A stretch of DNA of 64,000 nt, from positions 186,001 to 250,000 of the forward strand of contig NZ_AP022810.1 in NCBI RefSeq assembly GCF_009731355.2, in the 5' to 3' direction. The position numbers and the translations under genes were made by a program. The notes beneath the pieces were generated by a model, which did no database searches, had not been told where the DNA came from, and saw nothing but the letters and a program-made list of their open reading frames with translations. Positions within the stretch are counted from its first letter, which is position 1. Every line of letters begins with the position of its first letter. Source of the DNA: Desulfuromonas sp. AOP6 (GTDB taxonomy: Bacteria; Desulfobacterota; Desulfuromonadia; Desulfuromonadales; SZUA-540). Below are positions 1 to 64,000 of the stretch, in pieces.

Positions 1-35
1 GGGCGCGTGAGTATGTCGAGAATGGTCTGGGTCAT
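1..35 (-). CDS. Possible 5' end of the next T6SS gene (tssE?)
   Basis: Only 11 codons are visible, beginning at the ATG at 35 on the minus strand (MTQTILDILTR). The reading frame stays open to the window edge. The position directly after hcp is where tssE (the gp25-like baseplate protein) sits in many operons with this gene order. That is the only reason for the suggestion, because no domain can be seen and no strong ribosome binding site precedes it. Confidence 0.25.
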   Translation of the reverse strand, partial: MTQTILDILTR

Positions 36-57
36 AAAATCCGAAGGCCATCAATAA

Positions 58-86
58 GCCGTACAGGGATTGGCTCCCTGTACGGC
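58..86 (-). terminator. Hairpin between hcp and the next gene
   Basis: A 12-bp perfect stem (58-69 with 75-86) closes a 5-base loop. On the minus strand it follows the hcp stop by a few bases and is followed by TTATTG rather than a long T tract. It may be a partial terminator or an mRNA 3'-end stabiliser that lets hcp be expressed above the genes further downstream. Confidence 0.5.
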
Positions 87-94
87 GCGGTGGT

Positions 95-580
95 TTAGCG
101 TCCTTCCGTCCAGGAGTCGGAGAAGGAGATATTGCCGTCCGTGTAGGCCCAGGTGATCTTGGCATAGCGACAAGCGACCTGCTCCAGGTGGGGATACCGT
201 TCCTTGTCCAGATCCTTGACGTTGTGCATCGTCGGCTTGACCGAGGTGATCTTGACGTTCTCCAGGGTGTGGGAGAAATATTCCTCCTCGGTGCCGGTGT
301 CGTTGATGCGATACCATTTCAATTCGATCTTTTTCAGGGTCTGCCCGTTGCTGCAGGCCTTGTACAGATAAGGGGTGGCGTTGTCGAAGGCTTTCAGAAA
401 AATGAAAGGTTCGTGCTTGCGGGTGCCGGTCAGGCTGCCGGTATCGCTGTCGGTCGGGATGCGCAGCTCATGGTCGAAACCGAGAATTTCGATAGTCCCT
501 TCGCGACCGGAAACCTTGACCGGACCCTCTACCTTGGACCCCTGGTCGTCAAGAATGGTCATGTAGCCTGGAATTGCCAT
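95..580 (-). CDS. hcp: T6SS tube protein Hcp (TssD)
   Basis: This 161-residue protein has the usual Hcp length and opening (MAIPGYMTI). Hcp hexamers stack into the inner tube that is propelled out of the cell with the VgrG spike, and they can carry small effectors in the lumen. The ATG at 580 is preferred because it follows a GGAGGA-type ribosome binding site. An upstream in-frame start would add an arginine-rich leader atypical of Hcp. The gene follows tssB and tssC, the sheath genes, in one minus-strand operon. A hairpin follows the stop codon, fitting the high expression Hcp needs. Confidence 0.93.
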   Translation of the reverse strand: MAIPGYMTILDDQGSKVEGPVKVSGREGTIEILGFDHELRIPTDSDTGSLTGTRKHEPFIFLKAFDNATPYLYKACSNGQTLKKIELKWYRINDTGTEEEYFSHTLENVKITSVKPTMHNVKDLDKERYPHLEQVACRYAKITWAYTDGNISFSDSWTEGR

Positions 581-654
581 ACTTTTCCTCCTCTTGGACA
601 TTAGTGGCGGTGCTCTACGCACCGGTTATAAGTTGGATGCCCTGTGGCTGGTAA

Positions 655-2196
655 TCAGTTGTTATCGCGGGGCATCTGCGCGACAAGCTTGAGCTGTACA
701 TCCACCCCTTCGATCTGGAAGTGGGGCTGAACAAAGAGATCAACGCTGAAATAGCCCGGGTTTTCCGGGATTTCCTTGACCGTAACCTTGCCGTCGCGCA
801 GGGGGTGCGTGGCGATGAGTTCGGGTTCCGGGTCTTTCATTTTGGTGACCAGGGTTTGCAGCCAGCCGTTCAATTCGTTCTCCAGAACCTGGCGGCTCTT
901 GGATGAACCAATATTCTCCCGCTGCAGCACTTTGAGGTAGTGAGCCAGTCTGGAGACCAGAAAGATATAGGGCAGCCGCGAATTGATCATGCTGTTGGCA
1001 TTGGCGTTGGCATCGGCATATTCCGCCGGTCGCTGTACCGAATTCGCCGAGAAAAAACAGGCGAAGTCGCTGTTCTTGTAGTAGCTCAGGGGGATAAAGC
1101 CGAGGTTGGCCATTTCCAGTTCGCGCGTTTCGGAGATAAGCATCTCCGTCGGCATTTTCATCTGCATGCCCTTGCCCGTGTCGTGCATGTGGACCGGCAG
1201 GTTGGCGACCTTGCCGCCTGCTTCCGGACCACGGATGTTGACGGCCCAACCGTGCTGAGCGAAGCTCTGGGCGATGTTTCCGGCAAAGGCGAAGACCGGG
1301 TTGCCGAACAGGTAATGGCGATGATCCAGGCCACTGACGTCTTCCTCGTAGTTGAAGGTTCGCACGGGTGTACTGTCCTGGCCGTAGGGAAGGCGAAGCA
1401 GAAAGCGGGGCGTCAGCAGGCCGATATAGCGGGCGTCTTCGGTGGCCCGGAAACTTTTCCAGCGGGTATATTCGGCTTTTTCCATGTAATTGGTGAGATC
1501 GTTGATCTTGGCGATTTCGTCGACACTTTCCTTGCCGAAGAAGCGGGCGCCCACGGAAGCCAGAAATGGACAGTGTGCACTGGCGGACACCTTGGAGATA
1601 TCACGCAAAAGGGCGGTGTCCTGGGCCGAATTGTCGAATTCATAGTTGCCGATGATGGACGAAAAGGGCTCGCCACCGGGGGTGTCGTATTCATTGACGT
1701 AGACGTGACGATAGAGGCCGGTCTGAATAATTTCAGGGGCTTCCTCGAAGTCCTCCCGCAGATCCTCCTTGGTGCAATCCAGAATTTCGACCTTGGTGTT
1801 GCGGCGGAAGTCACAGCGATCCACCAGAAACTGGAGTCCCCGCCAGGAACTCTCGATCTGCTGGAAGCTGGGATGATGCAGAATGGCGTCGAGTTGCCCG
1901 CTGATGGTTTGATCAATCTGGGCGATATAGCGATCCAGCAGCACCTTGTCGATGCGCTCGATCTGGGCGCTGTTGCGGGCGGTCAGGTCAAGAAACACCT
2001 GGATGCCGGCAGTGAGGCGTTGCTGCAGAGAGATGTCCGCCATCTGCGAGGCATCGGCGAAGCGGGTCAATTGAATGGATTCCCGCAGCGGATCGATATC
2101 GACCAGTTTGCACAGGCGTTCATAGGCATTCTCGGCGTCGAGAACACGTTCTTCCGGGCTTGCGTTTAACTTGGCGGCGGCTTGCTGTGTGCTCAT
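655..2196 (-). CDS. tssC: T6SS contractile sheath large subunit TssC (VipB)
   Basis: The 513-residue protein matches the TssC/VipB family (EvpB/DUF877). It shows the conserved stretches SSWRGLQFLVD, VGARFFG, ANLPVHMHD and the C-terminal FVQPHFQIEGVDVQLKLVAQ. TssB and TssC heterodimers assemble into the cytoplasmic sheath whose contraction drives the Hcp tube. The start was placed at the ATG at 2196, 20 bases after the tssB stop and behind a GGGAGAAA ribosome binding site. The longer frame would run back into tssB. Order tssB-tssC-hcp is standard. Confidence 0.95.
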   Translation of the reverse strand: MSTQQAAAKLNASPEERVLDAENAYERLCKLVDIDPLRESIQLTRFADASQMADISLQQRLTAGIQVFLDLTARNSAQIERIDKVLLDRYIAQIDQTISGQLDAILHHPSFQQIESSWRGLQFLVDRCDFRRNTKVEILDCTKEDLREDFEEAPEIIQTGLYRHVYVNEYDTPGGEPFSSIIGNYEFDNSAQDTALLRDISKVSASAHCPFLASVGARFFGKESVDEIAKINDLTNYMEKAEYTRWKSFRATEDARYIGLLTPRFLLRLPYGQDSTPVRTFNYEEDVSGLDHRHYLFGNPVFAFAGNIAQSFAQHGWAVNIRGPEAGGKVANLPVHMHDTGKGMQMKMPTEMLISETRELEMANLGFIPLSYYKNSDFACFFSANSVQRPAEYADANANANSMINSRLPYIFLVSRLAHYLKVLQRENIGSSKSRQVLENELNGWLQTLVTKMKDPEPELIATHPLRDGKVTVKEIPENPGYFSVDLFVQPHFQIEGVDVQLKLVAQMPRDNN

Positions 2197-2216
2197 AGAT
2201 ATTTTCTCCCAGGGGA

Positions 2217-2744
2217 TTAAATGCTGCGAATGTCCACGGCGGCGGTCTGTTCGGCCTGAACGAGCCACTTTTCCAGTTCTTTTTTAAGGCCTTCCAGCTG
2301 CGGTTGATTGCCGACGATCTTTTCCAGCTCCTTGCGGAACTTGGCGTTGTCCAGCAGGTTGGATTTGAGATCTTTCAGCAGATTGCGCATGGCCATAAGA
2401 CTGTGCAGTTCGGGAATCTGCTGGGCGACATGGTCGGGGCGAAAATCCTTCATCGACTTGAAGGAGAGACCAACTGAAATTTCACTGCCATCGTTGGCCA
2501 GCAGATTGGGCACGTCCATCCGGGCCGAGGGAGCCAGATCGGCCATGACGGATTCAAAGTTGTCTTTGTTTATGGTGATCCTTTCCCGGTCCGCCACTTT
2601 GCCCTTGGTCTGGCCGTTACTGAAATCTCCCATAACCAGCATTTTCAGGGGGAGTTCCATCTTCTTTTTGTGGCCGCCGGATTCCACGTCCAGGGACAGG
2701 TTGATGCGGGCCTTGGGTATCTCTTTTTGATAACTGTCACTCAT
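2217..2744 (-). CDS. tssB: T6SS contractile sheath small subunit TssB (VipA)
   Basis: A 175-residue protein of the IglA/VipA family. It has the typical N-terminus (ARINLSLDVESGG), the PLKMLVMGDFS segment, the NKDNFESVMADLAPS region and a lysine-rich helical C-terminus (LKKELEKWL) that interacts with TssC and the ClpV unfoldase in other systems. An AAGGAGACGAAGG region lies just upstream of the ATG. ClpV, which would recycle the sheath, is not encoded in the window. Confidence 0.95.
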   Translation of the reverse strand: MSDSYQKEIPKARINLSLDVESGGHKKKMELPLKMLVMGDFSNGQTKGKVADRERITINKDNFESVMADLAPSARMDVPNLLANDGSEISVGLSFKSMKDFRPDHVAQQIPELHSLMAMRNLLKDLKSNLLDNAKFRKELEKIVGNQPQLEGLKKELEKWLVQAEQTAAVDIRSI

Positions 2745-2803
2745 CCTTCGTCTCCTTCACTGCCGGGGGGGGCCGGCGGGTTGTTTAATAAGCAAAACGG
2801 GTT

Positions 2804-4327
2804 TCAGACAAAGCCGGCCGCCGCCCCGACATCGATGCGGCAGGCCAGTTTCTGCAGATGTTCGATCTGTTCCGTCAGCCGGCTTTTGAGCTCCTTCTCG
2901 GCGCCCTTGAGCTTGCCCTGCAACAAAGCCGTGTGCTGGCGTAGTACTTCGACGGTCAGTTCAGGCTCCCAGGTTGACAACGGCTCCTCAAGCAGGCGCG
3001 ATTCCATCTCTTCGAACAGAACCTGGGCAATGGTCGCCTTGCCGGCGGCGAGGCAGAGTTGCGCTTCGGCCATCTTCTTGTGCATACGCTGTTTTTCGGT
3101 CCCCATGGGAAGCGATCGCAGGCATTGAAGTGCCTCGGCGAGCTTTTTGTTGCGGGCCAGGGGCAGGGCTTCAGCCAGAACTTCGTTCCGGATGGCCTCT
3201 TCGGTGTCGTTTTCGTGGCAAGTGTGGGCCCTGGCCGGGACTTCCTGCCAGGTCTGCATCCACGTCTGGCAAGCGGTTCCGGTAAAGGGTGTGCCGTCGG
3301 CAAAGCTCAGCTCGGTCAACTGCGGATGACGCTCCAGCAGATCCCCCAGGCTGTTACGGATAAAGAGAGATATATCCGCGCGGCCCATCTGGTCCGCCGC
3401 GCTGGCGGCCTGCCACTGGAGGTCGAAGTAAAGGTGAAATCCGGGCTCGAAAAAGAGTTTTTCGCAGCAGCACAGGGCCTCGGCGCCCGAACCGGCTGTC
3501 AGCTTCTGTTGCAGCTCGGCCCAGCCGCTGGGTCTGGGCGGCGGGATACGGGTCAGGCCGTTTTCGTCAGGGGGGACGCCCAGGTTGCCCCAGCGCAGGG
3601 CCCGCGAGAAACCGAGGGCCCGCAGCCATTCCCCGCCTTCCAGCAGTCGCGTGTGCAGCTGGCGTGTCACCGTGGTCAGGTCGTGCTCCGAGGCCAAGGA
3701 CAGCGTCGCCGTGGTCGGAGCGGAAGTCGGCCTTCCCGAGGGCTCTTCCGAGGCGGCGGGACGCGAAACGGGGGCCGCGGCCGGTGCTTCAGGTGGCCGC
3801 TGTTTGAGGCGTTTGTCGAGCCAGCCAGCCAGGGAACTCAGGCGAGGAACTTCGTCGCCCAAGTGTTCCGTCAACAGGTGGTTGATGGCGGCGGTTTCCT
3901 CCTGAAGGTTCTGCAACAGAGCCGTTTCGGCCTTTTCTTCGTGCAACTCGACAAAAGAGACCAGCCGGGGATTGTTCAGCAGTCCCAGGGCCGCCACACG
4001 GGCATTTTCATGGCGGGGAAAACAGTCCGCCCACAGATTTTCGACTAGCCCCCGGTAACAGCGCAGTGCGTCCAGAAGGCCGCCCGGACCGTCGACGTAA
4101 GTCGTTGACAGCAGATGGTAGCCAGCCAGGCGCAGATCCTTGCTGGTCACGCTGAGAAGCTTGCGGCAGAGTTTGGTCACTTCCGGATAGTCGGTGCCCT
4201 GGAGTTTGTCGAGCTCTTCCTTGATGAACAGGAATTCGTCCAGATAGCGGGGATCGGTGCCTGCAGGCGAGTCGCTTGTCAGTGGACGGCATATATCGGC
4301 TACCCAGGGTTCAGGTGAATAGGTCAT
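2804..4327 (-). CDS. tssA: T6SS baseplate/tail cap protein TssA
   Basis: The 507-residue protein begins with an ImpA-type N-terminal domain (about residues 8-130, including ICRPLTSDSPAGTDPRYLD and GLVENLWADCFPR). A low-complexity Ala/Pro/Ser-rich linker follows (about 175-215), then a helical C-terminal half. TssA primes the baseplate and coordinates tube and sheath polymerisation. Its start overlaps the end of tagF by 4 bases, implying translational coupling. The C-terminal subclass cannot be assigned by eye. Confidence 0.9.
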   Translation of the reverse strand: MTYSPEPWVADICRPLTSDSPAGTDPRYLDEFLFIKEELDKLQGTDYPEVTKLCRKLLSVTSKDLRLAGYHLLSTTYVDGPGGLLDALRCYRGLVENLWADCFPRHENARVAALGLLNNPRLVSFVELHEEKAETALLQNLQEETAAINHLLTEHLGDEVPRLSSLAGWLDKRLKQRPPEAPAAAPVSRPAASEEPSGRPTSAPTTATLSLASEHDLTTVTRQLHTRLLEGGEWLRALGFSRALRWGNLGVPPDENGLTRIPPPRPSGWAELQQKLTAGSGAEALCCCEKLFFEPGFHLYFDLQWQAASAADQMGRADISLFIRNSLGDLLERHPQLTELSFADGTPFTGTACQTWMQTWQEVPARAHTCHENDTEEAIRNEVLAEALPLARNKKLAEALQCLRSLPMGTEKQRMHKKMAEAQLCLAAGKATIAQVLFEEMESRLLEEPLSTWEPELTVEVLRQHTALLQGKLKGAEKELKSRLTEQIEHLQKLACRIDVGAAAGFV

Positions 4328-5340
4328 CCCAGCATCTCCCGGCGGCCGGTACGGTAAAGCACGTCCAGCATGCTGGCGTCATCCTTGTCCAGCAAATTTC
4401 TGAGGTCGACGCGGCTGGAAAAAGAAGACAGCTTTGGCCATTCCCGACCCAGATCGAAAACCGCGTTGTCGTCTAGTTCGTGATTGAGCAGCGGCAGCAG
4501 GTAGGATGGGAGCAGCGGCCGGAAAAAGAGGGTCAGACTGGGCTCGCTCTCTGCTGTTCCTTCACTCCAGAAGTAGTGAGCCCGCCAGAAGCGATCCTCG
4601 AGGATTGATTCGACCATTTGGACCCAAAAGACAACCGAAGCTGTTTGTTCCTGCGCGGGTAAGGGCAGGCGTATGCCCCAGTGGGTCCGGCTGGCCCCGC
4701 GCTGCAGGACGGTTTTCAAGACGTTGTAGAAAGTCTGCCAGAACTGTTCGCGATTCTCCTTGGCAATAGGTTGCCGCAGCCCGTTCCAGTAGTGTCCCAT
4801 CGTCAGCTTGTCAAAGCCGCGTATCTGGCTTTCGAGCAGTTCGCGTTGTGTCAGGGCCGGGTTTTCAAAGCTTTTCTGGTCCAATTCGCCTAACAGTTTG
4901 GCCAGCGCGACATTCTCACGCTGCAGGTGCACCGGATTGTCACCGTAGTCGAAGCAGTGGTCGAAGACAAAAGGCGCTGTAGCCCGATGTCCGTGCAGTA
5001 GCGGCGCGGGGGCCACCCATAGCAGGGCAAAGGGATAGATACGTCCGCTCTTGTCCTGGCTGGCGCGCAGCGTACCAATCAGGTTGTGCTCCTGTTCGCC
5101 CCCGGTCAGGACAAAATGAAGCCGGGCAAATTGACGGTATGCGGGCGGCCAGCCTTTTGGATGCAGGCGCGTGATGGTGCCCACCCCTTCTTGCAGCCAC
5201 TTTTCGAACGCGGTGGTCTCGCGGCAGCAGAGGTTGTGGCGAATGAAATCGCCGTGAAGGGGCAATTTGCCGAAGCAGGCCGTACGCAGCCGAGACGACG
5301 GGTTGATGTTTGCCCTCGTCTTTTCAAACAGTCCAAACAT
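4324..5340 (-). CDS. tagF: T6SS-associated protein TagF
   Basis: The 338-residue protein has the TagF/SciT (DUF2094) N-terminal signature: CFGKLPLHGDFIRH, then FEKWLQEG and a GRIYPFALL segment, within the first 120 residues. In Pseudomonas and Agrobacterium TagF represses T6SS assembly post-translationally, often opposed by a kinase/FHA pathway. It sits between tssM and tssA and overlaps tssA by 4 bases. The roughly 200-residue C-terminal part beyond the TagF core is not recognised. No PppA-type phosphatase domain is apparent. Confidence 0.88.
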   Translation of the reverse strand: MFGLFEKTRANINPSSRLRTACFGKLPLHGDFIRHNLCCRETTAFEKWLQEGVGTITRLHPKGWPPAYRQFARLHFVLTGGEQEHNLIGTLRASQDKSGRIYPFALLWVAPAPLLHGHRATAPFVFDHCFDYGDNPVHLQRENVALAKLLGELDQKSFENPALTQRELLESQIRGFDKLTMGHYWNGLRQPIAKENREQFWQTFYNVLKTVLQRGASRTHWGIRLPLPAQEQTASVVFWVQMVESILEDRFWRAHYFWSEGTAESEPSLTLFFRPLLPSYLLPLLNHELDDNAVFDLGREWPKLSSFSSRVDLRNLLDKDDASMLDVLYRTGRREMLG

Positions 5341-5352
5341 GGAGGAGCCCTG

Positions 5353-8300
5353 TCAAAAAATAGTGGCCGGCAGCCGGAAGTCTGAGAACAGGCCGCTGAC
5401 GAAGATATTGCTGTCACGATCGGGGCGAAGTTTGAGCTGAACGGCCAGGGTGTGGCCCGGAGCCGATTCCAGATCCCAGGCCAGCATGTAGCCATCGGGG
5501 TCGTTGGTGATTCGCGCCTGTTTGAGCAGATGAAAGAGGCTCCAGTCGCCGGCGAAGTCGAGCTTGCCGAGCGCGCGATTGCCACTGGTTGTCCCGCCGA
5601 CGACAGCAAGGGGCATCTGCTCATCGCCGGGCCACTTGAAGTGCCGCCATTCCTGAGGCTCGTTTTGGTAAATCATCTGCTGTCCGCTGGCTTCAAAGCG
5701 CACCATGCGCAAGCCGCGGCTAGGAATGGGGTAGATGGAAAAATGTACGTCCGGATGGTTTTGCCCCTGCCTGAAGAGACCGGAGCTGATCTGCGATGCC
5801 TGGGTCAGGGAGCGCAGCAGAGAGGGGTTGAGTTTGACGCCGATCCCAAGCCAGGACTTTTCTGCCCACTGATGACGTTTTTTCCGCAGAAAGGGTTTGA
5901 GCTGTTCGTCAGTGAAGCTCCAGATAATGCCGTTGTCCGGACGAAAGAAGTCGGAAACGTCGTTAAGTGAGGCGTCAGAGCCAGTAAGGCTGAAGGGAAA
6001 CCGGTCGACAATCTTGCGTTTGTAATGAAGGAAAACCGTGCTGTTCCATTGGTTCTGCAGATAGTTCCGGGTTTGCTCAATGGTCATCAGCCAGGCCTGC
6101 TGAATCGGATTGGTAAGAACCTGCTCGGCCACCTTGCGGGTGCGGGCTTCAATGCCGTTGAGAAGACTTTTGGTGGAAAGCCAGCATTTGTACAACTCCG
6201 AATCGTTGGCGCCGCTGCCGCCCAGAATGCTGGCCGCATAGTGAAAACAGTCCTGCTGAACATCAATGGTGGCGGCCAACTGCTCAATTTCCGCTTGAGC
6301 CGAGGTCAGAGCCAGCAGGTATTGATTGATCAACAGACTGGTGTTCATTTTATCGCCGGCATCTGCGAGTTTGCGCAGGTCATGCAGGGGCGCCTCCAGT
6401 TCCGGCACCAGACTGCTTTCCCGGGAACCTGAGAAAACCTGAATCTCTTTACTTTCCGAAAGGTTGATATTCCTGGACACAACTTGCATGAGCTCGGCGA
6501 TGGGCCCATCGTTGCGCGCAAGGAGCAGCATCTTCTTGCTGGCATCGTCCAGGGAACGGAAAGGATCCAACCGGGTTTCTTCCAGCATTCTGAACCAGTG
6601 TTCCGCGTATTCAGTGAAGTAGAGGCCGCGGATTTCCCGCTCTAACTGGCGGGAAAGTTCTTCATTCACAAGGTTTGAATCGGTGCTGTCATCCGTTGTC
6701 TGCAGGTAGCCGGTCACCCAGTCGCCACGGCTCGCCAGGGCGACAAGGTCCTGTATTTCTGCTCGAGTGAATTCGTACCAGCCCTTGGCGGTATACATAA
6801 AGGGGACCGCATGGGCACTGCTGAGAAGACCACGCCCAGGCCCTTTAATCATGTCCTGCAGGCCGAGATCACGGGCCTGCAGCCTGCCCTTGTTGCGGAT
6901 CTGCGCATACAGCCGTTTGGGGTCCGGCAGGGCTTTCAGGTAGTTCTGAGCCTCAACCACCAGGGCCTGATCCACCTGACGTGCCTCCACAAAGTCCGGA
7001 TGATCCTGGGGAACCTGCATGTGTGAGAGGTAGGTTCGCAGCAGGACTTCGAGATCTCGATTGTTTTTTTCTTTAACGGGTTCGTCGGCGCTGGATTCCG
7101 GCAGCCTTTTTTCCAGGCGCGACAGGAGGATTCTCGTCGCTTCATCAAGGTCAAGGCGGTCCGGACGGTTGAGCATCAGGTAGGCTTTGAGTCCATCATA
7201 GTAATCGTCGCGAATGGCGTCCTGACGTTTGGCCGACGAGGCGAGCCACTGCTTGCCGTAGGTGGCCAGTTCGATCTCGAGGTCGTCCAGGGCCGGCTGA
7301 AAGAACAGGCGTTCGAAGGACCCAAGCAAGAGGGAGCGGATTGCCGGAAGTTGCCTGTCCCCTTCATAGACGCCCATTGTCAGAGAGATGGGGAGTTTTT
7401 CCTCATACGCCTTGAGCTTCTGGTAGTGCCGCAAAACCTCGGTCAGGGCAGAAAAACGCTCCGAGGGGGCAGACTCTTTCGCTTCGACCACATCGGCAAG
7501 ACGTTCGGCGGCCACATCCCCTTTTTTCAGCAGCAGAGTGTTGGCGGTCAGGGTAGTGCTCAGCAACATGATACTGCCGGCAATCAGGCCGAGACAGCCG
7601 ACGATACTGGCTGTTTTCAGGGTGCGGTTTATGATTCCCGATTTTTTGGTGCGGCTGACATCCTGGGCATTGGGAAAGACGACGGACTGAAAGAAGTTTT
7701 TGACAAAGAAGCTGGTGGACTCGGGAAGTTCCGTGGCTTCTCTGTCTTCGACAAAGCCGAAAGCCTGGCGCATTTTTCCCAGGATTTTTTGAATGGGTGT
7801 TCCCTCCTGGGTGGCACTCGTCAGGTAGATGCCGCAGAAGTTGGGCGTATCCTGGTAGGGATTTTCCTTGGTCAAGCGGGTGATGAAATCGACCAGCCGG
7901 TTTTGGGCGGCCTCGAATTGACCGGGAAAATCGAAGAGCTCGTTTTTGGCTTGAATTTTACGTACGAGAGACAGCTTGTACAGGCGCATTTCGGTCAGGC
8001 GGCGGTGCAATTCCCCCATTTTGGTGCGGAAGAGGTCGCCAATGTTCTGCGGTGCCTCGTGGCCCAGCCAGCAGCCCCAGACCTGGTCCCGCTCTTTGTC
8101 ATCGAGATCGGCGAAATAGGAGGTGAAGCCATGCAGGAGGTCGCATTTGGTAAATACGACATAAATGGGAAAAACGCAGCCAAGGCGGGCGGTCAGTTCA
8201 TCAATGCGATCCCGGATGATTTTGACATGCCGCTCGATTTCCTGGTTGTCGGCAGTAAGCAAATCGGCCAGACTGATCGCCACAATGGCGCCGTTAAGGG

Positions 8301-8925
8301 GTTGGCGGCGACGGTGCTTGCGCAGCAGCGCCAAAAAAGCCAGCCATTCCGGGCGATCGTCCTGCTCGGTGGTGTAGCGTCCCGCTGTATCCAGCAGGAC
8401 GGCTTCGTTGGAAAACCACCAGTCGCAGTTGCGTGTGCCCCCGAAACCGCGAATATCGATATCGTTGTCGTGAGCATAAGGGAAGTGGAGCCCCGAGTTA
8501 CGAAGCAGCGAGGTTTTACCCGCGGCTGCCGGGCCGATGATCATAAACCAGGGCAGAGCGTACAGCGCGGCGTTACCCCGGTGTTGTGAACCCAGTTCTG
8601 ACGATTTGAGAGAGGCAATGGCCTGGTTCATCTTGCCGCGCAGCTCTTCGATCTCGGCCTGTCGGGACTGGTCCTGTTCGATGTGCGCATCGAGGTCTTT
8701 GCGAAACAGGGTGGAGCGATTCTTTACGACCAGACGACGGATCAGCCAGACGCCGACGAAAAAGACCAGAACACCAATGATCAGGTAGGCTCGGAGGGTC
8801 GTCTCCGTCAGGCCGACATAGGGGCCGGCCCACCATATCAGTGAGAGAACCAGCATGAGACCCAGGATGCGGGAGCCGAGGCGGCCGAAAAGATACGCCT
8901 GAATGATGAGCAATATGTTTTGCAT
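5353..8925 (-). CDS. tssM: T6SS inner-membrane complex protein TssM (IcmF)
   Basis: At 1190 residues this is a full-length TssM. Two membrane segments lie near the N-terminus (about 20-63). A Walker A motif (GPAAAGKT, 131-138) opens the cytoplasmic NTPase-like domain. A third membrane segment lies around 435-460 (GLIAGSIMLLSTTL), followed by the large periplasmic part that binds the TssJ lipoprotein. With TssJ and TssL it forms the trans-envelope complex. The gene lies between tssL and tagF in the same operon. Confidence 0.95.
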   Translation of the reverse strand: MQNILLIIQAYLFGRLGSRILGLMLVLSLIWWAGPYVGLTETTLRAYLIIGVLVFFVGVWLIRRLVVKNRSTLFRKDLDAHIEQDQSRQAEIEELRGKMNQAIASLKSSELGSQHRGNAALYALPWFMIIGPAAAGKTSLLRNSGLHFPYAHDNDIDIRGFGGTRNCDWWFSNEAVLLDTAGRYTTEQDDRPEWLAFLALLRKHRRRQPLNGAIVAISLADLLTADNQEIERHVKIIRDRIDELTARLGCVFPIYVVFTKCDLLHGFTSYFADLDDKERDQVWGCWLGHEAPQNIGDLFRTKMGELHRRLTEMRLYKLSLVRKIQAKNELFDFPGQFEAAQNRLVDFITRLTKENPYQDTPNFCGIYLTSATQEGTPIQKILGKMRQAFGFVEDREATELPESTSFFVKNFFQSVVFPNAQDVSRTKKSGIINRTLKTASIVGCLGLIAGSIMLLSTTLTANTLLLKKGDVAAERLADVVEAKESAPSERFSALTEVLRHYQKLKAYEEKLPISLTMGVYEGDRQLPAIRSLLLGSFERLFFQPALDDLEIELATYGKQWLASSAKRQDAIRDDYYDGLKAYLMLNRPDRLDLDEATRILLSRLEKRLPESSADEPVKEKNNRDLEVLLRTYLSHMQVPQDHPDFVEARQVDQALVVEAQNYLKALPDPKRLYAQIRNKGRLQARDLGLQDMIKGPGRGLLSSAHAVPFMYTAKGWYEFTRAEIQDLVALASRGDWVTGYLQTTDDSTDSNLVNEELSRQLEREIRGLYFTEYAEHWFRMLEETRLDPFRSLDDASKKMLLLARNDGPIAELMQVVSRNINLSESKEIQVFSGSRESSLVPELEAPLHDLRKLADAGDKMNTSLLINQYLLALTSAQAEIEQLAATIDVQQDCFHYAASILGGSGANDSELYKCWLSTKSLLNGIEARTRKVAEQVLTNPIQQAWLMTIEQTRNYLQNQWNSTVFLHYKRKIVDRFPFSLTGSDASLNDVSDFFRPDNGIIWSFTDEQLKPFLRKKRHQWAEKSWLGIGVKLNPSLLRSLTQASQISSGLFRQGQNHPDVHFSIYPIPSRGLRMVRFEASGQQMIYQNEPQEWRHFKWPGDEQMPLAVVGGTTSGNRALGKLDFAGDWSLFHLLKQARITNDPDGYMLAWDLESAPGHTLAVQLKLRPDRDSNIFVSGLFSDFRLPATIF

Positions 8926-8954
8926 GGAATTGTCCTGAAAGGTTGATGAAGGGG

Positions 8955-9680
8955 CTAATAGAGGGCGGAAGAGCGTTTAAAAACGGATTTCTGCTGTTGT
9001 TGGATATGGTCGACGCTGGCCTGGGCAATGTTGCCGGATACCAGGGAGTAGCCGATGTAAGTAAAAAAAATGACGGAAATGGTCACTACAGCGATAACCC
9101 AGTAAGGAACCTGTCTTCGCATCCTGTTGATCAGGGCGTGTCCGGGAAGGCCGACCGGAGCCAGCTGGCGTGGCGGCTGACCCCGGTACCCATCGATCTG
9201 GCTGCGCAGGTCCACCTGCAGAGCCATCAGCTTCTCAAGGCCTTTGACTTTATAGGCGCCTTCGAAGCCAAGCTGCAGGCAGTAGTAATAAAGTTCCAGC
9301 AGATGAAGATTCTCCTCCCCGCCCTGACGCAGGTTGGTCAGGCGCGTAAAGAACCCTTCGCCTGCGGTATGTTCCCCGAAAAAATCGAGCTGAAGAGGTT
9401 TGGCCATCCACTCCAGGCGGCCCGGCCAGGTTGAACTCAGGACCATTTCATCGATGAAGGCGGCCATGGCGTAGCGGGCATCTTTCTGCTCCACCATGCC
9501 GATCTGCAGATCAAAGGCCTTTTTCTCCATGGCGGCAAACTCCGCCAGAATGCGTTCACGAAAGCTGTCATCCAGAGTGGCGGCTTTCTGGTCATTTTTC
9601 AGGGGCGCCACCAGGGAAAACAAGACCTCACAGCATTGAAGAAGAGGGTTGTGGGGGGCGGTTCGGGATTGCGTTTGCAT
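8955..9680 (-). CDS. tssL: T6SS inner-membrane protein TssL (DotU family)
   Basis: The 241-residue protein has the DotU/IcmH fold signatures (YAMAAFIDEMVLSSTWPGR, LDFFGEHTAGEGFF, LELYYYCLQLGFEGAY). A single C-terminal membrane anchor (VPYWVIAVVTISVIFF, about 200-225) is followed by a short periplasmic tail. No peptidoglycan-binding OmpA domain is present, so anchoring to the wall would need another protein. It pairs with TssM in the membrane complex. tssK ends just 5 bases upstream. Confidence 0.94.
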   Translation of the reverse strand: MQTQSRTAPHNPLLQCCEVLFSLVAPLKNDQKAATLDDSFRERILAEFAAMEKKAFDLQIGMVEQKDARYAMAAFIDEMVLSSTWPGRLEWMAKPLQLDFFGEHTAGEGFFTRLTNLRQGGEENLHLLELYYYCLQLGFEGAYKVKGLEKLMALQVDLRSQIDGYRGQPPRQLAPVGLPGHALINRMRRQVPYWVIAVVTISVIFFTYIGYSLVSGNIAQASVDHIQQQQKSVFKRSSALY

Positions 9681-9685
9681 GTCAG

Positions 9686-11014
9686 TTATTCCTCAACCGT
9701 TACGAGTTTGACATCTGTTGTGCTGAACAGGTGGGGCAGATAGATCGCCAGGGTGCCCTCGGTTTTAATCTGGGCCCAAAAGTCACCTCGGGCTTCGAGA
9801 CGAAAATATTCATAGCCGCTGCGGGTGGACAGCTTTGCCGGCGGCCGCTGAGTGTGAATGAGTCGTACCCCGGGCAGGGCCGTGGCCACCACGGTTTCGA
9901 TGACGCTGCGAGGCGTCACCTTGACCTGGCGGGCGAAGTCGGTAATCCAATTGGGGTCATCCGATTCGTAGAGCGCCTCCAGAAAGAAGGTGTGCTGACT
10001 GAAGACCGCTTCGGGAATTTCATAGCAACACAGAAGGCTGCTGCTTTCCCTTTCAAGGTCTAGCGACGACGGTTTGCTGGTGCTTTTGATCTCCAGCAGA
10101 CTCGTGAGCATGCCCTCAAGTCGTTGGAATATTTGAGCCAGTTCTTCCTGGTTGTAAGGCGGGATGAAGTCGATTGTCAGTTCGCTGTGGTGGGTGCAAA
10201 ACGCCCCGAGGCTCTGGCACAGAACCCGGTACAGCTGTTCTGGGTGCAGGTCGGGGTTTTGGTGCAGATGTCGCAGCTGCGGGATCGCCATGTTGAGGTT
10301 GCGCAGCAGATTGTCGCTGCCGGGGTCGGCTTTGGCGAATTGGGCCGAGCCGCCGTCGCAGCCCGCCCGGGTCTGCTCAATCTGTTTCCGTTTGGCGTTC
10401 AGGGTGTCAATTATGCGGCCAAGGCGCTGCAGCAGTACCGGCGAGGCGGCTATCCGGCAGACGGGGGGAATGAACCCTTCCGTCAGTCGGTAGTGATGGT
10501 CGCCGTCGTGGATGACTTCGGCGATTTTAAGGCGCAGAAAGGGCAGCGTGGCCTGTTCGCCGGATAGCAGATGCAGATTGGGTTTGGCCAGCAGAATCTC
10601 CCGCTTGCGGCTGGCATCGAAACTGTCCTCTAGGTCGCGATAGTCCGCCAGCCAGCCACTGGCTTGGTTGCGTTGTGGGTAGCCGGAGATTCCGGCGACG
10701 TGCTGGTTGGAGGGAACCGCCAGATAAATGGCCAGAGGTTCACCGGCCGGCGCTTTCAGCTCACAGGAGAGCGGCTCATCCATCGAGGAGTGATATGCGG
10801 CCAACCGTCCATCCTGAAAAAGTATTCTGGCCTCAAGCAGTTGAAAACGCCCCAGGCTCAATGCTTCCTGGTCGATCGCCAGAGAGATGAGCCCCCAGCA
10901 GAAGGGGTTCAAAAGGGACTGCAGCATATGTTGCGCCCGTTCCCGCTGGCTATCCCATGCCTGAAAGTGCTGTTGGCTTAAAAAGAGGCCTTCGGCCCAA
11001 ACGACTTTATTCAT
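9686..11014 (-). CDS. tssK: T6SS baseplate protein TssK
   Basis: The 442-residue protein has the TssK N-terminus (VVWAEGLFLSQQHFQAWD) and overall family length. TssK trimers link the phage-like baseplate to the TssL/TssM membrane complex. The gene is placed between tssJ and tssL, the usual order for these three. Confidence 0.95.
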   Translation of the reverse strand: MNKVVWAEGLFLSQQHFQAWDSQRERAQHMLQSLLNPFCWGLISLAIDQEALSLGRFQLLEARILFQDGRLAAYHSSMDEPLSCELKAPAGEPLAIYLAVPSNQHVAGISGYPQRNQASGWLADYRDLEDSFDASRKREILLAKPNLHLLSGEQATLPFLRLKIAEVIHDGDHHYRLTEGFIPPVCRIAASPVLLQRLGRIIDTLNAKRKQIEQTRAGCDGGSAQFAKADPGSDNLLRNLNMAIPQLRHLHQNPDLHPEQLYRVLCQSLGAFCTHHSELTIDFIPPYNQEELAQIFQRLEGMLTSLLEIKSTSKPSSLDLERESSSLLCCYEIPEAVFSQHTFFLEALYESDDPNWITDFARQVKVTPRSVIETVVATALPGVRLIHTQRPPAKLSTRSGYEYFRLEARGDFWAQIKTEGTLAIYLPHLFSTTDVKLVTVEE

Positions 11015-11077
11015 ACAGCGCTTCCATGGCCGGACCGGCTTTGTCTTTTGAAATCATCTCCCGTTGCATGGGTGCCC

Positions 11078-11545
11078 TCAGTTCACAAGGCGAAGACTGT
11101 TGTCTTGCAGCAAGGCTTCAAGATTGGTGGAAAGATCGATCCACAGAAAAGAACGGTCGGCCCGTTTGATGGCCCGCCAATTATTGTCCGCCTGATTGTG
11201 AAAGGCGGCCATGACGCCGACGAATTGGGCCTCGTCATGGCGTTCAATTTCCAGTTTCTGTTGGGAGGCCGGATCCAGGGTCAGGATTTCTTTACGCAGC
11301 AGCTGGTTGCCCAAAACAGAGGTTTCCGATTTCCACAACTCGTCAAACGTGGCGCGTTCAAACGCTTTGTTATCACGAAGCTGGTAGATCCGTACCACGA
11401 CCGGCAACGCCTCTTTGTGCTCGTTCATGTTGAGGGTGGCCGTGGAAGACAGGCTGACTTTCACCTTGGGAGCGGAACAGCCGCCCAGCATGCAGGCGGT
11501 CAGTACAGCGAGAAGAAAGACGATCATGGAATGATTTTTGTTCAT
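11078..11545 (-). CDS. tssJ: T6SS outer-membrane lipoprotein TssJ
   Basis: The 155-residue protein has a lipoprotein signal peptide ending in MLGGC (Cys22). A TssJ-type beta-sandwich follows, with the recognisable PVVVRIYQLRDNKAFERATFDELW segment. TssJ is anchored in the outer membrane and binds the periplasmic part of TssM. An AAGGAGCCACC ribosome binding site precedes the ATG. Confidence 0.92.
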   Translation of the reverse strand: MNKNHSMIVFLLAVLTACMLGGCSAPKVKVSLSSTATLNMNEHKEALPVVVRIYQLRDNKAFERATFDELWKSETSVLGNQLLRKEILTLDPASQQKLEIERHDEAQFVGVMAAFHNQADNNWRAIKRADRSFLWIDLSTNLEALLQDNSLRLVN

Positions 11546-11568
11546 GGTGGCTCCTTGAAGGCGGATAG

Positions 11569-12108
11569 CTATTGGACCGGAAGAGGGGTGGCGAGTCGAT
11601 TCCGGTACGCGATGTATTCTTTAACGAAACCACTGACGATCAGTTCCTGGTGGCGAAGATAGTCGTTTTCGCGGTAGCTGCGGTGCAGGCGGCGGTAACT
11701 TAACCAGGCGAAGGGACGCCAGCCGAAGAGGCTAAAGGTGCGGGAACGGATGCTGGCGGGAGACAGCTTCTCAAGCGATTCCTTGGCGACGCCGTCGAGG
11801 GCCCCATGCAGCGCCAGCTGATGGGCAATCAGGTCGTGCATGACCCCTGAGAGATTCTTTCGCCCTTCCTCCTTGTCGGTCAGCCAGCCCAGCAGCACCT
11901 GCTCAAATTCAGTTTGCCCAAGAGAAGCGGCCTCATGGCTGAAGACGCGGCTGTGAGGCAGGCCGAATTCGACGTAGAAGCGCCGCTGTCCTTCGATTAA
12001 TCTGGCCAGTCCGCCACAGACCGCCAGAAGAGCGCTTTCAGCCGATGACTTCACCTCGATGGGCCGATTTGAGGTTTTATGGCGACCAGAAATGGCACGG
12101 TTCAACAT
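11569..12108 (-). CDS. TagH/ImpI C-terminal-domain protein lacking the FHA domain
   Basis: The 179-residue protein is the first gene of the T6SS operon. Its middle part (AHQLALHGALDGVAKESLEKLSP) and the end (YRENDYLRHQELIVSGFVKEYIAYR) resemble the C-terminal helical domain of T6SS FHA proteins (TagH/Fha1/ImpI). That domain normally follows an N-terminal phosphothreonine-binding FHA module. No FHA module is present here, and no in-frame room exists upstream, since the sequence before the ATG is the AT-rich intergenic region. Its role is unknown. It may act as a scaffold without phospho-peptide recognition. The assignment rests on motif resemblance read by eye. Confidence 0.65.
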   Translation of the reverse strand: MLNRAISGRHKTSNRPIEVKSSAESALLAVCGGLARLIEGQRRFYVEFGLPHSRVFSHEAASLGQTEFEQVLLGWLTDKEEGRKNLSGVMHDLIAHQLALHGALDGVAKESLEKLSPASIRSRTFSLFGWRPFAWLSYRRLHRSYRENDYLRHQELIVSGFVKEYIAYRNRLATPLPVQ

Positions 12109-12428
12109 GGCAGTTCGTCCTTAATGTTGGCCGAGTATTTTGCCTCGGCCACTGCTGGTTTGCGGTGTTGTCTCTTAATATTAAAAAACTTAAATTTGAG
12201 CGCTTTTTTAAAGTGACATGGTGGTTCGGCTAAAAGACATGTGATTACAACTAATTGCCATATCTTAAAAATTAGAGAAAGCTTAAATACATTCTTTCGA
12301 ATATTGTGTCAAGCATATAAAATAAAAATTGATTAATTTAATAGAATGAATTATAAGACGCCTTTAAATTTTCTTGCCCTGCCAAGGCCCGGCTTTAGCC
12401 GCTCCAGGGAGGCAGGAAGGGGGAGTTC
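12109..12428. other. AT-rich divergent intergenic region of the T6SS locus
   Basis: About 320 bases separate the minus-strand structural operon from the plus-strand vgrG. The region is far more AT-rich than its surroundings (especially 12170-12370) and must carry the promoters for both directions. I could not pick a convincing -35/-10 pair or sigma54 site. It looks like a target for a nucleoid-associated silencer, but that is inference. Confidence 0.5.
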
Positions 12429-15119
12429 ATGGAGGCGATGGCACACCAGTCGCGATTGCAGGTCCGGGTTGGCTCGAAGATGTTCCCGGTGGTGGCGCTG
12501 GTCGGAAAAGAGACGTTCAGCGAACCTTTCGTGTTTCGCCTGACCGTTGTGTTTGCGCAAGACGAGCGTCTGGCATCCCTGTTGGGTGATTCGGCAGAGC
12601 TGATGATGAAATCGACAGGCGGGTTTGAGCGCCGCGTCAATGGGGTGGTCAGCGCCGCCAAACAGACAGCGGTTTCAGAAGACGGGCAGAGTATAGGCGA
12701 ATTGACGCTTGCGTCCCGATTGGCGAGTCTGCAACGGCGCACCGATTGCCGCTTGATTGTGGGCCTCACCCTGCCGGAGATTGTCGAGCAGACCCTGTGC
12801 CGACATGGAATCCCTCAAAGCAGTCTCCACACCCATTGGAGTCGAAACTATCCCGTCCGTTCCGCCACCTTGCAGGCGCAAGAGAGTGATTTCGACTTTT
12901 TAAGCCGTCTCTGCAGTCAGCAGGGGATCTTTTTCTGGAGTGAGTCCGTCGAGAGCGATGAGTTGATTCACCTGGCAGACCATGACCAGGATTTTATCTT
13001 CCTTTCCCGTCCACCCCTGCGTTACCGGCAGGCGGCGACCCCGGTGACTGATGGTCTCGCGGCGGCCAGCGATGCCATTGTCTCCCTGAGCCTCAGCGCC
13101 AGTCTGACGCCGGAGCGCTTTATCGTTCATGATGTCTGCGAGAATCAGCCGGGTGAGTCCCTGGAAGGGCAGAGCCTGGCGCAAGTGGCCGAGCGAACGG
13201 GCCCAAAAACAGTGGATGTCCGTTTCGGGGTTGGAGCCCTTCATGTGGAGGAGGCGGAGTATGCTGCGCGGGTGCGGTCTCAACAAGCGGTTCGGCAGGC
13301 GATGGAGCTGCGATTAAGCAGTCATGCCGCCGATCTGCAAATCGGTTGTCTGGTGCATATCGAGGCCGATGAATACGGGGCTGGTATCAGCGGCGACTAC
13401 CTCATCACCTCCATCGAACATCAGGCCAGTCAGGCCGCCGGACTCGGGCTTGGCGGTGAAAACGACTGCCCCTACACCAACACCGTAACACTTATTCCGC
13501 GGGGAACGCCTTGGCGAAGTGCCTGGCACGGTCACTGTCACCTGCCCATGACCTTTTCCGCCCGCATCGAAAGCCGCCAGGCAACACCCCTGCTCGATGA
13601 ATCCGGACGCTATCGTTATCGCCAGGTGGCCAGCAGCGAAGTAGGGTCCCTTGGTGAAAACTCCGTCTTTGTGCGGCGCCTGCAGCCCTATGTCAGCGGA
13701 GGAAGAAATGAGGCAGCCGGCTGGCACACGCCTCTGCATGACCAGGCTGAAGTATTGGTGAGTTGCCTCAACAACGATCCAGATCGCCCCATGATTGTGG
13801 GTAGCTTGCCCAATCCGGATACCCCCTCCGTGGTCAACGGCGAAGAGCCATGGCTCAATCGACTGCTGACTGCCGCAGACAACGAACTCTGCTTCAGCGA
13901 TCGCCGTGACGCCAGTGCCATTACCCTGCGCACTTTCGCGGGGCAAAATATCCTCCATCTCGATGCCGCTCTGGCCGAACACCGCCTCCGCCTGGCCAGT
14001 GAACATGGGTTGGTTACGCTCTATGCCAAGAAAACCCAACACATCCACAGTGGGGACACTTTCACAGAGAAGGTCGGCCAGGACCGCGTGCAGACCGCAG
14101 AAAACTGTCATGCGACCAGAACGAAAAACGGCAAGATTCATTATCAGTCGGCCCGGGATGCCCACTTGCAGGCAGCCGCCGGCATCCAGCTGCAGGCAGG
14201 CAGCCATATAGAAGCCCGCTGCCAGGAAGATCTGCGCCTTGATATTGAGCAAAGCACACGCATAAACGTTCAGCACGGCAACGCCGTCATCCGCGTGAAC
14301 AGAGGCACTCTCACCGTACAGGCCGGTCAGGCTATCGACATCAAAGGCGACGGCGGCGGCCTCATCACCATCGGCCAGAACGGCGGCGGGTTTGAAATGG
14401 CCCCCAACGGCGACGTCACCCTGTTCGGCAAGGCCATAAGCTTTAAAACCAGTGGTCGGGTCAGCCTGAATGGGCAGGTGAATGTGGATGTGACCAGTCC
14501 GCCAACCATGGTCTTGCCTTCGGCCAGGGAGCCAGGACATGTGGGAGAAATTCAGCGATTACATGCTTTGGAGAGTGCCAAGATTTTCAATCTGGCTTGG
14601 AGTCAGGCACGGATTTCCGTTGCAGAGAAGGTAGGGGCCTGTTTCGCTGTCAGGAATTTCGAGGGCGGAGAAAAAGTCGAGGTGACTGTTTTCGAAGCGA
14701 AACCTGGGGATGAGTGGCAGGAGGTTGACCGTCTGTTTGGGACGTTGCCTGATGGCTCAGGATATTGCCAGCTTCTTTGGCAACGTGAGGAAAAAGAGGT
14801 GGCGCAGGATCTCATCATGGACGAAGTGGCGGGTGATCAGCGTCCCCTGATATACGCATTTAAGGTAGCTATTAACGACGTCATGTCAGAGATGTCACCG
14901 CAATTGAATCTGTGTGCAGATATCCAGTTTTCAGTCGAGGATGAAAGTGGCCATTCTCTGGAAGACGGTGCCGAAGTCCGCCTTACGGATGCTGAAGGCC
15001 GACAGCACTTTTCACAGGTAAAAAAGGGAATAGCTCTGTTTGAAAGCGTTCTTCTCGGTCCTTGGCAGGTTCATCTGGACACCGACAACCTGATCATCGA
15101 AAGAGGAGATCAGCCATGA
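12429..15119 (+). CDS. vgrG: VgrG/TssI spike protein with C-terminal extension
   Basis: The 896-residue protein begins with the gp27-like VgrG core (about 1-380), including the LCSQQGIFFWSE segment. The gp5-like OB region follows (about 390-470; NNDPDRPMIVGSLPNPD), then a DUF2345-type repetitive beta-helix (about 545-700). The last 200 residues or so form an extra domain with beta-rich, Ig-like character that I do not recognise. It could be an effector-binding adaptor or an effector itself. The ATG follows a GGAAGGGGG site. The stop overlaps the start of the next gene by 4 bases (ATGA), so spike and downstream hydrolase are probably translated together. Confidence 0.93.
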   Translation: MEAMAHQSRLQVRVGSKMFPVVALVGKETFSEPFVFRLTVVFAQDERLASLLGDSAELMMKSTGGFERRVNGVVSAAKQTAVSEDGQSIGELTLASRLASLQRRTDCRLIVGLTLPEIVEQTLCRHGIPQSSLHTHWSRNYPVRSATLQAQESDFDFLSRLCSQQGIFFWSESVESDELIHLADHDQDFIFLSRPPLRYRQAATPVTDGLAAASDAIVSLSLSASLTPERFIVHDVCENQPGESLEGQSLAQVAERTGPKTVDVRFGVGALHVEEAEYAARVRSQQAVRQAMELRLSSHAADLQIGCLVHIEADEYGAGISGDYLITSIEHQASQAAGLGLGGENDCPYTNTVTLIPRGTPWRSAWHGHCHLPMTFSARIESRQATPLLDESGRYRYRQVASSEVGSLGENSVFVRRLQPYVSGGRNEAAGWHTPLHDQAEVLVSCLNNDPDRPMIVGSLPNPDTPSVVNGEEPWLNRLLTAADNELCFSDRRDASAITLRTFAGQNILHLDAALAEHRLRLASEHGLVTLYAKKTQHIHSGDTFTEKVGQDRVQTAENCHATRTKNGKIHYQSARDAHLQAAAGIQLQAGSHIEARCQEDLRLDIEQSTRINVQHGNAVIRVNRGTLTVQAGQAIDIKGDGGGLITIGQNGGGFEMAPNGDVTLFGKAISFKTSGRVSLNGQVNVDVTSPPTMVLPSAREPGHVGEIQRLHALESAKIFNLAWSQARISVAEKVGACFAVRNFEGGEKVEVTVFEAKPGDEWQEVDRLFGTLPDGSGYCQLLWQREEKEVAQDLIMDEVAGDQRPLIYAFKVAINDVMSEMSPQLNLCADIQFSVEDESGHSLEDGAEVRLTDAEGRQHFSQVKKGIALFESVLLGPWQVHLDTDNLIIERGDQP

Positions 15120-16630
15120 ACGCAAATTCCTTTGTTCCCACCGCCAGTCCCGTCTTTCGACCGGGCTGTTTCAAGAAAAGGTATCAGTTTAAAATCAGGC
15201 ATCTGTCTCCTCCGGTGATTGTCAACCTGAGAGAAGATGCCAATCCTGCCCTTGATTCTAACGCCCGCGACCACCTCAGGCCCGAGGAAATCCGCTATTT
15301 TAAAGAGAATGGCAATAATGCCGTAATTTTTATTCACGGATTCAATGTTGAGTACGGGCAATATTCACATCATGTCGAGCTGTCCCGGTGGGGTTTTGAT
15401 ACAATTCGCAATCGCCCCATGGAGCCGAAGATAATTTATTCTTCCAAGCCCGCTAACACTTACCGTGATTTAGAAGTTCTCAAAAATCAATATGCCCATT
15501 GGCAGGTTGAGAATCCAAACCTATTTAACGATATTGCCATGGCGGATCTTAATGGCACAGGCGCCCATGCCTGGTATCTTCATATGGAAGACAACCTCAA
15601 TCGCGCTACTGGCCAATTTGACCGGACCAACTATCAAAAATACTCTCGCATGATCCATCTGGCTTGGTCCGGCGATGTTTTTGCCCTCGATTACATGGCT
15701 GCTGAAACCACTGCCAATAAAGCGGGATTCGGATTGGTGCGTCTGGTCGATCAGCTAGCCTCAGAGGGCATTTCTGTTAACATCATCGCACACAGCCTCG
15801 GCAATCGTGTGCTGTTAGTAGCCATGAATATACTGGGGCAGATGCGCGGACGTCATGAGAGTATTGCCCACGCATTTATGTGGCAGCCTGCCGTGCCTGA
15901 TACGGCCCTGTCCAATGATCCTGAAAGGGATACGAGTGTGCTACGCAACTGGAATTTCGTACACGCCCATCGCGCCGCCAAGAAAATCGTGGTGCTTTAT
16001 TCCAGCCAAGACAACATTCTTGGGCCCTACCAAGATAAGGATTCTCGCCGTGAAGACTGGGAGGCAGGCCAACACGGTGAGGTCAGAAGTGGACAAATCG
16101 GCGGCATTTATCGCATTGCAACCAGCGCGGGGGTTCCGGGAACACAACTATTTTATGCACCTTGGAGTGTCTCAGCGCTTTATGCACGAAATCTGTTGAA
16201 GGATAATCTGCCCAAAATCGAGCAAGCTCTTCATGAAGAAATCGCCAAAGATACCAATGGGCTTTTTAACGAAAGTCATATCCCCATTTGGCCGCCTAAA
16301 GTCTTACCGGCTTTGGGGGCATTGATTTATTTGTGCCACATGAGCCGGGAAATGGCCGATGACGCTATGAAAACCTTTCGGGCACTGGCTAGGGCGGATT
16401 ATGAGGTCAAACAACCGCGTCCGGCTATGGGGTATGGAGGGCCGGAGATAGATAGTGATTTGTTTATTCAAAGACTTGTTCGTGAGGAGAAAATCCTCCC
16501 AGTGGATCAAAGTCTCTGGTTGTTCGATCATTCCGGAATGAAGGTTCCGAGCGACTTGCTGTTTGAGAAGGTTTATCAGGAAGAAATAATGGATTTGTTG
16601 TTGAGTTCAACGGGTTTTGGGGCGTATTGA
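15116..16630 (+). CDS. Putative T6SS lipase/esterase effector, alpha/beta hydrolase (DUF900-like)
   Basis: The 504-residue protein has an oxyanion-hole motif (FIHGFN, 72-77) and a nucleophile elbow (IIAHSLGNR, Ser227), resembling the DUF900 family of alpha/beta hydrolases. The flanking sequence is not recognised. No signal peptide is seen, as expected of cargo loaded on a spike from the cytoplasm. The start (ATG at 15116, behind GAGGAG) lies inside the vgrG stop codon region. Together with the following lipoprotein this suggests a Tle-like phospholipase effector, but substrate and activity are inferred from fold and context only. Confidence 0.72.
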   Translation: MNANSFVPTASPVFRPGCFKKRYQFKIRHLSPPVIVNLREDANPALDSNARDHLRPEEIRYFKENGNNAVIFIHGFNVEYGQYSHHVELSRWGFDTIRNRPMEPKIIYSSKPANTYRDLEVLKNQYAHWQVENPNLFNDIAMADLNGTGAHAWYLHMEDNLNRATGQFDRTNYQKYSRMIHLAWSGDVFALDYMAAETTANKAGFGLVRLVDQLASEGISVNIIAHSLGNRVLLVAMNILGQMRGRHESIAHAFMWQPAVPDTALSNDPERDTSVLRNWNFVHAHRAAKKIVVLYSSQDNILGPYQDKDSRREDWEAGQHGEVRSGQIGGIYRIATSAGVPGTQLFYAPWSVSALYARNLLKDNLPKIEQALHEEIAKDTNGLFNESHIPIWPPKVLPALGALIYLCHMSREMADDAMKTFRALARADYEVKQPRPAMGYGGPEIDSDLFIQRLVREEKILPVDQSLWLFDHSGMKVPSDLLFEKVYQEEIMDLLLSSTGFGAY

Positions 16631-17811
16631 TGGGGCGTTTAGGTGTTTTGATCGTTATTTTTTTGTTTTTGCTTCTGGCCGGCTGCCGCGCGGATGGACA
16701 AACCACCCTGACAACACCCTCACTCCCCATGGTGGTAAGCATTTCGACGAGCGGCAGATATGCCGTGAGTTCTCATAAGAACAACCATTTGATTCTTTGG
16801 GATATAGAAAACCGCTCAAAGCAAATGTTGGCAGACAATGCCAATATCTACAGCGCCTATTTTGTGAAGGGCCAGGAGATCATTGTCTGGCAAGACTTGG
16901 ACGATTTCGTTTACATCCAAAAGATTGACGGGGAAATCATTGAGTCCTTCAAGCATTTTCCCACCTATGGACATGTATTAAGTAGCGATCTGGGCAGATA
17001 CATTGCCAGCGACTCCTCCTGGAACATCTTTGTCGGGTATGGTGACCACGTACAGCCCCTCAAACAAGACGGCAATTCGCCCAGCTTTCTCGGAACCGGT
17101 AAGCTTATTAATCTCACCTTGTCTCCCGATGCGCAAAATCTTTTGTCTTCAGGCCGGGGACGCGGTGCCCGCGATAAAAAGCCAATCCAGGAGACATTAC
17201 CTGTCAAGCCGGAGCAGATTTTTTCCAATTACGCCGGTGTGGTTGTGTGGGGATTGTCGTCTGGAACGCCGCTATTTAAATTCCCTGGAAACTCTGCAAA
17301 AACAAACGCTACTTTGAGCCCCGATGGGCAATATGTCGTCAGTGGATGTGAAAACGGCATGTCTTTTGTTTGGAGAACAAAAACCGGCGAACTTTATCAT
17401 GAGCCTGCAAGTCTTTATCATGGGTTGTTGAACACGAATAATAGTGAAAAATCAGAAAACTGGACCTATGACAAAACAAGCCTTATCCCACCCCCTAAGG
17501 ATTTAGGAGGCAGAGGTGGCGCAACTCTCGCCATCAAATTCATCGACCCGCAACACTACCTTCGCTTCCTCACCTATTCCCCCTACGCCGTGCTTTTTCA
17601 CATCGACAACCCCCTGCCGCTGAAATACCTCTACCTGGGCCGCGATCCATTGCCAGCCGTGCGTGACTACCATCGCAACGCTGCCATGGACACCGCGCCC
17701 GAAGCGGGCATCCTGGTGATGGGCCAGCAGTATGGTGTCGGTATTATTGTCTATAGGTACGATTCCGAAACACAAGAACTCAACAAAGTGTGGGAGGGGG
17801 ATCGGCAGTAA
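16630..17811 (+). CDS. Beta-propeller-like lipoprotein, candidate immunity protein
   Basis: The 393-residue protein has a lipoprotein signal peptide ending in LLLAGC (Cys19). WD40-like repeats follow: VSISTSGRYAVSSHKNNHLILWD, LSPDAQNLLSSGRG and LSPDGQYVVSGCENGMSFVW. Its ATG overlaps the stop of the hydrolase gene by one base, so the two are coupled. Known T6SS lipase effectors are often paired with lipoprotein or periplasmic immunity proteins, and the location of this protein would suit neutralising a lipase in the periplasm. That function is inference. A structural or chaperone role is also possible. Confidence 0.6.
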   Translation: MGRLGVLIVIFLFLLLAGCRADGQTTLTTPSLPMVVSISTSGRYAVSSHKNNHLILWDIENRSKQMLADNANIYSAYFVKGQEIIVWQDLDDFVYIQKIDGEIIESFKHFPTYGHVLSSDLGRYIASDSSWNIFVGYGDHVQPLKQDGNSPSFLGTGKLINLTLSPDAQNLLSSGRGRGARDKKPIQETLPVKPEQIFSNYAGVVVWGLSSGTPLFKFPGNSAKTNATLSPDGQYVVSGCENGMSFVWRTKTGELYHEPASLYHGLLNTNNSEKSENWTYDKTSLIPPPKDLGGRGGATLAIKFIDPQHYLRFLTYSPYAVLFHIDNPLPLKYLYLGRDPLPAVRDYHRNAAMDTAPEAGILVMGQQYGVGIIVYRYDSETQELNKVWEGDRQ

Positions 17812-17911
17812 AGGCAAACTTTTCACCCGGATACAACCGGTCAATCTACTTGATGGCCTTTTTTTAACTGACCTGAAGCATGGGAAGCTGTCGAAATTTT
17901 ACGGAGGGTTT

Positions 17912-18450
17912 ATGTTTTTTGATTTTATTCCAAGAGCTTATCGCATGGTATTGATTGTTTCAGCATTGGCACTGCTCGGTTTCTCAGCCATGAGCACTAT
18001 TGGCAATTTGGCCCTTTTCGCAATGGTGATGGGAGAACCCTTGTCTGTTCTGTTGCATGCAGCGGCCAACGCATTCGGGGTGGTCTTGCTCAGTCTTGTT
18101 TCCAGTGCCTTTTTGGCTAAAAAAGCCAAAAAGCTAAAAAGTTCGAGCAGTTTAAGTACCCTCGTTTTGTTTTCGCAGGTAATGAGCATTACTGGTTTTT
18201 CCTCGCCATTCCTTGGCTGTATCACGCCATGACAGCTTCATATTCATGGCGGCAGCATACGCGTTATGGTCTTGATGCCCCTTTTGCCTTCTGGGTATAC
18301 CTGCTGGCAGCGGGGATCATTCTTCACGAAATCTCGCAAATGCAGCCTTTCAAGGTCGAAATGAATAGGATGCCAAAATTGAATAAGCCCGAAATAATAA
18401 GTCCCAATAGCCCACAAATGGGCGACGACAAAGACAACCTCTTTCCGTAA
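17912..18450 (+). pseudogene. Small multi-pass membrane protein split by a frameshift
   Basis: The first part (17912-18232, behind ACGGAGG) encodes two membrane segments and then loses sense after KKAKKLK. The next frame continues perfectly as KFEQFKYPRFVFAGNEHYW and FFLAIPWLYHAM into the ORF annotated from 18229 (MTASYSW...), adding further hydrophobic segments. The shift lies at an A5 run (18136-18140). One missing A, or a -1 ribosomal slip on that run, would restore a protein of about 180 residues. It follows the effector and lipoprotein genes and may be a second immunity or accessory protein. A sequencing error is also possible. Confidence 0.65.
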
Positions 18451-18456
18451 CGGCAC

Positions 18457-18510
18457 GCAAAACGGGGACAGGCTGGTTTTTTCAGGAAAAACCAGCCTGT
18501 CCCCGTTTTG
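18457..18510. repeat. Long palindrome, copy 1 (right side of transposase gene)
   Basis: A near-perfect inverted repeat: about 24 bp of stem (core CAAAACGGGGACAGGCTGG at 18458-18476) pair with 18487-18510 around a very short loop. A second copy lies at 19835-19889, on the other side of the transposase gene. The GGGGACAGGC core recalls REP-like repeats associated with transposases in other bacteria. Confidence 0.85.
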
Positions 18511-18599
18511 ACTTCTCCAGGTGATGTGCGGACAGCTTTATGGCCAGCGATAATTGTAGCATTAAGGCTGAACTCAGCTCTTTTTTTGGTTAATTGTTG

Positions 18600-18655
18600 A
18601 GTGCCAGGACATCGCTAACGGATTTTAGTGCCATGACATCGCTTACATTCAACAG
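18600..18655 (-). repeat. Two short direct repeats beside the transposase gene
   Basis: GTGCCAGGACATCGCTAAC (18601-18619) and GTGCCATGACATCGCTTAC (18630-18648) are direct repeats differing at two positions, 29 bases apart, just after the end of the transposase gene. They look like tandem transposase-binding sites at an element end. No matching pair is visible on the other side of the gene, so the element may be incomplete or its true boundary lies here. Confidence 0.5.
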
Positions 18656-18657
18656 GT

Positions 18658-19827
18658 TCATCTGATTTTGTAATCAAACTCCTCGACCTGGGTTTTGCCC
18701 AGATAGAGTTTCAGCTTTTGCTCTTTGACATCGATAGTAGCCACCACGTATTCAAGCTTCAGTTCCGGTGGAACTGGAAAAAGTTCACCGAGGATGTTGA
18801 GATTGAGATCGCTGCGAATCAGACGAACCAAGTGGTATCGGCCGGTCTCTGGTTTTTCTAGTCGCTGCAGGGGCGTGTCGTCTGGATTTGGGAACCTCAG
18901 GACCGTCTTGGTCGCAGAAAGTGCCTTGATAGGCGTCTTCCCGCCGAGCTTGCTGTAGCGGTAGGAGCTGTTGTGCCGCTGTTCAAAAGCCATTGTCCCG
19001 GCAGCCAGTTCATCGGTTGAGGTCATAATCACCTTGCTGAGAAACTTCTGTTGGTAATGATCATTGAACTGCTCGATATTCCCGTTGCGCCACGGCTCAG
19101 CCATGGGGACAAACCAGGGTTCAACATCATTCTGCAGGCAAAGACGGACAAACTGGCTTAATGCTCGCGGATACCTCGGACTGCCGAGAAAAGACAGGGC
19201 GTTATCAACCTGGAGGTTGTCGGGTATACCCAACCGCGACCAGATGGCCAAGGTTCCGCCCAGAACGTCTTGTCCTGACTTGGATAACGAGGAGTGCAGC
19301 CCACAGCGTGCCGTTGCTGTATCAATTACGTTGAGCCCATAGAAACGGATCGGGCCGCTCAAATAGCACGGGCCGACCATATCCATCTGATGAGTCTGGT
19401 TTGGCAGCAATGACGGAAGTTTGGGATAAGGCGTTCCTTTCGGCTCATACTTGCCGGTTCTACGTTGAGTCAGATCATTGCGTTTGAGAACCCGATTGAT
19501 CGTGCGCAGCGACGGCAACGGCGATATGCCGAGGTCTTCCAATTCCCATAGAATGGCCTGTGCACCACAGAACAAATCCTGATTATAGAGATTCAAACGC
19601 ACCAGCTTGACGATTTCCTCAATCTCGACCGGTGTGCGATGTGGCGTTGATAGTGGCTTGCGGGAACGATCTTGAAACCACAAAGGATCGCCTTCACTGT
19701 GTCGCTTAACCCATTTGTAAAGCCAAAACTTTGATTTGCCGAGGGATGCACAAATTGCTTCAGGGCTTTCCCCAGCCTTGAATCGCTGAACTGCGAGGAC
19801 TCGGCATTTCTTGATTTCATCGTCCAT
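18658..19827 (-). mobile_element. DDE (rve-type) transposase gene
   Basis: The 389-residue protein has an N-terminal helix-turn-helix region (about 1-60; GESPEAICASLGKSKFWLYKW) and an rve/integrase-core catalytic domain. Plausible catalytic residues are Asp in HQMDMVGPCY, Asp in LQVDNALSF and Glu in NGNIEQFNDHY. It resembles IS481/IS3-like families but I cannot name the element. The ATG at 19827 has no obvious ribosome binding site and stands about 8 bases from a long palindrome, which could fold in the mRNA leader. The gene looks intact. Confidence 0.82.
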
Positions 19828-19834
19828 GGAGACG

Positions 19835-19889
19835 CAAAACGGGGACAGGCTGCTTTTCCCTGAAAAAAAACCAGCCTGTCCCCGTTTTG
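19835..19889. repeat. Long palindrome, copy 2 (left side of transposase gene)
   Basis: This copy shares the CAAAACGGGGACAGGCTG arm (19835-19852) and its complement ending at 19889 with the repeat at 18457-18510. It differs only around the loop and in one base of the arm. Both copies are preceded by ACG. Together they bracket the transposase gene. Confidence 0.85.
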
Positions 19890-19966
19890 TGTCTGCCGCA
19901 GGGGACTACCCCTTGGTTGTCCAATCGTGCTACTATTTGGCTTTACCCAAGAAAAGAGAGGTCTTT

Positions 19967-20689
19967 ATGTCCAATACTCTTGCCCTTGAAGCCGATCTGC
20001 ATGTGCACACGGTGGCTTCGGGCCATGCCTTCAGTACGATTGGTGAGATTACCCTGGTTGCGGCCGCCAAGGGGCTCAAGGCCGTGGGGATGACGGATCA
20101 TGGGCCGGCCTTGCCGGGAGGACCGCATCCCTATCACTTTGCCGCCATGCGCTTTATCCCTGAGTACCTCAACGGCGTGCGGGTATTGCGGGGTGTCGAG
20201 GCCAATATCCTCGGCAAGAACAAGCTTGACCTTCCCGACCCACTGCTCGACCGCCTCGACCTGGTGCTGGCCGGTTTTCACGAGGGTTGCGGTTTCGACA
20301 ACAAGGGGGTCAAGGCCAATACCCGCGCTATCCTCGCCCTCATGGAGAATCCGCGCGTCAACCTCATCTGCCATCCTGGCAACCCCAATTTTCCCCTCGA
20401 CTATGCCGAGGTCGTGCGTCAGGCCGCCGACACCCGCACGGCTCTGGAGATCAACAACGCCTCCTTTTATATCAGCCGTCGCGGCAGCGCCGGCAACTGC
20501 CGCACCCTGGCTCGCCTCTGCGCCGAATACGAAGCCCCCATTGCCGTGGGCAGCGATGCCCATATCGCCCAGGGGGTCGGCGAATTCTCTGAAGCGCTGC
20601 AGGCTCTGCAGGAAGAGGGGGTGCGTCTGGGGCAGATCGTCAACCGCACCCTCGCCTCGACTTTGTCCTTTCTCGGGCTTGACGCTTAA
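19967..20689 (+). CDS. PHP-domain phosphoesterase (YcdX family)
   Basis: The 240-residue protein has the PHP metal-binding motifs: DLHVHTVASGHAFSTIGE near the N-terminus, MTDHGPALPG, LAGFHEG, ICHPGNP and a C-terminal GSDAHIAQGVG. These match the YcdX/PHP phosphatase group with a trinuclear metal site. The substrate is unknown. The ATG at 19967 follows AAGAGAGG. The longer frame reading through the transposon repeat is rejected. It is probably a single-gene unit. Confidence 0.85.
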   Translation: MSNTLALEADLHVHTVASGHAFSTIGEITLVAAAKGLKAVGMTDHGPALPGGPHPYHFAAMRFIPEYLNGVRVLRGVEANILGKNKLDLPDPLLDRLDLVLAGFHEGCGFDNKGVKANTRAILALMENPRVNLICHPGNPNFPLDYAEVVRQAADTRTALEINNASFYISRRGSAGNCRTLARLCAEYEAPIAVGSDAHIAQGVGEFSEALQALQEEGVRLGQIVNRTLASTLSFLGLDA

Positions 20690-20730
20690 AATCTCCCTTC
20701 TCATCCTCCCCCCGGTTCCCCGATTTCTAT

Positions 20731-20761
20731 AAAAAAACCCGGCTGCTGGCGCAGCCGGGTA
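20731..20761 (-). terminator. Rho-independent terminator of the electron-conduit operon
   Basis: On the minus strand a GC-rich hairpin (CCCGGCTGC / GCAGCCGGG) is followed by seven T residues. It lies 33 bases after the end of the porin gene and may also serve the converging phosphoesterase gene. Confidence 0.85.
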
Positions 20762-20794
20762 CAATTTCATTGCAACATGGTGTGTGGAGGCAGA

Positions 20795-23206
20795 TTAAAA
20801 CTTGTAACCTAAGGCAAGATAGCCACGGAAGACGTCGCCATCCTCGTTTCCATACACGTACATCTGATCGCTTTCGAAGATCTCATAAGTCACCGAAGCG
20901 GTGGTATAGAGGCGATCGGTGAAGGCGTAGGTGCCGCCCAGGGTGAATTCATACTGGGTGTATTCCAGGTCGGAATAGCTGGTGATGAGGTTGTTCAGCT
21001 CCCAGGTGTCGTAGTTGACGGAAGCGTAAGCGCCTGGAGTTTCAATGCCGGTGTCGGCCAGAACCAGGTCGGGATTATATTCAGGCGATAAAGTTGCTCT
21101 TTCGCTGAAACGCCAGTCCCAGCTGTCCTTGGCGAGATTGAAAATGGCGCTGGCATTCATGCGCAGCTTTTCCGTGGCCTGATAGTCCATGTTGAGCGCG
21201 AGGGTATTGACTTTCGAATCGTACTCGGAGGTGTTGCAGATCGAGCCAAACTGGCCCGACGAGACGTCGTTCGCTCAGCCATGGTACCAGCCGACACACA
21301 TCTTGTTCTCGGTTTCCTGTTTGTTGAAGGTGTAGGCCAAAGTCAGGTTCATCTTGCCATTGGGGGCGTACCAGAGGCTGACACCGGGAACATAGGTGGT
21401 CTGTTCGTAGCTCACCCGGTCATTTTCCTGATAGCGAACACGGGCGAAGGCGTTGGCGGCCAGGTTGTGGCGGGCGGCCCAGGTGACATTGACCTTGGCT
21501 TCGTGTACATCCTCAGGCAGGCTGGTGGACTCCAGCTGGCGGTTGGGGTAGACGGCATTCCAGTACCAGGTTGCAGGGGCAGTAAACCCGGTTGGGGTAG
21601 GCGTAAAAGTGGTTACGCCGGTAAAGTCAGCCGTATTGTAGTACCAGAGGCCCGAACCCAAGGGGTCCTCTATCCCATCGCCTTGGGCGATGCCGACGTG
21701 GGCACCGGCGAAGGGCTCATCGATATTCTGATACTCATAGCTGGCGCGGCCGGAGAAGGCCTTGTTGAAGCGGGTTTTGACCGCCGCCTTCACCGTATGG
21801 GTCGTGGTTTCGCCGAGTTCTTCCTCATCGCGCTCGACTTCCTCATACTCATAGCCGAGGCGCAGGGTCGTGGCTTTGCTCAGTCGGTAGACCGCGTCAA
21901 CACCGAATTCGGCGACGTCGCGGGCTTCGGCGGAATGCCAGGCGTCCGTGGTGTCAAAAGGCAGGACGTTGGCATCGGGCACCAGGCCGCCGTCAGCCTG
22001 TTTCTCTCTGCCGGGGTAATAGATTTCGTTAGCCTTGACGTCGATCTGATAGAGCTGACCACGCAGGGACAGACGGAGGTTCTTGCCAAACTTAGTGGAC
22101 AGCTTGGCCCCGAAAGACTCGTATTCGCTTTCCAATTTGCTGCTGCCGAGCAGGTCGTACTCCGTCTCGGTCTCCGCCTTGGAGCTTTCGATATCCGACT
22201 TCACGTAGCTGGAGCTGATGACGGTGTCGCCGCTCAGATCCACGCGGGCCTTCAAGGCGTGGCTGTCCTTTTGCGAGTCAGGCGTGCGGGCAAAGGCATA
22301 GTCGCCATCAGCATAAAGCAGATTATACGCGGTTCCGTTTTGTGGAAGCTCATAGTATTTGGTCGGCGCCGCGCTGTCTTCCGCGAAGTTGCGGGTCAGA
22401 TACTCGTAATCGACGGTGAGCAGGCCGAATTTGCCGGTAGCGCCCAGGGTGTATTCTTCGGTGCGCTCGTCGATGTTTTTGCCGACGGCGGTGACGTGGC
22501 AGGAGTCGCACTTGGTGGTGGCGATGGCCTGCTCCAGCCCTTCCCGCGTCTCCATGCGCATACCTGCATGGAAGGTGATGTTGGGCAGCATGGGCAGGGT
22601 CAGGCTGGCGTCGCTTTTAATCTCACGACGGGTCACGATGTAATCGTTGCTGACTTCCTGCTCGTAGGCTTCTTTGGGATTGTAATCTGCGGGAAGGGTG
22701 CCGCCGCCGACGCCACCTCCTGGGAAGATGGTAATATCGTAACCTGTCTCAGCCAGCTCCGCCATGATCTTGTCCGTGGTGACACTGGGTTGGGAGCCTC
22801 CCACGTCGTCACGGGCGGTGGCGCCCATCTGATCCAGGGTTTCATGATCCTTCCAGTGTTCAAAAGCCTCGTAGGAGCCGTCGACCCGCAGCATGCGTTT
22901 AAAGTCGATTTCGTAACCATGGGTCTGGTCGCGATGCCCCTTGGTCTCGCTGTCGATCAGAAAGCGCAGGTTGTCGCTCAGGTACTCCAGTTCGAGTTTC
23001 GGGGCGACATTGACCCCGTCATCCGAACGGTATCCGGTGTATTCTTGGGCACGTGCAGGGTTGTCCTTGACATCGACCACTGTGGCGCCGATCTCCACGC
23101 TGCCGCTGAAATGGTCGGAAGATTCTTCCGCCACCGCCAGCGTGGAGGTCGCCATCAGCGTCAGGGCGGACAACAATGCAAGCAGCCAGGTACGGCTTTG
23201 CTTCAT
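20795..23206 (-). pseudogene. MtrB/PioB-type outer-membrane porin interrupted by an in-frame UGA
   Basis: Signal peptide (about 1-26, ending LAVAEES), then a long series of alternating beta strands typical of the 24- to 28-stranded MtrB/PioB porins that sheath a decahaem cytochrome across the outer membrane. Codon 644 is TGA (21275-21277). The same frame continues without another stop for 159 codons to a proper barrel end (LALGYKF, terminal Phe). Read through, the product is 803 residues. A CDSCH motif (residues 233-237, codons at 22496-22510) could attach haem or form a thiol pair. The decahaem gene lies immediately upstream, 23 bases away. Nonsense mutation, sequencing error (TGG to TGA) or selenocysteine remain open. 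Confidence 0.8.
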
Positions 23207-23229
23207 GGGTTTGCCTCCTTAAACGTCTG

Positions 23230-24225
23230 TTAACGGGTCAGGCCGCCACCGCTGAGCGGTTGGGACGGATAATCACTGCCGTGGATCACTTTGTGGCAGG
23301 TAGTGCACTTGGTGCCGAAGGATGTCTGGAACCCCTCGTCGCCATGGACATTGACGATGTTGGCTTCCGGTGTCGGCAGCGTAGCGTCAAGCGGATTGGC
23401 ATCGTAGTTGGATTCCCTCACCATGTGGAAGTGGCCTTCATGGCACTGCATGCACAGGAAAGGCTCGTTCTGCACCAGCAGGTTATTCGCCACGCTGCCG
23501 TGGGGGTTGTGGCAGATGGTGCAGTCGTCCTCAACGGGGGCATGACCAAAGACGAAGGGGCCCTGATAACGGGTGTGGCAGTTAAGGCACAGGTCGTTGG
23601 TGCGCTCATCGGTATTGAGTTCGCCGTGGGCATTGTGACAGCTGGAGCAGTTCATCTTGCCCTCATCGAGCGGGTGATGAGAGGGGAATTTGGACTGGGC
23701 CATTTGCTCCTGGTGACAGCTGTAGCACAGCTCGGGATCGGCCTTCTTCAGGTAGGCCTTCAGGGGCTTGTCCTGGGTGTGCATGGTGTGACAGTCGGCG
23801 CAGCCGACATCGGCCAGGGCGTGCTGGCTGTGGGTCCAGTCCATGAGCTTGCCGCTGCTGTGGCAGAGGGCGCAAAGGGCGGCGGATTCGTCAGCCGTCA
23901 GCTTGGCGGGGTTGAGAATCTTCTCGGTATCGCCGCCGCCGTCGACATGCAGGCTACCGGCGCCGTGGCAGGACTCGCAGCCGTTCTGTCCACCCATGAG
24001 TTCGAAATCGGCCAGACGACCGTGTACATTGCCGGCCATCGAGGCGGCCTTGTCGTCATGGCAGCCGGCGCAGGTTTCCTGGCCGACATAGGTAGCGCCA
24101 TCGATCTTCGGCAGGGTCAGGATCTTTTCCCTTATGGTTCCGGTGGCGCAGGCCCCCAGGATGAGCATAAGGGGAAGAAGCCGAACCAGCCATTTGGCTT
24201 TGGTTTGAAGCAACTTCCTTGACAT
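23230..24225 (-). CDS. Decahaem c-type cytochrome lipoprotein (MtrA/DmsE family)
   Basis: Ten CxxCH haem-binding motifs are visible: CAGCH, CESCH, CALCH, CADCH, CYSCH, CSSCH, CLNCH, CTICH, CMQCH, CTTCH. The 331-residue protein begins with a lipoprotein signal peptide (MLILGAC), so it is probably lipid-anchored, unlike soluble MtrA. The ATG at 24225 follows AAAGGAGAA. The longer frame from 24387 lacks sense. The family wires electrons through an MtrB-type porin across the outer membrane, and the porin gene is next in the operon. No outer-surface cytochrome (MtrC/OmcB type) is present here. Confidence 0.92.
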   Translation of the reverse strand: MSRKLLQTKAKWLVRLLPLMLILGACATGTIREKILTLPKIDGATYVGQETCAGCHDDKAASMAGNVHGRLADFELMGGQNGCESCHGAGSLHVDGGGDTEKILNPAKLTADESAALCALCHSSGKLMDWTHSQHALADVGCADCHTMHTQDKPLKAYLKKADPELCYSCHQEQMAQSKFPSHHPLDEGKMNCSSCHNAHGELNTDERTNDLCLNCHTRYQGPFVFGHAPVEDDCTICHNPHGSVANNLLVQNEPFLCMQCHEGHFHMVRESNYDANPLDATLPTPEANIVNVHGDEGFQTSFGTKCTTCHKVIHGSDYPSQPLSGGGLTR

Positions 24226-24591
24226 GTGTTCTCCTTTCGTAACTTCTCCATTCGCTGTGGTGCTTGTGAATGCTCCGATTGGCATGAGATCAGAGTTTGA
24301 TGGTGGGCTATCTCCCTCCTTTCTATGATGTGTTGGCGATGAAAGGGTGTTTCGCGCAGCGCCTGCCGGGCAGGGGGGCAGACGCAATAACCCCGTGATT
24401 TACCGTGGAACCGACTTGTAAGATACGTGCCGGCGGTGTTATGGTAAAGCCAATGTTTCTAATGCCGGTATAAGAGAAAATTCTATTTTAAATCGATATA
24501 TCAGGTATTTAGAATGTTTAGATTCCGAATATTCAGACGTATGAATTCCAGCATAAGTAACCGGTAAATCGCTGTCCGAAAGGGCTGGACA
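24226..24591. promoter_or_regulatory. Divergent control region between the cytochrome operon and the LysR gene
   Basis: About 366 bases without a gene. The 24470-24570 part is AT-rich and holds several small inverted repeats, for example GAATGTTTAGATTC near 24512-24525, with an ATTCCGAATATTC stretch beside it. LysR-type regulators usually bind such sites next to their own gene and control the divergent operon, so this is a candidate operator. No specific promoter could be fixed. Confidence 0.45.
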
Positions 24592-25527
24592 ATGGAAACA
24601 CGCTATCTGAAAACCCTGCTGAAGGCTTGTGAAACGGGGAGTTTTTCGCGGGCGGCGGAAGAGCTGCACATCACTCAGTCGGCGGCGTCGCAGCGGGTCA
24701 AGTTTCTGGAGGAATCCTATGGCCAGCAGCTGCTGAACCGCAGTGGGCCGGTGCTGGTACCAACGGAGGCGGGAGCGCTGGTGCTGGCGGCGGCCCGGGA
24801 AATTCTGGCGCGGGAGAACACCCTCATGGAGGAACTCAAGCGTCTCAAGGTAGGCAAAAGGCTGTCCATCTGCTGCACACCGACCTTTGGCATGGCCCAC
24901 CTGCCGGGAGTGCTCAACGATTTCGTCATGCAGAATGCCGACGTGGCCGACCTCAAGTTCATCTTCAAGCAGCCGGCCGAAGCCATCAAGGGGGTGCAGG
25001 ACAAGGAGTACGACCTGGCGGTGATCGAGCATTGCGACGCTCCCCTGCTCAAGAGCTTCGCCTGCCATGCCCTGCCCGATGACGAACTGGTTTTCATCAG
25101 CGCGCCTACCCTGAAGCTGCCATCGTCTGAGCTGGAGATCGGCCAGCTGCTGGAGCTGCGACTTTATGCCCGCCGGGACGGCTGCAGTTCGAAAAACCTG
25201 CTGAACCGCAACCTGGCGGCGGTGGGAAAGGGGATCGACGACTTCCGCACGGTGGTTATCTCCGATGATCTGCGTCTTTCCATCGAGTCGGTACTGGCTG
25301 GCGGCGGCGTGTCCTTCGTCTCCCGCAGCCTGGTACAGCACCATCTCGACCAGGGGCGCCTGTGTGCCCACTATGTGAAGGGATTTCAGCATCTGCGTGA
25401 GCGCACCCTGTTTTACGATGCCGGTCGCCGGGATGATCCCCTGCTGGCAAACTTCGCCGCCTGCGTCTTTAATCTTTTCACCGCCGGAAAAGATGCTGTC
25501 TTTGTCCCGATTGAGGTGTTGGCCTGA
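24592..25527 (+). CDS. LysR-family transcriptional regulator
   Basis: The 311-residue protein has the N-terminal winged helix (METRYLKTLLKACETGSFSRAAEELHITQSAASQRVKFLE) and a LysR substrate-binding C-terminal domain. It is divergent from the decahaem cytochrome/porin operon, which is the likely target. The effector is unknown. The stop codon is 4 bases before the start of the next gene, so the two may be cotranscribed. Confidence 0.9.
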   Translation: METRYLKTLLKACETGSFSRAAEELHITQSAASQRVKFLEESYGQQLLNRSGPVLVPTEAGALVLAAAREILARENTLMEELKRLKVGKRLSICCTPTFGMAHLPGVLNDFVMQNADVADLKFIFKQPAEAIKGVQDKEYDLAVIEHCDAPLLKSFACHALPDDELVFISAPTLKLPSSELEIGQLLELRLYARRDGCSSKNLLNRNLAAVGKGIDDFRTVVISDDLRLSIESVLAGGGVSFVSRSLVQHHLDQGRLCAHYVKGFQHLRERTLFYDAGRRDDPLLANFAACVFNLFTAGKDAVFVPIEVLA

Positions 25528-25531
25528 CGGT

Positions 25532-26197
25532 ATGGACACCACCTTGCGTCTCACCCAGATTTTTCAGCGGCTCTCCCACCATTACGGTCCCCTGCACTGG
25601 TGGCCGGCGGAGACACCCTTCGAGGTGGCCGTCGGTGCCATCCTGACGCAGAACACTACCTGGACGCAGGTGGAGAGAGCCATCGACAATCTGCGACAGG
25701 CCGATGTGCTCTCACCAGCGGCCCTGCGACGGGTGGCGACGACGGACCTTGAGCTGATGGTGCGTCCCGCCGGATTTTTCCGGCAGAAAGCGCACCGCCT
25801 TAAACTGCTGGCGGAGCATCTGTGTACCTTTCATGATGGCCGCCTGGAGGTTCTGCTGGCCGGACCGACGGAGCCGGTGCGCCGCGAATTGCTCTCCCTC
25901 AAGGGAGTGGGGCCGGAAACGGCCGATTCGATTCTGCTCTATGCCGGCGGCCACCCCGTCTTCGTGGTGGATGCCTATACCCATCGCCTTTGCAGCCGCC
26001 TGGGGCTCACCGCCGGCCGCATGGATTACCAGGCCCTGCAGGCTCTCTTCATGGATCATCTCCCGGCCGATGCCGCGCAATTCAACGCCTATCACGGCCT
26101 CATCGTGCAGGTGTGCAAGGACGTCTGCCGCAAACGTAGCCCCCGCTGTCCGGCCTGTCCTCTCGCCATTGATTGTCCCAGCGCCGGTTCCTTCTAG
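25532..26197 (+). CDS. Endonuclease III-related DNA glycosylase
   Basis: The 221-residue protein has the helix-hairpin-helix (LLSLKGVGPETADSILLYA) with the catalytic Asp in FVVDAYTHR. Its C-terminal 4Fe-4S cluster motif is C-x6-C-x2-C-x5-C (CRKRSPRCPACPLAIDC). The usual endonuclease III catalytic Lys appears absent. The segment before the Asp reads PETADSI, so it may be a monofunctional glycosylase of the Nth-like (MIG/HP0602) branch. Damage specificity is unknown. The start is the ATG at 25532, just after the lysR stop. Confidence 0.85.
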   Translation: MDTTLRLTQIFQRLSHHYGPLHWWPAETPFEVAVGAILTQNTTWTQVERAIDNLRQADVLSPAALRRVATTDLELMVRPAGFFRQKAHRLKLLAEHLCTFHDGRLEVLLAGPTEPVRRELLSLKGVGPETADSILLYAGGHPVFVVDAYTHRLCSRLGLTAGRMDYQALQALFMDHLPADAAQFNAYHGLIVQVCKDVCRKRSPRCPACPLAIDCPSAGSF

Positions 26198-26492
26198 GTT
26201 GTTCTCGCTTCCTCAGTCTGAGTTCTGTCCTGTTTGTGCCAGAATCGTCCCATGTATGTGTGCATTTCTGTCTCACCTGAGATCGATTGGGTCATTTTTA
26301 CCCGCCTTGCCACTTTACCGCCACGGGCCTGCCAGATGCCTTTTGCGTTCTTAAGTGCCTTGAATTAAACGTTAATTTAAAAAATTAAAGAGAAATGGCA
26401 TGGCTGGCAACCTCTTTGCATTTCGTATACGACGTTGGTTGAAGCAGTTTGGTCAAGAATACTGAAACGCGAGTGCACAAGGAGTGTCAATT

Positions 26493-26675
26493 ATGGGCAA
26501 GGCTGTAGAAAATCCGAAGAAAAACATTGTCTCCTGCCGGGTGAATGACAGTGAGATGCAGACTCTGCAGGTGATCGCCGAAAAGTCGGGCGTAAGCATT
26601 TCCATGCTGCTACGGCAGAGCCTCGATCTGTTGCAGCAAAATCCCCAACTTGGCGGGCATCGGGCCGGGGTTTGA
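26493..26675 (+). CDS. Small putative ribbon-helix-helix-type protein
   Basis: The 60-residue protein (MGKAVENPKK...) has a beta-strand-like segment (NIVSCRVNDSEMQTLQVI) followed by two predicted helices (AEKSGVSISMLLRQSLDLLQ). This is the layout of ribbon-helix-helix DNA-binding proteins. The ATG at 26493 is preferred over the upstream GTG because it stands about 8 bases from AAGGAG. No toxin or partner gene is adjacent. The assignment is tentative. Confidence 0.5.
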   Translation: MGKAVENPKKNIVSCRVNDSEMQTLQVIAEKSGVSISMLLRQSLDLLQQNPQLGGHRAGV

Positions 26676-26710
26676 ACGTGCCCCGGTTTCACGGTGCCGA
26701 CTTGGGACAG

Positions 26711-26737
26711 GGTAAGGGGCTTTGGCCCCTTTCCCCC
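26711..26737 (+). terminator. Possible terminator after the small RHH-like gene
   Basis: The stretch AAGGGGCTTTGGCCCCTTT forms a short GC-rich hairpin but is followed by C residues rather than a clear T tract. Confidence 0.35.
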
Positions 26738-26854
26738 CGTTTCCCCGACCGTTCAAAGCCGCAATAATCCCGGTTTTCCCTTGACTTATCTGGCCGTTTT
26801 GCTAAGTTACCTGCTTCTATTTTTATCCCCAAGGCCAGTTCGGGAGGACCCCCC

Positions 26855-29635
26855 ATGGATTACAAAGATACCCTCAATCTGCCCGTCACCGAATTCCCCA
26901 TGCGGGGCAATTTGCCCCAGCGGGAGCCGGAAATCCTCAAAACCTGGGAAGAAACAGGGCTTTATGGCAAGATCGAAGAGGCGGGCAAGAATCGCCCCAA
27001 CTTCACCCTGCATGATGGTCCTCCCTACGCCAACGGCCATACCCACATCGGTCACGCCCTCAACAAAATCCTCAAGGATATCGTGATCAAGAGCCGCCGC
27101 ATGCAGGGCTTCTATGCCCCCTACGTGCCGGGCTGGGATTGCCACGGTCTGCCCATCGAGCTGATGGTGGACAAAAAGCTGGGGTCCAAAAAGAAGGAGA
27201 TGACCAAGGCGCAGATACGCCGGGAATGCCGTGCCTATGCCGCCGAGTGGGTTGATGTTCAGAGCCGCGAATTCCAGCGCCTCGGTGTGCTGGGGGAGTG
27301 GGAGCGTCCCTACCTGACCATGAATCCCGCCTACGAGGCGGCGACGGCCCGGGAGCTGGCCCGTTTCGCCGAGCGGGGCGGCCTCTATAAGGGCAAGAAG
27401 CCCGTACACTGGTGCTCCTCCTGCGTTACCGCCCTGGCGGAAGCCGAGGTCGAGTACGCTGACCACGAGTCGCCTTCCATCTACGTCAAGTTTCCCTATA
27501 CGGACGAGTTGCCTGTCGAGCTGGCGCCGCTGGCCGGCAAAAAACTCTCCTTCGTCATCTGGACCACCACCCCCTGGACCATCCCGGCCAACCTCGGTGT
27601 CTGCCTCAACCCCGACTATACCTATGTGGCGGTGGAGGTCGGCGACGATGTGCTGGTGCTGGCCGAAGGACTCTACGAGAAGGTGCTGCGTGAGATCGGC
27701 GTGGAAGAATACCGCGTGCTGGCCACCTTTGCCTCCTCCATATTCGACAGGAAGAACTGCCGCCATCCTTTTTATGAGCGCGATTCCCTCATCATGCTCG
27801 GCGAGCATGTCACTCTCGAAGCCGGTACGGGCTGCGTGCACACCGCCCCCGGCCACGGCCAGGACGACTACATCATCGGCCTGCAGTACGGGCTTGAGGT
27901 TTACAACCCCGTCGACGACTACGGCCGTTATCGCGAGGATCTGGAATTCTTTGGCGGCATGAAGCTGGCAGACGCCAATGCCGCCGTCAACGGCAAGCTG
28001 ACGGAAGTGGGGGCCCTGCTCAAGTTGGGGAAGGTCTCCCACAGCTATCCCCACTGCTGGCGCTGCAAGAAGCCCATCATCTTCCGGGCCACCGAGCAGT
28101 GGTTCATCTCCATGGAGTCGAACGAGCTGCGCCAGAAGGCCCTGCAGCATATCAACGATGTCAGCTGGATTCCCCGCTGGGGGCGCGAGCGCATCTACGG
28201 CATGATCGAAAACCGTCCCGACTGGTGCGTCAGCCGGCAGCGGACCTGGGGAGTGCCCATCACCGTGTTCTACTGTGAGAAGTGCGGCGAGGCCCTGGCC
28301 GACGGCAAAACCATGCACCATGTGGCCGATCAGTTCACCGCCGAGGGCAGTGACGTCTGGTACGAGAAGGAGGCGGCCGAGCTACTGCCGGCCGGCACGA
28401 CCTGCGCCTCCTGCGGTCACACGGGCTTCACCAAAGAGATGGACATCCTCGATGTCTGGTTCGATTCGGGGGTTTCCCATGCCGCCGTACTGGAAAACCG
28501 CGACTATCTCAAGTCCCCCGCCGACCTCTACCTGGAGGGCAGCGACCAGCATCGCGGCTGGTTCCATTCGAGCCTGCTGGCCTCGGTGGGAACCCGCGGC
28601 ATCGCCCCCTACAAGGCGGTGCTGACCCATGGCTTCGTCGTTGACGGCGCCGGCAAGAAGATGTCCAAGAGCCAGGGCAACGTGGTCGCTCCCGAAGAAG
28701 TCATCAAGAAGTTCGGCGCCGAAATCCTGCGCCTGTGGGTGGCTGCTCAGGACTACCGCGACGATATCCGCATCAGCCCGGAAATCCTGCAACGCCTCTC
28801 CGACGCCTACCGGCGCATCCGCAATACGGCGCGCTACATCCTCGGCAATCTGGCCGGGTTTGACCCGTCCACGGACCGGGTCGCTGCCGCCGAGATGCTC
28901 GAGATCGACCGCTGGGCCCTGTCGCGCCTGGAAGGGCTGGTCGGCCGGGTGGAACGCTCTTATGACGAATACGAGTTTCACGTGCTCTATCACGCCGTGC
29001 ACAATTTCTGCAGCGTTGATATGAGCGCTTTCTACCTGGATGTGCTCAAGGACCGCCTCTACACGGCGCCTGCTCAATCGCTGGCGCGGCGCAGCGCCCA
29101 GACCGCCATGTATGTCATTCTCGACGCCCTGACCCGCCTCATCGCCCCGGTGCTGTCTTTTACCGCCGAGGAGATCTGGCCCTACCTGCCGGGCGAGCGC
29201 GAGGAGAGTGTGCATCTGGCCCAGTTCCCCCGCTTCGAGACGAGCCTGCTCGATGCCGACCTGGAGTCGCGTTACGAAAAGATTCTGGCTCTGCGATCTG
29301 ATGTCTCCAAGGCTCTTGAACTGGCCCGCGCCGAAAAGCGCATCGGCCACTCCCTCGACGCCAAGGTGATACTGGCGGTGCCGGCCGGAGAATGGCGGCA
29401 GCTGCTCGACCGGTATCAGGACGAACTGGCCACCCTCTTTATCGTCTCCCAGGCCGAACGGGTGGAAACACTTACGGACGGGATTGCCGGCGAAGAGGTG
29501 GCAGAGCTGCGTATCCGCATAGAAAAGGCCCAGGGCGACAAGTGTGAGCGCTGCTGGAACTACGCCGTCTCCGTCGGCAGCCGCCAGGATCATCCCACCA
29601 TCTGCGATCGCTGCCACACGGCGCTGGGGGCATAG
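26855..29635 (+). CDS. ileS: Isoleucyl-tRNA synthetase
   Basis: The 926-residue class I synthetase has the HIGH motif (64-67), the KMSKS motif (602-606) and the editing domain between ([13 protein letters not shown]). A C-terminal zinc-binding region (CERCWNYA ... CDRCH) is typical of bacterial type 1 IleRS. It charges tRNA-Ile with isoleucine and proof-reads valine. A GGGAGGA ribosome binding site precedes the ATG. It is followed after 7 bases by lspA, a conserved ileS-lspA pairing. Confidence 0.98.
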
Positions 29636-29642
29636 ACGACTC

Positions 29643-30128
29643 ATGCTGACTGCCCGTTATCGCCTGCTGCTGGCCATCTCCACGGTTATCCTGCTGCTTG
29701 ACCAGGCGACCAAGATTTTCATCGACAAGCGCTTCGACCTCTACCAGTCGTTGACGGTGGTGGAGAACTTTTTCAATATCACCTATGTGCGCAATAAGGG
29801 GGCGGCTTTCGGCATCCTCTCCGACAGTGCCATTCGCATCCCCTTCTTCATCAGTGTATCGGTCCTGGCCTCGGTGGGCATCCTCTGGTACCTGAGCCGC
29901 GTGCATGAAGAGCAGCGTCTGCTGCAGACGGCTCTTGCCCTCGTCTTCGCCGGTGCCGTCGGCAACCTGATCGACCGCATCCGCCTGGGGGAGGTCATCG
30001 ACTTTCTCGATGTCCACTGGTATCAGTATCACTGGCCGGCTTTCAACGTGGCCGACTCGGCCATCACCGTCGGTGTGGGGCTGCTGCTCTGGGACCTGTG
30101 GAAAGAGGAGCGGGCGCGGAAACGCTGA
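29643..30128 (+). CDS. lspA: Lipoprotein signal peptidase (signal peptidase II)
   Basis: The 161-residue inner-membrane protein has four hydrophobic segments and the two catalytic aspartate motifs (GNLIDRIRLGEVIDFL and FNVADSAITVG). It cleaves the signal peptide of diacylglyceryl-modified prolipoproteins, many of which are encoded in this window. Start ATG at 29643, close behind ileS. Confidence 0.97.
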   Translation: MLTARYRLLLAISTVILLLDQATKIFIDKRFDLYQSLTVVENFFNITYVRNKGAAFGILSDSAIRIPFFISVSVLASVGILWYLSRVHEEQRLLQTALALVFAGAVGNLIDRIRLGEVIDFLDVHWYQYHWPAFNVADSAITVGVGLLLWDLWKEERARKR

Positions 30129-30150
30129 AGCCCGTATCAGACTGGATGTT

Positions 30151-30180
30151 AAAAACCGGCCCTTCGAGGCCGGTTTTTTT
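30151..30180 (+). terminator. Rho-independent terminator of ileS-lspA
   Basis: The hairpin AAAACCGGCC / GGCCGGTTTT with a CTTCGA loop region is followed by a T run. It lies directly between lspA and the convergent pseudouridine synthase gene and can work in both directions. Confidence 0.88.
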
Positions 30181-30181
30181 A

Positions 30182-31129
30182 TTAGAGCCCGAGATTGGCG
30201 TAGTCAGGTGAAGTGAAACCGGCGCCGGTCAGCAGCTGAAGGAAGTCCGCGGGCAGGGGAGCCTGCAGGGTCAGGAGACGGTCGGTGCGGGGATGGGTGA
30301 TGGTCAGCTCAGCCGCGTGCAACAGGTGACGGGGGCAGGTGACGGGGCCCGCCACGGTCTCCAGGTGCGCCGGCCCGCCATAGAGAGTATCTCCCAACAG
30401 GGGATAGCCGCTACCGGCCAGATGGGCACGAATCTGGTGCGTGCGCCCGGTGTGAGGACGGGCCGCTACCAGGGCGACGCCGTTGTGGCAGGACAGCGGG
30501 TTGACGGAGGTCCAGGCATGCTGTCCGCCGCTGCGAACCTCCATCGTTTTGCCTCGAACGTTGGGGCGAAGATGATTACGCACCTCAAAAGGCCTGTCTG
30601 GACAGCCCTGTACCAGGGCCAGATAGGTTTTTTCGACGCGGCGTTCGGAAAACTGCCAGCAGAGCGAGCGGTTGCTGGCCCGGTTGAGAGCGAAGAGGAG
30701 GACTCCGGTGGTGTCGGCGTCGAGACGATGCAGCAGAATAGGGTCCTGGTCGGCGCCGGCAAGCTCCCGTACCAGATCGAGAGCATTGACGGCGCCAGCG
30801 ACATTGGCGTGCACGGGCAACCCCGGGGGTTTGGCCACGGCCAGCACATCTTCGTCCTGGTAAAGAATGGGCAAGGTGAATTCCCGCGTGGGTAGCGCGG
30901 AGACTTCCACGGTCAGCTCCAGGCGCTCACCGCCCTGCAAGAGTCGGCCGGCCCGTTTTTCGACGTGGTCGTTCAAGAAGACCGCGCCGCAGTCGAGGGC
31001 TCGCTTGATCTGTTTGCGGGATACCCCCGGCAGCGCATCGGTCAGGAATCGGTCAAGGCGTTGCCCCTGGCAGGCGCAGGCCACGGCCAGGCGATGCCGG
31101 CGTTTGCTGGTAGACTCGTGATTTTCCAT
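30182..31129 (-). CDS. RluA/RluD-family RNA pseudouridine synthase
   Basis: The 315-residue protein has an N-terminal S4 RNA-binding domain (about 25-75; RLDRFLTDALPGVSRKQIKRAL). The catalytic motif HRLDADTTGVLLFA carries the active-site Asp. RPHTGRTHQIRAHLAGSGYPLLGD is also typical of the family. It isomerises uridines in rRNA or tRNA. The exact target cannot be told from sequence alone. Confidence 0.92.
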   Translation of the reverse strand: MENHESTSKRRHRLAVACACQGQRLDRFLTDALPGVSRKQIKRALDCGAVFLNDHVEKRAGRLLQGGERLELTVEVSALPTREFTLPILYQDEDVLAVAKPPGLPVHANVAGAVNALDLVRELAGADQDPILLHRLDADTTGVLLFALNRASNRSLCWQFSERRVEKTYLALVQGCPDRPFEVRNHLRPNVRGKTMEVRSGGQHAWTSVNPLSCHNGVALVAARPHTGRTHQIRAHLAGSGYPLLGDTLYGGPAHLETVAGPVTCPRHLLHAAELTITHPRTDRLLTLQAPLPADFLQLLTGAGFTSPDYANLGL

Positions 31130-31152
31130 AAAAAGTAAGGGTGCCTTGGTGC

Positions 31153-31623
31153 TTATTTTGTTGGACTTTTTAAAGAAATTTCGCCCTTCTCCCGCACCTG
31201 AAGCCGCGGGCGGAAGCGGCCTATATCGAGAGTGGCTTCCAGCTCATAGGCGAAGGTATCCCGCGCCTGCTGCATCAGTGACGCGAACAGGTTGATGCTG
31301 CTGAGCAGGTCGGCAGAAGCGTTCAAAGTGACATCCCCCTCGCCATAGGGGGCGATTTCGGGCAGATCGTTGGCTACTCCCATAAGAACCCGCTGTCCTT
31401 CGAGCCTTACCGTATAAACGATGCCCTCCAGCTTCAGGGGCGCGCGATTGGGGTTGACGATATGCAGACCAATTTCGAAATTGGGGGCCATGCCGGCGGA
31501 CGGCAGCACCCGAAAGGAGCGAATGCCGACGGTGGGTGTCTCAAAGCTGGGATCAAGTCCGGCGCAGCCGGCCATGAGAATAAAAAGGCTCAGGTAAAGA
31601 GCCAGCCGGATGGTTCTGCTCAT
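31153..31623 (-). CDS. LEA/WHy-domain lipoprotein
   Basis: The 156-residue protein has a lipoprotein signal peptide ending in LMAGC. A single late-embryogenesis-abundant type 2 (WHy-like) beta domain follows, with the NPNRAPLKLEGIVYTVRLEG segment. Such proteins occur in the envelope of many Proteobacteria, with no established role. The ATG at 31623 is chosen because it starts directly at the signal peptide. Longer starts add charged residues in front of it. Confidence 0.78.
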   Translation of the reverse strand: MSRTIRLALYLSLFILMAGCAGLDPSFETPTVGIRSFRVLPSAGMAPNFEIGLHIVNPNRAPLKLEGIVYTVRLEGQRVLMGVANDLPEIAPYGEGDVTLNASADLLSSINLFASLMQQARDTFAYELEATLDIGRFRPRLQVREKGEISLKSPTK

Positions 31624-31670
31624 GTCTTTTGCCTTTCGCATAAAAGGAGATGTTTGGAGAGCCACCGTGG

Positions 31671-33719
31671 TCAGGGGCGGGCGTCCTTTTCGAGGGGGAG
31701 GGAAAAGGAGACGGTCGTTCCCTTGCCTGGGACGCTTTCTACCTCGATGTGGCCGCCATGAGCTTCCAAGATCCCCTTGACGATACCCATTCCCAGCCCC
31801 ATGCCGGGTACGGCGGTGTCGGAGCTGTCGACCCGATAGAACTTGTCAAAGATACGGTCGAGATCTTTTTTCTCCATGCCGATGCCTTCGTCCCGCACCT
31901 CAATCCTGATGTCCTGGTCACTGAACGTGCCGCGAACCCGGATGGGGCTGTCAGGGCCTGAAAACTTGACGGCGTTGCTCAGCAGGTTTTCCATGACCTG
32001 CTCGATTTTATATGGGTCCACCAGAATTTCCCGTGGACCCTGGTCGGGCCAGTCCAGTTCGAGGCGCCGCTGGCGGAACTCCTTCTGGTAAGCGTGTACG
32101 GAGGCGGCAATCTGGGCCCGGATATCGCAAGGCTGCTTTTCGATGTGAATCAGGCGCCCCGCCTCAACCCGGCTGATATCGAGCAGGTCATCGATGACGC
32201 GCTCCAATACCTCCGATTTATCATAAATGATGGTCAGGTATTCGTCGCGCTGCTCTTCAACAAAGGTCTTCTCTGCCAGCAGCAGCTCTGCAAAACCTTT
32301 GATGGAGGCCAGAGGCGTTCGCAGTTCATGGGCTGCCGTGGCGATGAACTCACTTTTCATGCGATCGATCTCGCGCTCCCGGGTGATATCGTTGAAAACG
32401 ACGATCTCTTTGTCCTCGATGGAGGCGTAGCGGGCTAAAACCTCGCGCACGGAGCCGTCCTGGCAGGTGACGGACAGCGCCTGGGTTTCGATGGGCTTGC
32501 CGGCCTGCCGGGCCTGCATAACTGCATCGGCGAAGTTTTTTTCCACGCGGTCCCGATAGGCCTCATCAGGAAAGGCCCGCAGACGCCAGTCGGCCAGGGT
32601 GGAAAATTCGGTGAGAGTATAGCCAAACAGATCTGTAAAGGCCCGGTTCGCGTAGGTGATTTCCCGGTGTCCCTCCAGGATAAGAAGGGGAATGGGAACC
32701 AATTCGAGGAGCAGCTGCAGATATTGCTCCTTGGATTTGAGAATGGCTTCGGCCCGGCGCAGTTCAGTGACGTCGTGGCCAATGCAGTGCAGGCCGGCGT
32801 ATTCGAAGGAGGCATCGTAAAGCGGGGTGTTTTTCCATTGGATGCGCACCCGGCGACCGTCTCTGCACTGATTCTCGTTTTCGTTCTCCAGAAAAGGATC
32901 GGAAGTCTGCAGGGCGGTATCAATCATTTCCCCCAGATTGCGTCCGGAACTGTCGACTTCCGGTACGATGGTGCCGACCACCTTCTGACCGACCAGCTCC
33001 TCATAGGTGTAGCCGAAAAAATCCTGACCGTACTCGTTGATGAAGGTGACTTTCCCTTCCCGATCGATCTGCAGGATAATCACCCGGGATTGCTGAACCA
33101 ATTCCCGGTACTGGCGTTCGCTGGTATCCAGAGCCAGCTTGCGGCGAATGTGCGCCTCTTGCGCCGCCAGAAGTTTGGCGAGCAGGACGGTGACCACGGG
33201 ATAGATAATCAGCGTTGGGACAGTTATGTTCCGTAGCGCGGGCAGGGCCAGCTCGGTCGGCATGGTGAACATGAGAAGAAGAACGACCGTCTGTACGCCG
33301 AAGCCGAAAGCATACCAGACCCAGCCGGACAGCTGGTAAACGCGCCCAGGCCCGTATTTTTTCAAAGCCAGGCCGAGAAGTCCGGAGGCCAGTATGGTCA
33401 GAACGCCGGGGAGGGTGCCGGGTCCGGACAGGTAGAGGCGATAAAGTGCCGAGATACCGGCGGCGACGAGGGTCGGTATAAAGCCGAAGAAAGCGCCGCC
33501 GACGCTGAGCAGGATGGAACGGCTGTCAAAGATGACACCAGGGGCCAGTTGCCAGGGGTTGGCGATGAGGCCGACGGTGATCATGCCGATGAAAAAGCCG
33601 GTGGTAAGCTTTCGTCCCAGGGTGTCCGGATACTGCTGGATGGTTCCGTAGAGAGCACCGAGGGCCAGCAACAAGATGGTGTTGTGCAGAAAGTCGAGGA
33701 TAATGGGTAGACCGGGCAC
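31671..33719 (-). CDS. Membrane sensor histidine kinase (5TM-LYT, two PAS, HisKA, HATPase)
   Basis: The 682-residue protein starts with five to six membrane segments resembling the 5TMR-LYT sensor domain (residues 1-190; TTGFFIGMITVGLIANPWQL, SILLSVGGAFFGFIPTLVAAG). Two PAS domains follow (about 205-320 and 330-445), then a HisKA domain with the phospho-accepting His (TAAHELRTPLAS) and a HATPase (N box NLLSNAVKFSG, G boxes DEGIGM and GMGLGMGIVKG). No response regulator gene is adjacent, so it is an orphan kinase. The signal is unknown. Confidence 0.93.
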   Translation of the reverse strand: MPGLPIILDFLHNTILLLALGALYGTIQQYPDTLGRKLTTGFFIGMITVGLIANPWQLAPGVIFDSRSILLSVGGAFFGFIPTLVAAGISALYRLYLSGPGTLPGVLTILASGLLGLALKKYGPGRVYQLSGWVWYAFGFGVQTVVLLLMFTMPTELALPALRNITVPTLIIYPVVTVLLAKLLAAQEAHIRRKLALDTSERQYRELVQQSRVIILQIDREGKVTFINEYGQDFFGYTYEELVGQKVVGTIVPEVDSSGRNLGEMIDTALQTSDPFLENENENQCRDGRRVRIQWKNTPLYDASFEYAGLHCIGHDVTELRRAEAILKSKEQYLQLLLELVPIPLLILEGHREITYANRAFTDLFGYTLTEFSTLADWRLRAFPDEAYRDRVEKNFADAVMQARQAGKPIETQALSVTCQDGSVREVLARYASIEDKEIVVFNDITREREIDRMKSEFIATAAHELRTPLASIKGFAELLLAEKTFVEEQRDEYLTIIYDKSEVLERVIDDLLDISRVEAGRLIHIEKQPCDIRAQIAASVHAYQKEFRQRRLELDWPDQGPREILVDPYKIEQVMENLLSNAVKFSGPDSPIRVRGTFSDQDIRIEVRDEGIGMEKKDLDRIFDKFYRVDSSDTAVPGMGLGMGIVKGILEAHGGHIEVESVPGKGTTVSFSLPLEKDARP

Positions 33720-33886
33720 GTTGACTCCCTCGCGCAGGGTAGGTAATTCCGCGTCCGTTACGGCAGGACGAAGGGGCTGATAGGCAGACGGATTTTCATT
33801 GCAGCGGGATTCCGTAGATTCTGCCGCAGAAGCCTATGCCTGTCAACGTGCCCTTGTGGACGAAATCGCCATCCGCAGAACTTTTC

Positions 33887-34375
33887 TTATGGAACCTGAA
33901 CCGTGATACAGAGTGCTTCAGCTTCGGCATATACGGTACCATCCCGGCAGAGACGGCCACGCACCTTGACCTTGCGTCCCTGCACGGAGACGATGTCGCT
34001 TTCGACGGTCACCACCTGCTCGAGGGGAAGCATGTTGCGGAAACTGACGTTGAGATTGCCGACGACCACCGAGTAGCCGGCCGTCCAGGCTGCCAGCCCC
34101 AGGACTTCGTCAAAAACGGCGGCCATGGCGCCGCCATGGGAATGTCCCGGCGGGCCTTCGGTTTCGGGGCCGAACCAGACCCTGGCCTGCAGCCGCCGTT
34201 GGCCGTCGCAGTAATAGCGAACCCGATAGCGGTTGCCGTCGGGCTCGCCGGAGACAAAGCGCAGGGAAGCGCCTACCAGCGAGGGGGCGTCAAAGGGGGT
34301 CCAATCCGGCTCGCCGCTGAGATCGACGGGGGGGGCGGGCGGTGAAGTTTCAGGCTGGGCGATGACTTTCTCCAA
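33887..34375 (-). CDS. Hotdog-fold thioesterase (PaaI-like)
   Basis: The 162-residue protein has the 4HBT/PaaI hotdog signature: SHGGAMAAVFDEVLGLAAW, with the conserved Asp/Glu region, followed by NLNVSFRNMLPLEQVVTVES. It probably hydrolyses an acyl-CoA or acyl-ACP thioester. The substrate cannot be inferred. It stands alone between a histidine kinase and a small protein gene. Confidence 0.8.
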   Translation of the reverse strand: MEKVIAQPETSPPAPPVDLSGEPDWTPFDAPSLVGASLRFVSGEPDGNRYRVRYYCDGQRRLQARVWFGPETEGPPGHSHGGAMAAVFDEVLGLAAWTAGYSVVVGNLNVSFRNMLPLEQVVTVESDIVSVQGRKVKVRGRLCRDGTVYAEAEALCITVQVP

Positions 34376-34490
34376 GGGAATTCTCCTTCCGAACCCAAGA
34401 GGGGGGTGTTGGTGTCTGGCTCGATAGTAAAAGGATCGATCCCCAAATGCAACGTTTGTTAGGTCGGCCAGCAGGCGTCATTACAAATAA

Positions 34491-34513
34491 GCCGGCCCCT
34501 TGCGGGGCCGGCT
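34491..34513 (-). terminator. Terminator of the small cysteine-containing protein gene
   Basis: The hairpin AGCCGGCCCC / GGGGCCGGCT, read on the minus strand, is followed by TATTTG. It lies 50 bases after the stop of the small gene at 34562. Confidence 0.7.
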
Positions 34514-34561
34514 GTCAGGGTTGTTTTTGGTTGGCGGACTCAAAAACCGCCTGGTCGTTAC

Positions 34562-34723
34562 TCAATGCCTGGTTGGTTCCTTTTCCGTGTCATGCTCCGT
34601 GGTCATCTTCTTCCCTTCTTCGCGGGGGTGACCGTATTTTTCGTCACAGGTCTCACAGGTGAAGGGGTTTTTGGTTTCCAATTCCGAAAATGCGTCCGTG
34701 AATCGATCTTTCATTCCTTTCAT
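34562..34723 (-). CDS. Small protein with a CxxC pair, unknown
   Basis: The 53-residue hydrophilic protein (MKGMKDRFTDAFSELETKNPF) contains CETCDEKYGH, a possible metal-binding or redox pair with a nearby His. A good ribosome binding site (AAGGAGAAG) precedes the ATG at 34723. A terminator follows, so it is likely a real single-gene unit. I do not recognise the family. Confidence 0.6.
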   Translation of the reverse strand: MKGMKDRFTDAFSELETKNPFTCETCDEKYGHPREEGKKMTTEHDTEKEPTRH

Positions 34724-34842
34724 GACCCTTCTCCTTTCTCTCGATTCAGAGTAGATTGATGTTTGACTACACTCTAGCATATATAACCAAAATTGTCATC
34801 TTTTCGCCGAAAAAGGGTGAGCACAGGTCAATTTATTTTTGA

Positions 34843-34848
34843 TATAAT
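34843..34848 (+). promoter_or_regulatory. Sigma70-like -10 box for the DUF502 gene
   Basis: A perfect TATAAT. No clear -35 box stands at the right distance. Transcription would start near 34855, which makes the GTG at 34857 unlikely and supports the start at 34890. Confidence 0.4.
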
Positions 34849-34889
34849 CAACACTTGTGGGATTTAGAAAGAAAGGAAAGGATTTTTCA

Positions 34890-35522
34890 GTGAAACGACT
34901 TGGCCGCATCATGTTTCAGGGCTTGGCCGCCATTCTGCCGGCAGCTCTGACCATCTATATCCTGTTCTGGTCCGCCACCACCGCCGAAAAACTCCTCGGT
35001 GGGGTCATCCAGATGATTGTGCCCGAAAGGTTCTATGTGCCGGGCATGGGACTTCTAGCCGGTGTTTTCGTGATCTTTTTACTGGGGCTGGCTCTCAACG
35101 CCTTCCTGGTGCGGAGGTTGTTCGATTTCAGTGAGTCACTGATGAATCGCATCCCCCTGGTCAAGACCCTCTACGGCTCGGTGAAAGATTTTGTCGGTTT
35201 CTTCTCCCATCAGAAAAATCGCGAGTTCAATCAGGTGGTGACCCTTGAATTGAACCTGGGTGGAATGCCCATGCGCTTCCTCGGGTTTGTCACCCGCACC
35301 GATTTTCACGATCTTCCCAAGGGCATCGGCCAGGAGGGAGAGGTTGCCGTGTATCTTCCTTTGTCCTACCAGATTGGCGGTTACACGGTCATGGTGCCGC
35401 GTTCGGCGGTGAAGCCGGTCGATATCTCCATGCAGCGGGCCATGGGGTTTGCGGTGACCGCCGGCATGTTCACCGAAAAGGGGCGTCCCGCCCCGCCGCA
35501 GAAGCCCTTGAGTTCGCTCTAG
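34890..35522 (+). CDS. DUF502 family membrane protein
   Basis: The 210-residue protein has two N-terminal membrane segments (GLAAILPAALTIYILFW and GLLAGVFVIFLLGLALNAF) and the DUF502 core (IPLVKTLYGSVKDFVGFFS). This matches a widespread bacterial and plant family of unknown biochemical role (LIKE-COV). The GTG at 34890 is preferred because it follows AAGGAAAGGA. The GTG at 34857 would be only a couple of bases from the predicted transcription start. Confidence 0.85.
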   Translation: MKRLGRIMFQGLAAILPAALTIYILFWSATTAEKLLGGVIQMIVPERFYVPGMGLLAGVFVIFLLGLALNAFLVRRLFDFSESLMNRIPLVKTLYGSVKDFVGFFSHQKNREFNQVVTLELNLGGMPMRFLGFVTRTDFHDLPKGIGQEGEVAVYLPLSYQIGGYTVMVPRSAVKPVDISMQRAMGFAVTAGMFTEKGRPAPPQKPLSSL

Positions 35523-35645
35523 CGGCAACAGGTTCGCCCGTAAGTCGCCTCTGGAAGCTGGTCGTCGGCGTGGTATTCTTGAGGGGTGACCAGCCCTCAT
35601 GCAGATGATGAGATGCATTCTGGGATGTTGTCGGGAGGGAGGATC

Positions 35646-38012
35646 ATGGGCCTTTTCCAGGTTCTGTCCATAGAGACAGTCCGATTCGTGCGCACCATCC
35701 TGGGTGTCATTCTGCTGTGCCTGCCCGTCATGGTTGGGGCCGATCCCGGGCCGCAACCCACCGTCGCCGTCAGGGTGGCGGTTTTGAGCAACTCTCCACC
35801 CCTGCAGTTTTATGATCCCGAACAGAACAGGGCCGCCGGCTTTGCCGTTGATATTTTTGAAGCGGTGGCAAGACGGCAGGGTTTTAAGCCCAGCTATGTT
35901 TTTGCCGACACCTGGTCCGAGGTCATCGCTCTGGTCAGCAAGGGGCAGGCCGATGTGGCCGCCAGCCTGGCCGTCAGTGAAGAGCGTCAGCAGCAGCTCG
36001 TCTTCAGTGAAGTTATCGACACGACCCCGGTCTCGGTTTTTGTCCGGGCCCGTGATGCCGTGGTGACCGGACTGGATCCCGGCACGCACGTGGGGACCAC
36101 GGAGGGAAGTTTCATTCTCGCCCATCTTGAGAAGATCCCTGACCTGGAGGTTCATACCTATAAAAGTGTTCCGGAAGGGCTTTTCGCTTTGCTGGCCGGC
36201 CGGGAAGATGCCTTTGTCGCCGGCGAGAACCTTTTTCTCAAGGAAGCTCGCGACGCCCATCTGGAAAATCGCATCCGCACCCTTGGAAAACCGCTGCTCG
36301 ACAGCAAGCGGGCCATGGCGGTGGCCCCGAGCAAACCCGGCTTGCTGGAAAAACTCAACGAAGGCATTCGCGAGTTGGTCGCCTCTCCCCAATACCGGGA
36401 GATTTATATCCGCTGGTATGGAAAGCCCATCTCCTACTGGACGGTGAAGCGCATCCTGGCCCTGATGTCGGGCCTGCTGGCTGTCACCATTGCCGGCTTA
36501 CTTTACTGGCGCTATCAGTCCGTGAATCAGTTGCATGAGGCCCTGAGCGAGAGCGAAGCGCGCCTGCGTCAGGCCATGGACGCCACCAGTGACGGGCTGT
36601 GGGCCTGGGATTTTAAGAACCGACAGGTCTATTACAATCCCAATTACTACCGGATGCTCGGTTTTGAGCCGGGAGAGTTTCGAGCCGATATGACCAGCTG
36701 GCAGGAACGTCTCCACCCCGACGACCGCCAGGACACGCTGGCGGCATTCGAGACCTGCCGCACCAGCAAGGGGGAGCGCTTCGAGCGCGAGTTCCGCCTG
36801 CGGGACAAAGACGGTGGCTGGATCTGGGTGCTTGGCCGCGGTGAAGCCGTAAAGCGAAGCGAGGACGGCCAGGCCCTGAAGATGATCGGTACCCATGTCA
36901 ATATCACCGCCCTCAAGCAGGCGGAAGAGACGATGCGGGAAGCTCTGCGGGATGCAGAGGCGTCCCGAGATCGCGTCAACGCCATTCTTGAGTCCGTGCC
37001 CGATGCGCTGATCGTGGCGGACAAGGACAGGCGTCTGTTGCTGATGAACCAGGAAGCGGAAAAACTCTTTGGACGAAAAGGGGAAAGCCTTACGGGGCAT
37101 TCATTGGATGAAATCATCCGTGACCCTCTTCTCTTCGACGTGGTCAGCGGGCCACGGACAGGGGACGAAAGAACTCAGGTGGCCTATGTGGATCTGCCCC
37201 ATCCCGAACTTGGCGGAATCCGCCACTTTCAGGCCATATCCGCTGCTGTTCAGGGGAGGTCGGGCGATGGCTCGGGGACTGTCACCCTGCTGCGGGACAT
37301 TACCCGGGAACGTGAAGTCGATCGCATGAAGAGCGAATTCATATCGATCGCCGCCCACGAACTCAAAACTCCCCTGACGTCCATCATAGGCTATGCCGAT
37401 CTGCTGCTGCGCGAGGAAGAACTGGGTCCTTTCACCGATGAGCAGCGCCAGGAGTTTCTTTCCTATATCCAGCAGAAAGGGGATGTTCTGGAGCATCTCG
37501 TCGATGACCTGCTCAATCTCAGCCGGATCGAGGCCGGCCGTCCTCTTGTGCTCGATAGGCAGCCCTGTAATCTGACGGCCCTCATCCGCGCCCTCATTCC
37601 GCACCATCAGCGGGAGACCGATCGTCACCACTTTGAGATCGACCTGCCTGCGGACGCTGTGATCCTGAACGTGGATCGGGGTAAAATGGAGCAGGTTTTC
37701 GATAACCTGCTGAGCAATGCGGTGAAGTACTCGCCCGATGGTGGCGCCATACGCATCCGTGGTGAGCGCCTGGAAGCTGAGTTTCAGGTGACGGTCGAGG
37801 ATGAAGGGCTCGGCATGACAGCCGAGCAGGTTGAGAGAATTTTCGAGAAGTTCTATCGTGCCAACTATCAAAACACGGCCGTGGGTGGCTTGGGTTTAGG
37901 CATGAGCATCGTTCGCTCCCTGGTCGAAGCCCATAACGGCAAGATCTGGGTAGAAAGCGAGCTGGGCCGGGGAACCCGTGTTTTTGTCCGACTGCCCCTG
38001 GCTTCAGTCTGA
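35646..38012 (+). CDS. Sensor histidine kinase with periplasmic solute-binding domain
   Basis: About 788 residues. A signal sequence is followed by a periplasmic SBP_bac_3 domain (about 40-265; VAVLSNSPPLQFYDPEQNRAAGFAVDIFEAV), as in amino-acid-binding proteins and EvgS-like kinases. One membrane span comes next (LALMSGLLAVTIAGLLYW), then two PAS domains, HisKA (IAAHELKTPLTSIIGY) and HATPase (NLLSNAVKYSPDGG, GLGLGMSIV). The ATG at 35646 is favoured by the GGGAGGGAGG site. No partner regulator is adjacent. The ligand is probably a small molecule in the periplasm. Confidence 0.92.
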   Translation: MGLFQVLSIETVRFVRTILGVILLCLPVMVGADPGPQPTVAVRVAVLSNSPPLQFYDPEQNRAAGFAVDIFEAVARRQGFKPSYVFADTWSEVIALVSKGQADVAASLAVSEERQQQLVFSEVIDTTPVSVFVRARDAVVTGLDPGTHVGTTEGSFILAHLEKIPDLEVHTYKSVPEGLFALLAGREDAFVAGENLFLKEARDAHLENRIRTLGKPLLDSKRAMAVAPSKPGLLEKLNEGIRELVASPQYREIYIRWYGKPISYWTVKRILALMSGLLAVTIAGLLYWRYQSVNQLHEALSESEARLRQAMDATSDGLWAWDFKNRQVYYNPNYYRMLGFEPGEFRADMTSWQERLHPDDRQDTLAAFETCRTSKGERFEREFRLRDKDGGWIWVLGRGEAVKRSEDGQALKMIGTHVNITALKQAEETMREALRDAEASRDRVNAILESVPDALIVADKDRRLLLMNQEAEKLFGRKGESLTGHSLDEIIRDPLLFDVVSGPRTGDERTQVAYVDLPHPELGGIRHFQAISAAVQGRSGDGSGTVTLLRDITREREVDRMKSEFISIAAHELKTPLTSIIGYADLLLREEELGPFTDEQRQEFLSYIQQKGDVLEHLVDDLLNLSRIEAGRPLVLDRQPCNLTALIRALIPHHQRETDRHHFEIDLPADAVILNVDRGKMEQVFDNLLSNAVKYSPDGGAIRIRGERLEAEFQVTVEDEGLGMTAEQVERIFEKFYRANYQNTAVGGLGLGMSIVRSLVEAHNGKIWVESELGRGTRVFVRLPLASV

Positions 38013-38026
38013 AAAAGGAGGATTTC

Positions 38027-38497
38027 ATGAAGCGTTGTCATCAGGTTCTATCGGTATTTTCCCTCGTCTTTATTCTGCTGGCGCTGACCGCCTGTATGCC
38101 CGAGAGTCGGGCCGGCAAGACCTACAGCCGTGACCAGGCCATGACCAGTCAATCCGTTTATTACGGAGTGGTGCTGCGGGTTGAGGATGTAACGCTCGAA
38201 GGCACCCAGACCGGAGCCGGTACCGTGGGAGGCGCGGCCATGGGCGGCATGCTTGGTTCCGCTGTCGGCAGTGGCGCCGGGCGTTCCATCGCCACGGTCG
38301 GCGGGGCCATCGTCGGCGCTCTGGCTGGGTCGGCGGCGGAAAAAGGGGTGACGACCAAGGACGCCCAGGAGATCGAGGTTAGCCTCGACAACGGCGAAAC
38401 TCTCATTGTCGTACAGGAAAAGGACGAGGCCTTTGTGGTCGGCGACCGTGTCCGTGTCATCCGCGGACGGGACGGCACCACGCGGGTGAGGCAGTAA
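38027..38497 (+). CDS. Glycine-zipper outer-membrane lipoprotein (SlyB-like)
   Basis: The 156-residue protein has a lipobox (LLALTAC), a conserved VYYGVVLRVEDVTLEG segment and a long Gly/Ala zipper (VGGAAMGGMLGSAVGSGAG), then a beta-rich end (GDRVRVIRGRDGTTRV). This matches the SlyB/Pcp 17-kDa-antigen-like family. An AAAAGGAGG site precedes the ATG. It lies 14 bases after the kinase gene and may be cotranscribed with it. Confidence 0.86.
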   Translation: MKRCHQVLSVFSLVFILLALTACMPESRAGKTYSRDQAMTSQSVYYGVVLRVEDVTLEGTQTGAGTVGGAAMGGMLGSAVGSGAGRSIATVGGAIVGALAGSAAEKGVTTKDAQEIEVSLDNGETLIVVQEKDEAFVVGDRVRVIRGRDGTTRVRQ

Positions 38498-38601
38498 CGC
38501 AAACGCCGCATTGACTTTGGCGGTCGGCCGGACTATCTTTCGGCACGACCCAGGGCCAGAGCGGCCAAGGGATAAATGGGTTTTTTTACGAGACGGAAAG
38601 G

Positions 38602-39693
38602 ATGCAGGTCTTGGGTTTCATGACATGGATTTTGCTGGTGGCCGGCTTCGTCCTGCTGGTGGCTGGGGCCGAATACCTCGTGCGTGGCGCGGCCTCTCTG
38701 GCCATGGATTTCGGGATCTCCCCCCTGGTGGTCGGCCTGACCGTGGTGGCTTTCGGCACCAGCTCACCGGAACTGGCGGTCAGCGTTTTCTCCTCTCTCA
38801 AAGGACAGGCCGGTCTTGCCCTCGGCAACGTGGTCGGCAGCAATATCTGCAACGTGCTGGTCATTCTGGGCCTGTCGGCACTGGTCGCTCCCCTGGTCGT
38901 CTCCCGTCAGGTGGTACGTCTCGAAGTGCCTATTATGATAGGCGTTTCTTTTCTGCTGGTCGGCATGGCGCTGGATGGCACGCTGGCGCGCTGGGAAGGG
39001 GTGATCCTCTTTGTTGGCGCTGTCGTCTATACCGGTTGGACGGTCAATCGCAGCCTGCGGGAGAATAAGCAGAAACCAGCGGATGATGAAGTGGATAACG
39101 ATATCGTGCCGTCGTCCCGTCCCATGCAGATCGTGCAGATCGTTGGCGGCCTGGTGCTATTGGGACTCGGCTCCCGCTGGCTCGTGCAGGGCGCGGTGAC
39201 CATCGCCCAGCATTTCGGCGTCAGCGATCTGGTCATCGGTCTCACCGTGGTCGCCATCGGCACCTCCCTGCCCGAGTTGGCCACCTCGGTGCTGGCCAGC
39301 ATCCGGGGACAACGCGACATCGCCGTCGGCAACGTGGTTGGCAGCAACATCTTCAATATCCTCGTCGTCCTCGGCCTCACCGCCGCCGTGGTGCCTGGCG
39401 GGGTGCCGGTACCGCGTTCGGCGCTGACCTTCGATTTGCCCGTCATGCTGGTTGTCGCCGTTGCCTGTCTCCCCATTTTCCTGACCGGACATCGCATCGC
39501 CCGTCGCGAAGGGGCTCTTTTCTTTGCCTATTACGGCATTTATGCCGCCTTTTTGATCATGACGGCCATGGAGCATGAGGCCAAACCCCTTTTGGCGCAG
39601 GCCGTCCTTATCTTTGTCATCCCGCTGACGCTGCTGACCCTCGGCATCTCCCTGTGGCGGCATTTTCGCGTGGTGCCCTACGGTAAGGATTAG
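38602..39693 (+). CDS. Calcium/sodium antiporter (CaCA family, YrbG-like)
   Basis: The 363-residue membrane protein has the two internally repeated alpha motifs of the Ca2+:cation antiporters: VVGLTVVAFGTSSPELAVSV with LGNVVGSNICN, and VIGLTVVAIGTSLPELATSV with VGNVVGSNIFN. Ten to eleven membrane segments are expected, with an acidic cytoplasmic loop between the halves. YrbG-like proteins exchange Na+ for Ca2+ or a related pair. Ion use here is inferred. Confidence 0.92.
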   Translation: MQVLGFMTWILLVAGFVLLVAGAEYLVRGAASLAMDFGISPLVVGLTVVAFGTSSPELAVSVFSSLKGQAGLALGNVVGSNICNVLVILGLSALVAPLVVSRQVVRLEVPIMIGVSFLLVGMALDGTLARWEGVILFVGAVVYTGWTVNRSLRENKQKPADDEVDNDIVPSSRPMQIVQIVGGLVLLGLGSRWLVQGAVTIAQHFGVSDLVIGLTVVAIGTSLPELATSVLASIRGQRDIAVGNVVGSNIFNILVVLGLTAAVVPGGVPVPRSALTFDLPVMLVVAVACLPIFLTGHRIARREGALFFAYYGIYAAFLIMTAMEHEAKPLLAQAVLIFVIPLTLLTLGISLWRHFRVVPYGKD

Positions 39694-39765
39694 TTTTTCG
39701 CCAAACGACCGAAGTGTGCTAAGGTGAAGGCCTTTCAGACCTCTCTTGCCAAGGAAATGTGCGCA

Positions 39766-40416
39766 ATGATCAAAGCCAGATTCGCACTGCTGACCTTGTT
39801 TTTTATCCTGTTCAGTCTGCCGGCTTTTGCCCAGGAAGAAGGCTTCTATGTCGCTGGCAGCTACGGCGCCCTTCTTCTCAATGAATCCGACGGAGAAAAA
39901 CCCTCCGGCGACTTTGTCGTGGATTTCGATACAGGCAACGCGCTGACTTTCGCCCTGGGCTATGATTTTGGCACCAAACATCCCGATATCGGAGTGGGGC
40001 GGCTCGAACTGGAGCTGGCTCTGCGCGAAATTCCCTTAAAGGAAACGGACTTTACCGGCGCCTTGGCCACCGCCGAAGGCGATCTGGAAGTCCGCAGCCT
40101 CATGCTCAACTCCTTCGGAGAATCACGGGACAATCTCCCCTGGATTCCCTATGTCGGCCTGGGGGTCGGTGTGGCAGAAGTCCGTCTCGAAAACGCCACC
40201 ACCGGCGGCGCTCCTTTTGTTGACGACAGCGACCTCGTCTTTGCCTTTCAGGCCGGCGCTGGTGTCGGTTTCATGGTCAGTGATCCTTTGACTATCGATT
40301 TCGGCTATCGCTTCCTGGGAATGACCAAGCCGGAACTCACCGCCGCCAACGGCGAAAAATTCGAGTTGGAGCATTACAGCCACCTCTTTCTGGTGGGAGC
40401 GCGCATCACTTTCTGA
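39766..40416 (+). CDS. Outer-membrane beta-barrel protein, OmpA/OmpW-like
   Basis: The 216-residue protein has a cleavable signal peptide (ending LPAFAQE). Amphipathic strands follow: [39 protein letters not shown] and a final strand [11 protein letters not shown] with a terminal Phe, as in eight-stranded outer-membrane barrels. The ATG at 39766 follows AAGGAA. Function is not known. Confidence 0.78.
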
Positions 40417-40520
40417 GCCCGGCAAAGCGGGAAGACAGGAGCTTTTCATCGGGAAAACATCCTTGCATTTCCGTCTGTTTCATGATAATTCTTTGCGCCT
40501 GTTTGCACAGAAAGCCATGT

Positions 40521-40597
40521 CGGGGCGTAGCGCAGCCTGGTAGCGCACCTGCTTCGGGAGCAGGGGGTCGAAGGTTCAAATCCTTTCGCCCCGACCA
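40521..40597 (+). tRNA. tRNA-Pro (anticodon CGG)
   Basis: A 77-base cloverleaf with CCA encoded. Acceptor stem CGGGGCG / CGCCCCG, anticodon stem CCTGC / GCAGG around the loop TTCGGGA, and T arm GGTTCAAATCC. The 3' part lies in a 94-bp sequence repeated at 42224-42317. Confidence 0.97.
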
Positions 40598-40641
40598 ATA
40601 ATCATAAAAGGCACCTCCATCATGGGGGTGCCTTTTTGATT
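40548..40641 (+). repeat. 94-bp direct repeat, copy 1 (att-like, in tRNA-Pro)
   Basis: The copy begins at the anticodon stem of tRNA-Pro and runs through the gene end and its terminator hairpin (AAAGGCACC ... GGGGTGCCTTT). It matches 42224-42317 at all 94 positions. The pair encloses the AT-rich island in the way attL/attR sites enclose an element integrated at the 3' end of a tRNA gene. Confidence 0.93.
40605..40637 (+). terminator. Terminator of tRNA-Pro
   Basis: The hairpin AAAAGGCACCTCC / GGGGGTGCCTTTTT follows the tRNA by a few bases and ends in a T run. Confidence 0.85.
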
Positions 40642-40855
40642 TTCAAGTTTGAGGTGCCCCTATGAGCGCCTCTGGTCCATATCCGGTCTAGGGGTGTTTT
40701 CATTTTCCTGGTTGGAGAGAACTATGGTGCATCAGTTGGAAGTTCCGATCCTACGATTTGCCTCTGGGGCGGCTCCGGGGTGGCAGTTATCTTTTAACTA
40801 CCTCAATCTAGTTATTCTCATTGGTTGTGACATCATGATTTAGATTATTTTAAGT

Positions 40856-40884
40856 TTGACATGAAATTATAAAAGATATATTTA
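40856..40884 (+). promoter_or_regulatory. Sigma70-like promoter of the riboswitch transcript
   Basis: TTGACA (40856-40861) is a perfect -35 box. A -10 box TATATT (40877-40882) or TATTTA (40879-40884) lies 15-17 bases further on. Transcription would begin near 40890, at the first base of the riboswitch P1 stem. Confidence 0.65.
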
Positions 40885-40891
40885 CAAAGAT

Positions 40892-40969
40892 ACTTCGAAA
40901 AGAGCAAACCCGGAGCAATCCGGTGACGCAAAGCCACGGGCCAGATGCTGGTAGCCGGGTTGCCGAAGT
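40892..40969 (+). promoter_or_regulatory. GEMM-I cyclic-dinucleotide riboswitch, possibly GEMM-Ib (cGAMP type)
   Basis: All core elements of the GEMM-I aptamer (RF01051) are visible: closing stem ACTTCG/CGAAGT (40892-40897 with 40964-40969), the AGAGCAAACC strand (40901-40910), and a hairpin CCGGA-GCAA-TCCGG with a GNRA tetraloop. The conserved GACGCAAAGCCACGGGCC and GGTAGCCGGGTTGCCGA also follow. The base at the position that reads the first guanine of c-di-GMP (G20 in Vibrio Vc2) appears to be A (40903). That is the mark of cGAMP-responsive GEMM-Ib riboswitches known in Geobacter relatives. My alignment at that position is by eye. Confidence 0.92.
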
Positions 40970-40982
40970 GGGGGAATTGTGC

Positions 40983-41012
40983 GCCCATCTTTGGCCAAAG
41001 ATGGGCATTTTT
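40983..41012 (+). terminator. Rho-independent terminator, riboswitch expression platform
   Basis: A perfect 24-base inverted repeat (GCCCATCTTTGG / CCAAAGATGGGC, 40983-41006) followed by ATTTTTG. It begins 14 bases after the aptamer, a position suited to ligand-controlled termination. No alternative anti-terminator pairing was worked out. Confidence 0.88.
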
Positions 41013-41183
41013 GTGTTTATGCCCAGCGGTTTGGTTTGTTTGTGAACCATATTATATATTCTTAGCTGCCAGAAGGTACACCTATCCAGTCTTAGTGGGG
41101 CGGAAGGTTGAATATGTGCTTTACATGAAAATAATTTTGTACTTATTTGGTTGTATTGACAATTTTATTGCTAACAAATGTGT

Positions 41184-41213
41184 TTGATGATTGATTTTAT
41201 GGATATTTATAAT
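41184..41213 (+). promoter_or_regulatory. Possible second promoter downstream of the riboswitch
   Basis: TTGATG (41184-41189) and TATAAT (41208-41213) are separated by 18 bases. It would start transcription about 150 bases before the orphan gene, independent of the riboswitch. In such AT-rich sequence a match can arise by chance. Confidence 0.35.
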
Positions 41214-41368
41214 TTTATACTGAGTTGTCTTTTAGTGCTTTTAACTACATTCTGTTGTTTCATAAATAGGCATAAATATGTTGATAATTTACAATAATAT
41301 GTGAATCAATAGTATTGATTGGATCGTCCATAATGGTTGAAATTAATTTATTATCAAGGAGGAGTTTT

Positions 41369-41914
41369 GTGAAAAAGTTTTTAATTATTATTATTCTGCT
41401 TTCGATGAATGTGTTTGTACCAAATCATGCTTGCAGCGAAATCAAGGATGCCAGTATCAAAAAATTAGTCAGAGAATTTCAAGAACAAGGATTCAAAACT
41501 TGTTCCGAAGAGTTAGGGAATGCGTTTGATTTTGTTGTGGACGGAGGAAATTGGAATGTTGCACAACGTTGGTCAACTGACAATACTGATCAAAAGCCTT
41601 ATTATTTATATTTTATAGTACATGGTAATGACAAATCATATTCTAAATCTGGAACCGTTATTATGACCAAAACTTCTAACGGAGAGTGCTGGGGTGAATA
41701 CACTAATACAACAGTCGTTCCTAATATAAGTTGTAACGATTACATACAGAAAAGTGGATTTACAAAAAATAACGGCTGGGATATAAAAATACGAGGAAAA
41801 AATGGAGATGGTGGCGAGTACATGATCATGGATGTAGATAGTTCATCTTTATTGAAATTTATTCTTAATGACTCTCCTGTTGGTTGTGTCTTTACAAAAA
41901 CAGAAATTTTGTAA
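41369..41914 (+). CDS. Orphan secreted protein in the tRNA-Pro island
   Basis: The 181-residue protein has a Sec signal peptide (KKFLIIIILLSMNVFVPNHA). A mature part with five cysteines and many Asn, Ser, Lys and Tyr residues follows. It is not recognised. The GTG at 41369 follows a strong AAGGAGG site, while the longer ATG frame would place residues before the signal. Base composition is strongly AT-rich, unlike the rest of the window, which points to recent transfer. It is the only convincing gene in the island and lies about 400 bases after the riboswitch. The first mature Cys (HAC) is not a good lipobox. Confidence 0.72.
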   Translation: MKKFLIIIILLSMNVFVPNHACSEIKDASIKKLVREFQEQGFKTCSEELGNAFDFVVDGGNWNVAQRWSTDNTDQKPYYLYFIVHGNDKSYSKSGTVIMTKTSNGECWGEYTNTTVVPNISCNDYIQKSGFTKNNGWDIKIRGKNGDGGEYMIMDVDSSSLLKFILNDSPVGCVFTKTEIL

Positions 41915-42223
41915 TTTTTTATTAAAAACAAAAATGTTTTATTGTAATAGCTTAAATTTTCAACAAATATCAGTTTACTTGCAATTATGTGTGATCAATC
42001 AAAATCCGACATAATAGTTCAATATTAGACGGTCATACATTTGGAACCGACCCTCACTTACGAGTAGAATCTACCGAGAAGCTTGGGGCAGGATGGTGGT
42101 GGCAGGTGACTGGTAAGTATTTTTTTAGATGAAATGGGGAATTCCACTCGGAAAGGTCTATTGGGGGACGTCATTCTGGTAAGTAAACGTACTGAGGAGC
42201 GAAGCGAAGCTGAGCGTACTCGT
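41915..42223. other. AT-rich tail of the island, no gene seen
   Basis: About 300 bases between the orphan gene and the second repeat. The first half is AT-rich. The last 100 bases have a composition nearer to the chromosome. No integrase, excisionase or transposase remnant could be recognised on either strand. Confidence 0.5.
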
Positions 42224-42317
42224 CCTGCTTCGGGAGCAGGGGGTCGAAGGTTCAAATCCTTTCGCCCCGACCAATAATCATAAAAGGCACCTCCATCATG
42301 GGGGTGCCTTTTTGATT
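42224..42317 (+). repeat. 94-bp direct repeat, copy 2 (tRNA-Pro 3' fragment)
   Basis: Identical to 40548-40641: the anticodon arm to the CCA end of tRNA-Pro plus the terminator. The 5' half of the tRNA is absent, so this copy is not a functional tRNA gene. It marks the far end of the island. Confidence 0.93.
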
Positions 42318-42355
42318 ATTGACCTGACCAAATTTTAGATAAGTTTCATACGATT

Positions 42356-42384
42356 AAGCCAACCTTCCCGAGGTTGGCTTTTTC
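42356..42384. terminator. Bidirectional terminator
   Basis: The hairpin AAGCCAACC / GGTTGGCTT with a TTCCCGA loop is followed by a T run on the plus strand and preceded by an A-rich run. It can serve the minus-strand MBL gene that ends at 42471. Confidence 0.7.
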
Positions 42385-42470
42385 ATTTCCAAGCTGCCTT
42401 TGAGGCCTGCCTGAGGTGCTGGCAGTGAGGCTGAGCTGCCGGTTACCCTTATCGTTCCCACGAGCCAGAG

Positions 42471-43187
42471 TCAGAAACCTCCAAACGGAGCGCCCGCTTC
42501 GAAACGGCGCTTCCACTCAGGGTAGTCGATGACGTAGTTATATCCGCAAACGGTTGTAAGCTGACGGCCGTCAAGAAGGTCTCGAAGCTGGTTGCTGCCG
42601 CCGATGGTCCTGTCGGCTGGACCGAAGGGGTTAAGCTTCATCCCGTCCCCGGTAAGAAAGACGTAATCGCAAATGAACAACGTTTCCTCGAATAGGTAGA
42701 AAGTGAAACCGGGTGTGTGTCCATCGAGGTGGAATGCTTCAATGCCACGATAGCTGAAGTTACGGTCAAAAAGGTTGTCAAACCTGAATGGGCGGCAGAT
42801 TTCATGATTCGAGTCGGCCTGGTGGATACCTACCTTGGCGGCAAAATATTCTCGATAGAGGTTGACGGCCCCAAGAAAGTGGTGATGTGTGAACAGGATC
42901 GTATCGACTCGGGGCAGGGAGGTGTCAAAGGAAGAAGGGCAGTCGATCCAGATGGCGCCTTGGTCAGTTTCGATCCGATAGGCGGCATGCTCATACCCGA
43001 GGTCCGGTTGAGAGTTAAGCCGGGTCACCTTCTCGTTGACTGGGGTGGATATCACCTCGAACCGGGCCGAGCATTCCTTTGCCGTGATAAACTTCTCCTT
43101 CGGCGCTCCACAAAAGGGACAATTCTCCGGATGAAAATTCACCATATTGAATCCGCAGACCAGGCAGACATATTGTTCCTGTTTCAT
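42471..43187 (-). CDS. Rubredoxin-like/metallo-beta-lactamase-fold protein
   Basis: The 238-residue protein joins an N-terminal rubredoxin-type four-cysteine site (YVCLVCGFN ... CPFCGAPKEKF, residues 6-33) to an MBL-fold domain. The first metal motif reads FTHHHFLGA instead of THxHxDHxG, so the Asp and third His are missing. FHLDGHTPG keeps the later His. DYVFLTGDG may supply the bridging Asp. Metal binding or activity could be altered. Related proteins act in oxygen or sulfide chemistry, but the substrate here is unknown. Confidence 0.72.
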   Translation of the reverse strand: MKQEQYVCLVCGFNMVNFHPENCPFCGAPKEKFITAKECSARFEVISTPVNEKVTRLNSQPDLGYEHAAYRIETDQGAIWIDCPSSFDTSLPRVDTILFTHHHFLGAVNLYREYFAAKVGIHQADSNHEICRPFRFDNLFDRNFSYRGIEAFHLDGHTPGFTFYLFEETLFICDYVFLTGDGMKLNPFGPADRTIGGSNQLRDLLDGRQLTTVCGYNYVIDYPEWKRRFEAGAPFGGF

Positions 43188-43343
43188 GGCTCAACCTCAT
43201 GGGTGGGGAATTGGGGTCAGGAGAAGGTTTTCAATAAGATATTAACCTCGCTCCTCTTCTGAAATAACGTCTGGTTTGTCTTCTGGGCGAGCCAGACGGG
43301 GGTGGTCTAAGTCCTGCAGTTGGCTTCTAAATTCAGGGTGACT

Positions 43344-43445
43344 TACTTGCCTTTCTCCCGATCATAGTCATCGGGAAGTGTTTTCATGAAGGCGACCAGA
43401 GCGGCTTCGTCTGGCTCCGTCAACCCCGACCAGTTCGCCGCTGCT
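43344..43445 (-). pseudogene. C-terminal remnant of a cytochrome c family protein
   Basis: On the minus strand the sequence reads NWSGLTEPDEAALVAFMKTL then PDDYDREKGK and a stop at 43344-43346. The LTEPDEAALVAFMKTL stretch is the characteristic C-terminal helix of class I c-type cytochromes such as MauG/peroxidase relatives. The frame breaks at a stop just upstream, and no CxxCH motif is found nearby, so only the end of the gene remains. Confidence 0.55.
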
Positions 43446-44019
43446 CATATTCTCCAGAACCTCGGGAACTACCTCGCCGTTAGCTATCTGTCTACCTCTA
43501 CACAAAAGTCTGTTTGCGATGTCCAGAATCTGAAAAATCCGTTCCCTTTTAGACTTTACTCCACTTGATGACTAAAATTTAAATTTGCAAGCACCTCATA
43601 TCCTCTAGATTTGAATCTCTCTAATTTTATGTGAATGTATCAGCCGAATCCCCATTGGCAATGGAGGAAATTGCTCTTTTATCGGGCAGGAAATTTCTCC
43701 TCTGCAAAAGGGCGGGTTCATTCTGATTAAAAATACAGGAAATTACTCGGCCTCCTGTTAGTTTCCGGCGGCGGCGAGACAGGATGATGACTGGATATTT
43801 TTTGTTGATTTGATAGAAACAAAGGAGGTGTCATCGGAATTCCCCGCATCCTTGGAGATTTTTTCTACCCTGAATAGTAGCAGTTGTCTCATTGCCGCCG
43901 CCACGTTGGCTGGTATTGTTGAAGACAAATGATATTGGTCATTTACAGGTTTTTAACCCTGGTTTCCGGCAGTTTGTGAAGTTTTGCCACAAACCGTTCC
44001 GGGGGGGAAGGAGTCGAAA
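43446..44019. other. Intergenic region without recognisable gene
   Basis: About 570 bases of mixed composition following the cytochrome remnant, with short repetitive AAATT-rich stretches near 43660-43740. It may contain more decayed sequence and the promoter of the downstream lipoprotein gene, but no -35/-10 pair stands out. Confidence 0.4.
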
Positions 44020-44262
44020 GTGAAATTCAAACTATTTTTTTGCAGCCTGCTGCTGGCATTCGGTATGTCCGGTCTGCTTACGGGATGTGAAAAGGAAGGA
44101 CCGATGGAAAAGGCTGGCAGTAAAGTCGACGAGGCCGTAGACAAGATCGACGGAGAAGGTCCGGCCGAGGAGGTCGGCGAAACTCTGGATGAAACGGCTG
44201 AAGAGGCCAAGGAAGAAGCGCGTCAATTAAAAGAGAAAGCCGAAGAATCGATAAAGAATTGA
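44020..44262 (+). CDS. Small acidic coiled-coil lipoprotein
   Basis: The 80-residue protein has a lipoprotein signal peptide (SGLLTGC). It continues with a charged, Glu/Lys/Ala-rich helical mature part (ETLDETAEEAKEEARQLKEK) likely to form a coiled coil. The GTG at 44020 follows GGGGAAGGAG. It starts a compact plus-strand cluster of tiny envelope proteins. Similar small lipoproteins are stress-induced in other bacteria. Its role here is unknown. Confidence 0.75.
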   Translation: MKFKLFFCSLLLAFGMSGLLTGCEKEGPMEKAGSKVDEAVDKIDGEGPAEEVGETLDETAEEAKEEARQLKEKAEESIKN

Positions 44263-44280
44263 TTCTTCAAGGAGTCACCC

Positions 44281-44412
44281 ATGACTATGCAAATCGAACC
44301 ACTGCTGTCCCTGCTGGCCGGTATTCTTATTCTCGTGATCCCGAAACTTTTGAATTACATCGTGGCCATTTATCTGATCCTAATCGGACTGAGCGGACTT
44401 TTCAACCTTTAG
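44281..44412 (+). CDS. DUF3096 family small membrane protein
   Basis: The 43-residue protein reads MTMQIEPLLSLLAGILILVI then PKLLNYIVAIYLILIGLSGL and ends FNL. It is almost wholly hydrophobic and fits the pattern of DUF3096 proteins (IPxLLNYIVAIYLIxxG). The start follows AAGGAGTC, 18 bases after the preceding lipoprotein gene. It probably sits in the inner membrane as one or two helices. Function is unknown. Confidence 0.8.
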   Translation: MTMQIEPLLSLLAGILILVIPKLLNYIVAIYLILIGLSGLFNL

Positions 44413-44480
44413 CCAGCGACGAAAAAGGAGCAGAAACGCCGCCGCCGGTATCGCCAAGATGCTGTGAAAGGAAGAAACCC

Positions 44481-44717
44481 ATGCTGAGATTATTGATGAT
44501 TACGGTCGTGAGCCTGCCCCTGATCTTTACGGTCGGCTGCAGTCGCGGCGCGGTTGGCGGCGCGGCAATAGGAGCAGGTGCTGCCGGGGCGGTATACGAA
44601 TATTCCAACAAGGAAAGGTTGGAAAATCTGCGTCATGAATACGAGTCGGGTGAAATCTCCCGGGATGAATACCTGCGCAGGAAACAGGAGATCGAGGAGA
44701 GGTCCCTCATCTATTAA
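44481..44717 (+). CDS. Glycine-zipper lipoprotein with SHOCT-like C-terminus
   Basis: The 78-residue protein has a lipobox (IFTVGC), a short Gly/Ala zipper (GAVGGAAIGAGAAGAVY) and a C-terminal SHOCT-like helix pair (ENLRHEYESGEISRDEYLRRKQEIE). A GAAAGGAAG site precedes the ATG. It belongs to the same small-protein cluster as the lipoprotein at 44020 and the DUF3096 gene. Confidence 0.78.
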   Translation: MLRLLMITVVSLPLIFTVGCSRGAVGGAAIGAGAAGAVYEYSNKERLENLRHEYESGEISRDEYLRRKQEIEERSLIY

Positions 44718-44732
44718 AGCGTCATTCCGTGA

Positions 44733-44858
44733 GTGCCGCCTCGTGCGGTGGCAAACATCTGCACCATTGGGGCGATCGGCACGGCCATCGCTTACAGCCG
44801 TTTCGAGGTGGCGCTGGTCGGTCAAGAAGGAGAAAAAGGAGCCAGCTCAATCCGATGA
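44733..44858 (+). pseudogene. Possible remnant of a membrane-protein gene
   Basis: A short frame (41 codons from a GTG) reads VANICTIGAIGTAIAYSRFEVAL before ending in an unrelated tail. This resembles one membrane segment of a larger transporter such as an MgtC-type protein. No ribosome binding site and no upstream continuation are found. Confidence 0.25.
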
Positions 44859-44920
44859 GCTTTAGTTCCGACAGGTTTTCGGGAAAGATTTCGGTACACG
44901 ACATGAAATCAGGAGGAGAC

Positions 44921-46285
44921 ATGTTTTTTGAGAAGATCAAGTCGACAGGCTTGGCCCAGCTGTCCTACATCATCGGCGACGGCCAGCAGGCTGCCGTCAT
45001 CGATCCGCGGCTGGATTGTGAGGTCTACCGGGAAATCGCCGATCGTGAAGGCGCCCAAATCACGCATATCTTCGAGACACACCGCAACGAGGATTTCGTA
45101 GTCGGTTCCTGTGCACTGGCCGAAATGACCGGGGCCGCTATTTACCATGGTGGTGAACTGCCCTTCGCGTATGGTCGGACCGCTGACGAAGGCGACCGGT
45201 TTGACTTCGGCAATGTCACCCTGGAAATCATCAAAACGCCCGGTCATACTGACGAGAGTATTTCGCTGGTGTTGAGCGACCGGGAGTTCAGTGATCAACC
45301 GCTCGCCGTCTTTACCGGTGATGCCCTTTTCATCGGCGATGTCGGCCGTACCGATTTCTTTCCTGAGCGGGCCGAGGAGGTTGCCGGCCTGCTGTACGAC
45401 AGCATCTTCGACAAACTCCTGCCCCTTGGCGACCATGTTCTTCTCTACCCGGCCCACGGAGCCGGATCGGTCTGCGGCTCGGGAATGGCTTCACGGGAGT
45501 TTTCTTCCCTGGGCTATGAGCGGCAATTCAATCCCGCCCTTCAGGTCACTAACCGTAAAGACTTCATCGATATGAAAGTGGCGGAGAAGCACTATTATCC
45601 GAAATATTTTAAACAGATGGAAAAGCTCAATCTGGGTGGACCGCCTCTGCCGGCTACTTTGCCACGTCCGCTGCCGACAAGTGCAAATGAGTTTGCCAAA
45701 AGCATGGCCGGCGGTCTCCTGGCCCTCGATACCCGGAGCCCCGAAGCTTTTTCCGGCGCTTATATCCCCGGCAGCCTGGCCATTCCCCTGGACATGATCC
45801 CGGCTTATGCCGGCTGGTTCATTCCTTACGACTGCGACATTGGCCTGATCGTCCAGAATTTTGCCGATGTGGAACCCGCTGTTCGCTATCTGGCCAGGCT
45901 CGGATATCGCAATATCGTCAGCTATCTCGATGAGGGCCTGCATGGCTGGGAAATCAGCGGCCGCGCTTACGATCAAATCCCTGCAATCTATGCCGGCGAC
46001 CTGAAGCGCCGGATGGATCAACATGAGGATTTCGTCCTTCTGGATGTACGCAAGGCGGAAGAGATCGAGACAGCCAGGCTGCCGGGAAGCACCGAAATCT
46101 TTCTCGGCGAGGTCCCCGAGCGTCTTGACGAGATCCCTGGGGACAAGCCGATCGTTACTTTCTGCGGTAGCGGCCGCCGGGCGATCATCGCCGCCTCGAT
46201 TCTCAAGCAGAACGGTTTTGATCACGTCGAAAATTGCCTGGGGTCAATGGCGGCTTGTCAGGCGGTCGGCTGCAGTATCTCCTGA
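44921..46285 (+). CDS. MBL-fold/rhodanese fusion protein with variant metal site
   Basis: The 454-residue protein has an MBL domain (about 1-235) and two rhodanese domains (about 250-350 and 360-450). The second rhodanese carries an active-site Cys (VTFCGSGRRA); the first does not. The MBL motif reads ETHRNEDFVVGS, so the second His of HxHxDH is Asn and the third is Phe. Other positions (PGHTDES, GDALFIGDVGRTD) are conserved. It resembles persulfide dioxygenase-rhodanese fusions, which handle glutathione or protein persulfides, but the altered motif leaves activity uncertain. The ATG at 44921 follows AGGAGGAGAC. Confidence 0.82.
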   Translation: MFFEKIKSTGLAQLSYIIGDGQQAAVIDPRLDCEVYREIADREGAQITHIFETHRNEDFVVGSCALAEMTGAAIYHGGELPFAYGRTADEGDRFDFGNVTLEIIKTPGHTDESISLVLSDREFSDQPLAVFTGDALFIGDVGRTDFFPERAEEVAGLLYDSIFDKLLPLGDHVLLYPAHGAGSVCGSGMASREFSSLGYERQFNPALQVTNRKDFIDMKVAEKHYYPKYFKQMEKLNLGGPPLPATLPRPLPTSANEFAKSMAGGLLALDTRSPEAFSGAYIPGSLAIPLDMIPAYAGWFIPYDCDIGLIVQNFADVEPAVRYLARLGYRNIVSYLDEGLHGWEISGRAYDQIPAIYAGDLKRRMDQHEDFVLLDVRKAEEIETARLPGSTEIFLGEVPERLDEIPGDKPIVTFCGSGRRAIIAASILKQNGFDHVENCLGSMAACQAVGCSIS

Positions 46286-46320
46286 CCAAAAACGCTTTTA
46301 TGCTGAAAGGACCTACCATC

Positions 46321-46971
46321 GTGCGATTTATGGAGAAGGCCCCTTGTGGGTATATAAGGTGCCTGGGCTTCGTGGGGTTCCTGGTTTTTGCCGATCTGTT
46401 TTGGGCAGCCGGCGGCCATGCCCAAATCGAAGCGGGGCCAGTCCAGGAGGCCGCCTCAGCAACGGTGGGGTTGCTCGCCATGAAAGCCTGGTCCCCTTAC
46501 CTGGCCGGTGCCGCCATCGGCATCCTGAGTTGGTTCGCCTTCCTGCTCTCGGACCACCCCTTGGGCGTTTCCACCGCGTTCGCCAAAAGCAGCGGCATGC
46601 TTGAAAAAGCCCTGCGCGGGGAAAAGACCTTGCAGAAAAAGTACTATCAGCGTTTCGAACCGGCAATCGACTGGGAGTGGATGCTGGTGCTCGGACTGCT
46701 GATCGGAGCCTTTTTGTCCGCCTGGCTTTCCGGCACTTTCAGCTGGAAGTTCATCCCCGACCTCTGGGCGGCCCGTTTCGGGGACGGAGTTCTGGTGCGT
46801 GGGTTGACGGCTTTTGTCGGCGGCCTGCTGATCGGTCTCGGTGCGCGCTGGGCCAACGGCTGTACCAGCGGTCATGCCCTGAGCGGGGCCATGCAGCTGG
46901 TTGCCAGCGGTTGGGTGGCCGCAGCTGGTATCTTTGTCGGCGGCGTGGTGACGGCCTTTGTCATATTTTGA
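46321..46971 (+). CDS. YeeE/YedE-family membrane protein (sulfur-compound transport)
   Basis: The 216-residue protein has several membrane segments and the conserved family motif GARWANGCTSGHALSGAMQL, whose Cys is part of the thiosulfate path in YeeE relatives. The GTG at 46321 follows AAAGGA. ATG codons at 46300 and 46330 are alternatives. It lies between the MBL-rhodanese gene and a second YeeE-like gene, suggesting an operon for uptake and handling of thiosulfate or another reduced sulfur species. Confidence 0.82.
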   Translation: MRFMEKAPCGYIRCLGFVGFLVFADLFWAAGGHAQIEAGPVQEAASATVGLLAMKAWSPYLAGAAIGILSWFAFLLSDHPLGVSTAFAKSSGMLEKALRGEKTLQKKYYQRFEPAIDWEWMLVLGLLIGAFLSAWLSGTFSWKFIPDLWAARFGDGVLVRGLTAFVGGLLIGLGARWANGCTSGHALSGAMQLVASGWVAAAGIFVGGVVTAFVIF

Positions 46972-46984
46972 GAAAGAGGGCGAT

Positions 46985-47542
46985 ATGCTGCAAAAACTGC
47001 ATGAACAGCGGCAGGTTCAGTTGCTGCTCGGTCTTATCATGGGGATCTTTTTCGGATTCTTCCTGCAGAAAGGACAGGTGACCCAATACGACGTCATCAT
47101 GGGGCAGCTGCTGTTAAAAGATTTTACCGTTGTCAAGGTGATCCTTACGGCCATTGTGGTGGGAATGCTCGGGATTTATCCGCTGAAGCGCCTGGGACTG
47201 GTGCAGCTGCACCCCAAGCCGGGGTCGATCGGGTCGACGGTGTTAGGCAGCCTGATCTTCGGCATCGGTTTCGCCCTGCTCGGTTATTGCCCGGGTACTG
47301 CCGTTGGCGCTGTCGGCCAGGGCTCCCTTGATGCCCTGTGGGGAGGTGTGACCGGTATCCTGGTCGGCGCCGCCTTGTACAGTGTTATCTATCCCTTCGT
47401 CGAAAAGTATATTCTGGACCTGGGCTCCTTCGGCGAGGTCACTCTGCAGGAGCTCTTTCATGTCAGCGAGGTTAAGATGATGCTGGGTATGTCCCTGTTT
47501 ATTCTTGCTTTATTCGCCCTGTTGGAATTTACCGGCTTTTGA
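46985..47542 (+). CDS. YeeE/YedE-like membrane protein, second subunit
   Basis: The 185-residue protein has five or so membrane segments and the motif GIGFALLGYCPGTAVGAVGQG, again with a conserved Cys. Paired half-size YeeE/YedE genes (DUF6691-type) are common next to rhodanese or persulfide genes. Start ATG at 46985 behind GAAAGAGGG, 13 bases after the previous gene. Confidence 0.82.
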   Translation: MLQKLHEQRQVQLLLGLIMGIFFGFFLQKGQVTQYDVIMGQLLLKDFTVVKVILTAIVVGMLGIYPLKRLGLVQLHPKPGSIGSTVLGSLIFGIGFALLGYCPGTAVGAVGQGSLDALWGGVTGILVGAALYSVIYPFVEKYILDLGSFGEVTLQELFHVSEVKMMLGMSLFILALFALLEFTGF

Positions 47543-47594
47543 CCTGCAAGGGCAGGCTGTTTTTTCGGCGATCCCGCCGAAGAGAGGAAAAAAC

Positions 47595-47990
47595 ATGCTT
47601 TCCGGACCAAGAGCTGCACGGCGACCCAATCCCCCAGAACCCAACCGCCATCCCGGCCGGGGTGCCCTGCTGTTCTCAATCCTCAGCATCATCGTTTCAC
47701 TCCTGTTTATCTTCTATGGCGTCACGCTGGTTCGCCTCAACCTGTTCGGCATTACCACGGTGGCTTATGGCGTCCTCAACCTGCTGGTGCTCGCCTGTGC
47801 CTACCACCTTCGGGTCCGCTGGTGCGTCACCGCTATTCAGACCTTTGCTGGAGCCTATTTGCTGTTCTACGTTCTGGCGCTGTCGACCGGCATGGAAACT
47901 GGCTTGGGCGTCAGCGGCATACTGGTGGTCTCCCTCGCCCTCTGGTGCAACTGGTTTGCCATTACCAAGGTCATTCGACAGCCGGGATAA
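47595..47990 (+). CDS. Small four-helix membrane protein, unknown
   Basis: The 131-residue protein has a basic, proline-rich N-terminus and four hydrophobic segments (LLFSILSIIVSLLFIFYGVTL; TTVAYGVLNLLVLACAY; IQTFAGAYLLFYVLAL; GVSGILVVSLALWCNW). An AGAGAGGAAA site precedes the ATG. It follows the sulfur genes by 50 bases and may be the last gene of that operon. No family recognised. Confidence 0.65.
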   Translation: MLSGPRAARRPNPPEPNRHPGRGALLFSILSIIVSLLFIFYGVTLVRLNLFGITTVAYGVLNLLVLACAYHLRVRWCVTAIQTFAGAYLLFYVLALSTGMETGLGVSGILVVSLALWCNWFAITKVIRQPG

Positions 47991-48159
47991 GACAGTGGCA
48001 TGCGATTATTGCCGGACACAGGGTCATCACGACTATGCCGATCAAGCAAAACCGGTCACTCTAGCCAAGGGTGGCCGTTTTGCTTTTCGGGGATCCAGCG
48101 GTCTCCGGCGCTTCTGATATATTTATGGGGGTGAACAGATTTTCGAAAAGGAGGGCGGG

Positions 48160-49305
48160 ATGGCAATTCTAAGGTTTCAAGTCGGTTTAATCTTCGGCGT
48201 GTTTTTCCTGTTGGCATCCATGTGTCCGGCCACCGCAGAAACCGTCACCAGCCAGAAACACCGCTTTCGGGTGGTAACGGTGGTGGAGGGGTTGGAGCAT
48301 CCCTGGGGCCTAACGTTTCTTCCGGACGGCGGCATGCTGGTCACCGAACGGCCGGGTCGCCTACGTCTCATTCGGGAGGGAAGCCTGGATCCACAGCCAG
48401 TGGAGGGCTTGCCGGCCATCGCTGCCAAAGGGCAGGGTGGGCTGCTGGACGTGGCTCTGCATCCGGACTTCGCCCAAAACAAGCTGGTTTATGTTTCCTA
48501 TGCGGCCGCTGGCGAAGGAGGCATCGGTACGGAGGTCGCCCGTGGCCGCCTGATTGGTCATCGGCTGGAGGAGGTGCAAACGATTTTCCGCCTGCAGCCC
48601 AAGTCCGACCGGGGCATCCATTTCGGCTCCCGCCTGGTGTTTGACCGGGCTGGCTATCTTTTCATCACGCTCGGTGATCGGGGGGAGATGGCGCGGGCTC
48701 AACAAGGGGATGACCATGCCGGTTCGGTGATCCGCCTGCACGATGACGGCCGGGTCCCCGCCGACAATCCCTTTAAAAGCCTTTCCGGCTGGAAACCGGA
48801 AATCTATTCTATCGGACATCGCAACGTGCAGGGGGCGGCTCTGCACCCGCAAACCGGCGAGTTGTGGGCCCATGAACACGGCCCCCAGGGTGGGGACGAG
48901 ATCAACATCATCCGGGCGGGAAACAACTACGGCTGGCCCGTCATCACCTACGGGGTCAATTATGGTCTGGGGACCCGCATCGGCATGGGAACGCATCAAG
49001 AGGGCATGATCCAGCCTCTGCACACTTGGGTGCCCACCTCCATCGCGCCGTCGGGGATGACATTCTACGAGGGCGACCGTTTTGTGCGCTGGCGGGGAGA
49101 TCTGTTTGTCGGAGCCTTGCGTGAACAGATGCTGGTGCGTCTGCGTTTCGACGGCACCCGCGTGGTCGAAGAGGAGCATCTGCTTAAAGAAGCCCTGGGC
49201 CGAATTCGTGATGTTCGGTCGGGACCGGACGGCTATCTTTATCTTCTGACGGATCACCGCAAGGGTGCGCTGGTTCGGCTGGAACCGCTTGGTGGGGAGG
49301 AGTAG
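48160..49305 (+). CDS. PQQ-dependent sugar dehydrogenase (YliI/sorbosone dehydrogenase family)
   Basis: The 381-residue protein has a signal peptide (ending ATAETV). Six-bladed propeller motifs of the soluble aldose sugar dehydrogenases are visible: LEHPWGLTFLPDGGMLVTERPG, GGLLDVALHPDF, GIHFGSRLVFD, EHGPQGGDEINI, NYGWPVITYGVNY, APSGMTFYEGDRF. It probably acts in the periplasm on sugars with PQQ as cofactor. No PQQ-biosynthesis genes are in the window. An AAAAGGAGG site precedes the ATG. Confidence 0.93.
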   Translation: MAILRFQVGLIFGVFFLLASMCPATAETVTSQKHRFRVVTVVEGLEHPWGLTFLPDGGMLVTERPGRLRLIREGSLDPQPVEGLPAIAAKGQGGLLDVALHPDFAQNKLVYVSYAAAGEGGIGTEVARGRLIGHRLEEVQTIFRLQPKSDRGIHFGSRLVFDRAGYLFITLGDRGEMARAQQGDDHAGSVIRLHDDGRVPADNPFKSLSGWKPEIYSIGHRNVQGAALHPQTGELWAHEHGPQGGDEINIIRAGNNYGWPVITYGVNYGLGTRIGMGTHQEGMIQPLHTWVPTSIAPSGMTFYEGDRFVRWRGDLFVGALREQMLVRLRFDGTRVVEEEHLLKEALGRIRDVRSGPDGYLYLLTDHRKGALVRLEPLGGEE

Positions 49306-49349
49306 AAGGATAGTGGAGGATGAGGCAAGCGTGGTGGCAACGGGGTGTG

Positions 49350-49724
49350 TCAATTCGGCCAATGGTCGGAGAAGTCAAAGGATACCTGGCGGTGATGGCG
49401 GATAGCGAGAAGAAACAGCTCCCCCTTGCGGCAGGCGTAAAGCAGCAGGTAGTCCCCGCGGATCAATTCAAGCAGAAGAGTCCCTGGCCCCAGACGTTGG
49501 CGAAGGTTGTTTGCCCGTACCCGGGTTTCCCGGCAAGTCGTCGGATGGCGAAAAAAATCGGCACCCATGTTGGGAAAGACTTCGAGGGCGGGCAAGACCT
49601 CGTCGAAAAGATCGTCGAGGAGTCCGCTAAAGGCCTCAGGCGCATCCACCTTGCGCAGAAACGCCTCGATTTCGTTGAGATTGCGGGAAAAGTTGCGGGT
49701 TATTCGTAAGGTGACGGCGCTCAT
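49350..49724 (-). CDS. Toxin of a type II toxin-antitoxin pair (RelE/ParE-like)
   Basis: The 124-residue protein has the RelE/ParE-like pattern of an N-terminal helix pair (RNFSRNLNEIEAFLRKV), then central strands and an end with YLLLYACRKGELFLLAIRHHRQ. Its start overlaps the upstream antitoxin stop by 4 bases, typical of such operons. Target (ribosome or gyrase) is unknown. Confidence 0.75.
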   Translation of the reverse strand: MSAVTLRITRNFSRNLNEIEAFLRKVDAPEAFSGLLDDLFDEVLPALEVFPNMGADFFRHPTTCRETRVRANNLRQRLGPGTLLLELIRGDYLLLYACRKGELFLLAIRHHRQVSFDFSDHWPN

Positions 49725-50005
49725 TTGCCCCGGCTGTAACGGCTCTTGAGCTCGGCCACCGTCAGCAGGTTGCCCTCTTCCACGTCGTCCCATCCCCGCG
49801 TTGCCTCGTCCAGCAGCCCCAGGTGAATATTTTCCCGCTCCAGCCGGTGATAGTAATCGAGTCGACGGGCGTCAATCAGGGCCACATAGGCCTTGCCGTT
49901 GCGGGTAATGATTTTCTCACGCCCCGCACAGGCCTCGTCGGCCAGTTCGGTCAGCCGCGCCCGCATTTCCTTTAGAGGCACAATATCCTTGCTTGTAATG
50001 GGCAT
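49721..50005 (-). CDS. Antitoxin, Phd/YefM family
   Basis: The 94-residue protein has the Phd/YefM DNA-binding N-terminus (MPITSKDIVPLKEMRARLTEL ... EKIITRNGKAYVALIDARRLD). The C-terminal part would bind and neutralise the toxin. It is the first gene of the pair and likely represses its own promoter, which lies in the AT-rich stretch around 50010-50060. Confidence 0.82.
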   Translation of the reverse strand: MPITSKDIVPLKEMRARLTELADEACAGREKIITRNGKAYVALIDARRLDYYHRLERENIHLGLLDEATRGWDDVEEGNLLTVAELKSRYSRGK

Positions 50006-50075
50006 CTATTCCTCCCCCACCAAAAGTTGACAATAAACATTAATCTATTTGTGCAACTTTGACAAGGGGGCGACC

Positions 50076-50279
50076 TTATTTCCCCACTTTGCGCCGGGAA
50101 GTGACCGTTTCTCCGGCGATCCCCCAGTTGTCCGTGTCCACTTCGTCGATAACGACGACGGTTGTGGCCGGATTTTTTCCCAGCACGTCGACCAGCAGTT
50201 GGGTGGCGCCGGCGATCAGCTGCGCCTTCTGTTCGGCGGTAGCGCCTTCGCGGGTGATTTTAATGTTGACGTAGGGCAT
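50076..50279 (-). CDS. 4-oxalocrotonate tautomerase family protein
   Basis: The 67-residue protein begins with MPYVNIKITREG, so Pro is exposed as the catalytic N-terminus. It continues with the tautomerase fold (VLGKNPATTVVVIDEVDTDNWGIAG). The start ATG at 50279 follows AAGGAGGA. It lies 22 bases after the MFS transporter gene, so they may be cotranscribed. The substrate is unknown. Confidence 0.88.
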   Translation of the reverse strand: MPYVNIKITREGATAEQKAQLIAGATQLLVDVLGKNPATTVVVIDEVDTDNWGIAGETVTSRRKVGK

Positions 50280-50301
50280 GGTGGTCCTCCTTGGTGAGTG
50301 A

Positions 50302-51495
50302 TCAGGGTTTCTGAAAAGAACGGTCGATGGCGATGAACAAGGCGCCGACCACAACGGTGGCGGCCGCCAGCAGCAGGGGAAGGGCGAAGCCGTGGCGCAG
50401 GTCGGCCAGTACCCCGGCAATGGGTGGCCCCAGGATCTGACCGATGCCGAAGCAGGCGGTGAGGACGGCGGCGATGCGCTGCTGGCTGCCGGGGGCGCGG
50501 CGCCCGCCTTCGGCCATGACCAGGGCGACGATCCCCAGAAAGGTGCCGCCGAAAGAGACGGCGGCAAAGAGCACCGTCAGTACGCTTTCGGCCCAGATGC
50601 AGACGAGAATGCCGGAGGCCTGCAGGCCGTAGGCCAGCAGCAGAGCAACCCGGGCGCCGAAACGGCGGGCCAGCCAGGGCCAGAAAAGGGTCGACGGGAT
50701 GGCCGCCAGCCCTACCGCCACCCAGCTGTAGGGGGCGAAGAAGGCGAGACCGTCGGTTTCGGCAATGATCGAAACCAGGAAAGTGGCCGAGACAATGTAG
50801 CCCAGTCCTTCACAGAAGTAAGCGGCTGCCAGGGGCCAGAGGGTGCGATTGAGTCGACCGGCCGGTGTCGCCACCGCGTTGGCCGCTTCCGGCGGCGCGG
50901 TTTCGCGCCCGATGGCCATGCCGATCAGCGCCAGCAAGGCGGCTATCAGGCCGCTTCCTATCCAGGCCCCCTGCCAACCCCAGCCCCAGTCAAACAGGGG
51001 GACGAGGCTGCCGCTCAGGGCGATGCCGAAACCGATGCCGCCATAGAGGGCGCCGATCCAGTGCAGGTGTCCCCGGCGTCCGAGGGCCTCGGCCACTTCG
51101 ACGGAAATGATGATGAAGAGCAGGGCGCTGGCAATGCCGGCCGCCAGACGCAGCAGACCCCAGACCAGCCCGGTCTGCGTCATGGCCATCAGCGCTGTGC
51201 CGATGATGGTCACCAACAGGGCGCTGAGGCCGACGAGGCGGTTGCGCGCCAGCTGGGGCATGAAGGAGCAAAGCAGGGCACCGATGAGATAGCCGAGATA
51301 GTTCAGGCCCGCCAGCCACCCCGCCAAGCCATGGGTAAGGCCGAGATCGCGCTGCATGAGGGGGATGATGGGGGTGAAGACAAAGCGCCCCAGTCCCATG
51401 GCCACGGCCATGCCGAGCATGCCGCCCAGGAGCACTCGGAGGGAGGCCTTAGCCGGGTGCGGAGTTGATTTTGGTCTTGCCGGTGTGGTCGCCAT
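50302..51495 (-). CDS. MFS transporter, YbfB/YjiJ family
   Basis: The 397-residue protein has twelve membrane segments and the family opening (LLGGMLGMAVAMGLGRFVFTPIIPLMQ), with GWLAGLNYLGYLIGAL soon after. YbfB/YjiJ transporters have no firm substrate. The ATG at 51495 is chosen because the extended frame upstream overlaps the start region of the P-type ATPase on the other strand and is not membrane-like. Confidence 0.88.
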   Translation of the reverse strand: MATTPARPKSTPHPAKASLRVLLGGMLGMAVAMGLGRFVFTPIIPLMQRDLGLTHGLAGWLAGLNYLGYLIGALLCSFMPQLARNRLVGLSALLVTIIGTALMAMTQTGLVWGLLRLAAGIASALLFIIISVEVAEALGRRGHLHWIGALYGGIGFGIALSGSLVPLFDWGWGWQGAWIGSGLIAALLALIGMAIGRETAPPEAANAVATPAGRLNRTLWPLAAAYFCEGLGYIVSATFLVSIIAETDGLAFFAPYSWVAVGLAAIPSTLFWPWLARRFGARVALLLAYGLQASGILVCIWAESVLTVLFAAVSFGGTFLGIVALVMAEGGRRAPGSQQRIAAVLTACFGIGQILGPPIAGVLADLRHGFALPLLLAAATVVVGALFIAIDRSFQKP

Positions 51496-51736
51496 GTGTG
51501 ACAGCTTAATGGAAGGCGGCATGCCCTTGCAAACGATTCTTGTGGTGGCGTTGAGCAGGTGAGTTTTTATCAGCGACATTCTGTGTTCCTGACGATTGGT
51601 AGACCCTGCAGAATCCTGCGATACAATAAACGGAATGCCCTGGCTTGCCGGGCATCCTGTAAAGAGGGGGAACCGATGGCAGCTCGCCTCGGTGCCGCTT
51701 ACATCTTTTTTTGTCGAACCAATATCCGGATGGATT

Positions 51737-54319
51737 ATGACTGAAACACATTGGCACAGCCTTTCACGGGACAGGGTGGCAAAAGAGCTTGAAACGGATT
51801 TTCGCCAGGGCCTCAGCGAAACAGAGGCGGCGGCGCGACTGCAGCGCCATGGCCTGAATGAGCTGGAGGAAGGTAGCCGGCGTCCGTTGTGGCGCATGTT
51901 CCTGGAACAGTTTCGCGATTTCATGATCCTGGTTTTGCTGGGGGCAGCGGTGATATCGGGCCTGATCGGTGAGGCGGTGGATACCGTCGCCATTCTGGTC
52001 ATCGTTGGGTTAAACGCCATCATTGGCGCCGTACAGGAATACCGGGCCGAAAAGGCCATGGCGGCGCTGAAAGCCATGGCCTCACCGGCAGCCCGGGTGC
52101 GGCGCGGTGGCCAGGTGGTTGAGCTATCGGCTTCAAAGCTGGTGCCCGGCGATGTGGTGCTGCTGCAGGCCGGAGATGTGGTGCCAGCCGACCTGCGCCT
52201 GGTGGAAAGCGCCGAAATGGAGGCAAACGAGTCCATGCTGACGGGAGAATCGACGGGGGTGTCCAAGCAGGTGGAGACTCTTGCCGAGCCGGAGCTGGTC
52301 GTGGCCGACCGTGTCAACATGGCTTTCAAGGGGAGCCAGGTCAATCGGGGCAGAGCGGTCGGCGTGGTGGTGGCCACCGGTATGGCCACCGAGCTGGGCC
52401 AGATCGCTCAGCTGCTGCAGAAGACGGTCGAGAGCAAGACGCCTCTGCAGAAACGTCTGGCCACTTTCAGCAGGAAGCTGGCTCTGGGGGTTCTGGCTAT
52501 CTGTGCCGTGATCTTTGTCGTCGGCATTCTGCGGGGCGAGCCAGTCATGCTCATGCTGCTCACGGCCATCAGCCTTGCCGTGGCGGCCATTCCCGAAGCC
52601 CTGCCGGCGGTCATCAGCGTCGCTCTCGCCATGGGTGCCGCGCGCATGAGCAAACGTCACGCCCTCCTGCGCAACCTGCCGGCGGTGGAGACCCTTGGCT
52701 CGGTCACGTATATCTGCACGGACAAGACAGGCACCCTGACTCAGAACCGCATGTCCGCCGAGAGGTTTTACGTCGGGGGCCAGGTGCATGAGGGCATTCC
52801 GGAGCAGAGCCGGTTGTTCGGGGAGGCGCTGGCCCTGAACAATGACGTCGAAGGCAAAGAGGGCGATCTCAAGGGCGATCCGACGGAAGTGGCCCTCTAC
52901 GAGGCGGCGCTGGCCCACGGGTATCGCCGCCAGGAACTGGAGGACCGCCTGCCGCGCGTAGCCGAATTCCCCTTTGATTCCGAACGCAAACGGATGTCGA
53001 CCCTGCATCAGGATGGAGACGGGATTGTCCTTTTCTGCAAGGGGGCCCCGGAGCAGGTGCTCCCCCTGTGTCCGGACAGCGAAGCGGAAGCGCTGCTGGC
53101 CCAGGCGGAGGCCCTGGCCGGCGAGGGCTACCGGGTGCTGGCGCTGGCCACGCGGCAACTGCCGGAGCTGCCGCAGGGGCTGGAGATGGAAGCGGCCGAG
53201 CGCGACCTGACTTTTCTCGGTCTGGTGGCCCTGATCGACCCGCCGCGGGAGGAGGCAGCGCCGGCGGTGCAGGATTGTCTCAGCGCCGGTATCATCCCCG
53301 TTATGATCACCGGCGACCATCCGGCGACGGCGCTCGCCATTGCCAAACGCCTCGGCATGGCCGAGTCGAAGGAGCAGCTGATCACGGGCCAGGAGCTGGC
53401 TGAGCTGGAGCCGGAAGAATTGAAACAGCGGGCACGCCAGCTTCGGGTCTATGCCCGCACCAGCCCGGAGCAGAAGATCCGCATCGTCGAGGCCCTGCAG
53501 GATCTGGGAGAATTCTGCGCCATGACCGGGGACGGCGTCAACGACGCGCCCGCCCTCAAAAAGGCCGACATCGGGGTGGCCATGGGCGACAACGGCACGG
53601 ATGTGGCCCGGGAAGCTTCCGATATGGTGCTGCTGGACGACAACTTCGCCACCATCACCGCCGCCGTACGGGAGGGGCGCCGCATCTTCGACAACATCCG
53701 CAAGTTCATCCGCTACACCATGACCAGCAATTCGGGGGAGATCTGGGTGCTCTTTCTGGCGCCTTTTATGGGCTTGCCCATTCCGCTGCTGCCCATTCAT
53801 ATTTTGTGGATCAACCTGGTGACCGACGGTCTGCCGGGGCTGGCCCTGACCGCTGAAAAAGCCGAGCCGGGGGTCATGCAGCGGCCGCCCCGCCCCCCTG
53901 ACGAAAGCATTTTCGCGCACGGCATGTGGCAGCACATGGTCTGGGTGGGCCTGCTCATCGGCGGCCTGTCTCTGGCCGCCATGGGCTGGGCCTACGGAAA
54001 CGGTCATGAAAGCTGGCAGACTATCGTCTTTACGGTGCTCACCTTTTGTCAGCTCGCCCACGTACTCGCCATCCGCTCGGAGACGGAATCCCTGTGGCAG
54101 CTCGGTCTGTTCAGTAACCTGCCCCTGCTTGGAGCCGTGGCGCTGACCGTACTGCTGCAGCTGGGGGTCATTTATCTACCCGTAATGAACGGAATTTTCA
54201 AAACCGCTCCCCTGACCCTGACGGAACTGGCTCTCTGTTGCAGTTTGCCGTTGCTGGTGCTGGGGGCCGTGGAAGTTGAAAAGTGGCGGCGCCGGCAACG
54301 TCTGTCGTCCGGGATGTAA
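51737..54319 (+). CDS. Cation-transporting P-type ATPase (type II, Ca2+ ATPase-like)
   Basis: The 860-residue protein has an N-terminal cation-ATPase domain (LSRDRVAKELETDFRQGLSE), the actuator loop TGES (169-172) and the phosphorylation site DKTGT (Asp329). The hinge motif TGDGVNDAP (about 597-605) and ten membrane segments complete the fold. IPEALPAVISVALA and NLVTDGLPGLALTAE are typical of SERCA/PMR1-like pumps. It probably exports Ca2+ or Mn2+ with ATP. Ion choice is inferred. Confidence 0.93.
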   Translation: MTETHWHSLSRDRVAKELETDFRQGLSETEAAARLQRHGLNELEEGSRRPLWRMFLEQFRDFMILVLLGAAVISGLIGEAVDTVAILVIVGLNAIIGAVQEYRAEKAMAALKAMASPAARVRRGGQVVELSASKLVPGDVVLLQAGDVVPADLRLVESAEMEANESMLTGESTGVSKQVETLAEPELVVADRVNMAFKGSQVNRGRAVGVVVATGMATELGQIAQLLQKTVESKTPLQKRLATFSRKLALGVLAICAVIFVVGILRGEPVMLMLLTAISLAVAAIPEALPAVISVALAMGAARMSKRHALLRNLPAVETLGSVTYICTDKTGTLTQNRMSAERFYVGGQVHEGIPEQSRLFGEALALNNDVEGKEGDLKGDPTEVALYEAALAHGYRRQELEDRLPRVAEFPFDSERKRMSTLHQDGDGIVLFCKGAPEQVLPLCPDSEAEALLAQAEALAGEGYRVLALATRQLPELPQGLEMEAAERDLTFLGLVALIDPPREEAAPAVQDCLSAGIIPVMITGDHPATALAIAKRLGMAESKEQLITGQELAELEPEELKQRARQLRVYARTSPEQKIRIVEALQDLGEFCAMTGDGVNDAPALKKADIGVAMGDNGTDVAREASDMVLLDDNFATITAAVREGRRIFDNIRKFIRYTMTSNSGEIWVLFLAPFMGLPIPLLPIHILWINLVTDGLPGLALTAEKAEPGVMQRPPRPPDESIFAHGMWQHMVWVGLLIGGLSLAAMGWAYGNGHESWQTIVFTVLTFCQLAHVLAIRSETESLWQLGLFSNLPLLGAVALTVLLQLGVIYLPVMNGIFKTAPLTLTELALCCSLPLLVLGAVEVEKWRRRQRLSSGM

Positions 54320-54422
54320 GCGCTCGGTGGTAGGGCCGCTGCGTTGCCTGCTTGCCAAGAAGGAGGATTTCTGGGAAAATGGCGCGATTTTGATTCCCGG
54401 GGTATCGGCCCGAAAGGTAAGT

Positions 54423-55655
54423 ATGTCGAACGAGACAGTGATTTCTATCCATGCCGGCAGGATCCAGCGGCTGAAAGCGGGCGCGGCCGACAGTCTGTTT
54501 CTCCTGCGCTCCCCACGTATACTCTTCCTGGGTTTGCAGAGGAAGTGGCTGGTTCCCGTTCTGCTGCTTGTATCGCTGGTCCTGGTGCCGGCTGTGCTGC
54601 TGCCGGCCACCCATTTTCTGCTCGAAAAAATCTATCCCCCCGTCGAAAAAAAACAGCTCTTTGGTCTGCTGAAGACCTCAAAAGAAGATGAGCGCCTAAT
54701 CCGCCGCCAGGCCCAGTCCACCTTTCTGATCTGGAGTCTTGCCAGCCTGGGAGTGGCCACCGGGTTGGTGCTCTATGCGCCGATTATCCGTCGCGCCGCT
54801 GAACAGGAAATCTTTTTACAGCCGGCGAAACAGCTAACCGACTCCAGCCGATCGTTGCTGGGTAAGCGCTACCAGATCGAGGCAGAGATCGGTTCCGGTA
54901 CCATGGGAGTGGTCTATTCAGCTTTCGACCAGACGCTGGAACGGCAGGTCGCCCTGAAGGAACTTCCCTCCGTCTTTGTGCGCGATCCTGAGCGAAGAGA
55001 GCGTTTCCGGCGCGAAGCGCTCACGCTGGCCCAGCTGATCCATCCGGGTATCGTGCAGATTTACGATCTCGTCGATGACGGCTCGCGCATGATTCTGGTG
55101 ATGGAACTGGTTCGCGGCGGCACCCTGGAAGACCATATGGCTGGCCGGGCTCCTTTTGCCGAGGCCGTGGTATTGAGCATGGTCTCTCAGCTCTGCGATA
55201 CCCTGTGCCATGTGCATGAGAAGGGGATTGTGCATCGTGATCTGAAGCCGGCTAACATCCTTCTCGATGAACAACAGCGTCTGAAAGTGACCGACTTCGG
55301 CCTGGCTCGCCTGAGGCAGGAAAGCGGTCTGACTCTCGATGGCAGTCTCATGGGCACGCCTTTCTACATGAGCCCCGAGCAGGCGGCGGGCAAACCTACG
55401 GATTTTCGAGCGGATATCTATTCTCTCGGCGTGATTTTTTACGAACTGCTGGCGGGGGCGCCGCCCTTTACCGGCGAACCGACGGCGGTGCTGCTGCAGC
55501 AGCTGAACGACGAGCCCGTGCCCCTGCGGGAACGGGCGGCAGGAATCCGGGAGGGCGTCGCCGACCTGGTTATGGCGATGCTGCGCAAGAATCCGGACGA
55601 GCGACTCTGCGACCATGGCGAAATTTCCCGCCGCCTGCATAATCTGCGGCACTGA
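54423..55655 (+). CDS. Membrane Ser/Thr protein kinase
   Basis: The 410-residue protein has two membrane segments near the N-terminus (about 40-65 and 100-120), so the kinase domain follows the anchors rather than preceding them. Glycine-rich loop IGSGTMGVVYSAFD, Lys in QVALKELP, catalytic HRDLKPANI (Asp273), DFG and the APE-like MSPEQAAG are all present, so it should be active. An FHA protein gene follows 22 bases later and is the obvious substrate or partner. Confidence 0.9.
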   Translation: MSNETVISIHAGRIQRLKAGAADSLFLLRSPRILFLGLQRKWLVPVLLLVSLVLVPAVLLPATHFLLEKIYPPVEKKQLFGLLKTSKEDERLIRRQAQSTFLIWSLASLGVATGLVLYAPIIRRAAEQEIFLQPAKQLTDSSRSLLGKRYQIEAEIGSGTMGVVYSAFDQTLERQVALKELPSVFVRDPERRERFRREALTLAQLIHPGIVQIYDLVDDGSRMILVMELVRGGTLEDHMAGRAPFAEAVVLSMVSQLCDTLCHVHEKGIVHRDLKPANILLDEQQRLKVTDFGLARLRQESGLTLDGSLMGTPFYMSPEQAAGKPTDFRADIYSLGVIFYELLAGAPPFTGEPTAVLLQQLNDEPVPLRERAAGIREGVADLVMAMLRKNPDERLCDHGEISRRLHNLRH

Positions 55656-55677
55656 TCGACTTTTCAGGAGAAGACAT

Positions 55678-56061
55678 ATGGCAAAAATCGTAGTGATGTT
55701 CAAGGGACAGGTCGTCAAGGAGGTAGCTATCGGCAGCGAAGGGATCCGCATCGGCCGTGACGCCGATAACGACATCCAGATCGACAACCTGGCCGTATCC
55801 CGCCACCATGCCGAGATCTACCGGCAGGGCATCCCCTACTATCTTGAAGACCTGAAGAGTACCAACGGCACCTTTCTCAATGGCGCCCAGCTCAACTGGA
55901 AGCGAGGGCTGAATCACCAGGACAAGATCACCATCGGGAAGCACACTCTTGTCTTTATGGAAGAGGCCAAAGATCAGCCGGGCGGGTCCAGGCCTTCCGC
56001 TGCCAATGAGACCCTCTGCCTGACCCCGGAAGACCTGGAGCGCATGCGCCGCAACAGCTGA
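55678..56061 (+). CDS. FHA-domain protein
   Basis: The 127-residue protein has a complete FHA domain (about 1-98; GIRIGRDADNDIQIDNLAVSRHHAEI, LKSTNGTFLNG). The conserved Arg, Ser-His and Asn that bind phosphothreonine are all visible. A C-terminal tail with NETLCLTPEDLE offers threonines for the upstream kinase. The start ATG at 55678 follows CAGGAGAAG. Confidence 0.92.
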   Translation: MAKIVVMFKGQVVKEVAIGSEGIRIGRDADNDIQIDNLAVSRHHAEIYRQGIPYYLEDLKSTNGTFLNGAQLNWKRGLNHQDKITIGKHTLVFMEEAKDQPGGSRPSAANETLCLTPEDLERMRRNS

Positions 56062-56172
56062 GCCGGCCTGTACTGTGGCTACCTTGCCTTGACGCTCGTC
56101 GACCCTCTTCTATACTTAAACGGCTGAAGGGGATAAGCCCCTTCCCTGCTGTTGTGAGACAAGGAGAACAGG

Positions 56173-56685
56173 GTGGCTGTGAGTGTGCGGGAGCTGACGC
56201 TTCGTTTTCTGCTTTTGACCTTGTTGTGGTGGGTTCTGACGGAAGGGGATGCCGCCGCCCTGGGTTTCGGCCTGCCCGTAATCCTGCTGGCGTTATGGGC
56301 CAGTCACCTGCTGGCTGGTGACCGGCAGGAAACCTGGACACTCACCGGTCTCCTTTCATTTCTACCCTTCTTTTTTTATGCGTCCCTGCGTGGCGGCCTT
56401 GACGTTGCCCGTCGCGTCTACGATCCCCGTCTGCCGATTTCTCCCGCCATCTGTGAATTTTCTCTGCATCTTCCGCCCGGCCCAGCCCGGATTTTTCTGG
56501 CCAACACCATCAGCCTGCTACCAGGCACCTGCAGTGTTTATCTCCAGGCGGAAGGTCGTTTGCTGGTGCATGCCCTCGATGACAGCCGTCCTCTTGAAGG
56601 GTCTCTGCGCCAGGTAGAGAGGCGGGTGGCGCGACTTTTCGGCCTGTCGCTGGCCGGGAGCAGGCAGGAGGATGCGGATGCATGA
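56173..56685 (+). CDS. mrpE: Mrp antiporter subunit E
   Basis: The 170-residue membrane protein has the MrpE/MnhE signature: an N-terminal membrane part, then FLANTISLLPGTCSVYLQAEGRLLVHALDD. It is required for assembly or activity of the Mrp Na+/H+ antiporter. Starts with GTG behind AAGGAG and overlaps the next gene by 14 bases. Confidence 0.9.
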   Translation: MAVSVRELTLRFLLLTLLWWVLTEGDAAALGFGLPVILLALWASHLLAGDRQETWTLTGLLSFLPFFFYASLRGGLDVARRVYDPRLPISPAICEFSLHLPPGPARIFLANTISLLPGTCSVYLQAEGRLLVHALDDSRPLEGSLRQVERRVARLFGLSLAGSRQEDADA

Positions 56686-56962
56686 TTTTTTTCTCGCCAT
56701 GGCCATTTTTCTCCTTCTGACCATCGTGGTCGGTTTGGTGCGAGTGCTTAAAGGGCCCACGCCGGCGGATCGCATGCTTGCCGCCCAGCTCTTCGGCACG
56801 ACGGGAGTGGCGATCCTGCTGCTGTTGGCCGAGGCCATGGACCTTCCGGCTTTGCGGGATGTGGCCTTGGTCTTCATTCTGCTCGGGGCTTTGGCGACAG
56901 TGGCTTTTGCCAAAAGATTCTGGATCATCCAGGAGGGGGCAGAGGAGGAGAGCAATGATTGA
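56672..56962 (+). CDS. mrpF: Mrp antiporter subunit F
   Basis: The 96-residue protein has three membrane segments and the family motif VRVLKGPTPADRMLAAQLFGTTGVA. Overlaps mrpE and mrpG by a few bases each. Confidence 0.92.
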   Translation: MRMHDFFLAMAIFLLLTIVVGLVRVLKGPTPADRMLAAQLFGTTGVAILLLLAEAMDLPALRDVALVFILLGALATVAFAKRFWIIQEGAEEESND

Positions 56963-57272
56963 CCTTTTGTCTGTTCTGCTGACCTCAGCCGGCGGGGTTT
57001 TCTTTTTAGCGGGGACGTTGGGGATGCTGCGGCTTCCGGATGTCTATACTCGCCTTCATGCCCTGACCAAGGCCGATAACCTCGGCCTTGGTCTCACGGT
57101 GTCGGGCCTCATTCTGCAAGTGGGATCGGTGCCGGTGGCGCTGAAAATGCTGCTCATCTGGCTGCTGGCCCTGGTGGCCAGCTCGGCGGCCTGCTATCTG
57201 GTGGCGAACAGCGCCTTTCGCGGTGGCCTTCGGCCTCGCCAGGGGCGATTTTGCACGAAGGAGCGTTCATGA
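56955..57272 (+). CDS. mrpG: Mrp antiporter subunit G
   Basis: The 105-residue protein has three membrane segments and the conserved GTLGMLRLPDVYTRLHALTKADNLG. The ATG at 56955 follows AGAGGAGGAG. Confidence 0.93.
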   Translation: MIDLLSVLLTSAGGVFFLAGTLGMLRLPDVYTRLHALTKADNLGLGLTVSGLILQVGSVPVALKMLLIWLLALVASSAACYLVANSAFRGGLRPRQGRFCTKERS

Positions 57273-57565
57273 CGTCTCTGGCCTTCACGTTTGATCTGCT
57301 GCTGATCTGTACGCTGCTGGCCCTGGCCTGGAAGATTCTGTCGGCCCGCGATCTCTTTAAGGCAGTGGTGCTGTTCATTGCCTTCGGGCTGCTCATGTCA
57401 TTGGCGTGGGTGCGGCTGCGGGCTCCCGATATTGCCCTGGCTGAAGCGGCCATCGGTACCGGCCTGACCGGAGTCCTGCTGCTGGATGCTGTCGGGCACC
57501 TCGGTGTGGAGGAAGATTCGGCCGCCGCCAAGGAGCCCCCATCCTCTTCAGCGGAGGAAGAATGA
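57269..57565 (+). CDS. DUF4040/MrpB-like subunit of the Mrp antiporter
   Basis: The 98-residue protein is a DUF4040-type membrane protein (AWKILSARDLFKAVVLFIAF, LRAPDIALAEAAIGTGLTGVLLLDA). In standard Mrp this domain is the C-terminal part of MrpA, and here it is a separate gene. The ATG at 57269 lies just after GAAGGAG and overlaps the mrpG stop. Confidence 0.85.
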   Translation: MTSLAFTFDLLLICTLLALAWKILSARDLFKAVVLFIAFGLLMSLAWVRLRAPDIALAEAAIGTGLTGVLLLDAVGHLGVEEDSAAAKEPPSSSAEEE

Positions 57566-58275
57566 GGTCGGCGGCAATGTGGATTCTCGACGGCCTCGCT
57601 TTTCTGGTTCTGGCGGTCTTCGCCGTCGTCCTGGTCTGGGCCGTGCTGTCCTTGCCGGCCACGCCTCCCAGTCTGCAGCCAATGGTAAAATCCAGCCTGA
57701 TGGACTCCGGCGTTCACTCTGCTGTGACCGCGGTTCTCCTCAATTTTCGAGGCTACGATACCTTGCTGGAGATCGGCGTCCTGTTGTTGGCAGCGATGGC
57801 CTGCATGGCGTTGAGGCAGGGACTGCCGCCAGGACCTCTGCTCATGATCGCCCCGCCCGGCCCCGTGCTGGCTGCCATGACGCGATTGGTCATTCCCCTG
57901 ATGGTGCTGACTTCAGGGTATCTTCTTTGGGCCGGTGAACATGCCCCGGGTGGAGCTTTTCAGGCTGGTGCCGTGCTGGCTGCCGCCGGCGTCCTGCTGC
58001 TTCTGGGCGGCAAGTTGAAGGTGCGTCTGGGGGCCCCCTGGCAGGTGCGGGGAGCGCTGGCTTCGGGATTGGCCTTTTTCATGGCGCTGGCCCTGGTGAC
58101 CCTGGCGATGGGGGGAAAGCTGCTGGAATATCCACAAAATGGGGCGGGACCCATGATCGTCGCCCTGGAATCTTTTCTGACCTTGTCCATCGCGGTGACG
58201 CTGGTTTCCCTTTTTGCCTCAAATCCGCCGGCCGGATCGCCAATGACTCCACCGGAAAAAGAGGAGGACGCATGA
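57562..58275 (+). CDS. mrpB: Mrp antiporter subunit B (MnhB domain)
   Basis: The 237-residue protein has an N-terminal membrane anchor followed by the MnhB domain (LVIPLMVLTSGYLLWAGEHAPGGAFQAGAVLAAAG). It overlaps its neighbours by 4 bases on each side, which implies translational coupling. Confidence 0.9.
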   Translation: MRSAAMWILDGLAFLVLAVFAVVLVWAVLSLPATPPSLQPMVKSSLMDSGVHSAVTAVLLNFRGYDTLLEIGVLLLAAMACMALRQGLPPGPLLMIAPPGPVLAAMTRLVIPLMVLTSGYLLWAGEHAPGGAFQAGAVLAAAGVLLLLGGKLKVRLGAPWQVRGALASGLAFFMALALVTLAMGGKLLEYPQNGAGPMIVALESFLTLSIAVTLVSLFASNPPAGSPMTPPEKEEDA

Positions 58276-58574
58276 CCCAGGCCGATTTATATGCGTTGGG
58301 CGCTGTGCTGCTCTTCTGTCTAGGCCTGCGGGGCCTCATTTTTGACCGCCACCTGCTGCGCAAGATCCTGGCCCTGAATATCATGAGCAGCGGCGTCTTC
58401 CTCCTGCTGGTGGGGATAGCCTCCCGCCACCCGCAGCAGACCCCCGACCCTGTTCCTCTTGCCATGGTCCTGACGGGGATCGTGGTGGCGGTGAGCGCGA
58501 CAGCCTTTGCCCTGGCTCTGGTCCGGCGCTACTATCAGCAGACAGGAAAGACCCGGCTGCCGGAGGGGGAATGA
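58272..58574 (+). CDS. mrpC: Mrp antiporter subunit C (NuoK-like)
   Basis: The 100-residue protein has three membrane segments of the NuoK/MrpC family (LYALGAVLLFCLGLRGLIFD, LALNIMSSGVFLLLVGIA, DPVPLAMVLTGIVVAVSATAFALALV). Confidence 0.92.
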   Translation: MTQADLYALGAVLLFCLGLRGLIFDRHLLRKILALNIMSSGVFLLLVGIASRHPQQTPDPVPLAMVLTGIVVAVSATAFALALVRRYYQQTGKTRLPEGE

Positions 58575-58602
58575 GAGCGCTGTGCTGGAAGGATGGCCCG
58601 TC

Positions 58603-60093
58603 ATGACAACTCTGCCCTGGGAAGTCGGCATCATTCTGGCACCCTTTATCTGCGGGCTGCTGGCCTTTGTGGGCGGCAAGCGATGTGGCCGCTGGTTCTT
58701 CGGCGCCAGCGTCCTGATGGTCGGTGCCGGCCTGTCAGCCCTGGCCCAGGAGCTGTGGCAATATGGACCACATGTCTATGCGGTGGGTGGCTGGGGTGCA
58801 CCCCTGGGTATCGAGCTGTATGCCGACGGCCTGAGCCTGCTTATGCTGCTGCTGACAGCCCTTGTGGTGCTCTTGGTCGGCATATTTTCCCTGGGTCTGA
58901 TCAAGGCCAGTCCTGTTGACGCGGAAGGCTGCGAAAACTCCCTGTTCTGGCCCCTCGTCCTCTTTTTCTGGGGCTCCCTGAATGCCCTCTTTCTTTCGCG
59001 CGATGTCTTCAACCTGTATGTCACCCTCGAACTTCTTACCCTGTCCACCGTTCCTCTGATCACTCTAAGAGGAACGGCTTCCGCCCTGGCGGCGGGCCTT
59101 CGTTATCTTTTTGTCGCCTTGATCGGCTCTTTGGCCTATCTGCTGGGGACAGCTCTTTTATATGCGGTCAGCGGCTCTCTGGCTCTTCACGCCCTGCCAG
59201 AGTCGACCGACAACATGGGTAGCCTGTCGGTGGCGGCTGCCCTCATGGTTCTGGGCCTTTTGCTGAAAACAGCCCTTTTCCCCCTTCACTTCTGGCTTCC
59301 CGCCGCCTATGCCGAAGCGCCAAGTCCCGTCAGTGCGCTGCTGGCGGCCCTGGCCACCAAGGCCTCCTTCTACCTCGTGCTGCGCCTCTGGTTTGAACTC
59401 TTCTCTTTCGGGCAGGAATTCGCCGCCGCGCAGTTTCTCGGCGTCCTCGGGATGCTGGCCATGCTCTGGGGTTCCCTGCTGGCCTGGCGGCAGGGGCGAG
59501 TGAAGAGGCTGCTGGCTTATTCAAGCATCGCCCAGATCGGTTACCTCTTCCTTGTCTTTCCGCTCATGGCGACCTGGACACCCGCCGGGACAGGGTTGTC
59601 GCTGGAGGTGCCGGGAGCCTGGGGTGGACTGATCTTTCTGATCCTGTCCCACGGTTTGGCCAAGTCGGCCATGTTCATGTCGGCGGGCTGTCTGGCCCAC
59701 GCCGCTGGCTCCGACCAGATCGCCGACCTGACCGGCGTCGGCCGCCAGTTACCCGTCCCTCTCTTTGCCTTTGCCCTGGGGGGGATGACACTGATGGGGC
59801 TACCCCCCAGCGGTGGCTTTTCTTCCAAGTGGCTCTTTCTGAAAGCGGCGGTGGAAAGTCTGCAGTGGTGGTGGGTGCCGGGCATGCTCCTCGGCGGTGT
59901 GCTGGCGGCAGGCTATGTCTTTCGCGTACTGCGCCAGGCCCTGGTGTGGGATGCTGACGGCGGGCTGTCTCGCTCTGTTCCCCGCCGGATGCAGTGGACG
60001 GCCATGGCCACGGCGCTGCTCTCTTTGGCACTGGGACTGTGCGGTTCCTGGCCCCTCAATCTTCTGGCCGTCGGCTATCCGGGGGGACCATGA
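58603..60093 (+). CDS. mrpD: Mrp antiporter subunit D (NuoN/M-like), first copy
   Basis: The 496-residue membrane protein belongs to the proton-pumping family shared with complex I NuoL/M/N (LSRDVFNLYVTLELLTLSTV, LFPLHFWLPAAYAEAPSPVSALLAAL). It should carry H+ or Na+. The start is the ATG at 58603 after GGAAGGA. It is followed by two more members of the same family. Confidence 0.9.
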   Translation: MTTLPWEVGIILAPFICGLLAFVGGKRCGRWFFGASVLMVGAGLSALAQELWQYGPHVYAVGGWGAPLGIELYADGLSLLMLLLTALVVLLVGIFSLGLIKASPVDAEGCENSLFWPLVLFFWGSLNALFLSRDVFNLYVTLELLTLSTVPLITLRGTASALAAGLRYLFVALIGSLAYLLGTALLYAVSGSLALHALPESTDNMGSLSVAAALMVLGLLLKTALFPLHFWLPAAYAEAPSPVSALLAALATKASFYLVLRLWFELFSFGQEFAAAQFLGVLGMLAMLWGSLLAWRQGRVKRLLAYSSIAQIGYLFLVFPLMATWTPAGTGLSLEVPGAWGGLIFLILSHGLAKSAMFMSAGCLAHAAGSDQIADLTGVGRQLPVPLFAFALGGMTLMGLPPSGGFSSKWLFLKAAVESLQWWWVPGMLLGGVLAAGYVFRVLRQALVWDADGGLSRSVPRRMQWTAMATALLSLALGLCGSWPLNLLAVGYPGGP

Positions 60094-61595
60094 ACTGGAG
60101 CAGTATTCTGCCCATCGCGACCTTGCTGAGTTCCCTGGTTACCGGGCTGGTGATTTTCGGCCTGCAGGAACGCCGGCATCGGCTGCGCACCACCCTGAAC
60201 CTGCTGGGAGCCAGTATCAAGCTGCTCTTCGTGGGGACCATGCTCTGGGGGGTGTTCCGTGGGGCGGAATTTGCTTTTTCGCTGCCGTTGCTGCCAGGGG
60301 TCGATTTTGTCCTGCGTGCCGACCCTCTGGCCATGCTCTTTGTCGCCCTCTCTGCCGGACTGTGGTTCCTCACCACCATCTATGCTGTCGGCTACCTCGA
60401 AGGTTCACCTCATCGCAGCCGGTTCTTCGGTTTTTTCAGTATCTGCGTGACAGCGACAACGGGGATCGCTCTTGCCGGGAACCTGCTCACCTTCTTCATC
60501 TTCTATGAACTGCTGACGCTCTCGACCTATCCGCTCGTGGTGCATCGCGGCACCTCCGAATCCCTCTATGCCGGTGACACCTACCTCGTTTATACCCTGC
60601 TTGGCGGCGCCGCCCTTTTGACCGGCGCCGTATGGCTGCAGGCCTTGGTTGGTCCCGTCGAGTTCATGGCTGGCGGGGTGCTCTCAGCCGTTGCCTCTGC
60701 CCATCGCGTGCAGCTGATCGTCATCTTCTGTCTCATGGTGGGGGGGGTGGGGGTCAAGGCAGCCCTGGTTCCTTTGCATGGCTGGCTGCCCATTGCCATG
60801 GTGGCCCCGGCACCTGTTTCGGCTCTGCTGCACGCGGTAGCCGTGGTCAAGGCCGGCGCTTTCGGCATTATCCGCATTGTCTACGATGTCTATGGAGTGG
60901 AGCTTTCGGCGTCGCTCCACCTGCTGGGACCCCTGTCCGCCGTGGCGGCTTTCACCATCCTTTATGGTTCCGTGCGAGCCCTTTTTCAGGATGACCTCAA
61001 GCGGCGGCTGGCCTATTCCACGGTCAGTCAGGTCTCCTATATCATCCTCGGCGTGACCACCGTCGGGCCGTTGGCCACCATCGGTGGAGTCGTGCATCTG
61101 GTGCATCAGGGCATCATGAAAATCACGCTCTTCTTCTGCGCCGGCAATCTCGCCGAAACCCTGGAGGTTCGCCGGGTGAGCGAAATGGCCGGAGTCGGTC
61201 GCCGCATGCCCTGGACCATGGCTGCCTTTACCCTGGCCGCCTTCGGCATGATCGGCGTTCCTCCCCTGGCCGGGTTTGTCAGCAAGTGGTACCTGGGTTT
61301 GGGCGGAATCGCCGCCGGGCAATACTGGGTCGTGGGCGTGATGGTGCTGAGCAGTCTGCTCAATGCCGCCTATTTTCTGCCTATTGTCTATGCCGCCTGG
61401 TTCAAGGAGCCGACCGCAGCCTGGCCTGAGCGAGAACCAGGCTCGCGTCTGGAGACAGACTGGTTGCTGCTGTTGCCGACCCTGATCACGACGGGTCTCT
61501 CCGTCTCGGCCGGACTGCTGGCCGGACTCTCCTTCAGCCCGCTGGGCTGGGTGACCATGATTGCACGGGAGGCATACCGGTTATGGATCCCCTGA
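60090..61595 (+). CDS. Mrp antiporter NuoL/M/N-like subunit, second copy
   Basis: A 501-residue protein of the same proton-pumping family (GGVGVKAALVPLHGWLPIAMVAPAPVSALLHAVAVVKAGAF). The conserved Lys of VVKAG and the Glu in NLLTFFIFYELLTLSTYPL are visible. It overlaps the preceding gene by 4 bases. It stands where MrpA's large ND5-like domain or a duplicate MrpD is expected. Confidence 0.9.
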   Translation: MNWSSILPIATLLSSLVTGLVIFGLQERRHRLRTTLNLLGASIKLLFVGTMLWGVFRGAEFAFSLPLLPGVDFVLRADPLAMLFVALSAGLWFLTTIYAVGYLEGSPHRSRFFGFFSICVTATTGIALAGNLLTFFIFYELLTLSTYPLVVHRGTSESLYAGDTYLVYTLLGGAALLTGAVWLQALVGPVEFMAGGVLSAVASAHRVQLIVIFCLMVGGVGVKAALVPLHGWLPIAMVAPAPVSALLHAVAVVKAGAFGIIRIVYDVYGVELSASLHLLGPLSAVAAFTILYGSVRALFQDDLKRRLAYSTVSQVSYIILGVTTVGPLATIGGVVHLVHQGIMKITLFFCAGNLAETLEVRRVSEMAGVGRRMPWTMAAFTLAAFGMIGVPPLAGFVSKWYLGLGGIAAGQYWVVGVMVLSSLLNAAYFLPIVYAAWFKEPTAAWPEREPGSRLETDWLLLLPTLITTGLSVSAGLLAGLSFSPLGWVTMIAREAYRLWIP

Positions 61596-63337
61596 TGGAA
61601 GCGCTCTTTTCCCAAGCCGTCTGGCTGGCCGTCCTGGCCTTTCCCCTGCTGCTGGCGGGTGGTTGCCTGTGCCGCCGGGGGCGGCAGTGGGCTGTGGCGG
61701 CAGCGCCCTGGTCGGCCCTTCCGGCCATCATTCTTGCTATATGGCCCCCTGCGGCCGGGGACTACCCCTGGTTGCTTCTCGGCAGCATCTTCAGCCTGGA
61801 TCTCACCGGTCGCATCTTTCTGCTCTTCACCGCCCTGGTCTGGGGTTCCTCAGCCCTGTATGCCCGCGGCTACCTGGTCAACCCGGCACGTCTCCAGTTC
61901 TTCTTCTTCTTTTTTCTGCTGGCCATGACCGGCAACCTGGGCCTGATCATGGCCGGGGACATGGCGAGTTTTTACCTGTTCTTTGCCCTCATGACTTTCG
62001 CCGCCTACGGCCTGGTTGTGCATGAAAGAGACGCCGAGGCCCGACAAGCCGGCAAAGTCTATCTGGTCATGGCGGTGCTGGGGGAGGTGTTGCTCATAGC
62101 CGGCCTGATGCTGATCGCCTCGGAAGGCACCACGCGCCTGGCTGACATCGCGCCGCGAATCGCCGTTTCGCCCCATCGTCACCTGATCATCGGCCTGGTG
62201 TTGACCGGATTCGGCATCAAGGCCGGTTGCTTCCCCCTGCACCTGTGGCTGCCCCTGGCCCACCCAGCCGCGCCCACACCGGCCAGCGCCGTCCTGTCGG
62301 GGGCCATGATCAAGGCGGGCCTGCTGGCCTGGCTGCGTTTTCTCCCGCTGGGGGAGGCGGCTTTTCCCGCCTGGGGCATGGTCTGTCTGGTTGCCGGACT
62401 TATCGCGGCTTTTGGCGGGGTGGCCCTGGGCCTGGCTCAGTCCCAGGCCAAAACCGTGCTGGCCTATTCGAGCATCAGCCAGATGGGTTTGATGACGGGG
62501 GCCCTGGGTCTGGGACTGTTCTTCCCGGCGGCCTGGCCGTCTGTGCTGGCGGCTCTCTGCCTTTACGCCCTGCACCATGGCCTGGCCAAGACAGCGCTTT
62601 TTCTCGGGGTCGGTATGGCCGGCGCCGGAGGTGTGTGGGCCAGAAGGGTTTTTCTGGCGGGATTGCTGTGGCCAGCGTTGTCTTTGGCCGGGGCCCCCCT
62701 CACCAGCGGCCTGGTGGCCAAAAAGCTTCTGGGGGGCCTGGCGGTTTTTATCCCCTCGCCCTGGGGGGAAGTCTTTACCTGGACATTGGCCGGGTCGGCC
62801 GCGGCCACAGCGCTTCTCATGGCGTACCTGCTGCTGTTGCCCTGGACGCAGAGAAGTCGGGACAGGTGCCCGCCGACACCCCGGCAGTGGCTGGCCTGGG
62901 GTTTGGCACAACTGGGCGGGCTCTACCTGGTGTGGAAGGTCGTTCCCGGCTGGCTGGCGCCCTGGGGGGCAAAATCGCCAGGATGGAGCAATGAGGCAGC
63001 ACTTAGCGTGCTGGTGGGAGCGGTTGTGGGCTTTCTGTTCTGGCGCCTGGCTAAAAAAAGCAGGAGCAGCTTACTACCGCCATTACCGGCGGGTGATATG
63101 CTGCTCCTGCTCTATGCTCTGGGAAGAGGCGCCCGTCAGGGGTGGGCGAACTATGGCGACCCGGCGGTGACGCGCCTGGTCAGGGCCTACCTGACCTTTG
63201 TCTGGCAGGGACCAATCGAGTTGTTCGGCCTGCACTCCCTGTTGGCCGCCAGTGAAAAGGGACTGTTACGCTGGCGTGTATCCGGGGGGCTCTTCCTGTT
63301 ATTGGTGCTGGCCTTTGCGGTCATGCTGCTGCGTTGA
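61583..63337 (+). CDS. Mrp antiporter NuoL/M/N-like subunit, third copy
   Basis: A 584-residue member of the same family, with the core GFGIKAGCFPLHLWLPLAHP and SAVLSGAMIKAGLL. It has a longer C-terminal part with extra membrane segments (about 460-584), as in NuoL. It overlaps the previous gene by 13 bases. The operon therefore supplies three pump-type subunits, rather than the two of canonical Mrp (A and D). Confidence 0.88.
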   Translation: MDPLMEALFSQAVWLAVLAFPLLLAGGCLCRRGRQWAVAAAPWSALPAIILAIWPPAAGDYPWLLLGSIFSLDLTGRIFLLFTALVWGSSALYARGYLVNPARLQFFFFFFLLAMTGNLGLIMAGDMASFYLFFALMTFAAYGLVVHERDAEARQAGKVYLVMAVLGEVLLIAGLMLIASEGTTRLADIAPRIAVSPHRHLIIGLVLTGFGIKAGCFPLHLWLPLAHPAAPTPASAVLSGAMIKAGLLAWLRFLPLGEAAFPAWGMVCLVAGLIAAFGGVALGLAQSQAKTVLAYSSISQMGLMTGALGLGLFFPAAWPSVLAALCLYALHHGLAKTALFLGVGMAGAGGVWARRVFLAGLLWPALSLAGAPLTSGLVAKKLLGGLAVFIPSPWGEVFTWTLAGSAAATALLMAYLLLLPWTQRSRDRCPPTPRQWLAWGLAQLGGLYLVWKVVPGWLAPWGAKSPGWSNEAALSVLVGAVVGFLFWRLAKKSRSSLLPPLPAGDMLLLLYALGRGARQGWANYGDPAVTRLVRAYLTFVWQGPIELFGLHSLLAASEKGLLRWRVSGGLFLLLVLAFAVMLLR

Positions 63338-63351
63338 ACCGACCTTGGCTA

Positions 63352-64000
63352 TCAGCCGCGGCCACTGGCCATATTTTCCAGTTTAGCGATGCGGTCATCC
63401 ATGGGCGGATGGGTGGAAAAGAGGCTGGCGAGAGAGCGACCGGCAAGAGGGTTGACGATAAACATGTGGGACGTCGCCGGCGTGGCTTCCTGCATGGGCA
63501 CTGCCTGGGCGCCCATTTGCAGTTTGCGCAGGGCGCTGGCCAAGGCCCTGGGCTTGCCGCAGATGCGGGCGCCGGAGGCGTCGGCCAGATACTCCCGCGA
63601 GCGGGAGACCGCCATCTGGATCAGCATGGCCGCCATCGGCGCGATAATGGCCATGGCCAGGCTGCCAAGCAGGCCACCGCCTTCCTCGTCATCGCTGCGG
63701 CCGGCACCAAAAATGGCGGCCCACTGCAGCATGTTGCCGAGCATGGCGATGGCGCCGGCGAAAGTGGCGGCCAGGGTGGAAATGAGCGTATCGCGGTTCT
63801 GCACATGGGCCAGTTCGTGGGCCATGACCCCTTCGAGTTCATCTTCCGTGAGCAGGCGCATAATCCCTTCGGTGGCAGCGACCGCGGCATTTTGGGGATT
63901 ACGTCCGGTGGCAAAGGCGTTGGGAGCCTCGGAGGGGATGATGTAGACCTTGGGCATGGGCAGGCCGGCCTGCTGGCTGAGACGACGTACCATGGTGTAA
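63352..64000 (-). CDS. htpX: Zinc metalloprotease HtpX (partial, 5' end beyond the window)
   Basis: The visible 215 or so residues hold the C-terminal three quarters of Htp[20 protein letters not shown], the zinc site [10 protein letters not shown], a membrane segment ([19 protein letters not shown]) and the third ligand region [11 protein letters not shown], then [13 protein letters not shown]. The frame is open to the window edge, so the N-terminal membrane part is missing only because of the cut. HtpX degrades misfolded inner-membrane proteins. Confidence 0.95.

Follow-up and report, generated by a model that had tools for sequence, protein, structure and literature searches.

In GEMM-I riboswitches, A at base 20 marks the GEMM-Ib class, which binds 3',3'-cGAMP, while G at this position indicates the reading of c-di-GMP. 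The cGAMP riboswitches are described as ON switches in PMC6456294 and PMC9262584 and are predicted to be ON in PMC9481103. According to PMC9262584, the terminator of the pilM cGAMP ON switch includes a strand of P1 (the A strand), and in Cd1, a c-di-GMP-I OFF switch of Clostridioides difficile, the terminator consists of T and H strands and the antiterminator of A and T strands. OFF polarity for cGAMP riboswitches was not found described in our literature search, the scope of which did not extend to Kellenberger 2015 and Nelson 2015. As to the enzymes, PMC8835794 and PMC6456294 give as the rule for Hypr proteins that Ser replaces Asp at a diagnostic position of the GGDEF domain.

We analyzed a window of 64,000 nucleotides from the one-contig genome (3.27 Mb) of Desulfuromonas sp. 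AOP6 (NZ_AP022810.1, positions 186,001 to 250,000). All window features given below lie on the + strand, except for the islet, its right end, the promoter-like site at 41184-41213 and the stretch at about 43589-43634, which are given without a strand. In our main reading, for which we estimate a probability of about one half, a GEMM-Ib-type switch is carried on an integrase-less tRNA islet and uses an antiterminator platform, such that its cargo would be OFF at high ligand levels.

The islet lies at a tRNA-Pro (CGG) gene that serves as the integration site (40521-40597 according to ARAGORN; Rfam tRNA at 40521-40594). Repeat comparison revealed a 94-nt direct repeat at 40548-40641, containing the 3' part of the tRNA and its terminator, that is 100% identical to a second copy at 42224-42317, and ARAGORN finds the whole tRNA at the left copy only. 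The islet, bordered by these repeats, is 1,676 bp long, and the DNA between them (40642-42223) has a GC content of 0.365, as compared to 0.574 for the window. In a congener (G001), the tRNA and its terminator continue directly into the homologue of the window DNA found past the right repeat, presenting an empty site. With perfect repeats of this length, the case for the transferred island proposed in an earlier note, made from the sequence alone, is stronger than that note had it, and acquisition of the islet at tRNA-Pro(CGG) is well supported by these borders. The congener also holds, 5.3 kb downstream, a relic of the islet right end together with a worn 3' fragment of the tRNA; the right end (42076-42223), extended into the right repeat as far as 42273, is 87% like this relic over 198 bp (L038, 7103-7299), and elements with this right end were therefore probably present at the locus more than once. 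Beside border repeats derived from the 3' end of the tRNA and the empty site in a relative, a third mark of tRNA islands, an integrase gene inside, was not found between the repeats, where the longest ORF is that of the orphan gene described below (199 aa if the first possible start codon is used) and the remaining ORFs are of 80 aa or less. For a pattern of 35 nt from the 3' end of the tRNA, viral_contigs contained no exact match, and when the islet DNA was searched against 136 genomes of the order, the matches listed were the islet itself, the right-end relic of the congener and matches to the riboswitch stretch.

Two further observations concern this integration site in relatives. In a second congener (G002), the tRNA site is followed by additional short copies of the 3' end of tRNA-Pro (L039, 3772-4064), which are perhaps the scars of other insertions. 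In G001, a GEMM-I is found beside the same tRNA (L038, about 4488-4578, minus strand), before a gene for a di-haem cytochrome c peroxidase (CCP_MauG), and the aligned stretch of the window (about 43589-43634) is without both.

The cargo of the islet is a single gene at 41369-41914, encoding 181 aa from a GTG start to a TAA stop, with a ribosome-binding site (AAGGAGG) at 41356-41362, a GC content of 0.333 and a GC3 of 0.27. An open stretch of 182 codons was not seen in any of 2000 shuffles of 41016-42039, such that the AT-rich gene pointed out in the earlier note is a real open frame. Its N-terminus, judged by eye, contains a candidate signal peptide, and the product may thus be exported. No family was assigned to the protein in Pfam, PHROGs, PADLOC or NCBIfam at E values up to 10, and no match was found among PDB sequences (E up to 10), in a tblastn search of plasmids and phages (E up to 1) or in viral_contigs and genome_contigs, where the pattern-based search used reveals close relatives only. 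The gene was detected in one of 136 genomes of the order, namely its own. Across 395 genomes of the phylum, a search at E ≤ 0.01 gave matches in three, these being its own genome and two others whose E values (0.0053 and 0.0067 per genome) are at about chance level for that many genomes. An AlphaFold2 model made without an alignment had a mean pLDDT of 35.3 and was useless. The gene is hence an orphan with no credible relative.

The earlier note had itself cautioned that distance and an intervening promoter speak against a link between the riboswitch and this gene, and both points hold. The start codon of the orphan is found about 400 nt past the aptamer, as compared to 31-208 nt for the presumed genes behind the other six GEMM-I sites of the genome (with L195 counted with two possible starts, 136 and 152). 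GC content falls from 0.475 (40856-41015) to 0.295 (41016-41368) just past the terminator, and the best promoter-like site between the leader and the orphan (41184-41213) agrees with the consensus at 10 of 12 positions, being one of 15 such sites in the region, as compared to 6.1 ± 2.3 in shuffles. All of this would fit a history in which the leader, be it working or a relic, had lost its own gene and the orphan had been added separately, with its own promoter and independent of any ligand, an explanation that we consider less probable than our main reading. However, promoter-like sites arise easily in AT-rich DNA, and the leader is intact in every part. Moreover, the terminator scan found no further terminator-like site on the + strand between 41006 and 42230, and read-through from the leader could therefore reach the orphan. 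Judging from these features, control of the orphan by the riboswitch is possible and would involve one long transcript, from the leader through the orphan.

The aptamer (40894-40968) is complete, as the earlier note had claimed, with both Rfam models exceeding their cut-offs. RF01051 (GEMM-I, c-di-GMP-I) yields 65.2 bits against a cut-off of 35, with positions 1-87 of the 87 in the model covered, while in a cmscan of the window RF03167 (c-di-GMP-I-GGC) yields 59.5 bits (E 1.6e-11), barely above its gathering threshold of 59. P1 consists of six perfect pairs between the P strand (40892-40897) and 40964-40969 (folding, letters checked), the P2 loop is GCAA and P3 is whole. In the RF03167 alignment, the equivalent of G20, directly 5' of the first P2 pair, is A (40903; letter checked), as had been read before; the G that would indicate c-di-GMP reading was not found at this position of the window aptamer. 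The cGAMP idea thus survives the test set for it beforehand, in which an alignment placing G at the ligand-reading position was to count against it. The first base 3' of P2 is also A (40930; alignment, letter checked), and both of these A residues replace Gs of the RF03167 consensus pocket, from the letters of which the name GGC presumably derives. The base directly 5' of the P1 3' strand is C (40963; alignment, letter checked), and we take 40930 and 40963 to be A47 and C92 in the numbering of Vc2. In PMC6274999, A14, A41 and C75 of a cGAMP riboswitch are all listed as ligand-binding, and A40903, A40930 and C40963 occupy these three places. The window switch is, by its sequence, of the GEMM-Ib type, and cGAMP binding is predicted.

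The genome contains seven GEMM-I sites (L001 to L007), with base 20, taken at a fixed position in fragments, being G, A, A, A, C, G and G, in that order, and the window site being the third. Across 23 compared aptamers, base 20 is A in 13, G in nine and C in one, and at the 13 loci nearest in DNA to the window aptamer (L070-L082) it is A in 10 and G in three. Of the two further A20 sites in this genome, one (L002) lies upstream of a CHASE4-PAS-GGDEF-EAL protein, and A20 sites of this type are kept in the genome and in both congeners (L193, L199 and L200), before homologous GGDEF-type signalling proteins; the homologous proteins of G001 and G002 were compared by eye, and that of G001 looks shorter near the N-terminus. 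The remaining one (L004) lies upstream of a lipoprotein-like gene with a weak match to Lipocalin_4 (E 2.3e-5). The site with C at base 20 (L005; G000:C1:1137077-1137166, minus strand) has a worn P2 and is followed by a 710-aa frame 93 nt behind. In the viral collection, the degenerate GEMM pattern has a sole match (L192, about 8005-8090 of the putative viral contig IMGVR_UViG_3300006428_000005), a candidate GEMM-I with A at base 20 that is followed by a terminator and then by a gene with a signal-like start.

As for the ligand supply, 25 GGDEF matches were counted in the genome, and most contain the ordinary Asp at the Hypr-defining position. Ser is found at this position in two, L063 and L066, and the GGDEF motif is kept only in the former. 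The active-site stretch of L063 has as its best PDB match 6d9m (E 6.4e-26; next match 1.5e-15), which, from the entry title, we take to be the GacA domain of G. metallireducens. L066 (G000:C1:1030524-1030835, minus strand) is a GGDEF-family domain in which the motif is degenerate (GGDDY), reminiscent of GSU1937, a GGDDF enzyme mentioned in PMC8835794. Elsewhere, L057 contains Asp together with GGDKF, and on reading the sequence of L067, no GGDEF motif was found. In relatives, Ser together with GGDEF was found in the best match of each of 20 genomes read, including the genome itself (the match of a 21st genome was left out). With a Ser-type GGDEF in the genome and in these best matches, cGAMP is plausibly made by the host, as is predicted from a Hypr-type GGDEF.

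It should be noted that A20 by itself does not prove the exclusion of c-di-GMP, as a natural aptamer with a similar pocket change, reported in PMC9481103, bound c-AMP-GMP better, perhaps with a slight loss for c-di-GMP, and still bound c-di-GMP. The window aptamer might thus sense c-di-GMP as well as, or instead of, cGAMP, which we consider less likely. In favor of this, binding of c-di-GMP can persist in both natural and made A20 pockets according to the same paper, the omcST riboswitch is sensitive to both ligands according to PMC6456294, and ordinary Asp prevails among the GGDEF matches of the genome. Conversely, the aptamer and most of the nearest loci have the established GEMM-Ib mark, A at base 20, and the genome appears to encode a GacA-like Hypr enzyme. 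We infer the identity of the ligand from these data as cGAMP.

The earlier note had placed a promoter before the aptamer, and this stands in part: a perfect TTGACA is present at 40856-40861, and the -10 is weak, with candidates, judged by eye, being TATATT (40877-40882, spacing 15) and TATTTA (40879-40884, spacing 17), so that 40856-40884 is a probable leader promoter that is absent from the output of the consensus scan. The perfect terminator hairpin of that note is found by the terminator scan as a 10-bp stem at 40983-41006 with the loop GGCC, followed by the U-rich tail ATTTTTGTGT (40983-41015 in all). This terminator is separate from the aptamer and starts 21 nt past the start of the A strand (40962-40972), which in computed folds has two alternative partners, P within the aptamer and T (40983-40995) within an antiterminator. 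T comprises the terminator 5' arm and loop, to which the P1 3' strand GCCGAAGUGGG is complementary, and C40963, the C that contacts the ligand, becomes part of the antiterminator.

In computed folding, the A:T antiterminator hairpin has an energy of -17.0 kcal/mol, as compared to -14.2 kcal/mol for the terminator. Minimum-energy folds of the growing RNA present P1 first, the antiterminator at 40996 and P1 together with the terminator at 41008, and shift again at 41020 and 41023, past the U-run. When the RNA ends at the T strand, the antiterminator is favored over P1 by 5.6 kcal/mol, whereas in RNA extending through the U-run the competing states are within 1.6 kcal/mol of each other, such that kinetics would decide. 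The window platform looks to be of the antiterminator kind; as this layout resembles Cd1 and differs from pilM, the ligand is predicted to favor termination (OFF). The sign of the switch is what we infer from this layout. The cGAMP-type reading of the earlier note is consistent with A20, the Hypr GGDEF and the tRNA islet, and the antiterminator platform is absent from that note.

The A:T pairing of the window was equalled in 44 of 2000 dinucleotide shuffles and in six of 2000 plain shuffles, as well as by 42 of 18282 14-mers of the window. We further considered 49 GEMM-I sites, of which seven are from the genome itself, 13 are those nearest in DNA, 28 came from a family search and one is the site beside the G001 tRNA. 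A separate terminator was found at 35 and an ON-like layout at three, while no terminator was found at two and no A strand at nine. The complementary motif CUUYGG is found in the terminator 5' arm or loop at 25 of the 35 separate GEMM-I terminators of the host's order, as compared to three of 254 terminators without a preceding GEMM-I, drawn from the window and from loci of relatives (two more were set aside); the Fisher test value for this comparison (7e-25) overstates the certainty, since the GEMM-I sites are related. When the sites were tested singly, A:T pairing reached p ≤ 0.05 at only 14 of the 35 (nine of 18 with A20, four of 16 with G20 and the one with C20). Here, it should be considered that the A-strand anchor is far from the expected place at L168, L182 and L184 (L182 alone belonging to the 35), and that the hairpin selected at L004 seems to be wrong. 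When A and T strands were exchanged between sites, in a set of 32 (the 35 minus L004, L173 and L186), the mean pairing weakened, with only 14 of 5000 permutations being as good (119 of 5000 with A20 sites alone and 634 of 5000 with G20 sites alone). On the other hand, at least eight of the other 31 T strands would be better partners than its own for the A strand of the window. The OFF-type layout is not special to A20 and is shared by GEMM-I sites elsewhere in the order. In G001, the GEMM-I next to the same tRNA, which has G at base 20, was called ON-like by the same test, which thus can separate the ON from the OFF layout. That the ligand turns expression of the window switch ON, as the cGAMP switches described or predicted in PMC6456294, PMC9262584 and PMC9481103 and the near-equal energies of the full-length states might suggest, is improbable, as the ON type (pilM, in PMC9262584) has the A strand within its terminator whereas the window terminator is separate and pairs through its 5' arm with A, and as the ON-like call in the congener tells the two types apart.

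In the reading that we prefer, transcription would begin just 5' of P1. With little ligand, the P1 3' strand, including C40963, would pair with the emerging terminator 5' arm to form the antiterminator, and RNA polymerase would continue toward the orphan. When 3',3'-cGAMP (or c-di-GMP, should the pocket not be exclusive) occupies the A20 pocket, P1 would be held, the terminator would form and the transcript would end near 41015, such that the cargo would be expressed while ligand is scarce and shut off when it is abundant. The combination of an OFF-type layout, as modelled here, with an A20 pocket was unexpected. More tentatively still, a mobile islet that lacks an integrase may link a single exported cargo to the cGAMP network of the host through an OFF riboswitch, the cargo then being produced at low cGAMP only, and A20 sites with OFF-type platforms would be common in the order. 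Provided that the sign is as predicted, cGAMP would act as a repressor of some genes in the order while it activates genes for metal respiration in Geobacter, and one messenger would divide a regulon in two directions. The kept A20 site before GGDEF-type proteins would then represent direct down-regulation by cGAMP of a c-di-GMP system protein. Moreover, acquired cargo would here be tied into the second-messenger signalling of the host by its own leader RNA, a riboswitch on a tRNA islet.

In comparison with known systems, the islet resembles tRNA-integrated islands in having repeats derived from the 3' end of the tRNA, a low GC content, an empty site in a congener and a relic of the same end elsewhere, and differs from them in being of 1.7 kb, with no integrase-sized gene and with one cargo gene behind a riboswitch leader. 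With Cd1, as described in PMC9262584, the window switch shares a terminator made of T and H and, as predicted, an antiterminator made of A and T; Cd1, however, senses c-di-GMP, whereas the window aptamer has A at base 20. The Geobacter GEMM-Ib switches (pgcA of G. sulfurreducens and pilM of G. metallireducens) share with the window site a GEMM-I aptamer, A20, an intrinsic terminator and a host with a Hypr GGDEF, and while these are ON switches according to PMC6456294 and PMC9262584, the window site is predicted to be OFF and is carried on a tRNA islet.
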